Below, one piece after another: positions 1-39,350 of a DNA stretch of 39,350 nucleotides. A model generated the notes under the pieces. It saw only the letters and a program-made list of their open reading frames with translations, ran no database searches and was not told the DNA's origin. The stretch is taken from positions 1 to 39,350 of the forward strand of contig JAGBTM010000024.1 of assembly GCA_017631325.1 (NCBI GenBank), given 5' to 3'. Made by a program: the position numbers and the translations under genes. Within the stretch, counting starts at the first letter, position 1. Every line of letters starts with the position of its first letter. The DNA is from Clostridia bacterium. Lineage in GTDB: Bacteria; Bacillota; Clostridia; Oscillospirales; CAG-272.

Positions 1-22
1 GATTTGTTCCCGATGACAGGAC

Positions 23-51
23 ACGTCGAGAGTGTCGTTTGTCTCAAACGA
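23..51. repeat. Left copy of a dispersed CACGTCGAG...GTCGTT motif, with hairpin
   Basis: The stretch cacgtcgag...gtcgtttgtct at about 22-44 recurs as cacgtcgag...gtcgttcgtct at about 1093-1115. In this copy gtcgttt-gtctc-aaacgac (33-51) forms a 7-bp hairpin. The two copies bracket the first gene, so they may be edges of a small mobile or insertion unit. That is inference. Confidence 0.4.
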
Positions 52-60
52 CAGATTCAA

Positions 61-220
61 GAATGAATTGCGCACGCGCACTCATGGAATGGCTTCGCAA
101 TGAATTACACCTGCGGACGTATAAGGGTCGGTGCGCAATTCAATTCATGGAGCGAAGCGAGAAATCATGATGTGAACTTGCGAGCATCAATTCATGACGG
201 CAACGCCGTCAAATCATTCT
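61..220. repeat. Array of short palindromes joined by AATTCAT-like linkers
   Basis: A run of short inverted repeats separated by ATGAATT, AATTCAT or ATGATTT linkers fills most of the space before the first gene. The clearest unit is gacggc-aac-gccgtc at 196-210 (6-bp stem, 3-nt loop). Others include gcgcacgcgc near 70, a gcttcgc unit near 93 and a gcgaagc unit near 152. The linker appears on both strands, so the whole array is roughly self-complementary. It has no ORF and no T-run, so it is not a simple terminator. It resembles REP-like or palindrome-cluster elements; the exact family is not known to me. Confidence 0.6.
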
Positions 221-240
221 AAATATTGAGGTAAAAGAAA

Positions 241-1020
241 ATGAATGAAACAAAGAAAATCACCACAAAGAAATTGCTTTCTTGGTTCGCATCCATTCTG
301 TTTCCTGTGTTCGCGATTGCTGTCGGCTGTTTTCTTCTTTTTGCTGACGCGGTGTTTAACATCTCATTTGCTGTAACTTATGTCATTGTTCCAATGGTTT
401 CCATCGCACTTCTTGCGTTGATTATTTTTGAGGTAAAAAAAGCACTTCCCAAAGTTATACTATCCGTTTTGGTATTGATTGCTTTTGTTGTTTCATTTTT
501 ATTTTCAAGTGCTGTTGGAACTTTTGAAATGCTTACACATAAACAGAATACGGAAATAGGAGAACGCTATACCGAAGTGTGTGAAGCATTTGTGTCGATG
601 CCAACTCTCGAAGAGGTAGGCAACTACACAAAGGTGGAGCACTACTATTATTTTTCAAGTTTCTTTGGCATTTTTACTTGCGATGCAGATACATTAATCG
701 TTCATTACGATTCAACGGAATATCAAGAGCAAAAAAACTTATTGGATAGTAAATATGTATTTCAAAAGGTCGAAATGACATCATGCGGATATACTTGCAA
801 TCCATTTGCTAAAATAAATGATTATTCGTTCCGAGTGTTAGATATTAACGAAGAATATGGCTTAGAAATAGATTATCCGAAGAGATTGGTTTTCATAGCT
901 ACAAATGATCAAGACAACTCGATTTCATACACAGCTTTTTACAATGATGATCTTGATTACATTGAGTCTTTGGAGGAGTTTCTGCTAAATGATTGCGGTT
1001 GGAAGCACATTATAAAGTAG
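241..1020 (+). CDS. Hypothetical membrane protein, N-terminal membrane domain plus soluble domain
   Basis: This is a 259-residue protein that I do not recognise. The first ~95 residues hold three to four hydrophobic segments (about 12-35, 43-62 and 70-95). The remaining ~160 residues are polar and rich in Tyr, Asp and Glu, and are probably an extracytoplasmic soluble domain. The start is supported by a GAGGT ribosome binding site about 10 nt upstream. It stands alone between two repeat-rich spacers and uses A/T-ending codons more than the genes after 4722, which fits an accessory or transferred segment. No catalytic motif is visible, so no function is assigned. Confidence 0.7.
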   Translation: MNETKKITTKKLLSWFASILFPVFAIAVGCFLLFADAVFNISFAVTYVIVPMVSIALLALIIFEVKKALPKVILSVLVLIAFVVSFLFSSAVGTFEMLTHKQNTEIGERYTEVCEAFVSMPTLEEVGNYTKVEHYYYFSSFFGIFTCDADTLIVHYDSTEYQEQKNLLDSKYVFQKVEMTSCGYTCNPFAKINDYSFRVLDINEEYGLEIDYPKRLVFIATNDQDNSISYTAFYNDDLDYIESLEEFLLNDCGWKHIIK

Positions 1021-1223
1021 TTGTGAAAATATACCTTTTGGCTTTACAACCCCCATTTTTGGCATAAAAATATACCTTTTGGTCTTATGACCCACGTCGA
1101 GTCCGTCGTTCGTCTGTCACGAAAATAAGCGATTTTGACCTTAAAATGGCACTTTTTTCGGCGTTTTAAGAGATTTTTGAGCAAAAAGATGTGTTTGAAA
1201 TCCAAAACACCTCGAAATCACAT

Positions 1224-1241
1224 AGGGACAAATGATGATTT
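1224..1241. repeat. Dispersed 18-bp repeat, copy 1
   Basis: The string agggacaaatgatgattt is present exactly here and again at 4593-4610, at the other end of the accessory segment. Both copies are intergenic. With the 40-bp repeat it suggests that these spacers come from one element family. Confidence 0.6.
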
Positions 1242-1250
1242 TGAGCGAAA

Positions 1251-1290
1251 CTCGAAACTTCAATTTACATCTGTTTGGTATAACATATCG
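1251..1290. repeat. 40-bp intergenic repeat, copy 1
   Basis: It begins ctcgaaacttcaatttaca and ends gtataacatatcg. It matches 2435-2474 with two mismatches in 40 positions (t/g and g/a). A TATAAC box lies near the 3' end, but no clear -35 box lies 16-18 bp upstream, so promoter activity is only possible. Confidence 0.75.
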
Positions 1291-1439
1291 TATAAAAACG
1301 GCAATTTGCAAACGAGAATCACCTAATTTTCTTAAAAAGCACAAGTGTCACAAAGTGTTATACAGTTGATATGTTTCCATGCACCAATTAATAGGATTCC
1401 GTAAAATAAGTTGTTATTAGTGTTTAGGAGGTAATTCAA

Positions 1440-2345
1440 ATGAAAAAGTTATTAGCTTTATGCTTGACGGCAGTTTTATGCTTATGCTGTCTTGCGTCGT
1501 GCAGTTCGTCAACCGTGAAAAATGAATGGTTTTCAGACGAACTATTAGAGAAATGCGAAGTTCCTCAATTACCTGAAATCAGCGATAAAGATTATTATTA
1601 TTCCTCAAGCAAAACATCATATGGAAATGGCTGGGACTTTAACTACATAGAATTCAAGGCAACCACTGAAGAAGTCAGAGAATACGCAAGAGTTGTATAT
1701 GAGTATCTAAAGGAACAGAATTTTGAGTATTTGGGTACAAGAGGTGGACAAAAATCATCTCTTGCAGGAGCATTTGCTACTGATTATTTTAGAAATACAA
1801 CTTCATTCGGTGAGTGTTATTCTACCAATTACGCAGAGAATTATATTTTCGTATACTCAAATGATAAGGACACTTCCGATGGAATTACGTTTAACGAAAT
1901 TTTAATAACTTCGGTAGATTACAATACAGTGAGATATGACGGCGAGGATGTGAGTGTTAATGCTAAAATTGGCATTAAGAATGGAGCACGCTATGCATTA
2001 CAAGAAAGCGAAATAAACTATCCTATTGGCGAATTGATTACAACTTATTGGTTTTTCCATTCAGGTTTTATCGATGGGAAAGAAGTCATTCTGTATGATA
2101 AATATGATGATGGTTTAACTGTAAACACAAGTTATTATCTTATGATTTTCAATGATGATTATACAGGAAAGTATAGATTCAAAGGAGCTACAAAAACATT
2201 TATTTGGACAACGCTTGATGATACAAGCGTTCAAGTGGAGTTTTCCGATGATACAAATGGAACTGCAACGCTTGTTGATGATTATCGTATGAGGTTTACT
2301 TATGGTGATTTAACGATCATTTATGATGTTAGTTGGGGACCATAA
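1440..2345 (+). CDS. Hypothetical lipoprotein
   Basis: This 301-residue protein has a classic lipoprotein signal: basic MKK, a hydrophobic stretch rich in Leu and Cys, then a lipobox ending L-A-S-C at about residues 18-21. It is therefore probably anchored to the outer face of the membrane. The mature part is rich in Tyr, Asp and Ser; the C-terminal ~90 residues have the alternating pattern of beta strands (LIPOCALIN-like or DUF-type beta sandwich is possible, not shown). A strong AGGAGG ribosome binding site lies 8 nt before the ATG. It sits between the two 40-bp repeat copies. I do not recognise the family. Confidence 0.8.
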   Translation: MKKLLALCLTAVLCLCCLASCSSSTVKNEWFSDELLEKCEVPQLPEISDKDYYYSSSKTSYGNGWDFNYIEFKATTEEVREYARVVYEYLKEQNFEYLGTRGGQKSSLAGAFATDYFRNTTSFGECYSTNYAENYIFVYSNDKDTSDGITFNEILITSVDYNTVRYDGEDVSVNAKIGIKNGARYALQESEINYPIGELITTYWFFHSGFIDGKEVILYDKYDDGLTVNTSYYLMIFNDDYTGKYRFKGATKTFIWTTLDDTSVQVEFSDDTNGTATLVDDYRMRFTYGDLTIIYDVSWGP

Positions 2346-2434
2346 CCATTATGTTTCCTATAACGAACATAAAATAATGAAATGCAAAAAATGCCCAAAA
2401 TTTTAGTTGAAGCAAATGTAATTTTCGAGCAAGC

Positions 2435-2474
2435 CTCGAAACTTCAATTTACAGCTGTTTAGTATAACATATCG
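2435..2474. repeat. 40-bp intergenic repeat, copy 2
   Basis: This is the second copy of the 1251-1290 repeat (38 of 40 positions identical). It ends 18 nt before the start codon of the PP-loop gene, so it would overlap that gene's promoter or leader. The TATAAC box is conserved in both copies. Confidence 0.75.
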
Positions 2475-2492
2475 AAGAAAAAAGGAATTGCC

Positions 2493-3881
2493 ATGTACGA
2501 CATTCAAAGCAGATGGAAGCTTGAAGGCAATATTTTGAGATATTACGGCTTGAGAAATCAGCCTAATATGTTCAAAAATACTGTTAAGCTTACCAAAAAG
2601 CAAAAAACAATTATTAAAAAGCTTCCCTGCGGATTGACAAATAGCGAGATTACTATCTTGAAAAATCTCGTAGGCGCACAGATTGTGAAATTCGAAAGCA
2701 AAAGGGTAATTCCCTCGAGCTTGGATGATGCAAAATTTTGCAAAACGTGTATAGCAAATGATTTTATGATTCCCGGCATTGAATTTGATGCAGAGGGCCG
2801 GTGTCCGATCTGTCGGTCCGCAGAAAAAACAAAAAATCTAAAAAGCATCGTTCCGATTATGAATACATTCCCGAGATCAAAAAAATCGCGCTTTGACGTT
2901 GCCGTATTTTACACAGGTGGTAAGGACTCTACCTACTTACTGTACTATTTGTCCAAGACTTTAAATCTTCGTGTGTTAGCACTTACTTGGGAAATTCCCT
3001 ATATGTCCGAATGTGCAAAGAAAAGCATTGAAAATGCCAAACAATCACTTAATTCGGTTGAATTTATCAGTCGCAAAATTTCAAATGATGATTTAAGGAA
3101 GATATATAAAAAGCTATACTCTTTGAGCGAAAACACCTGTGCCTGTCCCTCTCTTGCGTACGTATTGTTTTATCCCGAGCTTGTTGCAAACAAAGTGCCA
3201 TATTTTGTTGCGGGGAATGAGCCAGCACAGTTACTCGGCTTATATTTCAATCATATGGCACCTCAAATTGCTTACACGTTTTCTCAAAACAAATTGCTGA
3301 ATTTCTTCTTGAACATCGGTAGAATTTTAACGTTTCACCCGCCTTTGAAAAAAGGGCAATTTCATACCCTTGCCACAATGAAACAGCTCGCATACGGCGA
3401 TAGCAAGATTAAGAATTTGGCAGGATATTCCAACCAACTCGTCTATAACATCTGCGAAGCGATTAAAGAAGTTTCGAATATTCTGAACCCCTTAAAGAGA
3501 GCGATCCGCTCATCCTCTTGGTCGGGCAATATTCCCGCATTTGTGCAAGTGGATTTTGATGAAATATGCGGTGGTGTTTATGAGTGGAAAAAAATAAAGG
3601 ATACTATCATTCGTGAATGCGGTTGGGTTGCTCCCGAAGAACTTGACAAAGGATTACATACAAGCTGTAAAATTGAAAAATGCAAGGAGCATTCGCAATT
3701 TGCAAGATTTTATCATATGAGAAGCGCGATGATTCCATTCAGCGCACTTGAAATTGCAATTGCGAGCCGAAGCAATAATTTATCCCGAGTGGAAGCATTG
3801 GCGGAGTTAAAAGCCTCACTTGGCTTTTCGCTTGATGAAATACCCGAGTGTGCAATCATGCGGGAGTATTTTGAATCATGA
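2493..3881 (+). CDS. PP-loop ATPase (adenine nucleotide alpha hydrolase) with zinc ribbon
   Basis: This 462-residue protein has a PP-loop nucleotide-binding motif, YTGGKDS at about 140-146, the signature of enzymes that adenylate a substrate before adding N or S. Just upstream is a four-cysteine ribbon (C83, C86, C104, C107) with PGIEFDAEG between the pairs, the arrangement known from WbpG-type N-acetyl sugar amidotransferases. A further pair of cysteines (CKIEKC) lies near the C-terminus. The N-terminal ~80 residues are an extra basic region. The gene overlaps the next one by 4 nt (ATGA), implying translational coupling. Substrate is unknown: a sugar amidotransferase, a tRNA-modifying or a sulfur-transfer enzyme are all possible. 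The flavodoxin/ferredoxin partner argues for a redox-linked reaction. Confidence 0.75.
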   Translation: MYDIQSRWKLEGNILRYYGLRNQPNMFKNTVKLTKKQKTIIKKLPCGLTNSEITILKNLVGAQIVKFESKRVIPSSLDDAKFCKTCIANDFMIPGIEFDAEGRCPICRSAEKTKNLKSIVPIMNTFPRSKKSRFDVAVFYTGGKDSTYLLYYLSKTLNLRVLALTWEIPYMSECAKKSIENAKQSLNSVEFISRKISNDDLRKIYKKLYSLSENTCACPSLAYVLFYPELVANKVPYFVAGNEPAQLLGLYFNHMAPQIAYTFSQNKLLNFFLNIGRILTFHPPLKKGQFHTLATMKQLAYGDSKIKNLAGYSNQLVYNICEAIKEVSNILNPLKRAIRSSSWSGNIPAFVQVDFDEICGGVYEWKKIKDTIIRECGWVAPEELDKGLHTSCKIEKCKEHSQFARFYHMRSAMIPFSALEIAIASRSNNLSRVEALAELKASLGFSLDEIPECAIMREYFES

Positions 3882-4561
3882 ACGCAGTAGTTTTTTATTC
3901 AAATACATGTCAGAGCAAGGCAATCGCGACGTACTTTGCAAATCAATTAGGATATCCGCTTGCAGATATGGAAACAAAATGTGCGGAGCATTATCAAAAT
4001 CTCGTTCTTGTATTTCCTGTGCACTGTCAAAATATTCCCGATATCGTAAAGGTTTTTTTGAAGAATATATCAGTTGACAATCTAACGGTTATTGCTACGT
4101 ACGGAAAAATGTGCTGTGGGAATGTGCTATGTGAAATTCAAAAAAACTATCAAAAGAATATTGTTGCGGGAGCGTATATCCCTACAAAACACTCCTACAT
4201 AGACAATGACGATGTTTTCTGTGATTTTGACAAATTAGAGCCCATCGTTGAAAAAGTCAAAGAGCCTTCATATATACAACTCCCAAAGCTTTATAAAAAT
4301 CCTTTGGCTGATGTTTTTCCAAAACTAAGAAGTAGGCTTGGACTCACGATACAAAGAAGCGCAGATTGCAGTGGGTGCAATCTTTGCGCCGAGCGCTGCT
4401 CCTTTGGAGCGATACAATCGGGCATAACAAATCGCAAGTGCATTAGATGTTTGAAGTGTGTTGAAGCCTGCCCACGTCAAGCCCTAAAAATCAAGCTGGG
4501 TTTGCCGTTAAAGCTATATTTACGCAAGAAAAAAGCAAACGAACTTATCATTTATATTTGA
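3878..4561 (+). CDS. EFR1-like flavodoxin/ferredoxin fusion protein
   Basis: In this 227-residue protein the first ~110 residues look like a flavodoxin-like domain (FYSNTCQSKAIA in place of the FMN phosphate loop, then hydrophobic strands such as LVLVFPVH). The C-terminal part has two complete 4Fe-4S motifs: CSGCNLCAERC at about 163-173 and CIRCLKCVEACP at about 187-198. Such EFR1-type proteins are common in anaerobic Clostridia and carry electrons. The start overlaps the stop of the PP-loop gene by 4 nt, so it probably supplies electrons to that enzyme or acts on the same substrate (inference). The C-terminal tail is basic. Confidence 0.8.
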   Translation: MNAVVFYSNTCQSKAIATYFANQLGYPLADMETKCAEHYQNLVLVFPVHCQNIPDIVKVFLKNISVDNLTVIATYGKMCCGNVLCEIQKNYQKNIVAGAYIPTKHSYIDNDDVFCDFDKLEPIVEKVKEPSYIQLPKLYKNPLADVFPKLRSRLGLTIQRSADCSGCNLCAERCSFGAIQSGITNRKCIRCLKCVEACPRQALKIKLGLPLKLYLRKKKANELIIYI

Positions 4562-4592
4562 ATGATATATTTCCGAAAACTGCTCAAAAATC

Positions 4593-4610
4593 AGGGACAA
4601 ATGATGATTT
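4593..4610. repeat. Dispersed 18-bp repeat, copy 2
   Basis: This is an exact match to 1224-1241. It lies in the 160-nt spacer after the EFR1-like gene. The same spacer also repeats a short ccccc-attttt string seen near 1050 and holds a TTGACA box (4664-4669) without a good -10 partner. Confidence 0.6.
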
Positions 4611-4721
4611 CCACCTGTAATTTTGAGACTTTAAAGTATTACACCCCCCATTTTTAACCGAGTTTGACAAAATTATATAAACAACCGAAATCTACAAAAA
4701 TTAAAAGATGATTTACAAAAA

Positions 4722-5366
4722 ATGAAAAAAATCATTTTGATTGGCGATTCAATACGTATGGGCTACGACAAATACGTCAAGGACGCTCTTGCCGGCACTG
4801 CAGAGGTTTATTACCCCGAGGAAAACTGCCGCTTTGCACAGTATACGCTCCGCTATCTTCACGACTGGAAGAAAAGGCTCGAATGGCCCGAGAATGCAGA
4901 CCTGGTGCATTGGAACGCGGGCCTTTGGGACGTTGCCGAAATTTACGGTGACGAGCCTATGTCCTCTCTTGCACACTACGCCGATATGGTCCGTCGTATT
5001 GACGCGCGTATTCGCCTGCTATTCCCCAAGGCAAAAATAGTATTCGCCACGTCTACGGCCATTCGCGAAGAGGGCTATACGGGCATATTCAAGCGTCACA
5101 ACGCCGTGATAGAGCGATTCAACGCGACAGCGCTAAACGTCCTAGCTGACACAGACACCGTCATTAACGACCTTTACGCACATACCGTGTCCGTTCCCAC
5201 TGAGTGCTGCTCAGATATGACACACTACAACACGCCCGAGGGCGCAGCATATATGGGCAACAGGGTGCTCTCGGTAATCTGTCCCTTGCTTAACATTTCC
5301 GCTTCGGAAATAAAGTTAGAGAACTTCACTCTTGAAAATTATTCTGCTGATAATATCGGCTTCTAA
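4722..5366 (+). CDS. SGNH/GDSL-family hydrolase
   Basis: This 214-residue protein has the four-block layout of SGNH esterases: IGDSIRMG near the N-terminus (nucleophile S10), WNAGLWD around 64-70 (block III Asn), and the acid/base pair in SDMTHYN (D165, H168). The family hydrolyses ester bonds, typically acetyl or acyl groups on carbohydrates or lipids. There is no signal peptide, so it is probably cytoplasmic. The ribosome binding site is weak. The sequence style changes here towards more GC-rich codons, marking the end of the accessory segment. Its substrate cannot be deduced; the GH88 enzyme further on makes a carbohydrate deacetylase plausible. Confidence 0.85.
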   Translation: MKKIILIGDSIRMGYDKYVKDALAGTAEVYYPEENCRFAQYTLRYLHDWKKRLEWPENADLVHWNAGLWDVAEIYGDEPMSSLAHYADMVRRIDARIRLLFPKAKIVFATSTAIREEGYTGIFKRHNAVIERFNATALNVLADTDTVINDLYAHTVSVPTECCSDMTHYNTPEGAAYMGNRVLSVICPLLNISASEIKLENFTLENYSADNIGF

Positions 5367-5456
5367 AATCATACAAGCATATATAAAGCCATAGGCTTTA
5401 ATCACCGCATGGCAAACCCAACGCAAACCGCAAGGCTCAAATAACGGTGGATTATT

Positions 5457-5831
5457 ATGAATATAAAAAGGATAATAACGTTCTTCGTTTCTTCTCTTTT
5501 CACGCTTTTCGCCCTGCCGATTTTGGCGCTTAACCTGCTTAGACCTATCGACGTTTTGGGTGGACTTCTGGGTTTAATGTTTACCATTAACCCGCTTGTC
5601 TCGGTGTGGCTCGGTGCGCTCTCAGGCAAGGATATACGGCATCTTTGGTGGTTTTCGCCCACGTTTTCGATACTCTTTTTGCTCGGATTTTGGCTCTCTA
5701 TTGGCCAAATAGTGCTTGATTTGACAATCTATGCTTGCATTTATATGGTTTTAGGTCTCGTATCCTTGGTTATATCGAATATCGTTTGCTCAAAAATTAA
5801 CTCAAAAAATCAAAAACAAAATTTAATTTAA
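5457..5831 (+). CDS. Small hypothetical membrane protein
   Basis: The product has 124 residues with three to four hydrophobic segments (about 4-26, 30-52, 62-85 and 88-113) and a short basic, Asn/Gln/Lys-rich tail. No family is recognised. It lies 21 nt before the AEC transporter gene in the same direction, so co-transcription is likely and a link to membrane transport possible. Confidence 0.65.
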   Translation: MNIKRIITFFVSSLFTLFALPILALNLLRPIDVLGGLLGLMFTINPLVSVWLGALSGKDIRHLWWFSPTFSILFLLGFWLSIGQIVLDLTIYACIYMVLGLVSLVISNIVCSKINSKNQKQNLI

Positions 5832-5852
5832 ATGAAAGCTAGGCCCTGATTT

Positions 5853-6782
5853 ATGATACCGTACCTGCTTTTTTACAAAATCGTGCAGCTGTTTATCTTT
5901 ATGCTTCTAGGATTTCTTATAGTCAAGCTGAAGCTTCTTAAGAGCGAGGACGCTGCCGTACTCTCAAAAATATCTATTTATATCCTTATGCCCGCGGCCA
6001 TAATTTCGGCCTACGACGTAGAGGTTACCGAGGCAATATCAAGCGGTCTTGTTCTGGCCTTTGGCGCGGCATTTTTGATACATCTTTTGCTTCTTCTGGT
6101 TGACCTCATATACAAGAAAACGCTCCGTCCAAGCGGCGCCGAGCGTGCTTCGGCTGTGTATTCAAACGCAGGAAATATTATAATCCCCCTTGTCTCGTTT
6201 ATTCTCGGCTCGGAGTGGATTATATATACCACGGCTTTTTTGTCGGTCCAGCTTCTGTTTCTCTTTACTCACGGCGAGCGCCTGTTTAAAGAAGACAAAT
6301 CGATAAGCATAAAGAAAATTATACTTAATCCAAATATTTTGGCTATTGCAGCAGGCTTGATTATGATACTCTCTTCCCTCAGGCTCCCCTCTATCGTGGG
6401 CGAGGTTGCAGACGCGCTCGGCTCGATGGTGGGTACCGTCGGTATGCTTATAGCAGGTATGGCTATGGCGTCCGTTGACTTTGGGGCGGTGTTCAAAACG
6501 AAGAGCGTATATATTTGCTCGGCTGTCAGAATGCTCGTTTGTCCTCTTTTGGTGTTTGTACTGCTCAAGGGCATTCTCGCTCTGCCATTTTTGAGTATCG
6601 AGAATGCCGAGAGCATTCTTCTTATATCCTATCTTGCCGCCATGACACCGGCCGCCGCAACGATAACCCAGTTCTCAAAGCTTTATAAGAGCGGTGAGGA
6701 CATCTCGGTATCCATCAACGCTCTCACAACACTGCTCGGCATTTTAACGATGCCGCTGTTCGTTATGCTCTTTCAACTTTAA
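5853..6782 (+). CDS. AEC (auxin efflux carrier) family transporter
   Basis: This 309-residue, almost wholly hydrophobic protein has about ten membrane segments in two halves separated by a short charged loop (around residues 145-155, KEDKSISIKK). The first half has MPAAIISAYDV and, after YSNAGN, a glycine/proline break typical of Mem_trans proteins; the last segments have MTPAAATI. The length is normal for bacterial AEC members, which export or exchange organic acids such as malate in characterised cases. The substrate here is unknown. It is probably co-transcribed with the small membrane protein before it. Confidence 0.85.
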   Translation: MIPYLLFYKIVQLFIFMLLGFLIVKLKLLKSEDAAVLSKISIYILMPAAIISAYDVEVTEAISSGLVLAFGAAFLIHLLLLLVDLIYKKTLRPSGAERASAVYSNAGNIIIPLVSFILGSEWIIYTTAFLSVQLLFLFTHGERLFKEDKSISIKKIILNPNILAIAAGLIMILSSLRLPSIVGEVADALGSMVGTVGMLIAGMAMASVDFGAVFKTKSVYICSAVRMLVCPLLVFVLLKGILALPFLSIENAESILLISYLAAMTPAAATITQFSKLYKSGEDISVSINALTTLLGILTMPLFVMLFQL

Positions 6783-6877
6783 CTTATAAAGCTCGTAGAG
6801 TTGTTTATTATAACTCGGAAAATCTCAAAAAAAATCCATCAAATGCAAATCATCATTTACAAAAACGGAGAAAAAAT

Positions 6878-7369
6878 ATGAAAAGACTTAAGCTCATTAA
6901 CTCTATCGTTTTTTCGTTTTACACGCTGGAGGCACTCTTTTCAATAGCACTTGCCGTGATGTCGTACGTCTTTATCAGGACCACCCAAGGCCCCGACACC
7001 TCGCGCGAATTAAACTTTGGCGTAGCGCTCACTCTCGGCATTTTCGCTGTTTTTATCGTCATATTCTCACTGTTTGCTCTCCTCAAGATTATCACTGCCG
7101 TGCTAAAGCTTATCGACCTTATTAAGAACGTTCGCTCCCTGGCTGTCGCATGCATGGTGTTTGACGGACTTTTCGCCTCCCTTTACACTCTGCTTATACT
7201 TGAAGCCGGTGATGATGCGTCCTACGTCATGGTGCCGTTTCTCGTACTGTCGCTGCTCTCACTTTTGCTCAATTTGATTTCGCTCGGCGACAAGCTCAGA
7301 AATCCGCTGAAATATTATGTAAACCCACTACTAACGAGGACCGACGATGGACAGAATACTCTTAATTGA
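6878..7369 (+). CDS. Hypothetical four-helix membrane protein
   Basis: The 163-residue protein has four hydrophobic segments (about 8-32, 46-72, 82-108 and 114-138) and a polar C-terminus. A GGAG ribosome binding site lies about 9 nt before the ATG. Its 3' end overlaps the start of the exonuclease gene by 23 nt in another frame, so the two are co-transcribed and perhaps translationally coupled. No motif suggests a function. Confidence 0.65.
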   Translation: MKRLKLINSIVFSFYTLEALFSIALAVMSYVFIRTTQGPDTSRELNFGVALTLGIFAVFIVIFSLFALLKIITAVLKLIDLIKNVRSLAVACMVFDGLFASLYTLLILEAGDDASYVMVPFLVLSLLSLLLNLISLGDKLRNPLKYYVNPLLTRTDDGQNTLN

Positions 7370-8186
7370 CGGGCATAATCTGCTCTTTCAGATGTTCTTC
7401 GGCATGCCCTCGAGAATACCCTCAAGGGACGGGCGAGACATAAGAGGCGTGGTCGGTTTTGTGGGAGGCGTACTCAGGCTGATAAGAATGATAAGTCCCA
7501 CGCACGCGGCCGTGATTTTCGACAAGGAAACACACAACCCAAGGTGCGATATACTTGAAGACTACAAGGCAAACCGTCCCGATTACAGCGCGCTTCCCGA
7601 GGACCAAAACCCTTTTTCGATACTTGCAGAGGTGTTTTCCGCGCTTGACGTTATGGGAATTGCACACATCGAGGCCGACGGCTGTGAGTGCGACGATATA
7701 ATCTCATCATATGCACATAAATACGGTGGTGAATGCGAGGTTTACGTATCCTCCTACGACAGCGACTTTTTTCAGCTGATAACCGACAAGGTTAAGATAA
7801 TAAGATACAGAGGCGATAACACCGTAATATGCGACGAAGAGTACATATTAAAGAAATTCTCAACACGTCCATCACTTTATGCCGATGCTAAGGCTCTTTT
7901 CGGTGACAGCTCAGACAATATAGGGGGAATAGTTGGCGTAGGCCCAAAGACCGCGGCAAAAATCGTAAACGCTTACGGATCTGTTGAAAAAATGCTCTCT
8001 GACACCGCAGCAATAGACAACGAAAAGTACAGGACCCTGATAGAAGAAAACGCCGAAAAAATTCATCGTAACCTCACCCTCATACGCCTTGACGGACACT
8101 CACCCCTGCCGTTCACTAAAGAAGAAATGCTGATTTCCTATCCAATGCCAAGAACAACCGACGTTATAATAAGGCTTGGACTTTAA
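7347..8186 (+). CDS. Stand-alone 5'-3' exonuclease (PolA N-domain/FEN type)
   Basis: This 279-residue protein matches the 5' nuclease domain of DNA polymerase I without the polymerase part. Metal-site acidic residues are visible: LIDGHN (D8), IFDKE (D59), GCECDDI (E114, D116, D117), SYDSD (D138, D140) and GDSSDN (D187, D190). A helix-three-turn-helix DNA-binding motif, GVGPKTAA, follows at about 197-204. The conserved EDYKANR substrate-binding string is present. The family removes RNA primers or flaps. The start overlaps the previous gene by 23 nt, but IDGHN requires this start. It has a GAGG ribosome binding site. Confidence 0.9.
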   Translation: MDRILLIDGHNLLFQMFFGMPSRIPSRDGRDIRGVVGFVGGVLRLIRMISPTHAAVIFDKETHNPRCDILEDYKANRPDYSALPEDQNPFSILAEVFSALDVMGIAHIEADGCECDDIISSYAHKYGGECEVYVSSYDSDFFQLITDKVKIIRYRGDNTVICDEEYILKKFSTRPSLYADAKALFGDSSDNIGGIVGVGPKTAAKIVNAYGSVEKMLSDTAAIDNEKYRTLIEENAEKIHRNLTLIRLDGHSPLPFTKEEMLISYPMPRTTDVIIRLGL

Positions 8187-8247
8187 TCAAAAAGTGCAAG
8201 TTTTCGCAACAAAATCTTGCAAAAAACGAACAATGTTGCATTTTGTA

Positions 8248-8276
8248 TTTACACAAAACCGTCGATATGATATACT
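8248..8276 (+). promoter_or_regulatory. Sigma-A type promoter for the GH88 gene
   Basis: TTTACA (8248-8253) and TATACT (8271-8276) are separated by exactly 17 bp, 36 nt before the GH88 start codon. Just upstream, TGCAA and TTGCA half-sites (about 8217 and 8236) form a spaced inverted repeat that could be an operator; that part is weak. Confidence 0.7.
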
Positions 8277-8312
8277 ATTCAAAAACGACCGTAAAGGCGA
8301 AAGGAAAGAATT

Positions 8313-9512
8313 ATGAAAAGAAACGTAAAGCTCATTTCCCCCGAGCGTTTTTCTGCACCGTATCATATTGACAAACAAAAGCTTACCAATGCGGCAAAAG
8401 CCGCCTGTGACAAGCTGCGCGCTCGTGTTGAGCGCGACGGACCTATGTTCCCCGTCAGCACCTGCTCAAAGAATTTTAGATACCAGCCCCTTGGCGATAA
8501 CGCAAACTGGGTGTCGGGTATGTACACGGGCTGCTTTTGGCTCGCATACGAGCTTTCGGGCGACGATTTCTTCAAGAACGTAGCCGAAGAGGTTCATCTT
8601 CCCACCTACGTCCATAGATACGAAAACAAGATAGAACTTGACGACCACGACGTCGGCTTCGTTTATATGCCCGGCTGTGTCGCCGCATACAAGACGACGG
8701 GAAACCCTCTCGCCAAGAAAACAGCCCTCGATACCTTTGATTACTACTTCAATACCAGCTACTCAAAGGAAGGCAAATTCATAATCAGACAGCACACCGG
8801 TTACCGCAGAGGCGGAGAGTACGCATACCGAACCATGATGGACTCGATGATGAATGCAACCTTCTTTTTCTGGGCAGGAGAAACCACCGGCAACGCCGAA
8901 TACACAAAGGCGGGTGAGGACCACGCCCTGACTACCGAAAAATATCTGATACGCGAGGACGGCTCGTCCTTCCATCACTATCAGTTTGACCTCAAAACGC
9001 ACGAGCCACGCTTTGGCCTTACGTTCCAAGGTCACGCCGACGACTCCTGCTGGTCAAGAGGTCACGCATGGGGAGTATACGGCTTCCCCATCGCTTATTC
9101 CTACACTAAAAATACGATTTTCAAAGAGGTGCACAGAAGCATCACCTACTTTATGCTAAACCATCTCCCGGAGGATATGATTCCCTATTGGGACTATGAT
9201 TTCACCGACGGTGACGAGCCTCGCGACAGCTCTGCCTCGGCTATATCTGTGTGCGGACTCTTAGAGATGGCAAAGCAGATGGACGATAGCGAGCCCGACA
9301 AGAAAATCTTTGAGAACGCCGCGGCTATGATGCTTGACGCTCTTATTGATAAATGTGCCGACCTCACCGACGCAACCGACGGCCTTATCAAGTTCGTTAC
9401 TCACGCCCGCCCACAGAAGCAGGGTCTTAACGAGTGCGCCCCCTACGGCGACTATTTCTACCTCGAGGCTCTTCTTAGATTTTTGAAGCCCGAGTGGAAA
9501 AAGCACTGGTAA
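8313..9512 (+). CDS. Glycoside hydrolase family 88 (unsaturated glucuronyl hydrolase)
   Basis: The 399-residue protein has the alpha/alpha-barrel signature of GH88. The two catalytic aspartates of the family are recognisable in HDVGF (D113) and DSMMN (D177). GHADDSCWSRGHAWG and the DSSASA string are also typical. These enzymes hydrate the 4,5-double bond of unsaturated uronic acids released by polysaccharide lyases from glycosaminoglycans, alginate-like or other acidic glycans. There is no signal peptide, so it should act in the cytoplasm on imported oligosaccharides. It has its own promoter and a GAAAGG ribosome binding site, and is followed at once by a tandem repeat. No lyase or transporter for such glycans is in the window. 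Confidence 0.92.
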   Translation: MKRNVKLISPERFSAPYHIDKQKLTNAAKAACDKLRARVERDGPMFPVSTCSKNFRYQPLGDNANWVSGMYTGCFWLAYELSGDDFFKNVAEEVHLPTYVHRYENKIELDDHDVGFVYMPGCVAAYKTTGNPLAKKTALDTFDYYFNTSYSKEGKFIIRQHTGYRRGGEYAYRTMMDSMMNATFFFWAGETTGNAEYTKAGEDHALTTEKYLIREDGSSFHHYQFDLKTHEPRFGLTFQGHADDSCWSRGHAWGVYGFPIAYSYTKNTIFKEVHRSITYFMLNHLPEDMIPYWDYDFTDGDEPRDSSASAISVCGLLEMAKQMDDSEPDKKIFENAAAMMLDALIDKCADLTDATDGLIKFVTHARPQKQGLNECAPYGDYFYLEALLRFLKPEWKKHW

Positions 9513-9515
9513 ATT

Positions 9516-9750
9516 ACTCTAAAAAGCAAAACGCGACACAAAAATAAGGTCTACTCTAAAAGCAAAACGCAACGCAAAAACAATGACAACTCTAAAAGCA
9601 AAACGCGACACAAAAACAAGGACAACTCTAAAAGCAAAACGCAGCCCCAAAAAGCAAGGACAACTCTAAAAGCGAAACGCAACCCAAAAAAGTAAGGACA
9701 ACTCTAAAAGCAAAACGCAACCCCAAAAAGCAAGGACAACTCAGAAAAAA
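9516..9750. repeat. Tandem repeat, six 36-38 bp units plus a partial seventh
   Basis: Units begin actctaaaagcaaaacgc and end caaggaca. They start at about 9516, 9553, 9589, 9625, 9663 and 9701, and a decayed seventh begins at 9739. Unit lengths are 37, 36, 36, 38, 38 and 38. Differences are mostly at the centre (gacac, aacgc, agccc, aaccc). Every unit carries several A-runs in phase. The array starts 3 nt after the GH88 stop codon. There are no unique spacers, so it is not a CRISPR array. Confidence 0.9.
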
Positions 9751-9826
9751 CGCACATTAAACACCACTGGAAAAGTACTAATAAAACCCGAAAGAAAACA
9801 CTCTTAACTAAGAAAAGGAAGGCGTT

Positions 9827-10456
9827 ATGACAGACGCTATTATTGGATTTTTTTCCTCACTTCCAGGTGAGCTTTACGTATTCGTTATATCTCTTTTTCC
9901 TATAATTGAGCTGAGAGGAGCGATACCCGTAGGCGCGGCTATTGGACTGCCGTTTTACGTCAACTACGCCATGGCGGTACTAGGAAATATGCTTCCCGTA
10001 CCGTTTATCCTTCTCTTTATATCAAAATTTCTTGACCTTCTCGAGCGCTTTAAGCTCACACGCCCCGTTGTCGAATGGGTGAGAAGAAAAGCCGACAAGC
10101 ATTCCTCACGCGTCATATCGGATAATCCTAAGCAGCTCGATGGTGTGGCAGCCGACGAAAAGGCGCAAGAGTTGCCCAAAGAGGATAGCGTAGAGCAGGA
10201 TAATCCGGAAAAGACAAACGAATCAGCGCAAACTACGCAGCGCAAAATGACCCCTGCAATTTTCGCTGCACTGACACTCTTTGTCGCAATTCCCCTGCCC
10301 GGAACCGGAGCCTGGACCGGCTCGCTTATCAGTGCTCTTTTTAATCTTCCGAAGCGCTACTCACTTCTCGCTATATTCCTCGGTGTTCTCATGAGCGGCA
10401 CCGTAATGTGCCTTGCGTCCTATGGAGTTGCAGGATTTCTCTCGTTCATTCTGTAA
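9827..10456 (+). CDS. COG2426-type small multidrug export family membrane protein
   Basis: This 209-residue protein starts with a hydrophobic block carrying the conserved PIIELRGAIPVG string and ends with IPLPGTGAWTG followed by two more hydrophobic segments, the pattern of the Sm_multidrug_ex family. Between the halves, about residues 83-140, is a highly charged Asp/Glu/Lys/Gln insert that is longer than in most family members I know. The physiological substrate of this family is not firmly established. A strong AAGGAAGG ribosome binding site precedes the ATG. It stands alone between a tandem repeat and a terminator. Confidence 0.85.
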   Translation: MTDAIIGFFSSLPGELYVFVISLFPIIELRGAIPVGAAIGLPFYVNYAMAVLGNMLPVPFILLFISKFLDLLERFKLTRPVVEWVRRKADKHSSRVISDNPKQLDGVAADEKAQELPKEDSVEQDNPEKTNESAQTTQRKMTPAIFAALTLFVAIPLPGTGAWTGSLISALFNLPKRYSLLAIFLGVLMSGTVMCLASYGVAGFLSFIL

Positions 10457-10500
10457 TAAATTGATATTGATCTCGCTCTGTTTCATCTTGCTTGAAACAT

Positions 10501-10548
10501 AAAAAAACCGCAAAAATGACAATTTAAGTTGTCTTTTTGCGGTTTTTT
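10501..10548. terminator. Bidirectional rho-independent terminator
   Basis: A long near-perfect hairpin pairs aaaaccgcaaaaatgacaa with ttgtctttttgcggtttt (one bulged t, 6-nt loop), with A-run before and T-run after. It lies 44 nt after the COG2426-type gene and can also serve the convergent minus-strand gene. Confidence 0.9.
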
Positions 10549-10745
10549 GTCAGGTATGGCTTTCTTCTTCTATTTTTTCTTAGAGTTTTTTGCTGTTTTT
10601 TGTTTGTTAACTTTTTCGTTTTTTCTTTTTGGTTTTCGTTACTCTTCGACCGCTATTTTGTTTCTTTTTTACTTCCCCTTGTTCTTTGCCTGCTTTTTAT
10701 TATGCACCCGAGGGAGCGTTTTTCGTTTTTAGTATTCCGTCTTTT
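10549..10745. other. T-rich low-complexity spacer
   Basis: The plus strand is dominated by runs of T interrupted by G or C (tttttcttag, gttttttgtttg, cgttttttc and similar). Open frames cross it only because stop codons are rare in such sequence; their products are runs of Phe and Leu. It separates convergent genes and resembles 37471-37690. Confidence 0.6.
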
Positions 10746-10746
10746 C

Positions 10747-11235
10747 TTATTTCAGATTTGCCTTATCCACAAGTGTGAGAGGCGCAACAAATCCCTCGGG
10801 GTCTGCGCTTGATACGTCACACCCTATAATTCTGCCCCGCCAAACAAAAAGATTAGCGTACACCTCTCCCTCGCTGCCATAATTGGTAACTCTGTAGGTG
10901 TATCTTGTAACTCTTTTTTTCGAATACTTAGAAAGGTCGAGGCCCTGCTTTTTTTGAAGCTCGTTGTAGCCTAGAATTACTCTGTCAAAGTTCTCGGGCA
11001 TAGCAAAGGCCTCCTCCTCTATCGGTTCAGCCTCCACCTTTATTCCAAAGCTCTCTATGAATTTTACCCTGTCCTCATTCGTTTTAATTCCGCTGTAATC
11101 CACCTCGCCGGCAGAGGCTGACGCAATAACCGTACCGCCGCCGCCGAGCGCCACGACACAGCCTATCAGCGCAAGCACAAAAATCACTAGCGCAAAAAGC
11201 TTAATAGTCCTTGCACGTATCGCATATATAAACAT
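10747..11235 (-). CDS. DUF4830 domain protein with N-terminal membrane anchor
   Basis: The product has 162 residues. A hydrophobic segment at about 12-33 follows a basic start and is a signal anchor or uncleaved signal, placing the rest outside the membrane. The remainder matches my memory of DUF4830: an NEDRVKFIESFG stretch, then FDRVILGYNELQKKQGLDLS, then a YTYRVTNYG strand and a VWRGRIIGCDVSS strand near the C-terminus. This family is widespread in Clostridia and has no known function. A GGAGAG ribosome binding site lies 6 nt before the ATG. It has its own likely promoter. Confidence 0.75.
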   Translation of the reverse strand: MFIYAIRARTIKLFALVIFVLALIGCVVALGGGGTVIASASAGEVDYSGIKTNEDRVKFIESFGIKVEAEPIEEEAFAMPENFDRVILGYNELQKKQGLDLSKYSKKRVTRYTYRVTNYGSEGEVYANLFVWRGRIIGCDVSSADPEGFVAPLTLVDKANLK

Positions 11236-11263
11236 ACACTCTCTCCTTTTGGTTGTTTATTAG

Positions 11264-11269
11264 ATTATA
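11264..11269 (-). promoter_or_regulatory. -10 box (TATAAT) for the DUF4830 gene
   Basis: A perfect TATAAT on the minus strand lies 28 nt before the start codon. The -35 position (about 11287-11292) is a poor match, so assignment rests on the -10 box and spacing. Confidence 0.45.
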
Positions 11270-11375
11270 TTTTGCTCCGTCCCCGATTATTACTGACAAC
11301 CAGAACTAAATAAGATAACAAAAATAAGAAACAGAAGACCAACAAACAAAACAAGCAGTGAAAAACAAAATAAAA

Positions 11376-11413
11376 GAAAAAAAGCGCGGCAAGCCGCAAA
11401 AGACAGCTTGCCG
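11376..11413 (-). terminator. Rho-independent terminator after the 32-aa mini-gene
   Basis: On the minus strand an 8-bp stem CGGCAAGC/GCTTGCCG (11406-11413 with 11387-11394) is followed by CGC and a long T-rich tail. It ends transcription coming from the small minus-strand ORF at 11495-11593 and isolates it from the DUF4830 gene. Confidence 0.8.
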
Positions 11414-11494
11414 TACCTCGACGTCAAAAAAGACGCCTAAACTGAGCTCAGAAGAGCTTTATTGCTTATTTAATTAAAGTGATTGACAGCCCTA

Positions 11495-11593
11495 TCAGTT
11501 ATGGCAGCAGCAGCAAAATACGATAACGATAGCAAGGATTATAATCCAGGTGCAGTTGTCGTCAAAGATGTGGCATAAGCAATTGTTGTTCAT
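11495..11593 (-). CDS. 32-residue cysteine-rich membrane mini-protein
   Basis: Reading the minus strand gives MNNNCLCHIFDDNCTW followed by IIILAIVIVF, then four cysteines in a row, H and N, and a stop. It therefore has a short polar, Cys-containing head, one ~12-residue hydrophobic segment and a CCCC tail. A perfect GGAGG ribosome binding site lies 6 nt before the ATG, and an independent terminator follows, so this is very likely a real expressed gene although far below normal length cut-offs. Similar tiny hydrophobic Cys-rich proteins occur in Clostridia and spore formers (YjcZ-like), but I cannot assign it to a family. A membrane-associated metal- or redox-sensitive role is only a guess. 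Confidence 0.7.
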   Translation of the reverse strand: MNNNCLCHIFDDNCTWIIILAIVIVFCCCCHN

Positions 11594-11845
11594 TATGTTT
11601 CCTCCGAGATAACTTTTTGAGCGTTTTCTCCGCTCACTATTATGTTATGTTTAAAGGAAATTTGTGTTACAGCTTACAGCCATTATTTTCGTGCCCGTTC
11701 AGTACGGGCTTGAGCCAAGGTGAGTTTTGCCGGCTTTTGCCGTTTTTGTTCCTGCCAGCCCGTCTTCTACCCTTGTACCGACTTTTCGCTCTCGGCACAG
11801 CGTCGAAGCACGGATAGTTTTTCATTGACGCTAAACCTTTTTAGT
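11594..11845. other. Spacer upstream of the mini-gene and downstream of topB
   Basis: This 252-nt region holds small hairpins: GAGCG/CGCTC (about 11619-11635) in the mini-gene leader and GCCCGT/ACGGGC (about 11692-11708). Neither has a T-run on the relevant strand. No convincing promoter pair or gene is visible. Confidence 0.4.
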
Positions 11846-13960
11846 TTATCTTGCTTGGAAATCGAAAACCGCATTACCGTCCTTCAATATAAGTCTTGCG
11901 TCAAATTTCTTTCCATTTTTGGATATAAATCCGTTTAACAGAGCCGTCGTGCCTGTGGCAAGCAGACGTCTTGCCTCGTCTATCGGTATATCGCGGCGGC
12001 AGATGTTTATTCCTATGCGGAAGTCACACCCGTCGGAGTATCCCATACAGCCGTAGTTAAACTTGCCTCTGACGACACCCCTGCCGCACTTGGGGCAGAG
12101 ACCTACACCGTCACCGTATTTTCCCGTATCTACTCCGCTAATAGGTCGAGGGCCCTTATCAAAGACCTCTCTAATCTCGGCCTCTGCGAGCTTCACGCTG
12201 TCCTCAACGCTCATTTCACCGCGGTAAACTCGCTTTAGGGCCTTGCCGAGCTCACTCGTCTTATATTTGTCCATGCTTATCGAGAGCTTTCCGAGCGACT
12301 CAATAAAATGCTCGCCTCCGGGAAGTATCTTGTATACGTCCTTTTTAAGCTCAATATACCCACTCTTTTTCGCGTTTTCAATAATGCCGGAGCGCGTAGC
12401 CTCGGTACCAAGCTCAAGTCCCTCAAATATAGCTCGGTAGTCATCTGCATCGTCAACCTCACCAAGCTCAAGAAGCTCCTTGGCTCTCGCCTTGTCGTCC
12501 TTAAAGGGATTTTTGAGATAGTTGTTAAGCGTTGTTATCGTGTAGTGCTTTGGAGGTGTCGTTTCCTTCTCGTCGGGAGCAAAGAGGATATTCACCTCGT
12601 CGCCTACGCTAAGATTAGGCAGTATTTTATCCTTTTTATTATAATCGTCGTACTTGGTCCAGCCTCGCTCAAGTATAACCGTGCCCTTAAGCGTAAACTC
12701 CTCAAGCTCGCCGACCTTTATCTTAATCTCACTCTTTTGAGCAACGCAGCATTCTGCGCAGAAGACGGCTACAAAGCGACGGAAAACCGTCGAATAAACC
12801 TTTGACTCCTCCTCGCTGAGCTTTTCCTTGGGAGGTATCTTGTAGGTAGGAGTAAGTGCCGAATGGGCCTCGATTTTGGAGTCGTCGAATATGCTCTTTG
12901 AATCCTTGAATTTAACAGGATATCCAAGGCGCGATACGTTTGAGATTATAGACCTCATCTTGTCCTTTTCGGCCGTGGCAAGATACTCCGAGTTCGTTCT
13001 CGGATAGGTCAGATAACCGTCCTCATACAGCTTCTGTATAATCCTTAAGCTGTCCGTCATGGACATCTTGTATTTTTCACCAAGAACGTTCTGTAGAGTT
13101 GAAAGAGAGAAGAGTTTCCCAGGGAGCACCGTGTCCTTTTTGCTATCAACTGCTGTAACGACAGCGCCCGCACCGTTGTACTCGGTTGCCTTGTCTGTAG
13201 CTGCCAAAAGCTCGTCTTTTGTAAACTTAAGTTTACTTACAAGCTCTATTTTCTCTCCGTGGGTTTCCTCTGCGCTTTTAATTACATAATACTTTTCCGG
13301 CTTAAAATTGCGTATTTCAAGATCCCTGTCATATATGGCGCGTACTATGGGCGCTATCACTCGGCCCACTCTCAAAAGCTTGCCCGTAGTTATGGTAGCG
13401 TAGCGCGTAAGGTTTACTCCGTAGAGCCAGTCTATGTAGGTTCTCGCGTATCCCTCGCCCGCAAGGTTGTCGTACTCCGACTCGTCCTTCATTTCGGTAA
13501 GGGCGCGCGCTACAGTCTCTGGAGTCTGGTCAGGAAGCCAAAGCCTGAGCAGCTTTTTCTTGCTCTTAAGGGCGTTTTCTATACACAGCCTTACTATTAT
13601 CTCTCCCTCTCGGTCAGCGTCTCCTGCATTTACTATCGCCTCAACGTCCTGTCGGTTGCAGAGTTTCTCAAGAACCGAAAACTGCTTTTTTACACCTGCG
13701 TCAGCGCTCTTTTTGCCCTCAGCGCGACGAAGCTCAAACTTGAATTTTTCGGGGAAACAGGGCAAATTATCAAGCGTCCATTTCGTCTTGTCGGTAGGGC
13801 TGTAATATTCTATATCAGCGAGTGAAAAGAGATGTCCGAACGCCCACGATACGATGTAATTTCCGACGGTTATATAGCCGTCGTTTTTCTCCTGCTTTTC
13901 GCCTATTCCTGCGGCGATATTACGCGCAAGGCTCGGCTTCTCGGCAATTATCAGAACCAT
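11846..13960 (-). CDS. topB: DNA topoisomerase III (type IA)
   Basis: From the chosen start the protein has 704 residues. It has an N-terminal Toprim domain with IIAEKPS (E6) and the acidic triad in GDADREGE (D114, D116, E120), then the type IA core with active-site tyrosine Y319 in TYPRTNSEYL. The C-terminus has a zinc-ribbon pattern (CPKC...C...C) and a small repeat ending AVFDFQAR. It relaxes and decatenates single-stranded-region DNA in the cytoplasm. An upstream ATG at 14002 adds 14 residues, but the ATG at 13960 follows a strong GGGGAAAGGA ribosome binding site and starts exactly with the family's MVLIIAEKPS, so it is preferred. It is divergent from tdk. Confidence 0.93.
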   Translation of the reverse strand: MVLIIAEKPSLARNIAAGIGEKQEKNDGYITVGNYIVSWAFGHLFSLADIEYYSPTDKTKWTLDNLPCFPEKFKFELRRAEGKKSADAGVKKQFSVLEKLCNRQDVEAIVNAGDADREGEIIVRLCIENALKSKKKLLRLWLPDQTPETVARALTEMKDESEYDNLAGEGYARTYIDWLYGVNLTRYATITTGKLLRVGRVIAPIVRAIYDRDLEIRNFKPEKYYVIKSAEETHGEKIELVSKLKFTKDELLAATDKATEYNGAGAVVTAVDSKKDTVLPGKLFSLSTLQNVLGEKYKMSMTDSLRIIQKLYEDGYLTYPRTNSEYLATAEKDKMRSIISNVSRLGYPVKFKDSKSIFDDSKIEAHSALTPTYKIPPKEKLSEEESKVYSTVFRRFVAVFCAECCVAQKSEIKIKVGELEEFTLKGTVILERGWTKYDDYNKKDKILPNLSVGDEVNILFAPDEKETTPPKHYTITTLNNYLKNPFKDDKARAKELLELGEVDDADDYRAIFEGLELGTEATRSGIIENAKKSGYIELKKDVYKILPGGEHFIESLGKLSISMDKYKTSELGKALKRVYRGEMSVEDSVKLAEAEIREVFDKGPRPISGVDTGKYGDGVGLCPKCGRGVVRGKFNYGCMGYSDGCDFRIGINICRRDIPIDEARRLLATGTTALLNGFISKNGKKFDARLILKDGNAVFDFQAR

Positions 13961-13992
13961 TTCCTTTCCCCCCTTTGTCAAATTACAGATAT

Positions 13993-14001
13993 ATTTTATC
14001 A
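13993..14001 (-). promoter_or_regulatory. Extended -10 promoter of topB
   Basis: On the minus strand TGATAAAAT gives a TGN-extended -10 box about 33 nt before the topB ATG. No good -35 is present, which is usual for extended -10 promoters. Confidence 0.5.
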
Positions 14002-14060
14002 TATTCGCAGTAAAATTTCCATACTTTTTTCAAAATCGTCTTTATTTTTTATTTATTTTA

Positions 14061-14069
14061 TGCTAAAAT
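14061..14069 (+). promoter_or_regulatory. Extended -10 promoter of tdk
   Basis: TGCTAAAAT on the plus strand is a TGN-extended -10 box 47 nt before the tdk start. It lies back to back with the topB promoter in the 155-nt divergent spacer, which is very AT-rich. Confidence 0.5.
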
Positions 14070-14115
14070 ATAACTGTAACTCAATTTAAGACAAAATTCG
14101 CACCACGGAGGAATT

Positions 14116-14703
14116 ATGGCAAAGCTATATTTCAAATACGGCGCTATGGGCTCGTCAAAGACGGCTCAGGCACTTATTACCAAATTCAACTACGAGGAGC
14201 GCGGAATGAAGGTCTGGCTTATAAAGCCGGCCACCGACACGCGCGACGGCGACGACGTTATTAAATCACGAATAGGTCTCTCTCATACCTGCACTGCTAT
14301 CGCAAAGGACGAGAGCGTTTTCGACACGTTCCTTAATTCATACTCGGGTGTTGACGTTATCATAGCCGACGAGTGTCAGTTCTTCACCCCCGAGCAAATA
14401 GACGACTTCAGACGCATTGTCGACGAGTGTAATATTCCGGTTTTGTGCTTCGGCCTCAGAACCGACTTTTTGACCCACACCTTTCCCGGCAGTGCAAGGC
14501 TATTTGAGATAGCAGACTCCATCGCTGAGATAAAGACTATCTGCGACTGCGGCACGAAGGCTATCGTCAATGCAAGAATTGATGCCGAGGGACGTATAGT
14601 CACAAAGGGACGTCAGGTGTTCCTTGGTGGAAACGACAGATACGTCGCTATGTGTCATAAATGCTGGCGCGAGAGAATAAAGCGTGAGGCAAAAGAAAAA
14701 TAA
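14116..14703 (+). CDS. tdk: Thymidine kinase (type II)
   Basis: The 195-residue protein has a P-loop GAMGSSKT at 9-16, the Walker B/catalytic string ADECQFF (E86 as general base), and two zinc-binding cysteine pairs (C143/C145 in CDCG and C180/C183 in CHKC). Length and layout are those of the tetrameric type II enzyme that phosphorylates thymidine and deoxyuridine with ATP. A GGAGG ribosome binding site lies 6 nt before the ATG. It precedes the deo cluster by 223 nt. Thymidine kinase and pdp compete for the same substrate, so salvage and degradation are neighbours here. Confidence 0.95.
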   Translation: MAKLYFKYGAMGSSKTAQALITKFNYEERGMKVWLIKPATDTRDGDDVIKSRIGLSHTCTAIAKDESVFDTFLNSYSGVDVIIADECQFFTPEQIDDFRRIVDECNIPVLCFGLRTDFLTHTFPGSARLFEIADSIAEIKTICDCGTKAIVNARIDAEGRIVTKGRQVFLGGNDRYVAMCHKCWRERIKREAKEK

Positions 14704-14926
14704 CGGTGCTTTCGCGACGCTTTAAGTGAAAGTATACTAAGCTCTCAGAAGTATAAAAGCCGCTTCAAAAATTTTATCTTTAGCGCCCGTTTAGAAAAAT
14801 GGCTAAAACGCAAGAAATCAAACGGAAAACCAAAAGCCCTAACCAATAATTGCACCCCGCAAATCAGGCTAATCAATAATCGCGGCCGGCCAAATCCCCC
14901 CGCAAAACATATTAAGGAGAATAAAA
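14704..14926. other. Spacer between tdk and the deo cluster
   Basis: A TATACT box at about 14732 and a TTGCAC box at about 14849 are present, but neither has a good partner at 16-18 bp. No CRP/DeoR-like operator is recognised. The deo promoter is probably here but cannot be fixed by eye. Confidence 0.35.
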
Positions 14927-15595
14927 ATGGACATCAAAAAAATACTTTCAGCATGCGACCACACTCTTCTTTCTCAGGCGGCAACCTGGGACGATATCAA
15001 GGCAATCTGCGACGACGGTATCAAGTACTCGACCGCTTCGGTATGTATACCTGCATCCTTCGTTAAGAGAGCCAAGGACTACGTATCAGATAAGCTCGCT
15101 ATCTGCACCGTTATCGGCTTCCCTAACGGATATTCAACAACTCCCACTAAGGTTTTTGAAACGCAGGACGCTATTCGTAACGGCGCAGACGAAATTGATA
15201 TGGTTATCAACATCGGTATGCTCAAGGAGAAGAGATACTCCGACGTTCTTTCCGAGATTAACGCTATCAAGGACGCGTGCGACGGCAAAATACTTAAGGT
15301 TATTATCGAGACCTGCCTTCTCACCGACGAAGAAAAGGTTAAGATGTGCGAGATAGTTTCCGAGTCGGGCGCAGACTTTATCAAGACCTCGACAGGCTTT
15401 TCCACCGCGGGCGCTACCGTACACGACATAGAGATTTTTGCCTCTAACGTAACGGGTGGAACTAAAATCAAGGCAGCAGGCGGTATCTCCTCTATCGAGG
15501 ACGCCGAGAAATTTATCGAGCTTGGTGCAGAGCGTCTTGGCACGAGCAGAATAGTTAAGATAGTCAAGGCAGAAAAGAATATTCAGGGCTATTAA
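14927..15595 (+). CDS. deoC: Deoxyribose-phosphate aldolase
   Basis: This 222-residue TIM-barrel class I aldolase splits 2-deoxyribose-5-phosphate into glyceraldehyde-3-phosphate and acetaldehyde. The Schiff-base lysine is K153 in FIKTSTGF, the assisting lysine is K182 in TKIKAAGG, and the conserved aspartate is in EIDMVIN (D91). DHTLL near the N-terminus is also typical. An AAGGAG ribosome binding site lies 8 nt before the ATG. It is the first gene of a five-gene same-strand cluster and carries out its last carbon-yielding step. Confidence 0.96.
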
Positions 15596-15640
15596 TATTC
15601 CCGGCCTTGCGACACAAATAACTGAAAAGGAATAAGAAAA

Positions 15641-16366
15641 ATGGATAAATCAAAGTTTTATACCCCTCATATAAAGGCGACCCCCGACGATTTCGCAAAA
15701 ACCGTGCTTATGCCCGGTGACCCCCTGCGCGCAAAGTACATCGCTGAAAACTTTTTGTCCGAGGCTGTGCTTGTAAACAACGTACGCGGTATTCACGGCT
15801 ACACTGGCAAGTGGCACGGTGAGCGCGTCTCGGTTATGGCAAGCGGTATGGGTATGCCCTCTATCGGTATATACTCGTATGAGCTTTTTAACTTTTTCGG
15901 TGTAGAAAACATTATGCGTATAGGCTCGGCAGGAGCTATGAGCGAGAGCGTAAAGGTGCGCGACATTATCTTCGGTATGGGCGCGTGCACCAACTCTAAT
16001 TTCGCAGTACAGTATAATCTGCAGGGCGCATTCGCACCTATCGCAAGCTACGGTATGATGAAGGTTGCTATCGAGGAGGCCGAAAAAATAGGCGCAAGAT
16101 ATTGCGTTGGAAATCTCCTCTCCTCCGACACGTTCTACAACGCTGACGACGAGGCAACTATGAAATGGGCAAGGCTCGGTGTTCTCGGCGTTGAAATGGA
16201 GGCAGCCGCTCTTTATATGAACGCTGCATACTCAAAGAAGAACGCGCTTGCAATATGCACGGTCTCCGACCATCTCATCACGGGCGAGGCGCTTGATGCA
16301 GACGAAAGACAGAACTCATTTACCGAAATGATGGAGATAGCTCTTAACACGGCTATCAGACTTTAA
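15641..16366 (+). CDS. deoD: Purine nucleoside phosphorylase, hexameric DeoD type
   Basis: The 241-residue protein has the N-terminal TPHIKA string and MPGDPLRAKYIAE phosphate-binding segment of DeoD, ASGMGMPSIGIY, GSAGA, and the nucleoside-binding GVEMEAAALY plus catalytic aspartate in VSDHL. It phosphorolyses purine (deoxy)ribonucleosides to base and (deoxy)ribose-1-phosphate. An AAAAGGAA ribosome binding site precedes the ATG. Spacing of 45 nt from deoC supports one transcript. Confidence 0.96.
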   Translation: MDKSKFYTPHIKATPDDFAKTVLMPGDPLRAKYIAENFLSEAVLVNNVRGIHGYTGKWHGERVSVMASGMGMPSIGIYSYELFNFFGVENIMRIGSAGAMSESVKVRDIIFGMGACTNSNFAVQYNLQGAFAPIASYGMMKVAIEEAEKIGARYCVGNLLSSDTFYNADDEATMKWARLGVLGVEMEAAALYMNAAYSKKNALAICTVSDHLITGEALDADERQNSFTEMMEIALNTAIRL

Positions 16367-16427
16367 CACCACGTTTTGCAAACCACACTTTACAAATAAA
16401 CTAGTTTTAAAGGAAAATTACGAATAA

Positions 16428-17603
16428 ATGATAAAAGCAAACAGAGTATTTATAATCGTTCTTGACTCGTTCGGAATAGGCCACGAGCCCGACGCCCATC
16501 TTTTTGGCGACGAGGGCGCGAACACTCTTTTGCGCATCTCGGCATCTAAAAAATTCAAAATTCCAAATCTTTTGTCCCTCGGACTTGCATCGATAGACGG
16601 CGTGATGGGACTTGAGCCTTGCCCTAACACCGCCTCCGTTGCGAGAATGAGAGAATTGAGCAAGGGTAAGGACACAACTATCGGACACTGGGAGATAGCA
16701 GGAGTTATATCCGAGCGCCCTATGCCTACCTACCCGAACGGATTCCCTGCGTCCGTTATAGATGAGTTTAAAAAGAGGACTGGCGAGGGTGTGCTTTGTA
16801 ATCTTCCCTTCTCCGGCACCGAGATTATCAGAGAATATGGCGACGCTCATCTCAGAGGCGAGGGGCTTATAGTCTACACCTCGGCCGACAGCGTATTTCA
16901 AATTGCGGCCCACGAGGAGCTTGTCCCTCTCGAAAAGCTCTACGAATACTGCCGTATAGCGCGCGATATTTTGGTAGGCGAGCACGCAGTAGGCAGAGTT
17001 ATAGCACGTCCCTTTATAGGCGAGAGTGGAAATTACAAGAGAACGGCAAATCGCCGCGATTTCTCCCTTGCCCCACCAAGAAAAACTGCGCTCGACGCCA
17101 TATCCGAGGCAGGACTTGACGTAATCGGAGTAGGAAAAATAAGTGATATCTTCGCAGGACGAGGTATAACCGAGAGCCATCCGACCCACTCAAACCGCGA
17201 GGGCATGGATAAGGCGCTCGAGCTTATAGACCGTGACTTTTCGGGTCTTTGCTTCATAAATCTCGTTGATTTCGATATGCTGTACGGACACCGTCAGGAT
17301 ATAGACGGCTATGCCGAGGCTCTCTCGGTATTCGACGCGTGGCTTCCCGAGTTTATATCAAAGCTCGGTGAGGGGGACGTCCTTATGATAACTGCCGACC
17401 ACGGCTGTGACCCCGGTGACGACAGCACCGACCACACCAGAGAATACGTACCGCTTATTATTTACGGCGACGGAATAAAAAATGAAAACCTCGGCACGAG
17501 AATGGGATTTTCTGAGATAGGAATTACCGCCGCTGACTTACTCGGAGTAGACTACTCGGGTGACGGTGGCGAAAGCCTCAAAAGCAAAATTCTGAACAGC
17601 TAA
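16428..17603 (+). CDS. deoB: Phosphopentomutase
   Basis: This 391-residue alkaline-phosphatase superfamily enzyme converts (deoxy)ribose-1-phosphate to the 5-phosphate, linking the phosphorylases to deoC. Metal-binding and catalytic motifs are visible: VLDSFGIG at the N-terminus (D13), the phosphothreonine segment GKDTTIGHWE (about 80-89), THSNREG, DFDMLYGHR and ITADHGCDP near the C-terminus. The length is normal for the Gram-positive type. An AAAGGAAA ribosome binding site lies before the ATG. A long antisense open frame over this gene is a shadow of codon usage. Confidence 0.96.
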   Translation: MIKANRVFIIVLDSFGIGHEPDAHLFGDEGANTLLRISASKKFKIPNLLSLGLASIDGVMGLEPCPNTASVARMRELSKGKDTTIGHWEIAGVISERPMPTYPNGFPASVIDEFKKRTGEGVLCNLPFSGTEIIREYGDAHLRGEGLIVYTSADSVFQIAAHEELVPLEKLYEYCRIARDILVGEHAVGRVIARPFIGESGNYKRTANRRDFSLAPPRKTALDAISEAGLDVIGVGKISDIFAGRGITESHPTHSNREGMDKALELIDRDFSGLCFINLVDFDMLYGHRQDIDGYAEALSVFDAWLPEFISKLGEGDVLMITADHGCDPGDDSTDHTREYVPLIIYGDGIKNENLGTRMGFSEIGITAADLLGVDYSGDGGESLKSKILNS

Positions 17604-17641
17604 GGCGCCGAAGCGTCAAATTTCATCAAGGAAAAGAGTCT

Positions 17642-18055
17642 ATGAAAAAAATATACGACGAGCTTTCTCTTGCCGCAAAACGCGCAAGGGACAGCGCATA
17701 TTCACCATACTCGGGCTACACCGTAGGAGCCGCGCTCCTTTGCGGCTCGGGTAAAATATATCTCGGCTCAAACGTAGAGAACGCCTCATTTTCTTTGACC
17801 GTATGCGCAGAGCGTGTTGCGATTTTCAAGGCAATTACCGAGGGCGAGCGTGATTTTCGGGCAATAGCTATCGCAGGTGCTAAATCCGGTGAGGAGGTCA
17901 GCGCCCCCTTTGCGCCCTGTGGCTCGTGCAGACAGGTTTTAGCAGAATTTTCTTCTCCCGACACAGCTATACTGGTCGTTACGGGCGAGGGCTACGACCT
18001 TTACACCCTCGGCGAGCTTCTGCCGAGTGGATTTGGTAAAAAAGATTTAATTTGA
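17642..18055 (+). CDS. cdd: Cytidine deaminase
   Basis: The 137-residue protein has all zinc-site residues: CAE (C55, proton-shuttling E57) and PCGSC (C93, C96), plus the SNVENASF substrate-binding string. It deaminates (deoxy)cytidine to (deoxy)uridine, which feeds pdp. The length is that of the homotetrameric short form. It lies 38 nt after deoB and 9 nt before pdp, so the cluster is clearly one operon. Confidence 0.96.
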   Translation: MKKIYDELSLAAKRARDSAYSPYSGYTVGAALLCGSGKIYLGSNVENASFSLTVCAERVAIFKAITEGERDFRAIAIAGAKSGEEVSAPFAPCGSCRQVLAEFSSPDTAILVVTGEGYDLYTLGELLPSGFGKKDLI

Positions 18056-18064
18056 GGTTACATT

Positions 18065-19366
18065 ATGAGAATGTATGATATAATAACCAAGAAAAAGCAC
18101 GGCGAGGCTCTTTCAAAGGAAGAAATCAACGCCTTCGTCGAGGGCTATACAGGTGGCGACATTCCCGATTATCAGGCCTCGGCGCTTATGATGGCTATTT
18201 GTCTTCAAGGTATGACGAGCGAAGAAACCTGCGCCTTGACTATGGCTATGGCGGACTCGGGCGAGAGGCTTGACCTCTCGGCGTTTGGCACTCTCACCGT
18301 AGATAAGCACTCAACGGGTGGCGTCGGTGACAAAACAACCCTCATTATTGCCCCGATAGCCGCAAGCGTTGGCTGTAAGCTGGCAAAAATGAGTGGCAGA
18401 GGCCTCGGCCACACGGGTGGTACCGTTGATAAGCTTGAGTCCTTCCCTGGATATGACTCCTCTCTTTCACCCGAGGACTTTTTCCGTCAGGTAAGCGAGG
18501 TGGGAATTTCGGTAATCGGTCAGAGCGGCAACTTTGCCCCTGCGGACAAAAAGCTCTATGCTCTTCGCGACGTCACGGCAACCGTTGACTCGATACCTCT
18601 TATAACCGCCTCGATAATGAGCAAGAAGCTTGCCGCAGGCTCGCACTCGATAGTCCTTGACGTCAAATACGGCTCGGGCTCGTTTATGAAGAAGGCTGAG
18701 GACGCTGAAGCACTCGCTCGCGGAATGGTAGAAATCGGCAAGAGCTGTGGCAGAAACATCGCGGCTCTCATAACCAATATGGACACCCCCCTCGGACACG
18801 CGATAGGAAACTCACTCGAGGTGTGCGAGGCGATAGAGGTGCTTTCGGGCAGAGGACCCGAGGACCTTGTTACGGTATGTAAGGAGCTTGCAACAACTAT
18901 GATAAGGCTCTGCCTTGAAAAGTCCGAGACCGAGGCGAGAGCGCTCGTAGATAACGCTATAAAGAGCGGTGAGGCGCTCGAAACTCTCAAGAAATGGATA
19001 TCCGCTCAGGGCGGTGACTCAAGCTACGTATCCTCGCCCGACAAATTCAGAAAATCGACCATAGTACACAAGGTCCTTGCAAAAGAGGACGGATACGTTC
19101 AGCACATTAACGCAGAGGCGTGTGGAATTGCCTCAGTTACCCTTGGCGCAGGCAGAATAACCAAGGAGGACAAGATAGACCACGCGGCAGGTATTATCCT
19201 CTATGCAAAGCCGGGGATGAAGATAATGGCAGGAGAGCCTCTGGCCGAGCTTCACACCGACAAAAAGGAGAGTCTGCCCGAAGCAGAAAAGATGCTCCTC
19301 GATGCTGTAAGGATAGGCGCTGTCAAACCCGAAACTCTTCCTATTATATATAAGGTAGTAGGATAA
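18065..19366 (+). CDS. pdp: Pyrimidine-nucleoside phosphorylase
   Basis: The 433-residue protein shows the thymidine/pyrimidine phosphorylase family signature KMSGRGLGHTGGTVDKLES (about 109-127), the phosphate-binding KHSTGGVGDK string (about 80-89) and YALRDVTATVDS. It phosphorolyses thymidine, uridine and deoxyuridine. The Gram-positive-type length and its position next to cdd favour pdp over E. coli deoA, but the two are close. A GAGG ribosome binding site lies upstream. It is the last gene of the cluster and three hairpins follow. Confidence 0.94.
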   Translation: MRMYDIITKKKHGEALSKEEINAFVEGYTGGDIPDYQASALMMAICLQGMTSEETCALTMAMADSGERLDLSAFGTLTVDKHSTGGVGDKTTLIIAPIAASVGCKLAKMSGRGLGHTGGTVDKLESFPGYDSSLSPEDFFRQVSEVGISVIGQSGNFAPADKKLYALRDVTATVDSIPLITASIMSKKLAAGSHSIVLDVKYGSGSFMKKAEDAEALARGMVEIGKSCGRNIAALITNMDTPLGHAIGNSLEVCEAIEVLSGRGPEDLVTVCKELATTMIRLCLEKSETEARALVDNAIKSGEALETLKKWISAQGGDSSYVSSPDKFRKSTIVHKVLAKEDGYVQHINAEACGIASVTLGAGRITKEDKIDHAAGIILYAKPGMKIMAGEPLAELHTDKKESLPEAEKMLLDAVRIGAVKPETLPIIYKVVG

Positions 19367-19434
19367 GAAAAAGACAAAAGAGGCGAAATTAGTCTTTTTT
19401 GTCATCTTTAATTTACATATTCATGTATTTTATC

Positions 19435-19490
19435 AAAAATACCGACTAACTGTGGCAAAATATTATTGCCGATTTGGTCGGTATTTTTTT
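19435..19490. terminator. Rho-independent terminator after pdp
   Basis: A 12-bp stem pairs aaaaataccgac (19435-19446) with gtcggtattttt (19477-19488) and continues into a T-run. Nested inside is a small ggcaa/ttgcc stem. The A-run on the left makes it usable from both directions. Confidence 0.8.
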
Positions 19491-19536
19491 GTTGTTTTTT
19501 TAACTTTTTTGCTCCGAAATATACCAAGTTCAACAC

Positions 19537-19562
19537 AGGCGCTCAAACGAGCGCCTTTTTTT
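19537..19562 (+). terminator. Second rho-independent terminator
   Basis: A perfect 8-bp stem aggcgctc/gagcgcct with an AAAC loop is followed by seven T residues. It is the cleanest terminator in the window. It works only on the plus strand and shields the phage cassette from deo read-through. Confidence 0.92.
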
Positions 19563-19651
19563 GTGCAGCTTGTACAGTTGACGAGCCGATTTTCAGTGAA
19601 ATCTTGTAGTGGTCCTATACTTACAAAAAAATCGCGAGATGTTACAATATT

Positions 19652-19726
19652 ATTGCGGTTGCAGGCTGCAGACTGCCACCGACTGACACCCTCAAAATCC
19701 GACGGGACGGCAGGGAGTGTCGCAAT
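19652..19726 (+). ncRNA. Possible structured leader RNA before the phage cassette
   Basis: ATTGCG (19652-19657) can pair with CGCAAT (19721-19726) and enclose a GC-rich domain. Inside it CTGCC-a-CCG (19673-19681) can pair with CGG-gac-GGCAG (19703-19713), and an alternative GCAG/CTGC hairpin is available. GC content is clearly higher than in the flanks, which are A- or T-rich. It does not match a riboswitch class I know. It may be a leader RNA, a packaging-related RNA or site, or nothing. Confidence 0.3.
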
Positions 19727-19830
19727 TTGCTAGGTGAGAGACAAGCCTTAAGCTAATTAGGAAAAGGAAATCACAAAGACAAAATCACAAAAACAAAAAC
19801 AAAATCGGAAAGGAAAAAATCAGAAAGGAA

Positions 19831-20157
19831 ATGAGCAAAAAGCGTGCAAAGTACAAAAAAGAATATCCGCTCTTAATGTACCGCTTCTTTCGTTCTTTTA
19901 GCGACAGCGGTGCGCCGAGCTTTCAGAAATTTGCCGCAAGCATCGGAGTACTTTATGAGGATTTGGAGAGCTTCAGAAGATACTTGGCGTTTGACAGGTC
20001 CTACCGCGAATGCAGCGAAATCCGAAGAGATTATCTAATTGACAACGCGCTGACACGGCGATTTGACCCGTCGTTTGTCAAGTTTCTTCTCGGCTCTGAT
20101 TCCGATGTAAATGAGGAGGAGGGTGAGCTTACTCTTAGGCTCGAGGTTATAGAATGA
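19831..20157 (+). CDS. Putative small terminase subunit
   Basis: This is a 108-residue basic-to-acidic protein. The N-terminal ~70 residues are helical and basic (KKRAKYKKEY, then FQKFAASIGV with a helix-turn-helix-like spacing); the C-terminus is acidic (SDVNEEEGE). Small terminases bind the packaging start site on phage DNA and feed it to the large subunit. Assignment rests on position directly before a clear large terminase, on size and on the general pattern, not on a decisive motif. The ribosome binding site GAAAGGAA is close to the ATG. Confidence 0.6.
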   Translation: MSKKRAKYKKEYPLLMYRFFRSFSDSGAPSFQKFAASIGVLYEDLESFRRYLAFDRSYRECSEIRRDYLIDNALTRRFDPSFVKFLLGSDSDVNEEEGELTLRLEVIE

Positions 20158-20163
20158 CAGAGG

Positions 20164-20196
20164 TCCTCTGCCCAACGGGGCTTTGTGGGCAGAGGA
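20164..20196 (+). promoter_or_regulatory. Strong hairpin between small and large terminase genes
   Basis: tcctctgccc (20164-20173) and gggcagagga (20187-20196) form a perfect 10-bp stem with a 13-nt loop, without a T-run, so it is not a terminator. It ends 34 nt before the large terminase start, which has no Shine-Dalgarno sequence; the AGAGGAG string lies partly in the 3' arm. It could regulate translation, stabilise RNA or be a packaging-site feature in the DNA. Confidence 0.6.
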
Positions 20197-20230
20197 GCAC
20201 TCTCGCATACCGTAGTCTTTACGTCGTAAA

Positions 20231-21595
20231 ATGCAACATATCAATTTGAAAATCACAAAAAAGCAAAAGGAATTTATCGACGCAACCGAGTCAGAGGTCC
20301 TCTTTGGAGGCGCGGCCGGTGGGGGAAAATCGTTTGGGCAAATAGTTGATTCGCTCATTTTTGCCCTCAAATACCCCCACTCGCGCCAGCTTGTACTCAG
20401 AAGAACCTTTCCCGAGCTCGATAAATCCTTAATACGCACCTCCCTCTCACTTTATCCCAAAAAGCTATACAGCTTCAACGCGTCCTCTCACACGGGAAAA
20501 TTTAAAAACGGCTCAACGGTGGATTTCGGCTATTGCGGAAACGAAAACGACGTTTATCAGTATCAAAGCGCCGAGTACGACGTGATACGCTTCGACGAGC
20601 TTACGCATTTTACCGAAAATCAGTATATTTATCTGATTTCAAGAGTAAGAGGCGCAAACGATTTTCCAAAGCAAATTAAATCCTCAACCAACCCCGGCGG
20701 AACGGGACATACCTGGGTGAAAAAGCGCTTCATCGACCCCGCCCCGCCAAAAAAATCCTTCGTCGGCGAGGACGGAATTAAAAGAATTTTTATACCGTCA
20801 ATGCTCGATGACAACAGATTTCTCACCGAGCGCGACCCGAGCTACAAGGACAGGCTTCTTGCTCTGCCCGACAGAGAAAGGCGAGCGCTCTTATACGGCG
20901 AGTGGAACATTTTCGAGGGGCAGTATTTCGACGAGTTCAACGAAAAGGAGCACGTCATACAGCCCTTTGAAATTCCACCTCACTGGCGCAAATACCGAAC
21001 GGTTGATTACGGTCTTGACAGACTTGCGTGCCTTTGGATAGCAATATCGCCCGACGGTGTATGCTACGTATACCGAGAATACTGCGAGTCGTCGCTGCCA
21101 ATAAGCGTAGCGGCGGAGGAAATCACCAAAAGAACGCCAAGGGGCGAGGACATTTACGCAACCCTCGCCCCGCCCGACCTTTTTGGCAGAAGTCAGGAGT
21201 CGGGCAAAAGCAAGGCCGAAATATTTTCCTCTCACGGAGTCAGCTTTACAAAAACCTCAAACGACAGAGAGTGCGGCTGGCTTGCTGTAAAGGAGCTTTT
21301 ACGGCTTGGATGCGGCGGGCCTCGGATAAGAATTTTTTCGTTCTGCCGAGAATTGATAAAGTGCCTGCCCGCCCTTCAGATAGACAAGCTAAGACCGTCG
21401 GACTGCGCGAATGAGCCTCACGAAATTACACACGCCCCCGACGCATTGCGCGGATTTGCTATATATCACACGCGCCCTGCGGAAAGGAAAGTGAAAAGCG
21501 CTCTCAAGTGGAGCGAGGATATGTGGGAGGATTATCTCTCGGCCGACGCGGAGGGCAAAAAATACCTAAAGGAAAAATACGGAGAAATAAATTGA
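20231..21595 (+). CDS. Phage terminase large subunit
   Basis: The 454-residue protein is the DNA-packaging motor. Its ATPase domain has Walker A GGAAGGGKS (26-34), Walker B VIRFDE (D122, E123) and the coupling motif SSTNPGGTGH (151-160). The RNase H-fold nuclease domain has acidic residues in TVDYG (D259), APPDLFG (D316) and HAPDAL (D404). All key residues are present, so it looks functional. An in-frame stop lies 16 nt upstream, which fixes the ATG at 20231; there is no ribosome binding site before it. It overlaps the portal gene by 4 nt. Confidence 0.93.
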   Translation: MQHINLKITKKQKEFIDATESEVLFGGAAGGGKSFGQIVDSLIFALKYPHSRQLVLRRTFPELDKSLIRTSLSLYPKKLYSFNASSHTGKFKNGSTVDFGYCGNENDVYQYQSAEYDVIRFDELTHFTENQYIYLISRVRGANDFPKQIKSSTNPGGTGHTWVKKRFIDPAPPKKSFVGEDGIKRIFIPSMLDDNRFLTERDPSYKDRLLALPDRERRALLYGEWNIFEGQYFDEFNEKEHVIQPFEIPPHWRKYRTVDYGLDRLACLWIAISPDGVCYVYREYCESSLPISVAAEEITKRTPRGEDIYATLAPPDLFGRSQESGKSKAEIFSSHGVSFTKTSNDRECGWLAVKELLRLGCGGPRIRIFSFCRELIKCLPALQIDKLRPSDCANEPHEITHAPDALRGFAIYHTRPAERKVKSALKWSEDMWEDYLSADAEGKKYLKEKYGEIN

Positions 21596-23325
21596 AAAAC
21601 ACGACAGAAAAAACAGCGTGCGCCCGTGACAAAATAATCGAGCTTTACTCAACGGCCGCTCTTGCTCACGAAGCAAGCTGTCAGGCACTTGAGAAAAATA
21701 TGAGCCAATATCTCGGCTCGTATGAAATCGACAACTCTCGCGAGAGCGCCACGACTGTAAGAAACATCACCTACGAGATTATCGAAAGTGAAATTGACCC
21801 CGATATACCCTATCCCAAGGCCACCCCGTCGGTATACAGCGAGAAAAGAGAACAAAACGCGCGTAATATAGAGCTTCTTTGCAGAGCGATTCGCGAGCGA
21901 CTTCCCTTCGAGTCTCTCAACGACATTGACGAAAGATACACCTATATATACGGCGGAAGCGTTTTCTATATGGAATGGGACAGCGAAATATTCGCTGACG
22001 GAATCTCGGGCGGAGTTAGACTCTATTGCATATCGCCTCTTGATTTCATTCCGGAGCCGGGCGTGTGCGACGTAGAGAATATGAAATATTGCTTTATTCG
22101 CTTTACCACAACCCGCTCGGAGCTTATACGCAAATACGGTGTAACCGAAAAGGAGCTGGAGCTTGCCGAATGCGAATACCGATACGGAGAAGAAAGCTAT
22201 GGCGCAAACACAATGCGCGTCATTCACGCATTCTATCGTGACGAGGACGGCGACGTTTGCAAAACGGTCTTCTCAGGAAAGCTCATACTTTCCGATATGC
22301 CGAAATGCTTCTCAAGAAAGGTTGAGGTATGCTCGAGATGTGGAATAGAAGCAGGCGGCTGCACCTGCTCGGGCGCGGGCCGTTCATACTACGACACCCC
22401 TACCGAAATCATTTGTAATGAGAGCGGCGAGAGGGTGCGCGTGCCGTATTATATGATGCACGAGTTCCCCATCGTAATAAGGCAAAACACAAGATGCTCC
22501 GAATCTCTTTTCGGCCTTTCCGACTGCGAGAGAATACGACCTCAGCAGCAGGCGATAAACAAGGTTGAGTCAAGAATTTTAAAGAAGCTTTTAAGAGCAG
22601 GCGTAACACCCGTTATGCCCGAGGACGCGTCCTTTACTCTCGGCAACTCCATATTTGGTGAAATCATACGAACAAGACCGGGCGAAACCCTTGAAAACTA
22701 CGGAAAAATTGACACGACCCCCGACATATCGCAGGATATAGCCGAGGCAGACCGTCTTTACGAGCAAGCCAAAAGAGTAATAGGAATATCCGATGCGTTC
22801 GTTGGAACCGATACGGCAAACGCAGAATCAGGCTATGCAAGAGAGCTTAAAATATCACGTGCGGCAAGCCGCCTCGAAACTAAAAAGCGCATGAAATACC
22901 ACGCTTATTCAAGACTCTACCGACTGATATTCGAGCATTATTTAGCCTTTGCAGACGAGCCTCGCACCCTTTACGGAACAGCGGGATTTTTAAATTCCGA
23001 AATCTCAATATTCAACCGCTCCGACTTTATGGAGAAGGACGCGGACGGTGCGCCCTACTATTCCGACGCGTATCTGTTTTCGGTTGACCTAAACAGCGGA
23101 AGCGAGTACACCAGAGAGGCTCTTTGGGAGAGAAACCTTTCAAATCTCGAGTCCGGCACTCTCGGTGACAAGAGCTCGCCCGAAACGTTGCTTCTTTATT
23201 GGCAGGCGCAGGAGCGAGCACACTATCCCTTTGCAAAGGATAACGCCGAATACTTCAAGGCTCTGATTCGCGCAAGGAGCGTTACAGAAGCCGTCACAGA
23301 AAATCAACAAGAAAGCGAGAAATAA
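21592..23325 (+). CDS. Phage portal protein
   Basis: From a TTG start the protein has 577 residues. TTG at 21592 overlaps the terminase stop (TTGA) and has a GGAG box 7 nt upstream; an ATG at 21508 lies inside the terminase gene and would add 28 residues in a shadow frame. Portal features include ITYEIIESEIDPDIPYPKA, the RPQQQAINKVESRILKKLL helix and a long helical C-terminal part. A four-cysteine, zinc-ribbon-like insert (C247, C250, C257, C259) sits in the middle. Portals form the dodecameric ring through which DNA enters the capsid. Confidence 0.88.
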   Translation: MKNTTEKTACARDKIIELYSTAALAHEASCQALEKNMSQYLGSYEIDNSRESATTVRNITYEIIESEIDPDIPYPKATPSVYSEKREQNARNIELLCRAIRERLPFESLNDIDERYTYIYGGSVFYMEWDSEIFADGISGGVRLYCISPLDFIPEPGVCDVENMKYCFIRFTTTRSELIRKYGVTEKELELAECEYRYGEESYGANTMRVIHAFYRDEDGDVCKTVFSGKLILSDMPKCFSRKVEVCSRCGIEAGGCTCSGAGRSYYDTPTEIICNESGERVRVPYYMMHEFPIVIRQNTRCSESLFGLSDCERIRPQQQAINKVESRILKKLLRAGVTPVMPEDASFTLGNSIFGEIIRTRPGETLENYGKIDTTPDISQDIAEADRLYEQAKRVIGISDAFVGTDTANAESGYARELKISRAASRLETKKRMKYHAYSRLYRLIFEHYLAFADEPRTLYGTAGFLNSEISIFNRSDFMEKDADGAPYYSDAYLFSVDLNSGSEYTREALWERNLSNLESGTLGDKSSPETLLLYWQAQERAHYPFAKDNAEYFKALIRARSVTEAVTENQQESEK

Positions 23326-23326
23326 G

Positions 23327-23434
23327 ATGAAAAATATCAATTTTTACGAATGCGCGCGCAAAAACAACAAGGACGTCAAGTCCGCGCCGTGCGCACAGAC
23401 AAGAGCATCAAAGGAGGATAGAAAAAATGGATAA
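23327..23434 (+). CDS. Small 35-residue ORF between portal and scaffold genes
   Basis: An ATG 1 nt after the portal stop opens MKNINFYECARKNNKDVK and continues to a TAA at 23432-23434 that overlaps the next gene's start by 8 nt. It is very basic and contains two cysteines. The ribosome binding site is weak, but coupling to the portal would allow translation. It may be a real small structural or regulatory protein or a chance frame. Confidence 0.35.
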   Translation: MKNINFYECARKNNKDVKSAPCAQTRASKEDRKNG

Positions 23435-23963
23435 TAAAATCATATCCGACGTCTTGGCAGATGACGAATCGGACGCACTCGATACAACGTCTATGAGCTA
23501 CGGAGTCGAATACGCGGAGGACAGAATTGAAAATCCCAAGGCCAACGGCACGGGCGATGATAATTCGGATAGCGAAAACCAACCGAGCCTTTCGGAGCAG
23601 TCCGTCGGTGATGCCGACGTGGCGGCAAGCGAGGAGAGTGGCACCAGGGCTACCTTTGAGGGCGATTTAGCGGCTCTTGTAAGCGAGTTTCCCGAACTTT
23701 CTGCAAGACTTTCCGACGGCTTTGTCAACACCGAAAGGTACTCGAAGCTTCGCTCCCTCGGATTAACTCCAACCGAAGCCTATCTCGCAACCGCCCGCAC
23801 TCACACAAAAAACAACCGTTCCCATCTCACCTCATCGGTTCCCGCAGGCGCAAAAAGTCCCTCGTGCGGCATGAGTAAAAGAGAAATGGAGACGGCAAAA
23901 TACCTCTTTGGCGACCTTTCCGAAAGAGAAATCGTAGCTCTTTACAACAAGGTAACCAAGTAA
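23427..23963 (+). CDS. Putative capsid scaffolding protein
   Basis: The 178-residue protein has an acidic, disordered N-terminal ~80 residues (many Asp, Glu, Ser), a helical segment ALVSEFPELSARLSDGF (about 88-104) and a C-terminus with KREMETAKYLFGDLSEREI then a basic end. Scaffold proteins are typically acidic, helical and end with a basic capsid-binding helix, and are encoded between portal and coat, as here. A clear AAAGGAGG box precedes the ATG. Assignment is from position and composition. Confidence 0.6.
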   Translation: MDNKIISDVLADDESDALDTTSMSYGVEYAEDRIENPKANGTGDDNSDSENQPSLSEQSVGDADVAASEESGTRATFEGDLAALVSEFPELSARLSDGFVNTERYSKLRSLGLTPTEAYLATARTHTKNNRSHLTSSVPAGAKSPSCGMSKREMETAKYLFGDLSEREIVALYNKVTK

Positions 23964-24075
23964 TACCTCTCCTTTGAGACAATTTCTTTTTATAAAACAC
24001 TTTTGAGAAAATCTCATTTGAGAAAAGACGTCCGAAAGGCGCTACAAACAAAAATTAAATTAACAGGAGAAAATT

Positions 24076-25140
24076 ATGATAATTTACGCAAAAAGCAATT
24101 ACTTAAACCCCTCGGCTATTGAAGCCTACGAAACTCCTATCAAAATGATAATAGAGCACACCTGCAACACTCTTGAAAGGTCAAACTCTATTGCGAAAAC
24201 ACTCTTCAATTTTGAAAAGAGTAACCGCTACGGTGAAACCATCATCACCTCTCTCGGCTTTGACACCTTCAGCGCTGTCTCAGAGGGTGAGGCTCCCGAT
24301 TCTGAAATCGTATGCGAAACCTTCAGCAAGTTCATCGAACACATTCAGTTCATGAAGGAATTCGTTATCAGCGCGGAAATGATGGAGGATGCAACTCTCG
24401 GTCTTGCAGCCAGCGCAAAGCAAAGAGCCGAGTCGTTCGCTCGAGCTTACTACAAAACCATCAACAAAATTTGCGAGCAGGCGCTTATAAATGCCGACCG
24501 CAGCACCATGAAATACAATGATAAAGAGATCGATCTTCGCACTATCGACAACCTTCCCCTTTTCCACTCCGGTCACTACTGGGGCACAAACGAAATTGAG
24601 AACTTATCAACTCAGTCCAACTATTTCTGGGGAGATATTTTCAATCACGGCTCCGCAGACAACAGAACCCCCTCAGTCGAGGTTTTCGAAGAGGCGCTCA
24701 GCAATCTCAGCATCAAGCTCCGCAATATGTATAACGACAGAGGCGAGGCAAGCGGCTATAACGCCGACACCATTATTCTTCCCGGAAACAGACCTATTGC
24801 CGAAATCCTCACCAAGAAGGTTTGCGGCAGCCTAGGCGCAATTCCCCCGGCTTACAGCGGTGTCAGCGCTCACTTCGGCGCATGGAACGTTGTCATTCTT
24901 CCCAACTGGCGCACAAACGACGACAGAGTTATGATTATGTCAAGCGAGGCGAATAAGGAGCTGTGCGGCAACATGCTCTTCAACCGTATTCCTCTCACCG
25001 TCAGCAACTGGGTAGATAAGCACACCGGCAACTACATCTGGAACGGCCGATGCAGATTCGGTGTAGGATTCGGCAATTACAGACACATTGTTCTTGCTAT
25101 CGATTCGACTTCCGCAGTTCAGAACGCTTCCAAAATGTAA
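24076..25140 (+). CDS. Phage major capsid protein (HK97-fold type, inferred)
   Basis: The 354-residue protein sits in the coat position. It has a helical N-terminal arm, a region around residues 45-75 that could form the E-loop, a long helix at about 100-140 (AKQRAESFARAYYKTINKI) and alternating strands with ADTIILPGNRPI and WNVVILPNWR in the second half, ending with WNGRCRFGVGF. This is the general layout of HK97-fold coats of the Mu-like/Clostridial group. There is no signal of a protease domain. An AGGAG box lies before the ATG. It is intact, with no frameshift. Confidence 0.75.
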   Translation: MIIYAKSNYLNPSAIEAYETPIKMIIEHTCNTLERSNSIAKTLFNFEKSNRYGETIITSLGFDTFSAVSEGEAPDSEIVCETFSKFIEHIQFMKEFVISAEMMEDATLGLAASAKQRAESFARAYYKTINKICEQALINADRSTMKYNDKEIDLRTIDNLPLFHSGHYWGTNEIENLSTQSNYFWGDIFNHGSADNRTPSVEVFEEALSNLSIKLRNMYNDRGEASGYNADTIILPGNRPIAEILTKKVCGSLGAIPPAYSGVSAHFGAWNVVILPNWRTNDDRVMIMSSEANKELCGNMLFNRIPLTVSNWVDKHTGNYIWNGRCRFGVGFGNYRHIVLAIDSTSAVQNASKM

Positions 25141-25190
25141 AGATGAGTTGTCAAAACAACCGTTTTTAACAGAAAGGAAGGATAAATCAA

Positions 25191-26030
25191 GTGATACTAA
25201 GAGATCTTATAAGCGAGGTTTCTTCGCTTGGGTTTGACGGGGTGGTTGAGTGCGACACTCTCTTTCTTACCGCCCTCAGACGAAGCCTTTACAAGATTTT
25301 CACCGACAAAAAAATCACCTCGGAAATAGTCCTTCATAAGTCCAAGGAGAGAATTTCGGACTTTCGTCCCATTTTACGCTATAACGGAGAGGACGAAATT
25401 TCTCTCCCCCTTCGGGGGCGAGCCGTCAGCTTTTACACCTCGGGCAAAGGAACATACACGATAATACACGGCTCGCGCTCTGATAGTTACGGATTTTTGG
25501 GAAGCTCCTCGCGTCACGCTCACAGGCTTAACAGCACGGACGGTAAAATCGTCTTTTCGGGAAGCGGAGCATACACGGTAAGCTCCTTCTCGGTTTTTTT
25601 GGACGCGTACTCAAGCGATTGCGATATACCGGACGGAAAAAGACGCCAAAAATACGATATTCGAGCACAGAGAGAGGATTTCTTTTCCTTCGCTTCGTTT
25701 CCAACCGACGATGAGGGCAGGCCTCTTGAGGCTGTCACTCTCGGATCGGGCTGTATCTACGTAGACGCCGAGTACGAGGGAGATATCTACATTCGCTATA
25801 CCAAACTTCCGAGGGTCACTATGGAGGACAGCCTTGATAGTGAGGTGGATATCCCACGCGAGTACGAGCATCTGTTAGCCGTTCTAGTGGCATCGCACGT
25901 ATTTGTCGACTCAAATTCGGCTCTTGCAGAGCATTACGGAGAGCTTTATTCGTCTATGGCAAATGAAATTCTTCCGGAGCCCTCGTACGGCAGGCGCTCG
26001 CCCTACAACGACACGAACGGATGGGCTTAA
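25191..26030 (+). CDS. Phage head completion / head-tail connector-like protein
   Basis: The 279-residue protein starts at a GTG with a strong GAAAGGAAGG box about 9 nt upstream. The N-terminal ~40 residues are helical (ILRDLISEVSSLGF, then DTLFLTALRRSLYKIF), as in gp4/gp6-like connectors. The centre is beta-rich with many Ser and Gly (SFYTSGKGTYTII). The C-terminus has a helical segment EYEHLLAVLVASHVF. It directly follows the coat gene, where connectors are normally found. It is longer than typical connectors, so a fused beta domain is likely. No closer identification is possible by eye. Confidence 0.55.
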   Translation: MILRDLISEVSSLGFDGVVECDTLFLTALRRSLYKIFTDKKITSEIVLHKSKERISDFRPILRYNGEDEISLPLRGRAVSFYTSGKGTYTIIHGSRSDSYGFLGSSSRHAHRLNSTDGKIVFSGSGAYTVSSFSVFLDAYSSDCDIPDGKRRQKYDIRAQREDFFSFASFPTDDEGRPLEAVTLGSGCIYVDAEYEGDIYIRYTKLPRVTMEDSLDSEVDIPREYEHLLAVLVASHVFVDSNSALAEHYGELYSSMANEILPEPSYGRRSPYNDTNGWA

Positions 26031-26033
26031 AGG

Positions 26034-28655
26034 ATGAAGAAAATCACAAACAGCGCGGGCGGTGAATACGTCCGCGTATACGAGAATATGGGGGGTATCG
26101 GCTCGGCTAAAGACTCCCCCGAAAAAAGATACTGCTACACCGAGAATATGTATAGGGACAGATATTCCGACGATGGCGCCATCGAGAGTATTCCGGGCTT
26201 CAGGAGGCTCTACTCCTTTGAGGGCAAAATAAACGCCATACACAAATGGACCCTTGGCGACGGCAAGGAGTTTATTTTCGTTCACGCAGAGGATAAGCTC
26301 TACCGATTTGAAAAGGACGGATACGATAGCCTCTCAGACATCGGGCCGATTACAACGCTAAAGGACACAAAAAGCTCAGCCGTGGCCTTTGAACGCTCGC
26401 TTTATATACTCGACGGCGAAAAAATTACCGTTGTAGACGAGTATGGCAACGTAAAGCAAATAACCCGCGACGGAGGCGAAAATCTCTACACGCCCCTATG
26501 CTATACCGACCGACAGCCACACGAAGACAGAAATATGCTCACGAGCGACTTTACCGAAAGCTACCTCGTTTCCTCTGCGTCAGACATAAGGTACGGTACG
26601 CCAGAAATTATATACTCCGTTACAGACGACGAGAACAAATGCTGCGCAGTAGTAGGTATAAAATCAGGACACGCGCCCGACGTATATATCCCCTCGTTTA
26701 CGAAAATCGGCAAGGAAATTTACAAAGTAAGTACAATTGCTCCAATGTCGTTTTTTTACAATCTAAATATCAAGTCGGTAACGATGAGCGAGGGCTTGGA
26801 GCACGTCGGTTCATTCTGCTTTTGGGGCTGCACGTCACTTGAAAAGGTGGTACTGAGCAACACCGTACGTACCGTCGAGGACTCGGCCTTTTATAAGTGC
26901 TCTGCGCTTCAGGAGCTCTACATCGGCCTTGGACTTCAAAAAATAAGTATATCCGCATTACACAGCTGCTCCTCTCTTGCCGAAATCAACTATGCGGGAA
27001 ACGAGAATATGCTTACTCTTATCAATGGGGCCACTCTTCTCTTAACGTTTCCCGTGAACTACGAGGCAAAGCACGACGAGGTAGTGGTTATGCTTCCCGT
27101 GCTCTCGGAAGCTAAAGAAATAAAATCGGTAACGGTAAACGGTGCCGAGGCGAGCTTTGAGTTCAGGTCAAACGAGGGCGGAGTAATTATAACGCTCGGG
27201 AACAAAAAAGAAATAGAGGGAGCTAAGGTGCTGATAAGCGGCACGCTTAAGGACGGCGCGGACAGTATTGGCTGCATTGGCGGAGAGCGTATTTCATCTC
27301 TTGAGGCCTTAATCGGCTGTACCGTTTGCGAGGTGTTCGACGGACGTCTGTTTCTGTCCGGAAACCCGCAGACACCCGGTATGGTTTTCTACTCTCACGT
27401 TATGGCTGACGGCACCGCTATTCCTCTTTATTTTGCCAAAAGCGCACGCTTCAGTGACGGCTCGGGCGACTTCAACGTCCTCTCACTTGTCAGTAACGGC
27501 GAAAATCTCGTCGTTTTTAAATCGGGTGACGACGGCTCGGGAAGCATATTCTACCACAAGGCCGACGGCCCCCGTGAAAAACGAACCTATCCGCTCACAT
27601 ACGTACACGGAAAGCTCACGGCAAAGGGTGGAGCGTATCTTTTTTTAAACGAGGCTGTGTTTTTAAGCGAGCTTGGTCTGACTAGGCTAAAAAGGTCTGG
27701 GACGGATTACAAAACCCCCATATCAGAGTCCATGCCTATAAACCGACTTTTGCTCAAGGAAAGCACCGAGAATATACGCTTTTGCGAATGGCTCGGGTAT
27801 CTTGTGCTTTCGGTCGGTGACAGAATATATCTCGCTGACGCCTCGGAAAGAATGCATTCCGGCAAGGACACGGAGTACGAATGGTACTATCTTAAAGGTA
27901 TAGGAAGCTACAAAAACGATACACGGGTATACCGTTACGCCGATTTTACGAAAAGAGGCTATCATCTCGCGGAGCATCCCGGCGAGGTTGTACGAGAGGT
28001 GGTGCACAGCACAACCGACGAGGACGGAAGCGTTTATTATTACGTTTCAATAAACAGAAGGATGTCGCTCGTAATCCCGACTGACGAGTATTCGGGTGGT
28101 GATTTTTATCCCGTCTCGGCAATAGCGTCCTCCGGCGAGCTTCTCTTTTTCGGAACCGAATGCGGTGATTTGTGCGTCTTTAACAACGACAAAAGAGGCC
28201 TGTTTCCCGACGGCTCGTACGAGGAAAACGATGCTAAGGGCAGGCTGCACAAAAGCTACTATTCCTTTCTCGGACACGCAGTCAGATACGCCTTGAAAAC
28301 CTATCCCGACGAGCTTGAGGTCGGCTATTTTGAGAAGTCCACCGTCGGCGCCTCATTAATTATAAGGCACAAAAATCTTGACGGAGGCTCATTAAAATGT
28401 GAAATCATAACCGACAAGGGCGCAAAGAGGTTTGAGGCTTGTCCTTTGAGGGCTTTGAGCTTCGACGATACGGATTTTGGAGAGCTTTCCACAGCTGTAT
28501 CCGACAAATCCTACCTGACCGTCAACGACAGAAGCCGTGGCTTTTTTGAAAAGCAAATTGCTCTCTACTCCGACTCCTATGCCTCCCCCTTTGGCGTCTA
28601 CTCTATTTCCTATCGCTACAAAATAGAGGACACAGTAAAGAAAAGCACTATATGA
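26034..28655 (+). CDS. gp10-like neck/tail-hub protein with BspA-type leucine-rich repeat insert
   Basis: This is an 873-residue protein. The N-terminus (VYENMG...ENMYRDRYSDDGAIESIPGFRRL) and later strings such as FDGRLFLSGNPQTPGMVFYS and WLGYLVLSVGDRIYLAD resemble DNA-stabilisation/neck propeller proteins of short-tailed phages. At about 215-322 is a series of LRR_5 (BspA-like) repeats: YIPSFTKIGKEI, IKSVTMSEGLEHVGSFCFWGC, LEKVVLSNTVRTVEDSAFYKC, LQELYIGLGLQKI. BspA repeats are common in bacterial surface adhesins and would be suited to binding. The gene begins 3 nt after the previous stop, with only a short AAAGG close to the ATG. Confidence 0.65.
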   Translation: MKKITNSAGGEYVRVYENMGGIGSAKDSPEKRYCYTENMYRDRYSDDGAIESIPGFRRLYSFEGKINAIHKWTLGDGKEFIFVHAEDKLYRFEKDGYDSLSDIGPITTLKDTKSSAVAFERSLYILDGEKITVVDEYGNVKQITRDGGENLYTPLCYTDRQPHEDRNMLTSDFTESYLVSSASDIRYGTPEIIYSVTDDENKCCAVVGIKSGHAPDVYIPSFTKIGKEIYKVSTIAPMSFFYNLNIKSVTMSEGLEHVGSFCFWGCTSLEKVVLSNTVRTVEDSAFYKCSALQELYIGLGLQKISISALHSCSSLAEINYAGNENMLTLINGATLLLTFPVNYEAKHDEVVVMLPVLSEAKEIKSVTVNGAEASFEFRSNEGGVIITLGNKKEIEGAKVLISGTLKDGADSIGCIGGERISSLEALIGCTVCEVFDGRLFLSGNPQTPGMVFYSHVMADGTAIPLYFAKSARFSDGSGDFNVLSLVSNGENLVVFKSGDDGSGSIFYHKADGPREKRTYPLTYVHGKLTAKGGAYLFLNEAVFLSELGLTRLKRSGTDYKTPISESMPINRLLLKESTENIRFCEWLGYLVLSVGDRIYLADASERMHSGKDTEYEWYYLKGIGSYKNDTRVYRYADFTKRGYHLAEHPGEVVREVVHSTTDEDGSVYYYVSINRRMSLVIPTDEYSGGDFYPVSAIASSGELLFFGTECGDLCVFNNDKRGLFPDGSYEENDAKGRLHKSYYSFLGHAVRYALKTYPDELEVGYFEKSTVGASLIIRHKNLDGGSLKCEIITDKGAKRFEACPLRALSFDDTDFGELSTAVSDKSYLTVNDRSRGFFEKQIALYSDSYASPFGVYSISYRYKIEDTVKKSTI

Positions 28656-28673
28656 AAGGACTTAAAGGATAAA

Positions 28674-29024
28674 ATGAAAGCAACAAAAATACTTACAACC
28701 GAAATTGACGCCTTAAAAATTTCGTCCCTGCCCTCACGCCCCACTGCTCCAAAGGCATTTGGCGGTGGCGGACTTACCTCGGCCGAAATGCGCGCGGCAT
28801 TCGACGCCCTTTCTCTATTTATTATCCAAAGGTACAACGCGCTTTTGTCTGATATAGAGAGCGGAGAGCTTGCCGAAGCTCTTGTCGTAAATGCGGAGGA
28901 CAAAACTACGCTATGGGACGTTTACGACGGTATAAAAGGCGATGCGACAGCATTTAATATGCTCGGAGAGCTTGAAAGCATAAAGGAAAGGCTCAGCGCC
29001 CTGGAGGGAAAATCGAATGAGTAA
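28674..29024 (+). CDS. Small phage structural protein (neck or tail-fibre attachment-like)
   Basis: The 116-residue protein has a low-complexity N-terminal linker (SSLPSRPTAPKAFGGGG), a helix EMRAAFDALSLFIIQRYNALLSDI and a C-terminal coiled-coil segment (ELESIKERLSALEG). The same overall plan occurs in small proteins next to neck genes in Clostridial prophages as I remember them. An AAAGGA box precedes the ATG. It overlaps the next gene by 8 nt. Confidence 0.5.
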   Translation: MKATKILTTEIDALKISSLPSRPTAPKAFGGGGLTSAEMRAAFDALSLFIIQRYNALLSDIESGELAEALVVNAEDKTTLWDVYDGIKGDATAFNMLGELESIKERLSALEGKSNE

Positions 29025-29412
29025 AATCGTTATAGACTTTTTTGATGGCGAGGCCGAGATAGTCGACCTTACCGCCGACGGCAAAAGCACGCTTGAGCTC
29101 GTTTTCCCTCGCGAAATTGACGGGTTCGTCTCGATTAATATGATAGCGGCAAGGATAAAGGATGGCAGATGCTTCATTGACGGCCGTCTTTTCGACAGCG
29201 GAAAATACACCCCCGAGCTTATAAGAGAGGGTGTAAGACGCCCCCTGCCTCCTATCGTCAAAAATTCAGAAGGCTTTTTTGCCGCAGAGTGCACGTCGGA
29301 GTACGTCCGCAAGCTTTCGATAAGAGAAAGAGCTCTCGAAAAAAGAGTTTCAGAGCTTGAAGAAAAAATGGAAAAGATTTATAAAAGCGTCTACGGAGAG
29401 CTGATATTCTGA
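29017..29412 (+). CDS. Small phage-associated protein with C-terminal coiled coil
   Basis: The 131-residue protein has about 85 N-terminal residues that look beta-rich (VIDFFDGEAEIVDLTADGK, LELVFPREIDGFVSI), followed by a coiled coil at about 98-122 (KLSIRERALEKRVSELEEKM). It is probably a trimeric or dimeric adaptor in the neck/tail region. The start lies inside the previous gene with a GGAGGG box upstream. No family is recognised. Confidence 0.5.
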   Translation: MSKIVIDFFDGEAEIVDLTADGKSTLELVFPREIDGFVSINMIAARIKDGRCFIDGRLFDSGKYTPELIREGVRRPLPPIVKNSEGFFAAECTSEYVRKLSIRERALEKRVSELEEKMEKIYKSVYGELIF

Positions 29413-29435
29413 GAGCTTTTATAGGAAAGGGAAAA

Positions 29436-30272
29436 ATGAAAAGGAAAAATAACATATTTAAAATTTTGGCCGTCGCGGCAATTACCGTGATGGCACTCAC
29501 CCACCTCGCGTCTGCAAACGAGCTTGAGCCTTACACCACCGAGGCGAGCGAGGTAGAGGGGCGCCTCGAGGTGTGCGAGAGCGTCCTCGCATTAGCGAGC
29601 GAGCCGTCCGACAGCCTCGGTACAGCATCTATCGAGGTCGAAAACGGGACACTTGACGGGGTTGCGAGCTCCGAGGAGGGAGCCACCGAGCAACCGCCCG
29701 TATACTCTCAAAACGGCAGCTACGCCTCAAAGGAGAACATAGGCGACGCATCTGAGCCGACAGAAGACGCCGACGACGAGGACGGTGTCGAGAAGGCCGA
29801 AGGCGAGAACGTTTTTACCCAGATTTACGAATATCTGTGTGCATACAGTGGTGACATCTTCGGTGCGCTTGCCTTTATCACGAGCCTTATACTCTCGTTT
29901 CTTTACAAAAACAAGCTCGTGCCCACGATTTCAAAGGGTAACGACAGAGTAGAAAAGGAGCTTAAACGTCTTTGCGATGCCAAAAGAGACACTCTTGACG
30001 AGCTTCGTGCCGAAAACGAGACACTTAGTACGGGCATTTGCGAGCTTAAACGAGCGCAGGACGAAAGCGCACTTGAGGTGCGTTCAGCTCTCGAGAAAAT
30101 AAAAAGCACAGGCGAGCTTATAACCCAAAAGGATAACGCCATGCTCGTTATATCCTCTCAGGTAGACCTGCTCTACGACATTTTTATGGCCTCGTCTATG
30201 CCTCAGTACCAGAAAGAAAAAATCGGAATACAAATCGCAAAGATGAAAGAGAAGCTAGCTGAAAATGAATAA
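29436..30272 (+). CDS. Exported, membrane-anchored acidic protein with cytoplasmic coiled coil
   Basis: The 278-residue protein has a Sec signal at 1-28 (KRKNN, hydrophobic core, AxxA ending ASA), a very acidic Ser/Glu/Asp-rich external region (29-125), a membrane helix at about 140-157 (IFGALAFITSLILSFLY), then a basic stretch and a coiled coil at about 168-235. It would thus present ~110 acidic residues outside and a coiled coil inside. In a phage setting it could be a spanin- or holin-partner-like protein, or a receptor-masking protein; none is shown. It overlaps the following gene by 8 nt. Confidence 0.6.
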   Translation: MKRKNNIFKILAVAAITVMALTHLASANELEPYTTEASEVEGRLEVCESVLALASEPSDSLGTASIEVENGTLDGVASSEEGATEQPPVYSQNGSYASKENIGDASEPTEDADDEDGVEKAEGENVFTQIYEYLCAYSGDIFGALAFITSLILSFLYKNKLVPTISKGNDRVEKELKRLCDAKRDTLDELRAENETLSTGICELKRAQDESALEVRSALEKIKSTGELITQKDNAMLVISSQVDLLYDIFMASSMPQYQKEKIGIQIAKMKEKLAENE

Positions 30273-30633
30273 AAAACCAAATTTTGTAAATCTTGCTTTA
30301 CATTTTCTCGGTTTTTCGTTCTGCATTTTCCCACCTATGTTTGCTACGCTGTCTTATTTTCCACTTTGGACGGAGGGCGGCGGCGAATATTCGGTTGCGG
30401 GCGGGTGCGCTCTGCTTTTGGTGCTGTGCGCCATTCCTCTTTTCAAATTTATAAAGCGTGCGCTTTTTTCTTTTGCTTCATATTTTCTGTGGCTCTTTTT
30501 ATTCCTAATTTTTATGGCTCTGTCGAAAATTGCAGACCAGATGACCGTAATTTCCTTTGTAGGATTTATAGGAAATCTGCTTGGAGCCTTGTGCTTTAAG
30601 CTCGCAAAAAGAAAATCTGCCGAAAGAAACTAA
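30265..30633 (+). CDS. Small four-helix membrane protein, holin candidate
   Basis: The 122-residue protein has four hydrophobic segments (about 8-30, 43-60, 65-90 and 93-112) and a basic tail (KLAKRKSAERN), a holin-like plan. Its start overlaps the exported coiled-coil gene by 8 nt, so the two are translationally coupled. No endolysin gene accompanies it, which weakens the holin reading. It could also be an accessory membrane protein carried by the element. Confidence 0.5.
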   Translation: MNKKPNFVNLALHFLGFSFCIFPPMFATLSYFPLWTEGGGEYSVAGGCALLLVLCAIPLFKFIKRALFSFASYFLWLFLFLIFMALSKIADQMTVISFVGFIGNLLGALCFKLAKRKSAERN

Positions 30634-30733
30634 TCGAGCCTGCCCAAACGAAAATAAATGACCAAAAGAGAAAAATACAGCAACCGAAATTAAAAGGAAT
30701 AACGTCGAAAAAGGAATAATACAGGTAACCAAA

Positions 30734-31594
30734 ATGAGAAAAAACAACATAGAGGAAGACATCGCAGAGTACACGTCTATTGCCGAGCGCGGATACGCTA
30801 CGCTAATTGCCAACTCTGGCAAAATAATAGCTGCTATAACGGCGCTTGTGGCAGCGCTCGTCACCTTCACTGATATCAGCTTTCTAGACCTTTCGAGCGC
30901 CGAGTTCACCTCATCCTTGCTCGTGCTTCTGATATCCTCATATCTTATATACTTTTCGCTTGAGGACGCAGGCGAGAGGCTGGGCAGAGAGAGTAAGGAA
31001 TACCTTTCCAGTGCCGAAAAATACAACGCGGCTCGCAAAAAAATTGAGCCTGATGACACCCCGCGCCTCAGAGAATATACGGTACGCTACTCAAAGGACG
31101 AGCTTGAATACAGAATAAAGGCTCACCTATGTCGCCACGGCTATTCCTTTAGCGAATATACGGGATATTTAATACACGGGTGCGCCGATAAGCGCGCTGA
31201 GGCTGTATTCAAGAGGGCGTCAAAAATGAAAATCCACTCACTCACACCAAGGGAGCTTCTGTCCGCGGTGCACACGGTGAGGGCTGAGCTTGTGCGACCC
31301 GATAGAGAAAAGATTTTTTCCGCTGTCACAAAGCTCTTGCCCTCTACCCTGTGTATGATTTTCACAGCGTCACTCATACTTACCACAAAATCCAACCTCA
31401 CTCCCTCTTTGGTCATTGAAAGCCTACTGAAGCTTTCCGCACTGCCCGTAATAGGCTTTCGCGCTTACGTATCGGGCTTTAATTATTCAAGGGAGCACGA
31501 GGCGTCGTGGCTGGAAACGAAGGCTCGCATTCTCGAAGGATTTTTAAAGGAAAGAGATAATCTCATTACCGAAAGCGAGAGAAAAGCCGTGTAA
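30734..31594 (+). CDS. Hypothetical membrane protein with SLATT-like layout
   Basis: The 286-residue protein has two pairs of hydrophobic helices (about 28-46 and 60-78; about 200-220 and 226-246) separated by ~120 charged residues, and a charged C-terminal helix (REHEASWLETKARILEGFL). This recalls effector-type membrane proteins with paired helices (for example SLATT), but the match is only by pattern. It lies 100 nt after the holin candidate and is the last gene before a terminator. It might be a defence or exclusion function carried by the phage cassette. Confidence 0.55.
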   Translation: MRKNNIEEDIAEYTSIAERGYATLIANSGKIIAAITALVAALVTFTDISFLDLSSAEFTSSLLVLLISSYLIYFSLEDAGERLGRESKEYLSSAEKYNAARKKIEPDDTPRLREYTVRYSKDELEYRIKAHLCRHGYSFSEYTGYLIHGCADKRAEAVFKRASKMKIHSLTPRELLSAVHTVRAELVRPDREKIFSAVTKLLPSTLCMIFTASLILTTKSNLTPSLVIESLLKLSALPVIGFRAYVSGFNYSREHEASWLETKARILEGFLKERDNLITESERKAV

Positions 31595-31612
31595 GCAAGT
31601 AAAAAACAAGGT

Positions 31613-31645
31613 CGGCAAAGTCGTATTGACTTTGCCGATTTTGTA
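31613..31645 (+). terminator. Rho-independent terminator closing the phage cassette
   Basis: cggcaaagtc (31613-31622) pairs perfectly with gactttgccg (31628-31637), with a 5-nt loop, followed by ATTTTGT. It overlaps the promoter of the next gene. Confidence 0.75.
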
Positions 31646-31654
31646 TGTTAAAAT
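31626..31654 (+). promoter_or_regulatory. Sigma-A promoter of the DinG-like helicase
   Basis: TTGACT (31626-31631) and TAAAAT (31649-31654) are 17 bp apart, 43 nt before the helicase ATG. The -35 box lies in the 3' half of the preceding terminator hairpin. Confidence 0.75.
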
Positions 31655-31697
31655 ATTTATATAAAATTATTTAGCCAAAAGGCAGAAGGGAGAGGCT

Positions 31698-34091
31698 ATG
31701 CGCTACGACAGTGACACAGGTAAAATCAAAATAACGCTCAAAGAATTTGTAACCATTGCAAGACGCGCCCTTTCTCCTACCCTGCCCTGTGACGAGAACG
31801 AGCCAACGCTTCTTGACGCTCCTCGCCGCATTTTAAAGGTTGCCTTGGGAGAGATAAATCCCGAAACGCTGACCCTCGGCTTTGATACGGCCGGACACTC
31901 GTTTGAGCTTATCGCACCTGCCGACGATATCAGCGAAAATACCGTCACCGTCGCAAGAGAAATATCCTCATCTCCAAAGAAGCCGCGCCGCGAGGAAGCG
32001 GCCGAAGCAAGAGGAGAGGCCTTCGTTCTGGCCTACGCACTGGCAATTCTCAGAGGATATGAAAAAATCAAAATACGCCTTCTCTACGTTAATTTAGTCA
32101 GCGGTGAGTCCGAGCTTTTGGAAGAGACGGCAGAGCTCAAAAAGCTCTCTTCCTTCTTCTCAAAATGCCTCGCCACCGTCTCAAAATACGCCCACCCCGA
32201 GATAGAGCGAGTTACGAAAAGACTCCCTACTCTCAAAGCAATGAAATTCCCCTACGACAATATTCGCAAGGGACAGTCGGAGCTTGTTCGCGCAGGATAC
32301 AGAACGCTCTCGCGCGGTGGCGTATTATATGCCTCAGCACCCACTGGCACCGGTAAAACGGTCTCGGCTCTCTACCCCGCTCTGCGCACGCTCGGTGACG
32401 GCAGATGCGATAAGGTCTTTTACCTAACCCCTAAATCCACCACGGCGGAAGCACTGTCGGACTGTATAAATCTTATGGTCAGCCGAGGCGCAGTTATTCG
32501 CGCTATAATTCTTACGGCAAAGGACAAGGCCTGTCTCAACAGAAGAGCCTGCTCAAAATCAAAGGCCGGCTGTAAATTGGCAAAATGCAACTCCCTCCCC
32601 GACGCAACCTTAGAGCTATACGGTATGCAAAAAGCAGTCGTAACCTTAAATGACGCAAGGGACGTGTCGCAAAAATACGAGGTTTGCCCATACGAGCTTA
32701 TGCTGGCATACGCCGAGCTGTGCGACGTGGTTTGTACAGACTTCAACCATCTTTTCGACCCTCACGCATACATCAGGCGCTTCTTTTCCGAGGGTGGAAA
32801 ATACGCCCTGCTCATCGACGAGGCGCACAATCTGCCCGAGCGCGCAAGAGAAATCTATTCCGACGAGATTAGCGTCGAGTATCTTAACGAGGCTGCAGAA
32901 AATTCGCTCTTCGGCGAGCATTCACCCCTCCCCCTCTCGCTTAAAGAGGCGGCAAGAGTGTTCTATGACGTCATTTTTGAGTACCTGAGAGCAGAGCTTC
33001 GTGAGAACCACGACGGTAAAATGCTCGGCGCTGTGAACCTGTCCACCGTACCCGATAGGCTCTACACCCTCTTTGACGAGCTTTCGCTTATGCTCGAGGG
33101 CGAACTTTTTCGAGCATTCTCGGCCCGTGACGATGAGGCCGAACTTCGCCTTAGCGCCATCAAAGCCGTCTACTATAAAATTAAGCGCTTCTGTGACACC
33201 CTCGCGCGCTTCGACGAATGCTACAAATTGTTTGCATTTTACGAAAACGGGGCTATCCGTGTCAAATTATACTGCCTCGACCCCTCGTCCGAGATACGAC
33301 AGAGAATCAATAAATGCCACGGGGCTATGATGTTTTCGGCAACACTCTCACCCATCGATTATTACCGCTCTGTGCTTGGTGGAGAGCGTAGCGACGATAT
33401 GCTTGAGGTTCCCTCGCCGTTCGACACCTCACAGCTGAGCGTAATTATCGCGGACAAGGTAAGCACTCGCTTCTCAGAGCGCGATGATACGCTCTCGGCC
33501 GTTTGCCGAGTTATTGCCGCTACGGTTTCATCAAAGCGCGGTCACTATATGATTTTCTCGCCCTCTTTCAAGTACTCCGAGGCACTTGCGCGCACCTTCG
33601 CGGCAAAATACCCTAAAATCAAATGCATAAGCCAAACCCCCGACATGTCAAGAGTGGAAAAGGAAGAATTTCTTCAGCATTTCAAAGGTGAGGCGGGCTC
33701 TTATCTGGTTGCATTCTGCGTTATGGGCGGTATTTACTCCGAGGGAATAGACCTCGCAGGCGACAGCCTCATCGGCGCTGTCATTGTCGGTGTCGGAATA
33801 CCCGCGCTCTCTTATGAAAGAGAGGCGCTCGCCGAGTACTACGACGAAAAGTACGAAATGGGCAAGCAGTACTCCTACATCTACCCGGGCATGAACAGAG
33901 TTTTTCAGGCCGCAGGACGAGTTATCAGGCGTGAGGACGACCGAGGAGTAATAGTCCTTATAGACGACCGCTTCGACGACCCAATATATAAAAAATCTCT
34001 ACCTGCCCTCTGGCGTGGCGTTAAATTTGTCGGCGACGCAAAAAGAATACGCGAGCTTCTCGACGAATTCTGGCAGGGCCCAAGGGACTGA
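31698..34091 (+). CDS. Rad3/DinG-type ATP-dependent helicase with degenerate N-terminal nuclease domain
   Basis: The 797-residue superfamily 2 helicase has Walker A SAPTGTGKT (213-221), DEAH box in LLIDEAHN (374-377), and motifs MFSATLSPIDYYRS and AAGRVIRREDD near the C-terminus. A cluster of cysteines between motifs I and II (C279, C285, C292, C297, C330) fits the 4Fe-4S cluster of XPD/DinG. The N-terminal ~190 residues align in layout with the PD-(D/E)xK nuclease domain fused to Rad3 helicases in Clostridia, but the expected ExK catalytic string is not seen. A GGGAG ribosome binding site precedes the ATG. It probably unwinds flaps, R-loops or damaged DNA. Confidence 0.88.
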   Translation: MRYDSDTGKIKITLKEFVTIARRALSPTLPCDENEPTLLDAPRRILKVALGEINPETLTLGFDTAGHSFELIAPADDISENTVTVAREISSSPKKPRREEAAEARGEAFVLAYALAILRGYEKIKIRLLYVNLVSGESELLEETAELKKLSSFFSKCLATVSKYAHPEIERVTKRLPTLKAMKFPYDNIRKGQSELVRAGYRTLSRGGVLYASAPTGTGKTVSALYPALRTLGDGRCDKVFYLTPKSTTAEALSDCINLMVSRGAVIRAIILTAKDKACLNRRACSKSKAGCKLAKCNSLPDATLELYGMQKAVVTLNDARDVSQKYEVCPYELMLAYAELCDVVCTDFNHLFDPHAYIRRFFSEGGKYALLIDEAHNLPERAREIYSDEISVEYLNEAAENSLFGEHSPLPLSLKEAARVFYDVIFEYLRAELRENHDGKMLGAVNLSTVPDRLYTLFDELSLMLEGELFRAFSARDDEAELRLSAIKAVYYKIKRFCDTLARFDECYKLFAFYENGAIRVKLYCLDPSSEIRQRINKCHGAMMFSATLSPIDYYRSVLGGERSDDMLEVPSPFDTSQLSVIIADKVSTRFSERDDTLSAVCRVIAATVSSKRGHYMIFSPSFKYSEALARTFAAKYPKIKCISQTPDMSRVEKEEFLQHFKGEAGSYLVAFCVMGGIYSEGIDLAGDSLIGAVIVGVGIPALSYEREALAEYYDEKYEMGKQYSYIYPGMNRVFQAAGRVIRREDDRGVIVLIDDRFDDPIYKKSLPALWRGVKFVGDAKRIRELLDEFWQGPRD

Positions 34092-34133
34092 CGTGTAATC
34101 GATTTTGAGCAAGCCTTAAATTCATTTAGTCAA

Positions 34134-34380
34134 GGTTAATCCCCTTTGCAATAAGGCAACGCCATTCTAACGAAACCAAAATCTCTTTAACACATCCAAT
34201 CTCTTTTGCGCAGAGCCAACATCTTCAAACGAACCCAAATTTTCTTTCCAAGGAAGCTAACCTCCTTAGACGTAGTTAATCTCTTTCGTAAAGAGATAAC
34301 CTCTTTTGCGTGAGCTAATCTCCTTCGCCTAAAGTCAACCTCCCTCACACAAAACCGAACTTTCTTTTGCCAGAGCCAAA
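34134..34380. repeat. Degenerate ~20-bp tandem repeat, about 12 units
   Basis: Units of 19-22 bp begin with aatctctttt- or aacctccttn-like starts and end in agagcc-like sequence: aatctcttttgcgcagagcc, aatctctttcgtaaagagat, aacctcttttgcgtgagct, aatctccttcgcctaaagtc and so on. The period is close to two helical turns. It fills most of the 360-nt spacer between the helicase and the DHH genes, directly upstream of a strong promoter. Confidence 0.75.
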
Positions 34381-34388
34381 ATATACCG

Positions 34389-34417
34389 TTGCAAACACGC
34401 GCACGATATGGTATAAT
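34389..34417 (+). promoter_or_regulatory. Strong sigma-A promoter of the DHH genes
   Basis: TTGCAA (34389-34394) and a perfect TATAAT (34412-34417) are 17 bp apart, 35 nt before the first DHH start codon. Confidence 0.8.
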
Positions 34418-34451
34418 AATCTTTGAAATATTTTAAAAATGGAGAAAATAA

Positions 34452-35387
34452 ATGTTTGAAAAGGTACTAGAAGCTGTAAAATCATACGGCAGGATTATAA
34501 TACACCGTCACTCGAACCCCGACGGTGACGCAATAGGAAGCCAAGTAGGACTGAAAAATATTATCAAGGAGAACTTCCCCGACAAAGAGGTTTTTGCCGT
34601 CGGTGACGCTCCCGGCAGATACTCCTTTATCGCAGGCTCTACACCCGACGAAATCGACGACGAGGCGTACAAGGGCGCGCTTGCTATCATACTCGACACC
34701 TCGGCATCTGCTCTTATAAGCGACACAAGGTACACCCTCGCAGAGCTGAGAGTAAGAATAGACCACCACATCTTTTGCGAGAAAATAGCTGAAATCGAGC
34801 TGACCGACACCTCGTATGAGAGCTGCTGTGGCCTGGTTACCGAATTTGCAAAGGAATGTCAGCTCAAAATAAACACCGAGGGCGCGTGTGCGCTCTATAC
34901 GGGTATGGTTACCGACTCAGGTCGCTTTCGCTACGACTCTACCAGCTCAAATACCCATCTTCTCGCAGCTCACCTTATGAAAACGCCATTTGAAACAGCC
35001 CCCATCTACTCAAGCCTTTATGCCGACGAGCTCTCTCGTATACAGCTTCGCGCGCGCTTTACGCTCAAAATCACCGTTACCGAGGGGCGAGTTGCATACA
35101 TTTACACAGACCTCAATGAAGCACGCTCGTACGGTGTCGACAACTTCACTATCTCTCGTGGAATGGTAAACACGATGTCCGAGATACGCGGAATTGACAG
35201 TTGGGTCAATTTCACCGAGACCGAGGACGGTGTTCTCTGCGAGATACGCTCCTCAAAATACAATATCAACCCGATAGCTACCCGTCACGGTGGAGGAGGA
35301 CACGCTAAGGCAAGCGGAGCAACGCTCCGCGACAGAGCTGAGGCTATGGAGCTGCTCTCTGAGCTTGAAGCCCTCTCGAAGACTTAA
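34452..35387 (+). CDS. DHH-family phosphoesterase, NrnA-like (first copy)
   Basis: The 311-residue protein has all DHH/DHHA1 motifs: HSNPDGDAIGS (H20, D24, D26), the ILDTS aspartate (D82), RIDHH (D104-H106), TDSGRFR (D155) and the C-terminal GGGGH (280-284) with AKASGA. NrnA-type enzymes degrade 2-5 nt oligoribonucleotides and dephosphorylate pAp to AMP in the cytoplasm. A GGAG ribosome binding site is present. It lies 94 nt before a divergent paralogue, and SurE follows. Confidence 0.92.
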   Translation: MFEKVLEAVKSYGRIIIHRHSNPDGDAIGSQVGLKNIIKENFPDKEVFAVGDAPGRYSFIAGSTPDEIDDEAYKGALAIILDTSASALISDTRYTLAELRVRIDHHIFCEKIAEIELTDTSYESCCGLVTEFAKECQLKINTEGACALYTGMVTDSGRFRYDSTSSNTHLLAAHLMKTPFETAPIYSSLYADELSRIQLRARFTLKITVTEGRVAYIYTDLNEARSYGVDNFTISRGMVNTMSEIRGIDSWVNFTETEDGVLCEIRSSKYNINPIATRHGGGGHAKASGATLRDRAEAMELLSELEALSKT

Positions 35388-35481
35388 TTTGCTCTCAAGG
35401 CAAAGCTCAAGGCTTTACCAAAGCCACATAAATCTCCAAAAAACATTTTTAAAGAATCCATAAAAAAGAGGTTTTACGGTT

Positions 35482-36462
35482 ATGAAAACGGCAGAAATGC
35501 AAATAATACTTGACAAAATCAAGGAATACGACAAGATTTTTATATTTAGACACTTCAGACCCGACGGTGATGCAGTTGGCTCGTCAAAGGGACTTTACAC
35601 TATACTAAAGGCCACCTATCCTGAGAAGAAAATATATCTTCAAAATGCCGATTTTTCAAATTATCTCGCATTTTTGGGAGGTGAAGACGAGCTGCTTGCC
35701 GACGAGGAGTACTCCGACGCTCTCGGCATAGTAGTCGATACGGCCACTAAGGATCGCATTTCAAACAAGAAATACTCGCTCTGCCGCGAGCTTGTCAAAA
35801 TCGACCACCACATTCCCATCGAGAGCTACGGAGACTACGAATGGATTGAGGAGCTTCGTTCCTCCTGCTGCGAGATGATAGCTGCGTTTTACGACACGTT
35901 TCGTGACGAGCTTACTATCACCCCCGAGGCCGCGCGCTACATCTACGCGGGTATGGTTACAGACTCGGGACGCTTCCGCTTCCGTGACGTCTCGCCCGAG
36001 ACCCTAAGGCTTGCAGGAGTTATCCTCGGTGTAGGAATTGACACCGAGAACCTCTATGCAAATCTTTATCTTAAGCACTTTGACGAGTACAAATTTGAGG
36101 GCTATGCAAGACGCAAAATGAAAATCACCGAGGGCGGTGTTGCATATCTGTACGTCACTCACGCTATGAAGAAGAAATTCGGCCTCTCCGACGAGGAGGC
36201 GAGCGCCTCGGTTTCGCTTATGGACTCTATCAAGGGCTCTCTTATCTGGCTTGCCTTTATCGACAATAAGGACGGAACTATAAGAGTGCGCCTGCGCTCC
36301 AGATTCGTAACCGTCAGCGAGCTTGCTAACAAGTACGGTGGTGGCGGTCACGCCTGCGCAGCGGGTGCAACCGTTCATTCAAAGCGTGAAATGAAGGCGC
36401 TTATTGCCGACGCGGACAAGCTTATACGCGAGTATAAGGAATCTCACACCGACTGGCTCTGA
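35482..36462 (+). CDS. DHH-family phosphoesterase, NrnA-like (second copy)
   Basis: This 326-residue paralogue has the same motif set: HFRPDGDAVGS (H24, D28, D30), VVDTA (D86), KIDHH (D108-H110), TDSGRFR and GGGGH (286-290) with ACAAGA. All catalytic residues are kept in both copies, so both should be active. The sequences differ strongly outside the motifs, suggesting an old duplication with divided substrates (for example oligoribonucleotides versus pAp or cyclic dinucleotide products). A 32-bp repeat follows its stop codon. Confidence 0.92.
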   Translation: MKTAEMQIILDKIKEYDKIFIFRHFRPDGDAVGSSKGLYTILKATYPEKKIYLQNADFSNYLAFLGGEDELLADEEYSDALGIVVDTATKDRISNKKYSLCRELVKIDHHIPIESYGDYEWIEELRSSCCEMIAAFYDTFRDELTITPEAARYIYAGMVTDSGRFRFRDVSPETLRLAGVILGVGIDTENLYANLYLKHFDEYKFEGYARRKMKITEGGVAYLYVTHAMKKKFGLSDEEASASVSLMDSIKGSLIWLAFIDNKDGTIRVRLRSRFVTVSELANKYGGGGHACAAGATVHSKREMKALIADADKLIREYKESHTDWL

Positions 36463-36467
36463 TTTTT

Positions 36468-36560
36468 AGCTCTGCCAAGCGCAAGAGGTCTTCTCTGTAA
36501 GCTCTGTCAAGCGCAAGGGGTCTTCGCTGTAAGCTCTGCCAAGCGCAAGGGGTTCTCCTG
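36468..36560. repeat. Three tandem 32-bp units
   Basis: Units agctctgccaagcgcaag... begin at 36468, 36500 and 36532; the first two are complete 32-mers ending ctgta and the third degenerates near 36555. Differences are single bases (cc/tc, ag/gg, ct/gc). The array starts 5 nt after the stop of the second DHH gene. Confidence 0.85.
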
Positions 36561-36683
36561 TGCGTACTATGCCAAGATTAAATCCCGAGCCATGCAGAAC
36601 GCGGGGGGCAAGCAGCATCATAAACGCGCAATTATCGCTTTTAAGAAACGACATAGCACAAATAAAATTGAAAAAGGTAAAGT

Positions 36684-37400
36684 ATGAAAATTCTTATAAC
36701 AAACGACGACGGCATCTTCGCTGAGGGTATAAGACCGCTCACGGAATGGGCAAAAAAGCTCGGAGAGGTAACCGTTGTCGCACCAAAGGTTGAGCAAAGC
36801 GGTAAAAGTCACGCCATAGACTTCACTCACCCTCTTGAAATTAAAAAGGTAGAATATATGGACGGTGTCGAGGCGTGGAGCCTTGACTCAACTCCTGCCG
36901 ACTGCGTAAGATTTGGCTTCGCTTATCTCGGTGGCTTCGACCTTGTGCTCTCGGGCATTAACAAGGGCGTAAACCTCGGGCAAGACCTCGTTTACTCGGG
37001 TACTGTCGGCGCAATATTCGAAGCAGCCAGAATGGGAGGGCGCGGCATCGCCATCTCAACCTACCCCGACACTCTCGACTATGCAAAGGCCGAGCTTGAT
37101 AGGGTGTGGAGCTTCATCTCGGAGCACAACCTACTCAAAGAAAATCAAATCTACAACGTCAATATACCGATGTCCCCCGTGGGCATAAAGGTAACCAAGC
37201 AGGGCTCACCATATTTCTCCGACGAGTTTAAAAGGCTTGAGGGAGATATGTTCCTGCAATACGGCAGTATGATACCCGATACCAACCCCGAGGACACAGA
37301 CCGCGATACAAACGCATTACTCTCCGGCTTCATATCAGTAACGCCTCTCTCAACCTCGCGCACAAACATGCAGGTTTTTGAGAAATTCAAGGATATTTGA
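36684..37400 (+). CDS. surE: 5'/3'-nucleotidase SurE
   Basis: The 238-residue protein has the N-terminal LITNDDG metal site (D8, D9), the conserved serine in EQSGKSH (S39) and SGINKG (N93), followed by YSGTVGAIFEAA. SurE removes phosphate from nucleoside monophosphates and can act on short oligonucleotides and polyphosphate. Following two NrnA-like enzymes, it would convert their NMP products to nucleosides, which the deo enzymes can use. It is about the usual family length. The ribosome binding site is moderate. Confidence 0.95.
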   Translation: MKILITNDDGIFAEGIRPLTEWAKKLGEVTVVAPKVEQSGKSHAIDFTHPLEIKKVEYMDGVEAWSLDSTPADCVRFGFAYLGGFDLVLSGINKGVNLGQDLVYSGTVGAIFEAARMGGRGIAISTYPDTLDYAKAELDRVWSFISEHNLLKENQIYNVNIPMSPVGIKVTKQGSPYFSDEFKRLEGDMFLQYGSMIPDTNPEDTDRDTNALLSGFISVTPLSTSRTNMQVFEKFKDI

Positions 37401-37423
37401 CTATTATAGTTTACAAAATAAAC

Positions 37424-37470
37424 AAAAACACACTAACGAGGGTCAACTCTGTCGGTGTGTTTTTTGTTTT
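37424..37470 (+). terminator. Terminator after surE
   Basis: aaaaacacac (37424-37433) pairs with gtgtgttttt (37455-37464) across a 21-nt loop and leads into a long T-rich tract. Confidence 0.75.
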
Positions 37471-37690
37471 TTTATAGCTTTTGTTTTTTCGCCTTTGTAT
37501 TTTTGTTTTTCGTGTTTTACTTTTTGTGTTTTAGTTTTTCGTTTTAGTTTTTTGTTTTGGTTTTTTGTTTTCGTTTTTTCGTTTTTTGCTTTTGTGTTAT
37601 TTTTCTTTGCTTGTTTTTGATGTTGCGGCGGTGCTTTTAGAGTTTTTTTTGCCTTTATTTGTGTAGTTTTCGGTTATTCAAGCACCTGAT
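37471..37690. other. T-rich low-complexity spacer between converging genes
   Basis: Runs of four to seven T separated by single G, C or gc (gttttttgttttggttttttg, cgttttttcgtt and similar) make up most of this stretch. It contains no gene and resembles 10549-10745 in composition and position. Confidence 0.6.
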
Positions 37691-37692
37691 TA

Positions 37693-39006
37693 CTACGCCG
37701 CCCTTTGCTTCTCTATAAAATAAGGTGGCAGACAAACCGCCAAAATAGAGGCACCCTCCGTCGTGAATGAGCCGTACGCTACCTTTATATAAGCCGTCGG
37801 CTTACTTGAGCCCAGAGGACGCTGATTATAGCCAAAAATATCTCCCCAGCCACCCTCGTAATTAAGATATTCCTGGAAATCGTCGTAATGATTATAGGTA
37901 TAGAAGAGGTGAAGCTCACCGTCCTCGTAGACACCGTCACGGTCCAAATCGTCACGTCCGTACACGATGCGACATGCACCTCTTGTAATTTTCGAGCCGT
38001 TGTTATAACCGTGAGTACCTATATCCATCTCCCAGTACTGCAAATCTCCCCCGCAGCCCGTTATATTTGGTAGCTTCGGCTCTCTTGGGTATTTTTCGGT
38101 GTCGCCCGAAAAATAGGAATGATTTCCTCTTAAATATTCGCCCCAAATACTGGTTTGGGGGTTCGGCTTCTTCTTGCTCGTATAATTCGGTGGAAAGGAG
38201 TTATCCTCACCACCAAAAGCGAACATATACGCCGCAACCTCTTCAAGAGTTATATACGCGCCGCCACGGTACACTCTGAACGCCTCGACACCGTCCTTAT
38301 CATACACGACGTAGGTGTTGCCACCGTCAAGATAGTGCATATCGGTGTTACGAAGAAGAAGCCCGTCGCACCGAGGCTGATTTTTATCTACCACGGGCGC
38401 CGCCGACGGTATCTCGAGCCTACCCGAGAGAAATCCGTGCTGCGTGCGATAATATGCGTCCATATAGCTTGTCGCAGGGGTATAATTTGCGTAAAACTCG
38501 GCCTTACTAACCCCAACGTACGGGTCCGAGGTCAAATCCTCCACGCCCTCGCGCTCGCCACAGATTAAACACACTCCCGCATCGAAGCTATGCCGAGCCA
38601 TCTCAACCGTTTCATTACAAAACGAGCACACTCGCCAGTGATACTCTCCGTCGTGCAAAAGAATGCCCGTCTTGTGTCCGAGCACAGCGCAGTCGCGCGC
38701 AAGTATAATGATTTCTATACTGTCAGATTTGTCAGCGTATCTTGCAATTACCGTGACACGCCCCGTCTTGTATGCCGTCAGCGTGCCGTCCTCGGATATA
38801 GTAGCGGCGTCACCGAGCAACACCCATTTCGCCCCCTCGATACGCTCGCCGTCAACGCTCGCCTCGAGCCTTATACTCTCACCAACCGTAATGCTTGTAT
38901 CTGCGCAGGTGACGGAAAGCTGCCCACTGTTTGTAATGCATGCCGAAAGAAGCACTAGCGTAGTCAACAAAACAAGCGAGGATATTAAAATCTTGAATTT
39001 TCTCAT
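37693..39006 (-). CDS. Lipoprotein with Ig-like (Big_2) domain and two CxxC pairs
   Basis: The 437-residue protein starts with a lipoprotein signal (lipobox LLSAC, C23). Residues ~28-105 look like a Big_2 domain (ITVGESIRLEAS, TISEDGTLTAYKTGRVTV). Next is a small ribbon with C127/C130 and C146/C149 (WRVCSFC, CLICGE), common in Clostridial surface proteins. The C-terminal ~270 residues are an unrecognised, Tyr/Gly/Asp-rich domain containing a calcium-loop-like DDLDRDGVYEDGE (352-364). It is probably surface-exposed. A GAGGG ribosome binding site and a strong promoter lie upstream. Confidence 0.8.
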   Translation of the reverse strand: MRKFKILISSLVLLTTLVLLSACITNSGQLSVTCADTSITVGESIRLEASVDGERIEGAKWVLLGDAATISEDGTLTAYKTGRVTVIARYADKSDSIEIIILARDCAVLGHKTGILLHDGEYHWRVCSFCNETVEMARHSFDAGVCLICGEREGVEDLTSDPYVGVSKAEFYANYTPATSYMDAYYRTQHGFLSGRLEIPSAAPVVDKNQPRCDGLLLRNTDMHYLDGGNTYVVYDKDGVEAFRVYRGGAYITLEEVAAYMFAFGGEDNSFPPNYTSKKKPNPQTSIWGEYLRGNHSYFSGDTEKYPREPKLPNITGCGGDLQYWEMDIGTHGYNNGSKITRGACRIVYGRDDLDRDGVYEDGELHLFYTYNHYDDFQEYLNYEGGWGDIFGYNQRPLGSSKPTAYIKVAYGSFTTEGASILAVCLPPYFIEKQRAA

Positions 39007-39042
39007 TTTCCCTCTTTTTCCGTGTTACATTTTTCTACATAT

Positions 39043-39071
39043 ATTTTACAACAAAAAGGGCGGATAGTCAA
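39043..39071 (-). promoter_or_regulatory. Sigma-A promoter of the lipoprotein gene
   Basis: On the minus strand TTGACT (39066-39071) and TAAAAT (39043-39048) are 17 bp apart, about 37 nt before the ATG. Hexamers and spacing are identical to the helicase promoter at 31626-31654. Confidence 0.75.
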
Positions 39072-39145
39072 GTGTTATCTGCTCCGCGCAGATTGCAATA
39101 AGGAAAATCGCAAAAAAGACGTCGCATTTACACTTCATTGCACAA

Positions 39146-39180
39146 CAAAAAAGAACCCGTGTGCCAAAATGACACACGGG
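39146..39180 (-). terminator. Terminator of the gene at the right edge
   Basis: On the minus strand CCCGTGTG (from 39180-39173) pairs with CACACGGG (39063+100, i.e. 39163-39156), followed by TTCTTTTTTG. It ends transcription of the partial minus-strand gene and isolates the lipoprotein promoter. Confidence 0.88.
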
Positions 39181-39202
39181 CGTGTTTTATTTGAGCAATT
39201 TA

Positions 39203-39350
39203 TCAGTCTGCAAGAACTATGGTAATGGAATCCCAGTACATAGTGTAGCTGAGGTCGTGCTCAAGGTAGAAGAAGGTATAAGTTTCAGCATCGGGAGTGA
39301 TGGTGTACTCCTTAACACCTGCAGTGGTGGAAAGCTTGGTGCTGTAGGTA
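39203..39350 (-). CDS. 3' end of a minus-strand gene, cut by the window edge
   Basis: Reading the minus strand from the edge gives 48 residues in one frame, starting TYSTKLSTTAGVKEYTIT and ending SITIVLAD, then TGA at 39203-39205. The alternating Thr/Tyr/hydrophobic pattern suggests a beta-sandwich end of a secreted or surface protein. A strong terminator follows 23 nt later, which supports that it is a real gene. No family can be named from this fragment. Confidence 0.65.
   Translation of the reverse strand, partial: TYSTKLSTTAGVKEYTITPDAETYTFFYLEHDLSYTMYWDSITIVLAD

What the first reader, a model, noticed from the sequence alone, without database searches (positions are those of the whole stretch)
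19831..31594. Compact phage head-and-packaging cassette without integration, replication, tail or lysis genes, lodged between housekeeping genes
Seen: intact large terminase (all ATPase and nuclease residues), portal, scaffold-like, coat, connector-like and gp10-like genes in canonical short-tailed-phage order, tightly packed with 3-8 nt overlaps, then three membrane proteins. Not seen: integrase, repressor, polymerase, tape measure, tail tube, endolysin. The block is bounded by the deo operon terminators and by a terminator fused to the helicase promoter. Known: gene transfer agents and capsid-borrowing satellites keep just this kind of subset. Inference: either a reduced prophage, a satellite, or a domesticated capsid/DNA-packaging system kept by selection.
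Basis: partly seen in the sequence, partly recalled or inferred. Interest (0 to 1): 0.75.

Follow-up and report, generated by a model that had tools for sequence, protein, structure and literature searches.

The report
Domesticated short-tailed phage particle operon
A gut bacterium of ruminants carries, as an inherited part of its chromosome, genes that look able to build a short-tailed virus-like particle with a DNA-packing motor but no recognised genes to copy or spread a virus, which suggests that the particle carries the bacterium's own DNA between cells.

Summary
The cassette is real and not a stray remnant. It is the late (particle-making) operon of a short-tailed phage: TerS, TerL, portal, scaffold, coat, adaptor, probable tail nozzle, fibre module and three membrane proteins, with no integration, replication or lysis gene recognised. 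TerL or coat of this type is in 59 of 69 genomes of one ruminant-gut Clostridia genus. The cassette tree follows host RpoB (21 of 32 splits; chance maximum 2), dN/dS medians are 0.08-0.43, and TerL motif residues are conserved in 46 of 46. TerL, portal and coat diverge like neighbouring host genes. Phage-like loci in a few of the same genomes carry the same operon plus a giant gene and other phage genes. A promoter, TACTTAC-N18-TATAAT, precedes terS in the major clade (27 of 30; 29 allowing N19), not in the outer clade (0 of 14). Best reading: a podovirus-type gene transfer agent. One such system (FpGTA, Faecalibacterium) was published in 2026; this seems a separate domestication, but homology to FpGTA was not tested. 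DNA packaging and transfer are inferred. 'No tail genes' is probably wrong.

The parts
19537..19556 (+). terminator-like hairpin at the end of the upstream (deo) unit; others at 19373-19403 and 19467-19483
   Evidence: consensus match only; 20 such hairpins in the region against 17.4 in shuffles
19618..19648 (+). promoter TACTTAC-N18-TACAAT with TG before the -10 box
   Evidence: 27 of 30 major-clade congeners have the box with spacer 18 upstream of terS, shuffle maximum 1; only match in the window
19831..20157 (+). terS, small terminase, 108 aa
   Evidence: PHROG 3064 5.1e-06
20231..21595 (+). terL, large terminase, 454 aa, ATPase and nuclease motifs intact
   Evidence: PHROG 979 4.6e-50; motif residues in 46 of 46 congeners (motif assignment recalled)
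21508..23325 (+). portal, 605 aa as listed; true start may be downstream
   Evidence: PHROG 156 3.4e-26; SU10 and P22 portal models below Pfam cut-off
23427..23963 (+). scaffold-like protein, 178 aa
   Evidence: position and conservation in congeners and phage loci; no library match
24076..25140 (+). major coat protein, 354 aa
   Evidence: PHROG 371 weak here, 6.2e-07 in a homologue; median dN/dS 0.083
25191..26030 (+). head-to-tail adaptor, 279 aa
   Evidence: SU10_adaptor 0.0081, PHROG 2125 virion structural protein 5.1e-04
26034..28655 (+). probable tail nozzle, 873 aa, with BspA-type LRR insert at residues 238-322
   Evidence: matches the gene at the same place in a sister phage locus, 25% over 580 columns, 9e-49; LRR_5 4.7e-17; nozzle is inferred from position
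28674..29024 (+). tail-fibre N-terminal module, 116 aa here, up to 1,119 aa in congeners
   Evidence: 36% over 47 residues, 2.9e-08, with the start of a phage fibre that carries Phage_fiber_rpt; variable length; weak PHROG tail-fibre matches in homologues (0.0053, 0.14, 0.26)
29017..29412 (+). conserved small protein, 131 aa, unknown
29436..30272 (+). membrane protein with signal-like start, membrane span and coiled coil (by eye), 278 aa
   Evidence: sequence; same place in phage loci
30265..30633 (+). small multi-span membrane protein, 122 aa, holin-like by size only
30734..31594 (+). membrane protein, 286 aa, last gene of the operon here and in phage loci
31612..31638 (.). terminator-like hairpin between the cassette and the helicase
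   Evidence: scored on the - strand; the same inverted repeat could work on +
31698..34091 (+). DinG-type helicase, host neighbour downstream of the cassette in 18 of 44 tabled congeners

Best explanation
A podovirus-type gene transfer agent of the host. Shown: a late operon like that of short-tailed phages in the same genus, without their giant gene (over 2,000 residues) and without recognised replication genes, has been inherited mainly with the chromosome under purifying selection, in the major clade behind a conserved promoter. Inferred: when the promoter fires the cell assembles small short-tailed capsids; TerS and TerL pack pieces of host DNA; the membrane trio or host enzymes release the particles; the fibre and nozzle bind related cells and pass the DNA in.
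For: 59 of 69 congeners by TerL or coat; cassette versus RpoB tree: 21 of 32 splits shared, chance maximum 2, 20 of 25 strongly supported cassette splits found in RpoB, n=35; absence in G024, G043, G061, one RpoB clade; dN/dS medians 0.083-0.427 over 17 pairs I chose, only values with dS under 1.5 counted, 3-16 per gene; TerL motifs 46 of 46; identity of TerL, portal and coat to kin 57-75%, flanking deoB, pynP, cdd, dinG 49-69%; dinG downstream in 18 of 44 tabled loci and an ATP-binding-cassette gene upstream in 16 of 44; no integrase or replication gene recognised among the 12 cassette ORFs and eight flanking ORFs scanned in the window; sister phage loci with the same operon plus extra genes; promoter. 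Experimental precedent of the same kind: FpGTA (PMC12946183).
Against: No particle, packaged DNA or transfer has been seen. No holin of family PF05105 in 69 genomes and no endolysin located. The window's own coat is an outlier: mean identity 57% against a median of 73%, departing at 7 of 85 positions invariant in all others; G040 and G027 are alike, so constraint may be relaxed in this very species. Adaptor, nozzle, fibre module, the 131-aa gene and the first membrane gene diverge faster than the flanking genes (28-44% to three of the nearest kin). The coat tree alone has a Mantel r of -0.05 with RpoB although 13 of 32 splits agree. Three phage TerLs nest inside the cassette clade, so exchange with phages, or a less simple history, is likely. 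The giant gene that is absent might be needed for DNA ejection. The promoter is missing in the outer clade (0 of 14).
Confidence: 0.66

Rival explanations
1. Killer particle, PBSX-like: the particle is kept because it kills or inhibits relatives, either by its tail parts or by a toxin carried in the head, and DNA in it is incidental.
For: The same promoter class stands before MuF-RNase toxin plus barstar pairs in some congeners; fibre genes are the most variable part of the operon in length.
Against: TerL ATPase and nuclease motifs are conserved, which a tail-only killer would not need; the pair was seen behind the promoter in four genomes (a fifth and sixth with barstar alone), and not behind either of the two promoter matches of the window genome (the pair itself was not searched for in that genome).
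Confidence: 0.17
2. Reduced or defective prophage that is decaying.
For: It is like a phage operon whose relatives live in the same genus; the window's coat is divergent.
Against: Genus-wide presence, host-congruent tree, low dN/dS, no in-frame stop flagged in TerL or coat hits.
Confidence: 0.08
3. Capsid-forming satellite that uses a helper phage for the missing steps.
For: Size 9.3-14.9 kb and own capsid genes; related phage loci coexist in a few genomes.
Against: No integrase or regulator recognised in the window cassette (attachment sites were not searched); tree follows the host; only 10 of 69 genomes have a second TerL-like match, some of them fragments or weak.
Confidence: 0.05
4. Phage interference: cassette proteins poison assembly of related phages.
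For: Close relatives of the operon occur as phage loci in the same genus.
Against: One or two genes would suffice; ten core genes are kept together in 38 of 46 loci read, most of the rest cut by contig or stretch ends.
Confidence: 0.04

Closest known systems
FpGTA of Faecalibacterium prausnitzii (PMC12946183; abstract, passages and sections 9, 10, 26 read)
   Same: About 10 kb operon with TerS, TerL, portal, scaffold, coat and short-tail genes; no replication genes; [quoted passage not shown] podovirus-like
   Different: FpGTA has a second operon with tail fibre, receptor-binding protein, holin and endolysin; here a fibre module and three membrane proteins sit in the main operon and no second operon was found. 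Sequence homology to FpGTA was not tested
RcGTA-type agents of Alphaproteobacteria (recalled)
   Same: Vertical inheritance, purifying selection, full structural set, no replication genes
   Different: RcGTA is siphovirus-like and in Alphaproteobacteria; this is podovirus-type in Clostridia
PBSX of Bacillus subtilis
   Same: Phage-like particle in Bacillota that packs host DNA
   Different: PBSX packs 13.4 kb fragments, does not inject them and acts as a killer (PMC12946183); long tail recalled
Phage loci G012b, G033b, G035b in the same genus
   Same: Same late gene order from terS to the last membrane gene
   Different: They add a giant gene after the portal region (about 2,430 residues in G012b and G035b; more than 2,500 and cut by the stretch end in G033b); SbcC-like and methylase genes lie near G012b, a methylase near G035b, a transposase near G033b
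Compact cassettes of other genera of the same family (types A and B here)
   Same: Mostly TerS-TerL-portal-scaffold-coat in a short run
   Different: Their TerLs form one separate clade (support 97) and the type A coat profile matches none of ten listed genomes of the window's genus

Membership tests
Gene transfer agent | Structural and packaging genes of a tailed phage without replication, integration or excision genes | tested here: met
   12 cassette ORFs and eight flanking ORFs of the window scanned; the flanking ORFs of congeners were clustered but not run against libraries
Gene transfer agent | Vertical inheritance and purifying selection in a host lineage | tested here: met
Gene transfer agent | Intact packaging motor | tested here: met
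   motif residues in 46 of 46; activity not tested
Gene transfer agent | Particles with random host DNA and no preference for the element | not testable with these tools
   needs particle DNA
Gene transfer agent | Delivery of DNA to recipients | not testable with these tools
   needs culture
Gene transfer agent | Lysis genes for release | tested here: inconclusive
   PF05105 in 0 of 69; other lysis families not searched; membrane trio of unknown function
FpGTA | Homology to FpGTA operon I proteins | not tested
FpGTA | Second operon with tail fibre, RBP, holin, endolysin | tested here: inconclusive
   looked for only through PF05105 and the shared promoter; whole genome not available as a file
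Capsid-forming satellite (cf-PICI, features recalled) | Own integrase | tested here: not met
   none recognised in the cassette or the flanking ORFs scanned
Capsid-forming satellite (cf-PICI, features recalled) | Attachment sites and excision | not tested
   no search for attachment sites was made
Prophage | Replication, regulation and integration genes | tested here: not met

The most novel reading that the evidence does not exclude
An independently domesticated podovirus-type gene transfer agent, fixed in most of a genus of ruminant-gut Clostridia, run from a promoter class that also drives orphan phage-type DNA-binding proteins and, in some species, head-associated (MuF) RNase toxins with barstar immunity, so that one regulon makes particles that carry host DNA and may carry a toxin to non-kin.
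Probability: 0.2. Interest if true: 0.88.

Novelty: new variant of a known kind. Interest (0 to 1): 0.7.

Why it matters
I found one podovirus-type gene transfer agent in print (2026, Faecalibacterium; that paper calls it the first). A lineage whose sister phage loci carry the same operon shows what differs between phage and agent (the giant gene and early genes) and gives a natural comparison. Presence across most of a genus and a clear promoter make induction and gene transfer in an uncultured gut group directly testable.

Tried and rejected
PDB sequence profiles: coat none, nozzle matched through its LRR part, plus marginal hits elsewhere to designed proteins (1.3e-04 and weaker; best 60 of 106 shown), last membrane protein nothing significant, TerL weakly a large terminase (0.005). 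Rfam at gathering score: none. Holin PF05105: none in 69 genomes. One homologue of a head-region gene gave a PHROG endolysin match at E 0.56, not credible. LexA-like box upstream of terS: 12 of 44 with one mismatch allowed, no shuffle control, not pursued. First RpoB tree was discarded because for some genomes the longest ORF was not RpoB; the corrected one is used; its single-gene trees were those made.

GroEL flank was searched to look for an empty site; not followed, because in the sister species G013 cassette and groEL lie on different contigs. No clean empty site was shown. Satellite and decaying prophage were weighed and put low for the reasons in the rivals. The permuted order in G034 is unexplained.

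Dropped or short rows: of 55 genomes with this TerL type I read stretches of up to 20 kb for 46 (window included); 38 of 46 hold all ten core genes. In G032, G007 and G034 the missing ones were found in the next stretch; G054, G058, G067 and G068 end at contig ends; G016 lacks the last three in 20 kb. The last membrane gene was found in 53 of 69 genomes, and in 17 of 22 over 90% complete; G031 and G068 are such genomes with cassette genes but without it. Trees use 35 of the loci. The 'major clade' list was set by me from the RpoB tree and, for genomes without usable RpoB, from cassette likeness and flanks; 30 of 31 listed had a usable upstream. The label ABC-F for the upstream gene (c10) and the names of several flanking genes were read by eye, not run against a library.
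Full report
What is there. The window holds a + strand run from terS (19831) to a membrane protein (ends 31594) between a deo-type nucleoside operon and a DinG-type helicase. TerL, portal and TerS are recognised by profile; adaptor and coat weakly here and better in homologues. The gene at 26034 sits where short-tailed phages keep their tail nozzle (recalled); outside its LRR block it matches the gene at the same place in a sister phage locus (25% over 580 columns, 9e-49), while the LRR block resembles LRRs in that phage's fibre. No library names it a nozzle. The 116-aa gene at 28674 matches the start of that phage's tail fibre (36% over 47 residues, 2.9e-08), which also carries Phage_fiber_rpt; in congeners the gene grows to 1,119 residues. 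So the operon probably encodes a whole short-tailed particle, not only a head.

How widespread. With TerL, 57 of 69 genus genomes match; two of them (G020, G061) only through a distant, phage-like TerL, leaving 55. With the coat profile 57 of 69 match; four of these have no TerL match (G001, G013, G051, G063), three of which I read and found cut by a contig end or broken up over contigs (G001, G013, G063). Together 59 of 69. The ten without either are G005, G009, G020, G024, G026, G028, G043, G056, G060, G061; G024, G043 and G061 are over 90% complete and form one RpoB clade whose sister G013 has the cassette, so one loss explains them. In 394 genomes drawn from the order, coat hits over 600 bits are in five genomes, all of this genus; one genome of another genus scores 462 and the other genera under 230. 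Named close relatives (at least 67% in TerL) are 'Clostridia bacterium' assemblies with goat, sheep, roe deer, water deer or yak gut in the title, and one 'Oscillospiraceae bacterium'.

Inheritance and selection. Trees of RpoB and of TerL+portal+coat+nozzle share 21 of 32 splits in 35 genomes (at most 2 in 200 label shuffles); 20 of 25 well-supported cassette splits are in the RpoB tree; Mantel r 0.73 against a permutation maximum of 0.28. Nine single genes share 12-23 of 27-32 splits (random maximum 2-3; same call); the coat's distance correlation is nil (-0.05). dN/dS (my own Nei-Gojobori script, 17 pairs chosen as close, values with dS under 1.5 only, 3-16 per gene) has medians of 0.083 coat, 0.12 TerL, 0.17 portal, 0.20-0.36 for ten others and 0.43 for one head-region gene (c12) that the window lacks. 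Against seven kin, TerL, portal and coat are 57-75% identical; the flanking deoB, pynP, cdd and dinG, where present, are 49-69% and RpoB 89-92%. So these three age like ordinary neighbouring host genes. Adaptor, nozzle, fibre module, the 131-aa gene and the first membrane gene diverge faster, 28-44% to near kin. Against the reading, the window's own coat and those of G040 and G027 are outliers.

Place. Of 44 tabled loci, 16 have an ATP-binding-cassette gene (c10, ABC-F-like by eye) among the three genes upstream and 18 have dinG among the two genes downstream; the window and some of its closest kin have dinG downstream and deo or other genes upstream; outer species have other neighbours that agree within clades. 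Where both ends were seen, cassette length is 9.3-14.9 kb. In G034 the order is permuted: scaffold to last membrane gene, then terS-terL-portal; unexplained.

Origin. In a quick TerL tree of 100 rows (LG+G4), the cassettes and three phage loci of this genus or family (G012b, G035b, G256) make one clade (support 98); compact cassettes of other genera of the family (types A and B) make another (support 97); gut phages lie between. This fits a domestication separate from those. Phage loci G012b, G033b and G035b carry terS-terL-portal-(giant gene)-scaffold-c13-coat-adaptor-nozzle-fibre and end with the same three membrane genes. The giant gene of G012b (2,429 residues) has a weak MuF_C match (1.3e-04, below cut-off). 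Near G012b are SbcC-like and methylase genes, near G035b a methylase, near G033b a transposase; near G256 ParB-like and replication-initiation genes. I did not show that any of these loci is a complete prophage. Thus the cassette is like that late operon without the giant gene and without early genes, and the membrane trio belongs to the phage operon.

Promoter. Counting words upstream of terS in 44 congeners gave TACTTAC in 29 (maximum for any word in shuffles 10). It stands 18 bases before a TATAAT-like box. With spacer 16-20 it is found in 29 of 53 upstreams examined, phage and distant rows included. In the major clade 27 of 30 have exactly N18 and two more (G022, G033) N19; in the outer clade 0 of 14. 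The spacer is not conserved; TG before the -10 box is common. A scan of 69 genomes for TACTTAC-N17-19-TANAAT gave 86 matches against 35 for the reversed pattern; about 23 of the 86 are cassettes, so the rest (about 63 against 35) is enriched less than twofold. Of 71 sites in loci that I had (14 cassettes, 57 others), 60 have N18, 9 N19, 2 N17. Of the 57 others, 11 stand before small winged-helix proteins (HTH_36 3.3e-07 in one tested, 0.016 in the other), 8 before a family that looks to me like replisome organisers (two tested, no credible Pfam hit), one before a protein with Phage_rep_org_N (1.6e-11), and 7 before MuF-RNase and/or barstar genes (RNase 1.4e-06, Mu_F 0.0017 below cut-off, barstar 6.1e-18): pairs in G009 (twice), G014, G016 and, cut short, G039; barstar alone in G038 and G049. 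The remaining sites share no gene family that I could name a target. In the window genome the only other match (C38) has no clear gene. The regulon idea is a lead, not a result.

What is known. Searches of the paper library for gene transfer agents with Clostridia, with podovirus and domesticated, for FpGTA, with Firmicutes and terminase, with rumen, and with domestication gave one close paper, PMC12946183 (abstract, passages, sections 9, 10, 26 read; supplements not available), which describes FpGTA: a 10.5 kb operon, 40 nm particles, 8.4-8.9 kb host DNA, a second operon with fibre and lysis genes. The present cassette looks as if it works alike. Whether it is homologous is untested: I had no named Faecalibacterium sequence. 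A 9,588-base 'phage' record from human faeces (MT836592) has TerL, a type A coat and a nozzle gene.

Verdict. Domestication is well supported; DNA packaging is likely; transfer is plausible and untested. MuF toxins as a phage theme: PMC5576092, seen in the search listing and the start of its abstract only.

Noticed in passing
other genera of the same family, e.g. L286-L290, L295, L296, L310-L315: A different compact cassette (TerS-TerL-nozzle/portal-scaffold-278-aa coat): coat profile hits in 84 of 295 family genomes and 26 of 71 genera, some weak, mostly one per genome, none in the ten genomes of the window's genus that the output lists. It could be the wider FpGTA-like group.
   Followed up: partly
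L302, L303, L306, L307, L323, L325: A third compact cassette type with a 298-320-aa coat in four genera; its TerL is one clade, sister to the 278-aa-coat type.
   Followed up: partly
L418, L421, L427, L440: MuF-like RNase toxin and barstar pairs (cut short in L440) directly behind the TACTTAC-N18-TANAAT promoter in congeners.
   Followed up: partly
L411, L414, L433, L436, L445, L446 and others: Orphan phage-type HTH or replisome-organiser-like genes, some beside housekeeping genes, behind the same promoter.
   Followed up: partly
L354 and L226 (G034): Permuted cassette: scaffold to last membrane gene first, then terS-terL-portal.
   Followed up: no
window 26034-28655, residues 238-322: BspA-type leucine-rich repeats inside the probable tail nozzle; G023, G003 and G045 have a shorter protein of 437-606 residues.
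   Followed up: no
L448 (G046): A TACTTAC-N19-TATAAT match about 200 bases before a gene that reads like dprA by eye; one case only.
   Followed up: no
L285 (MT836592): A 9,588-base human-faecal 'phage' record that looks like a compact cassette of this kind rather than a phage genome.
   Followed up: partly
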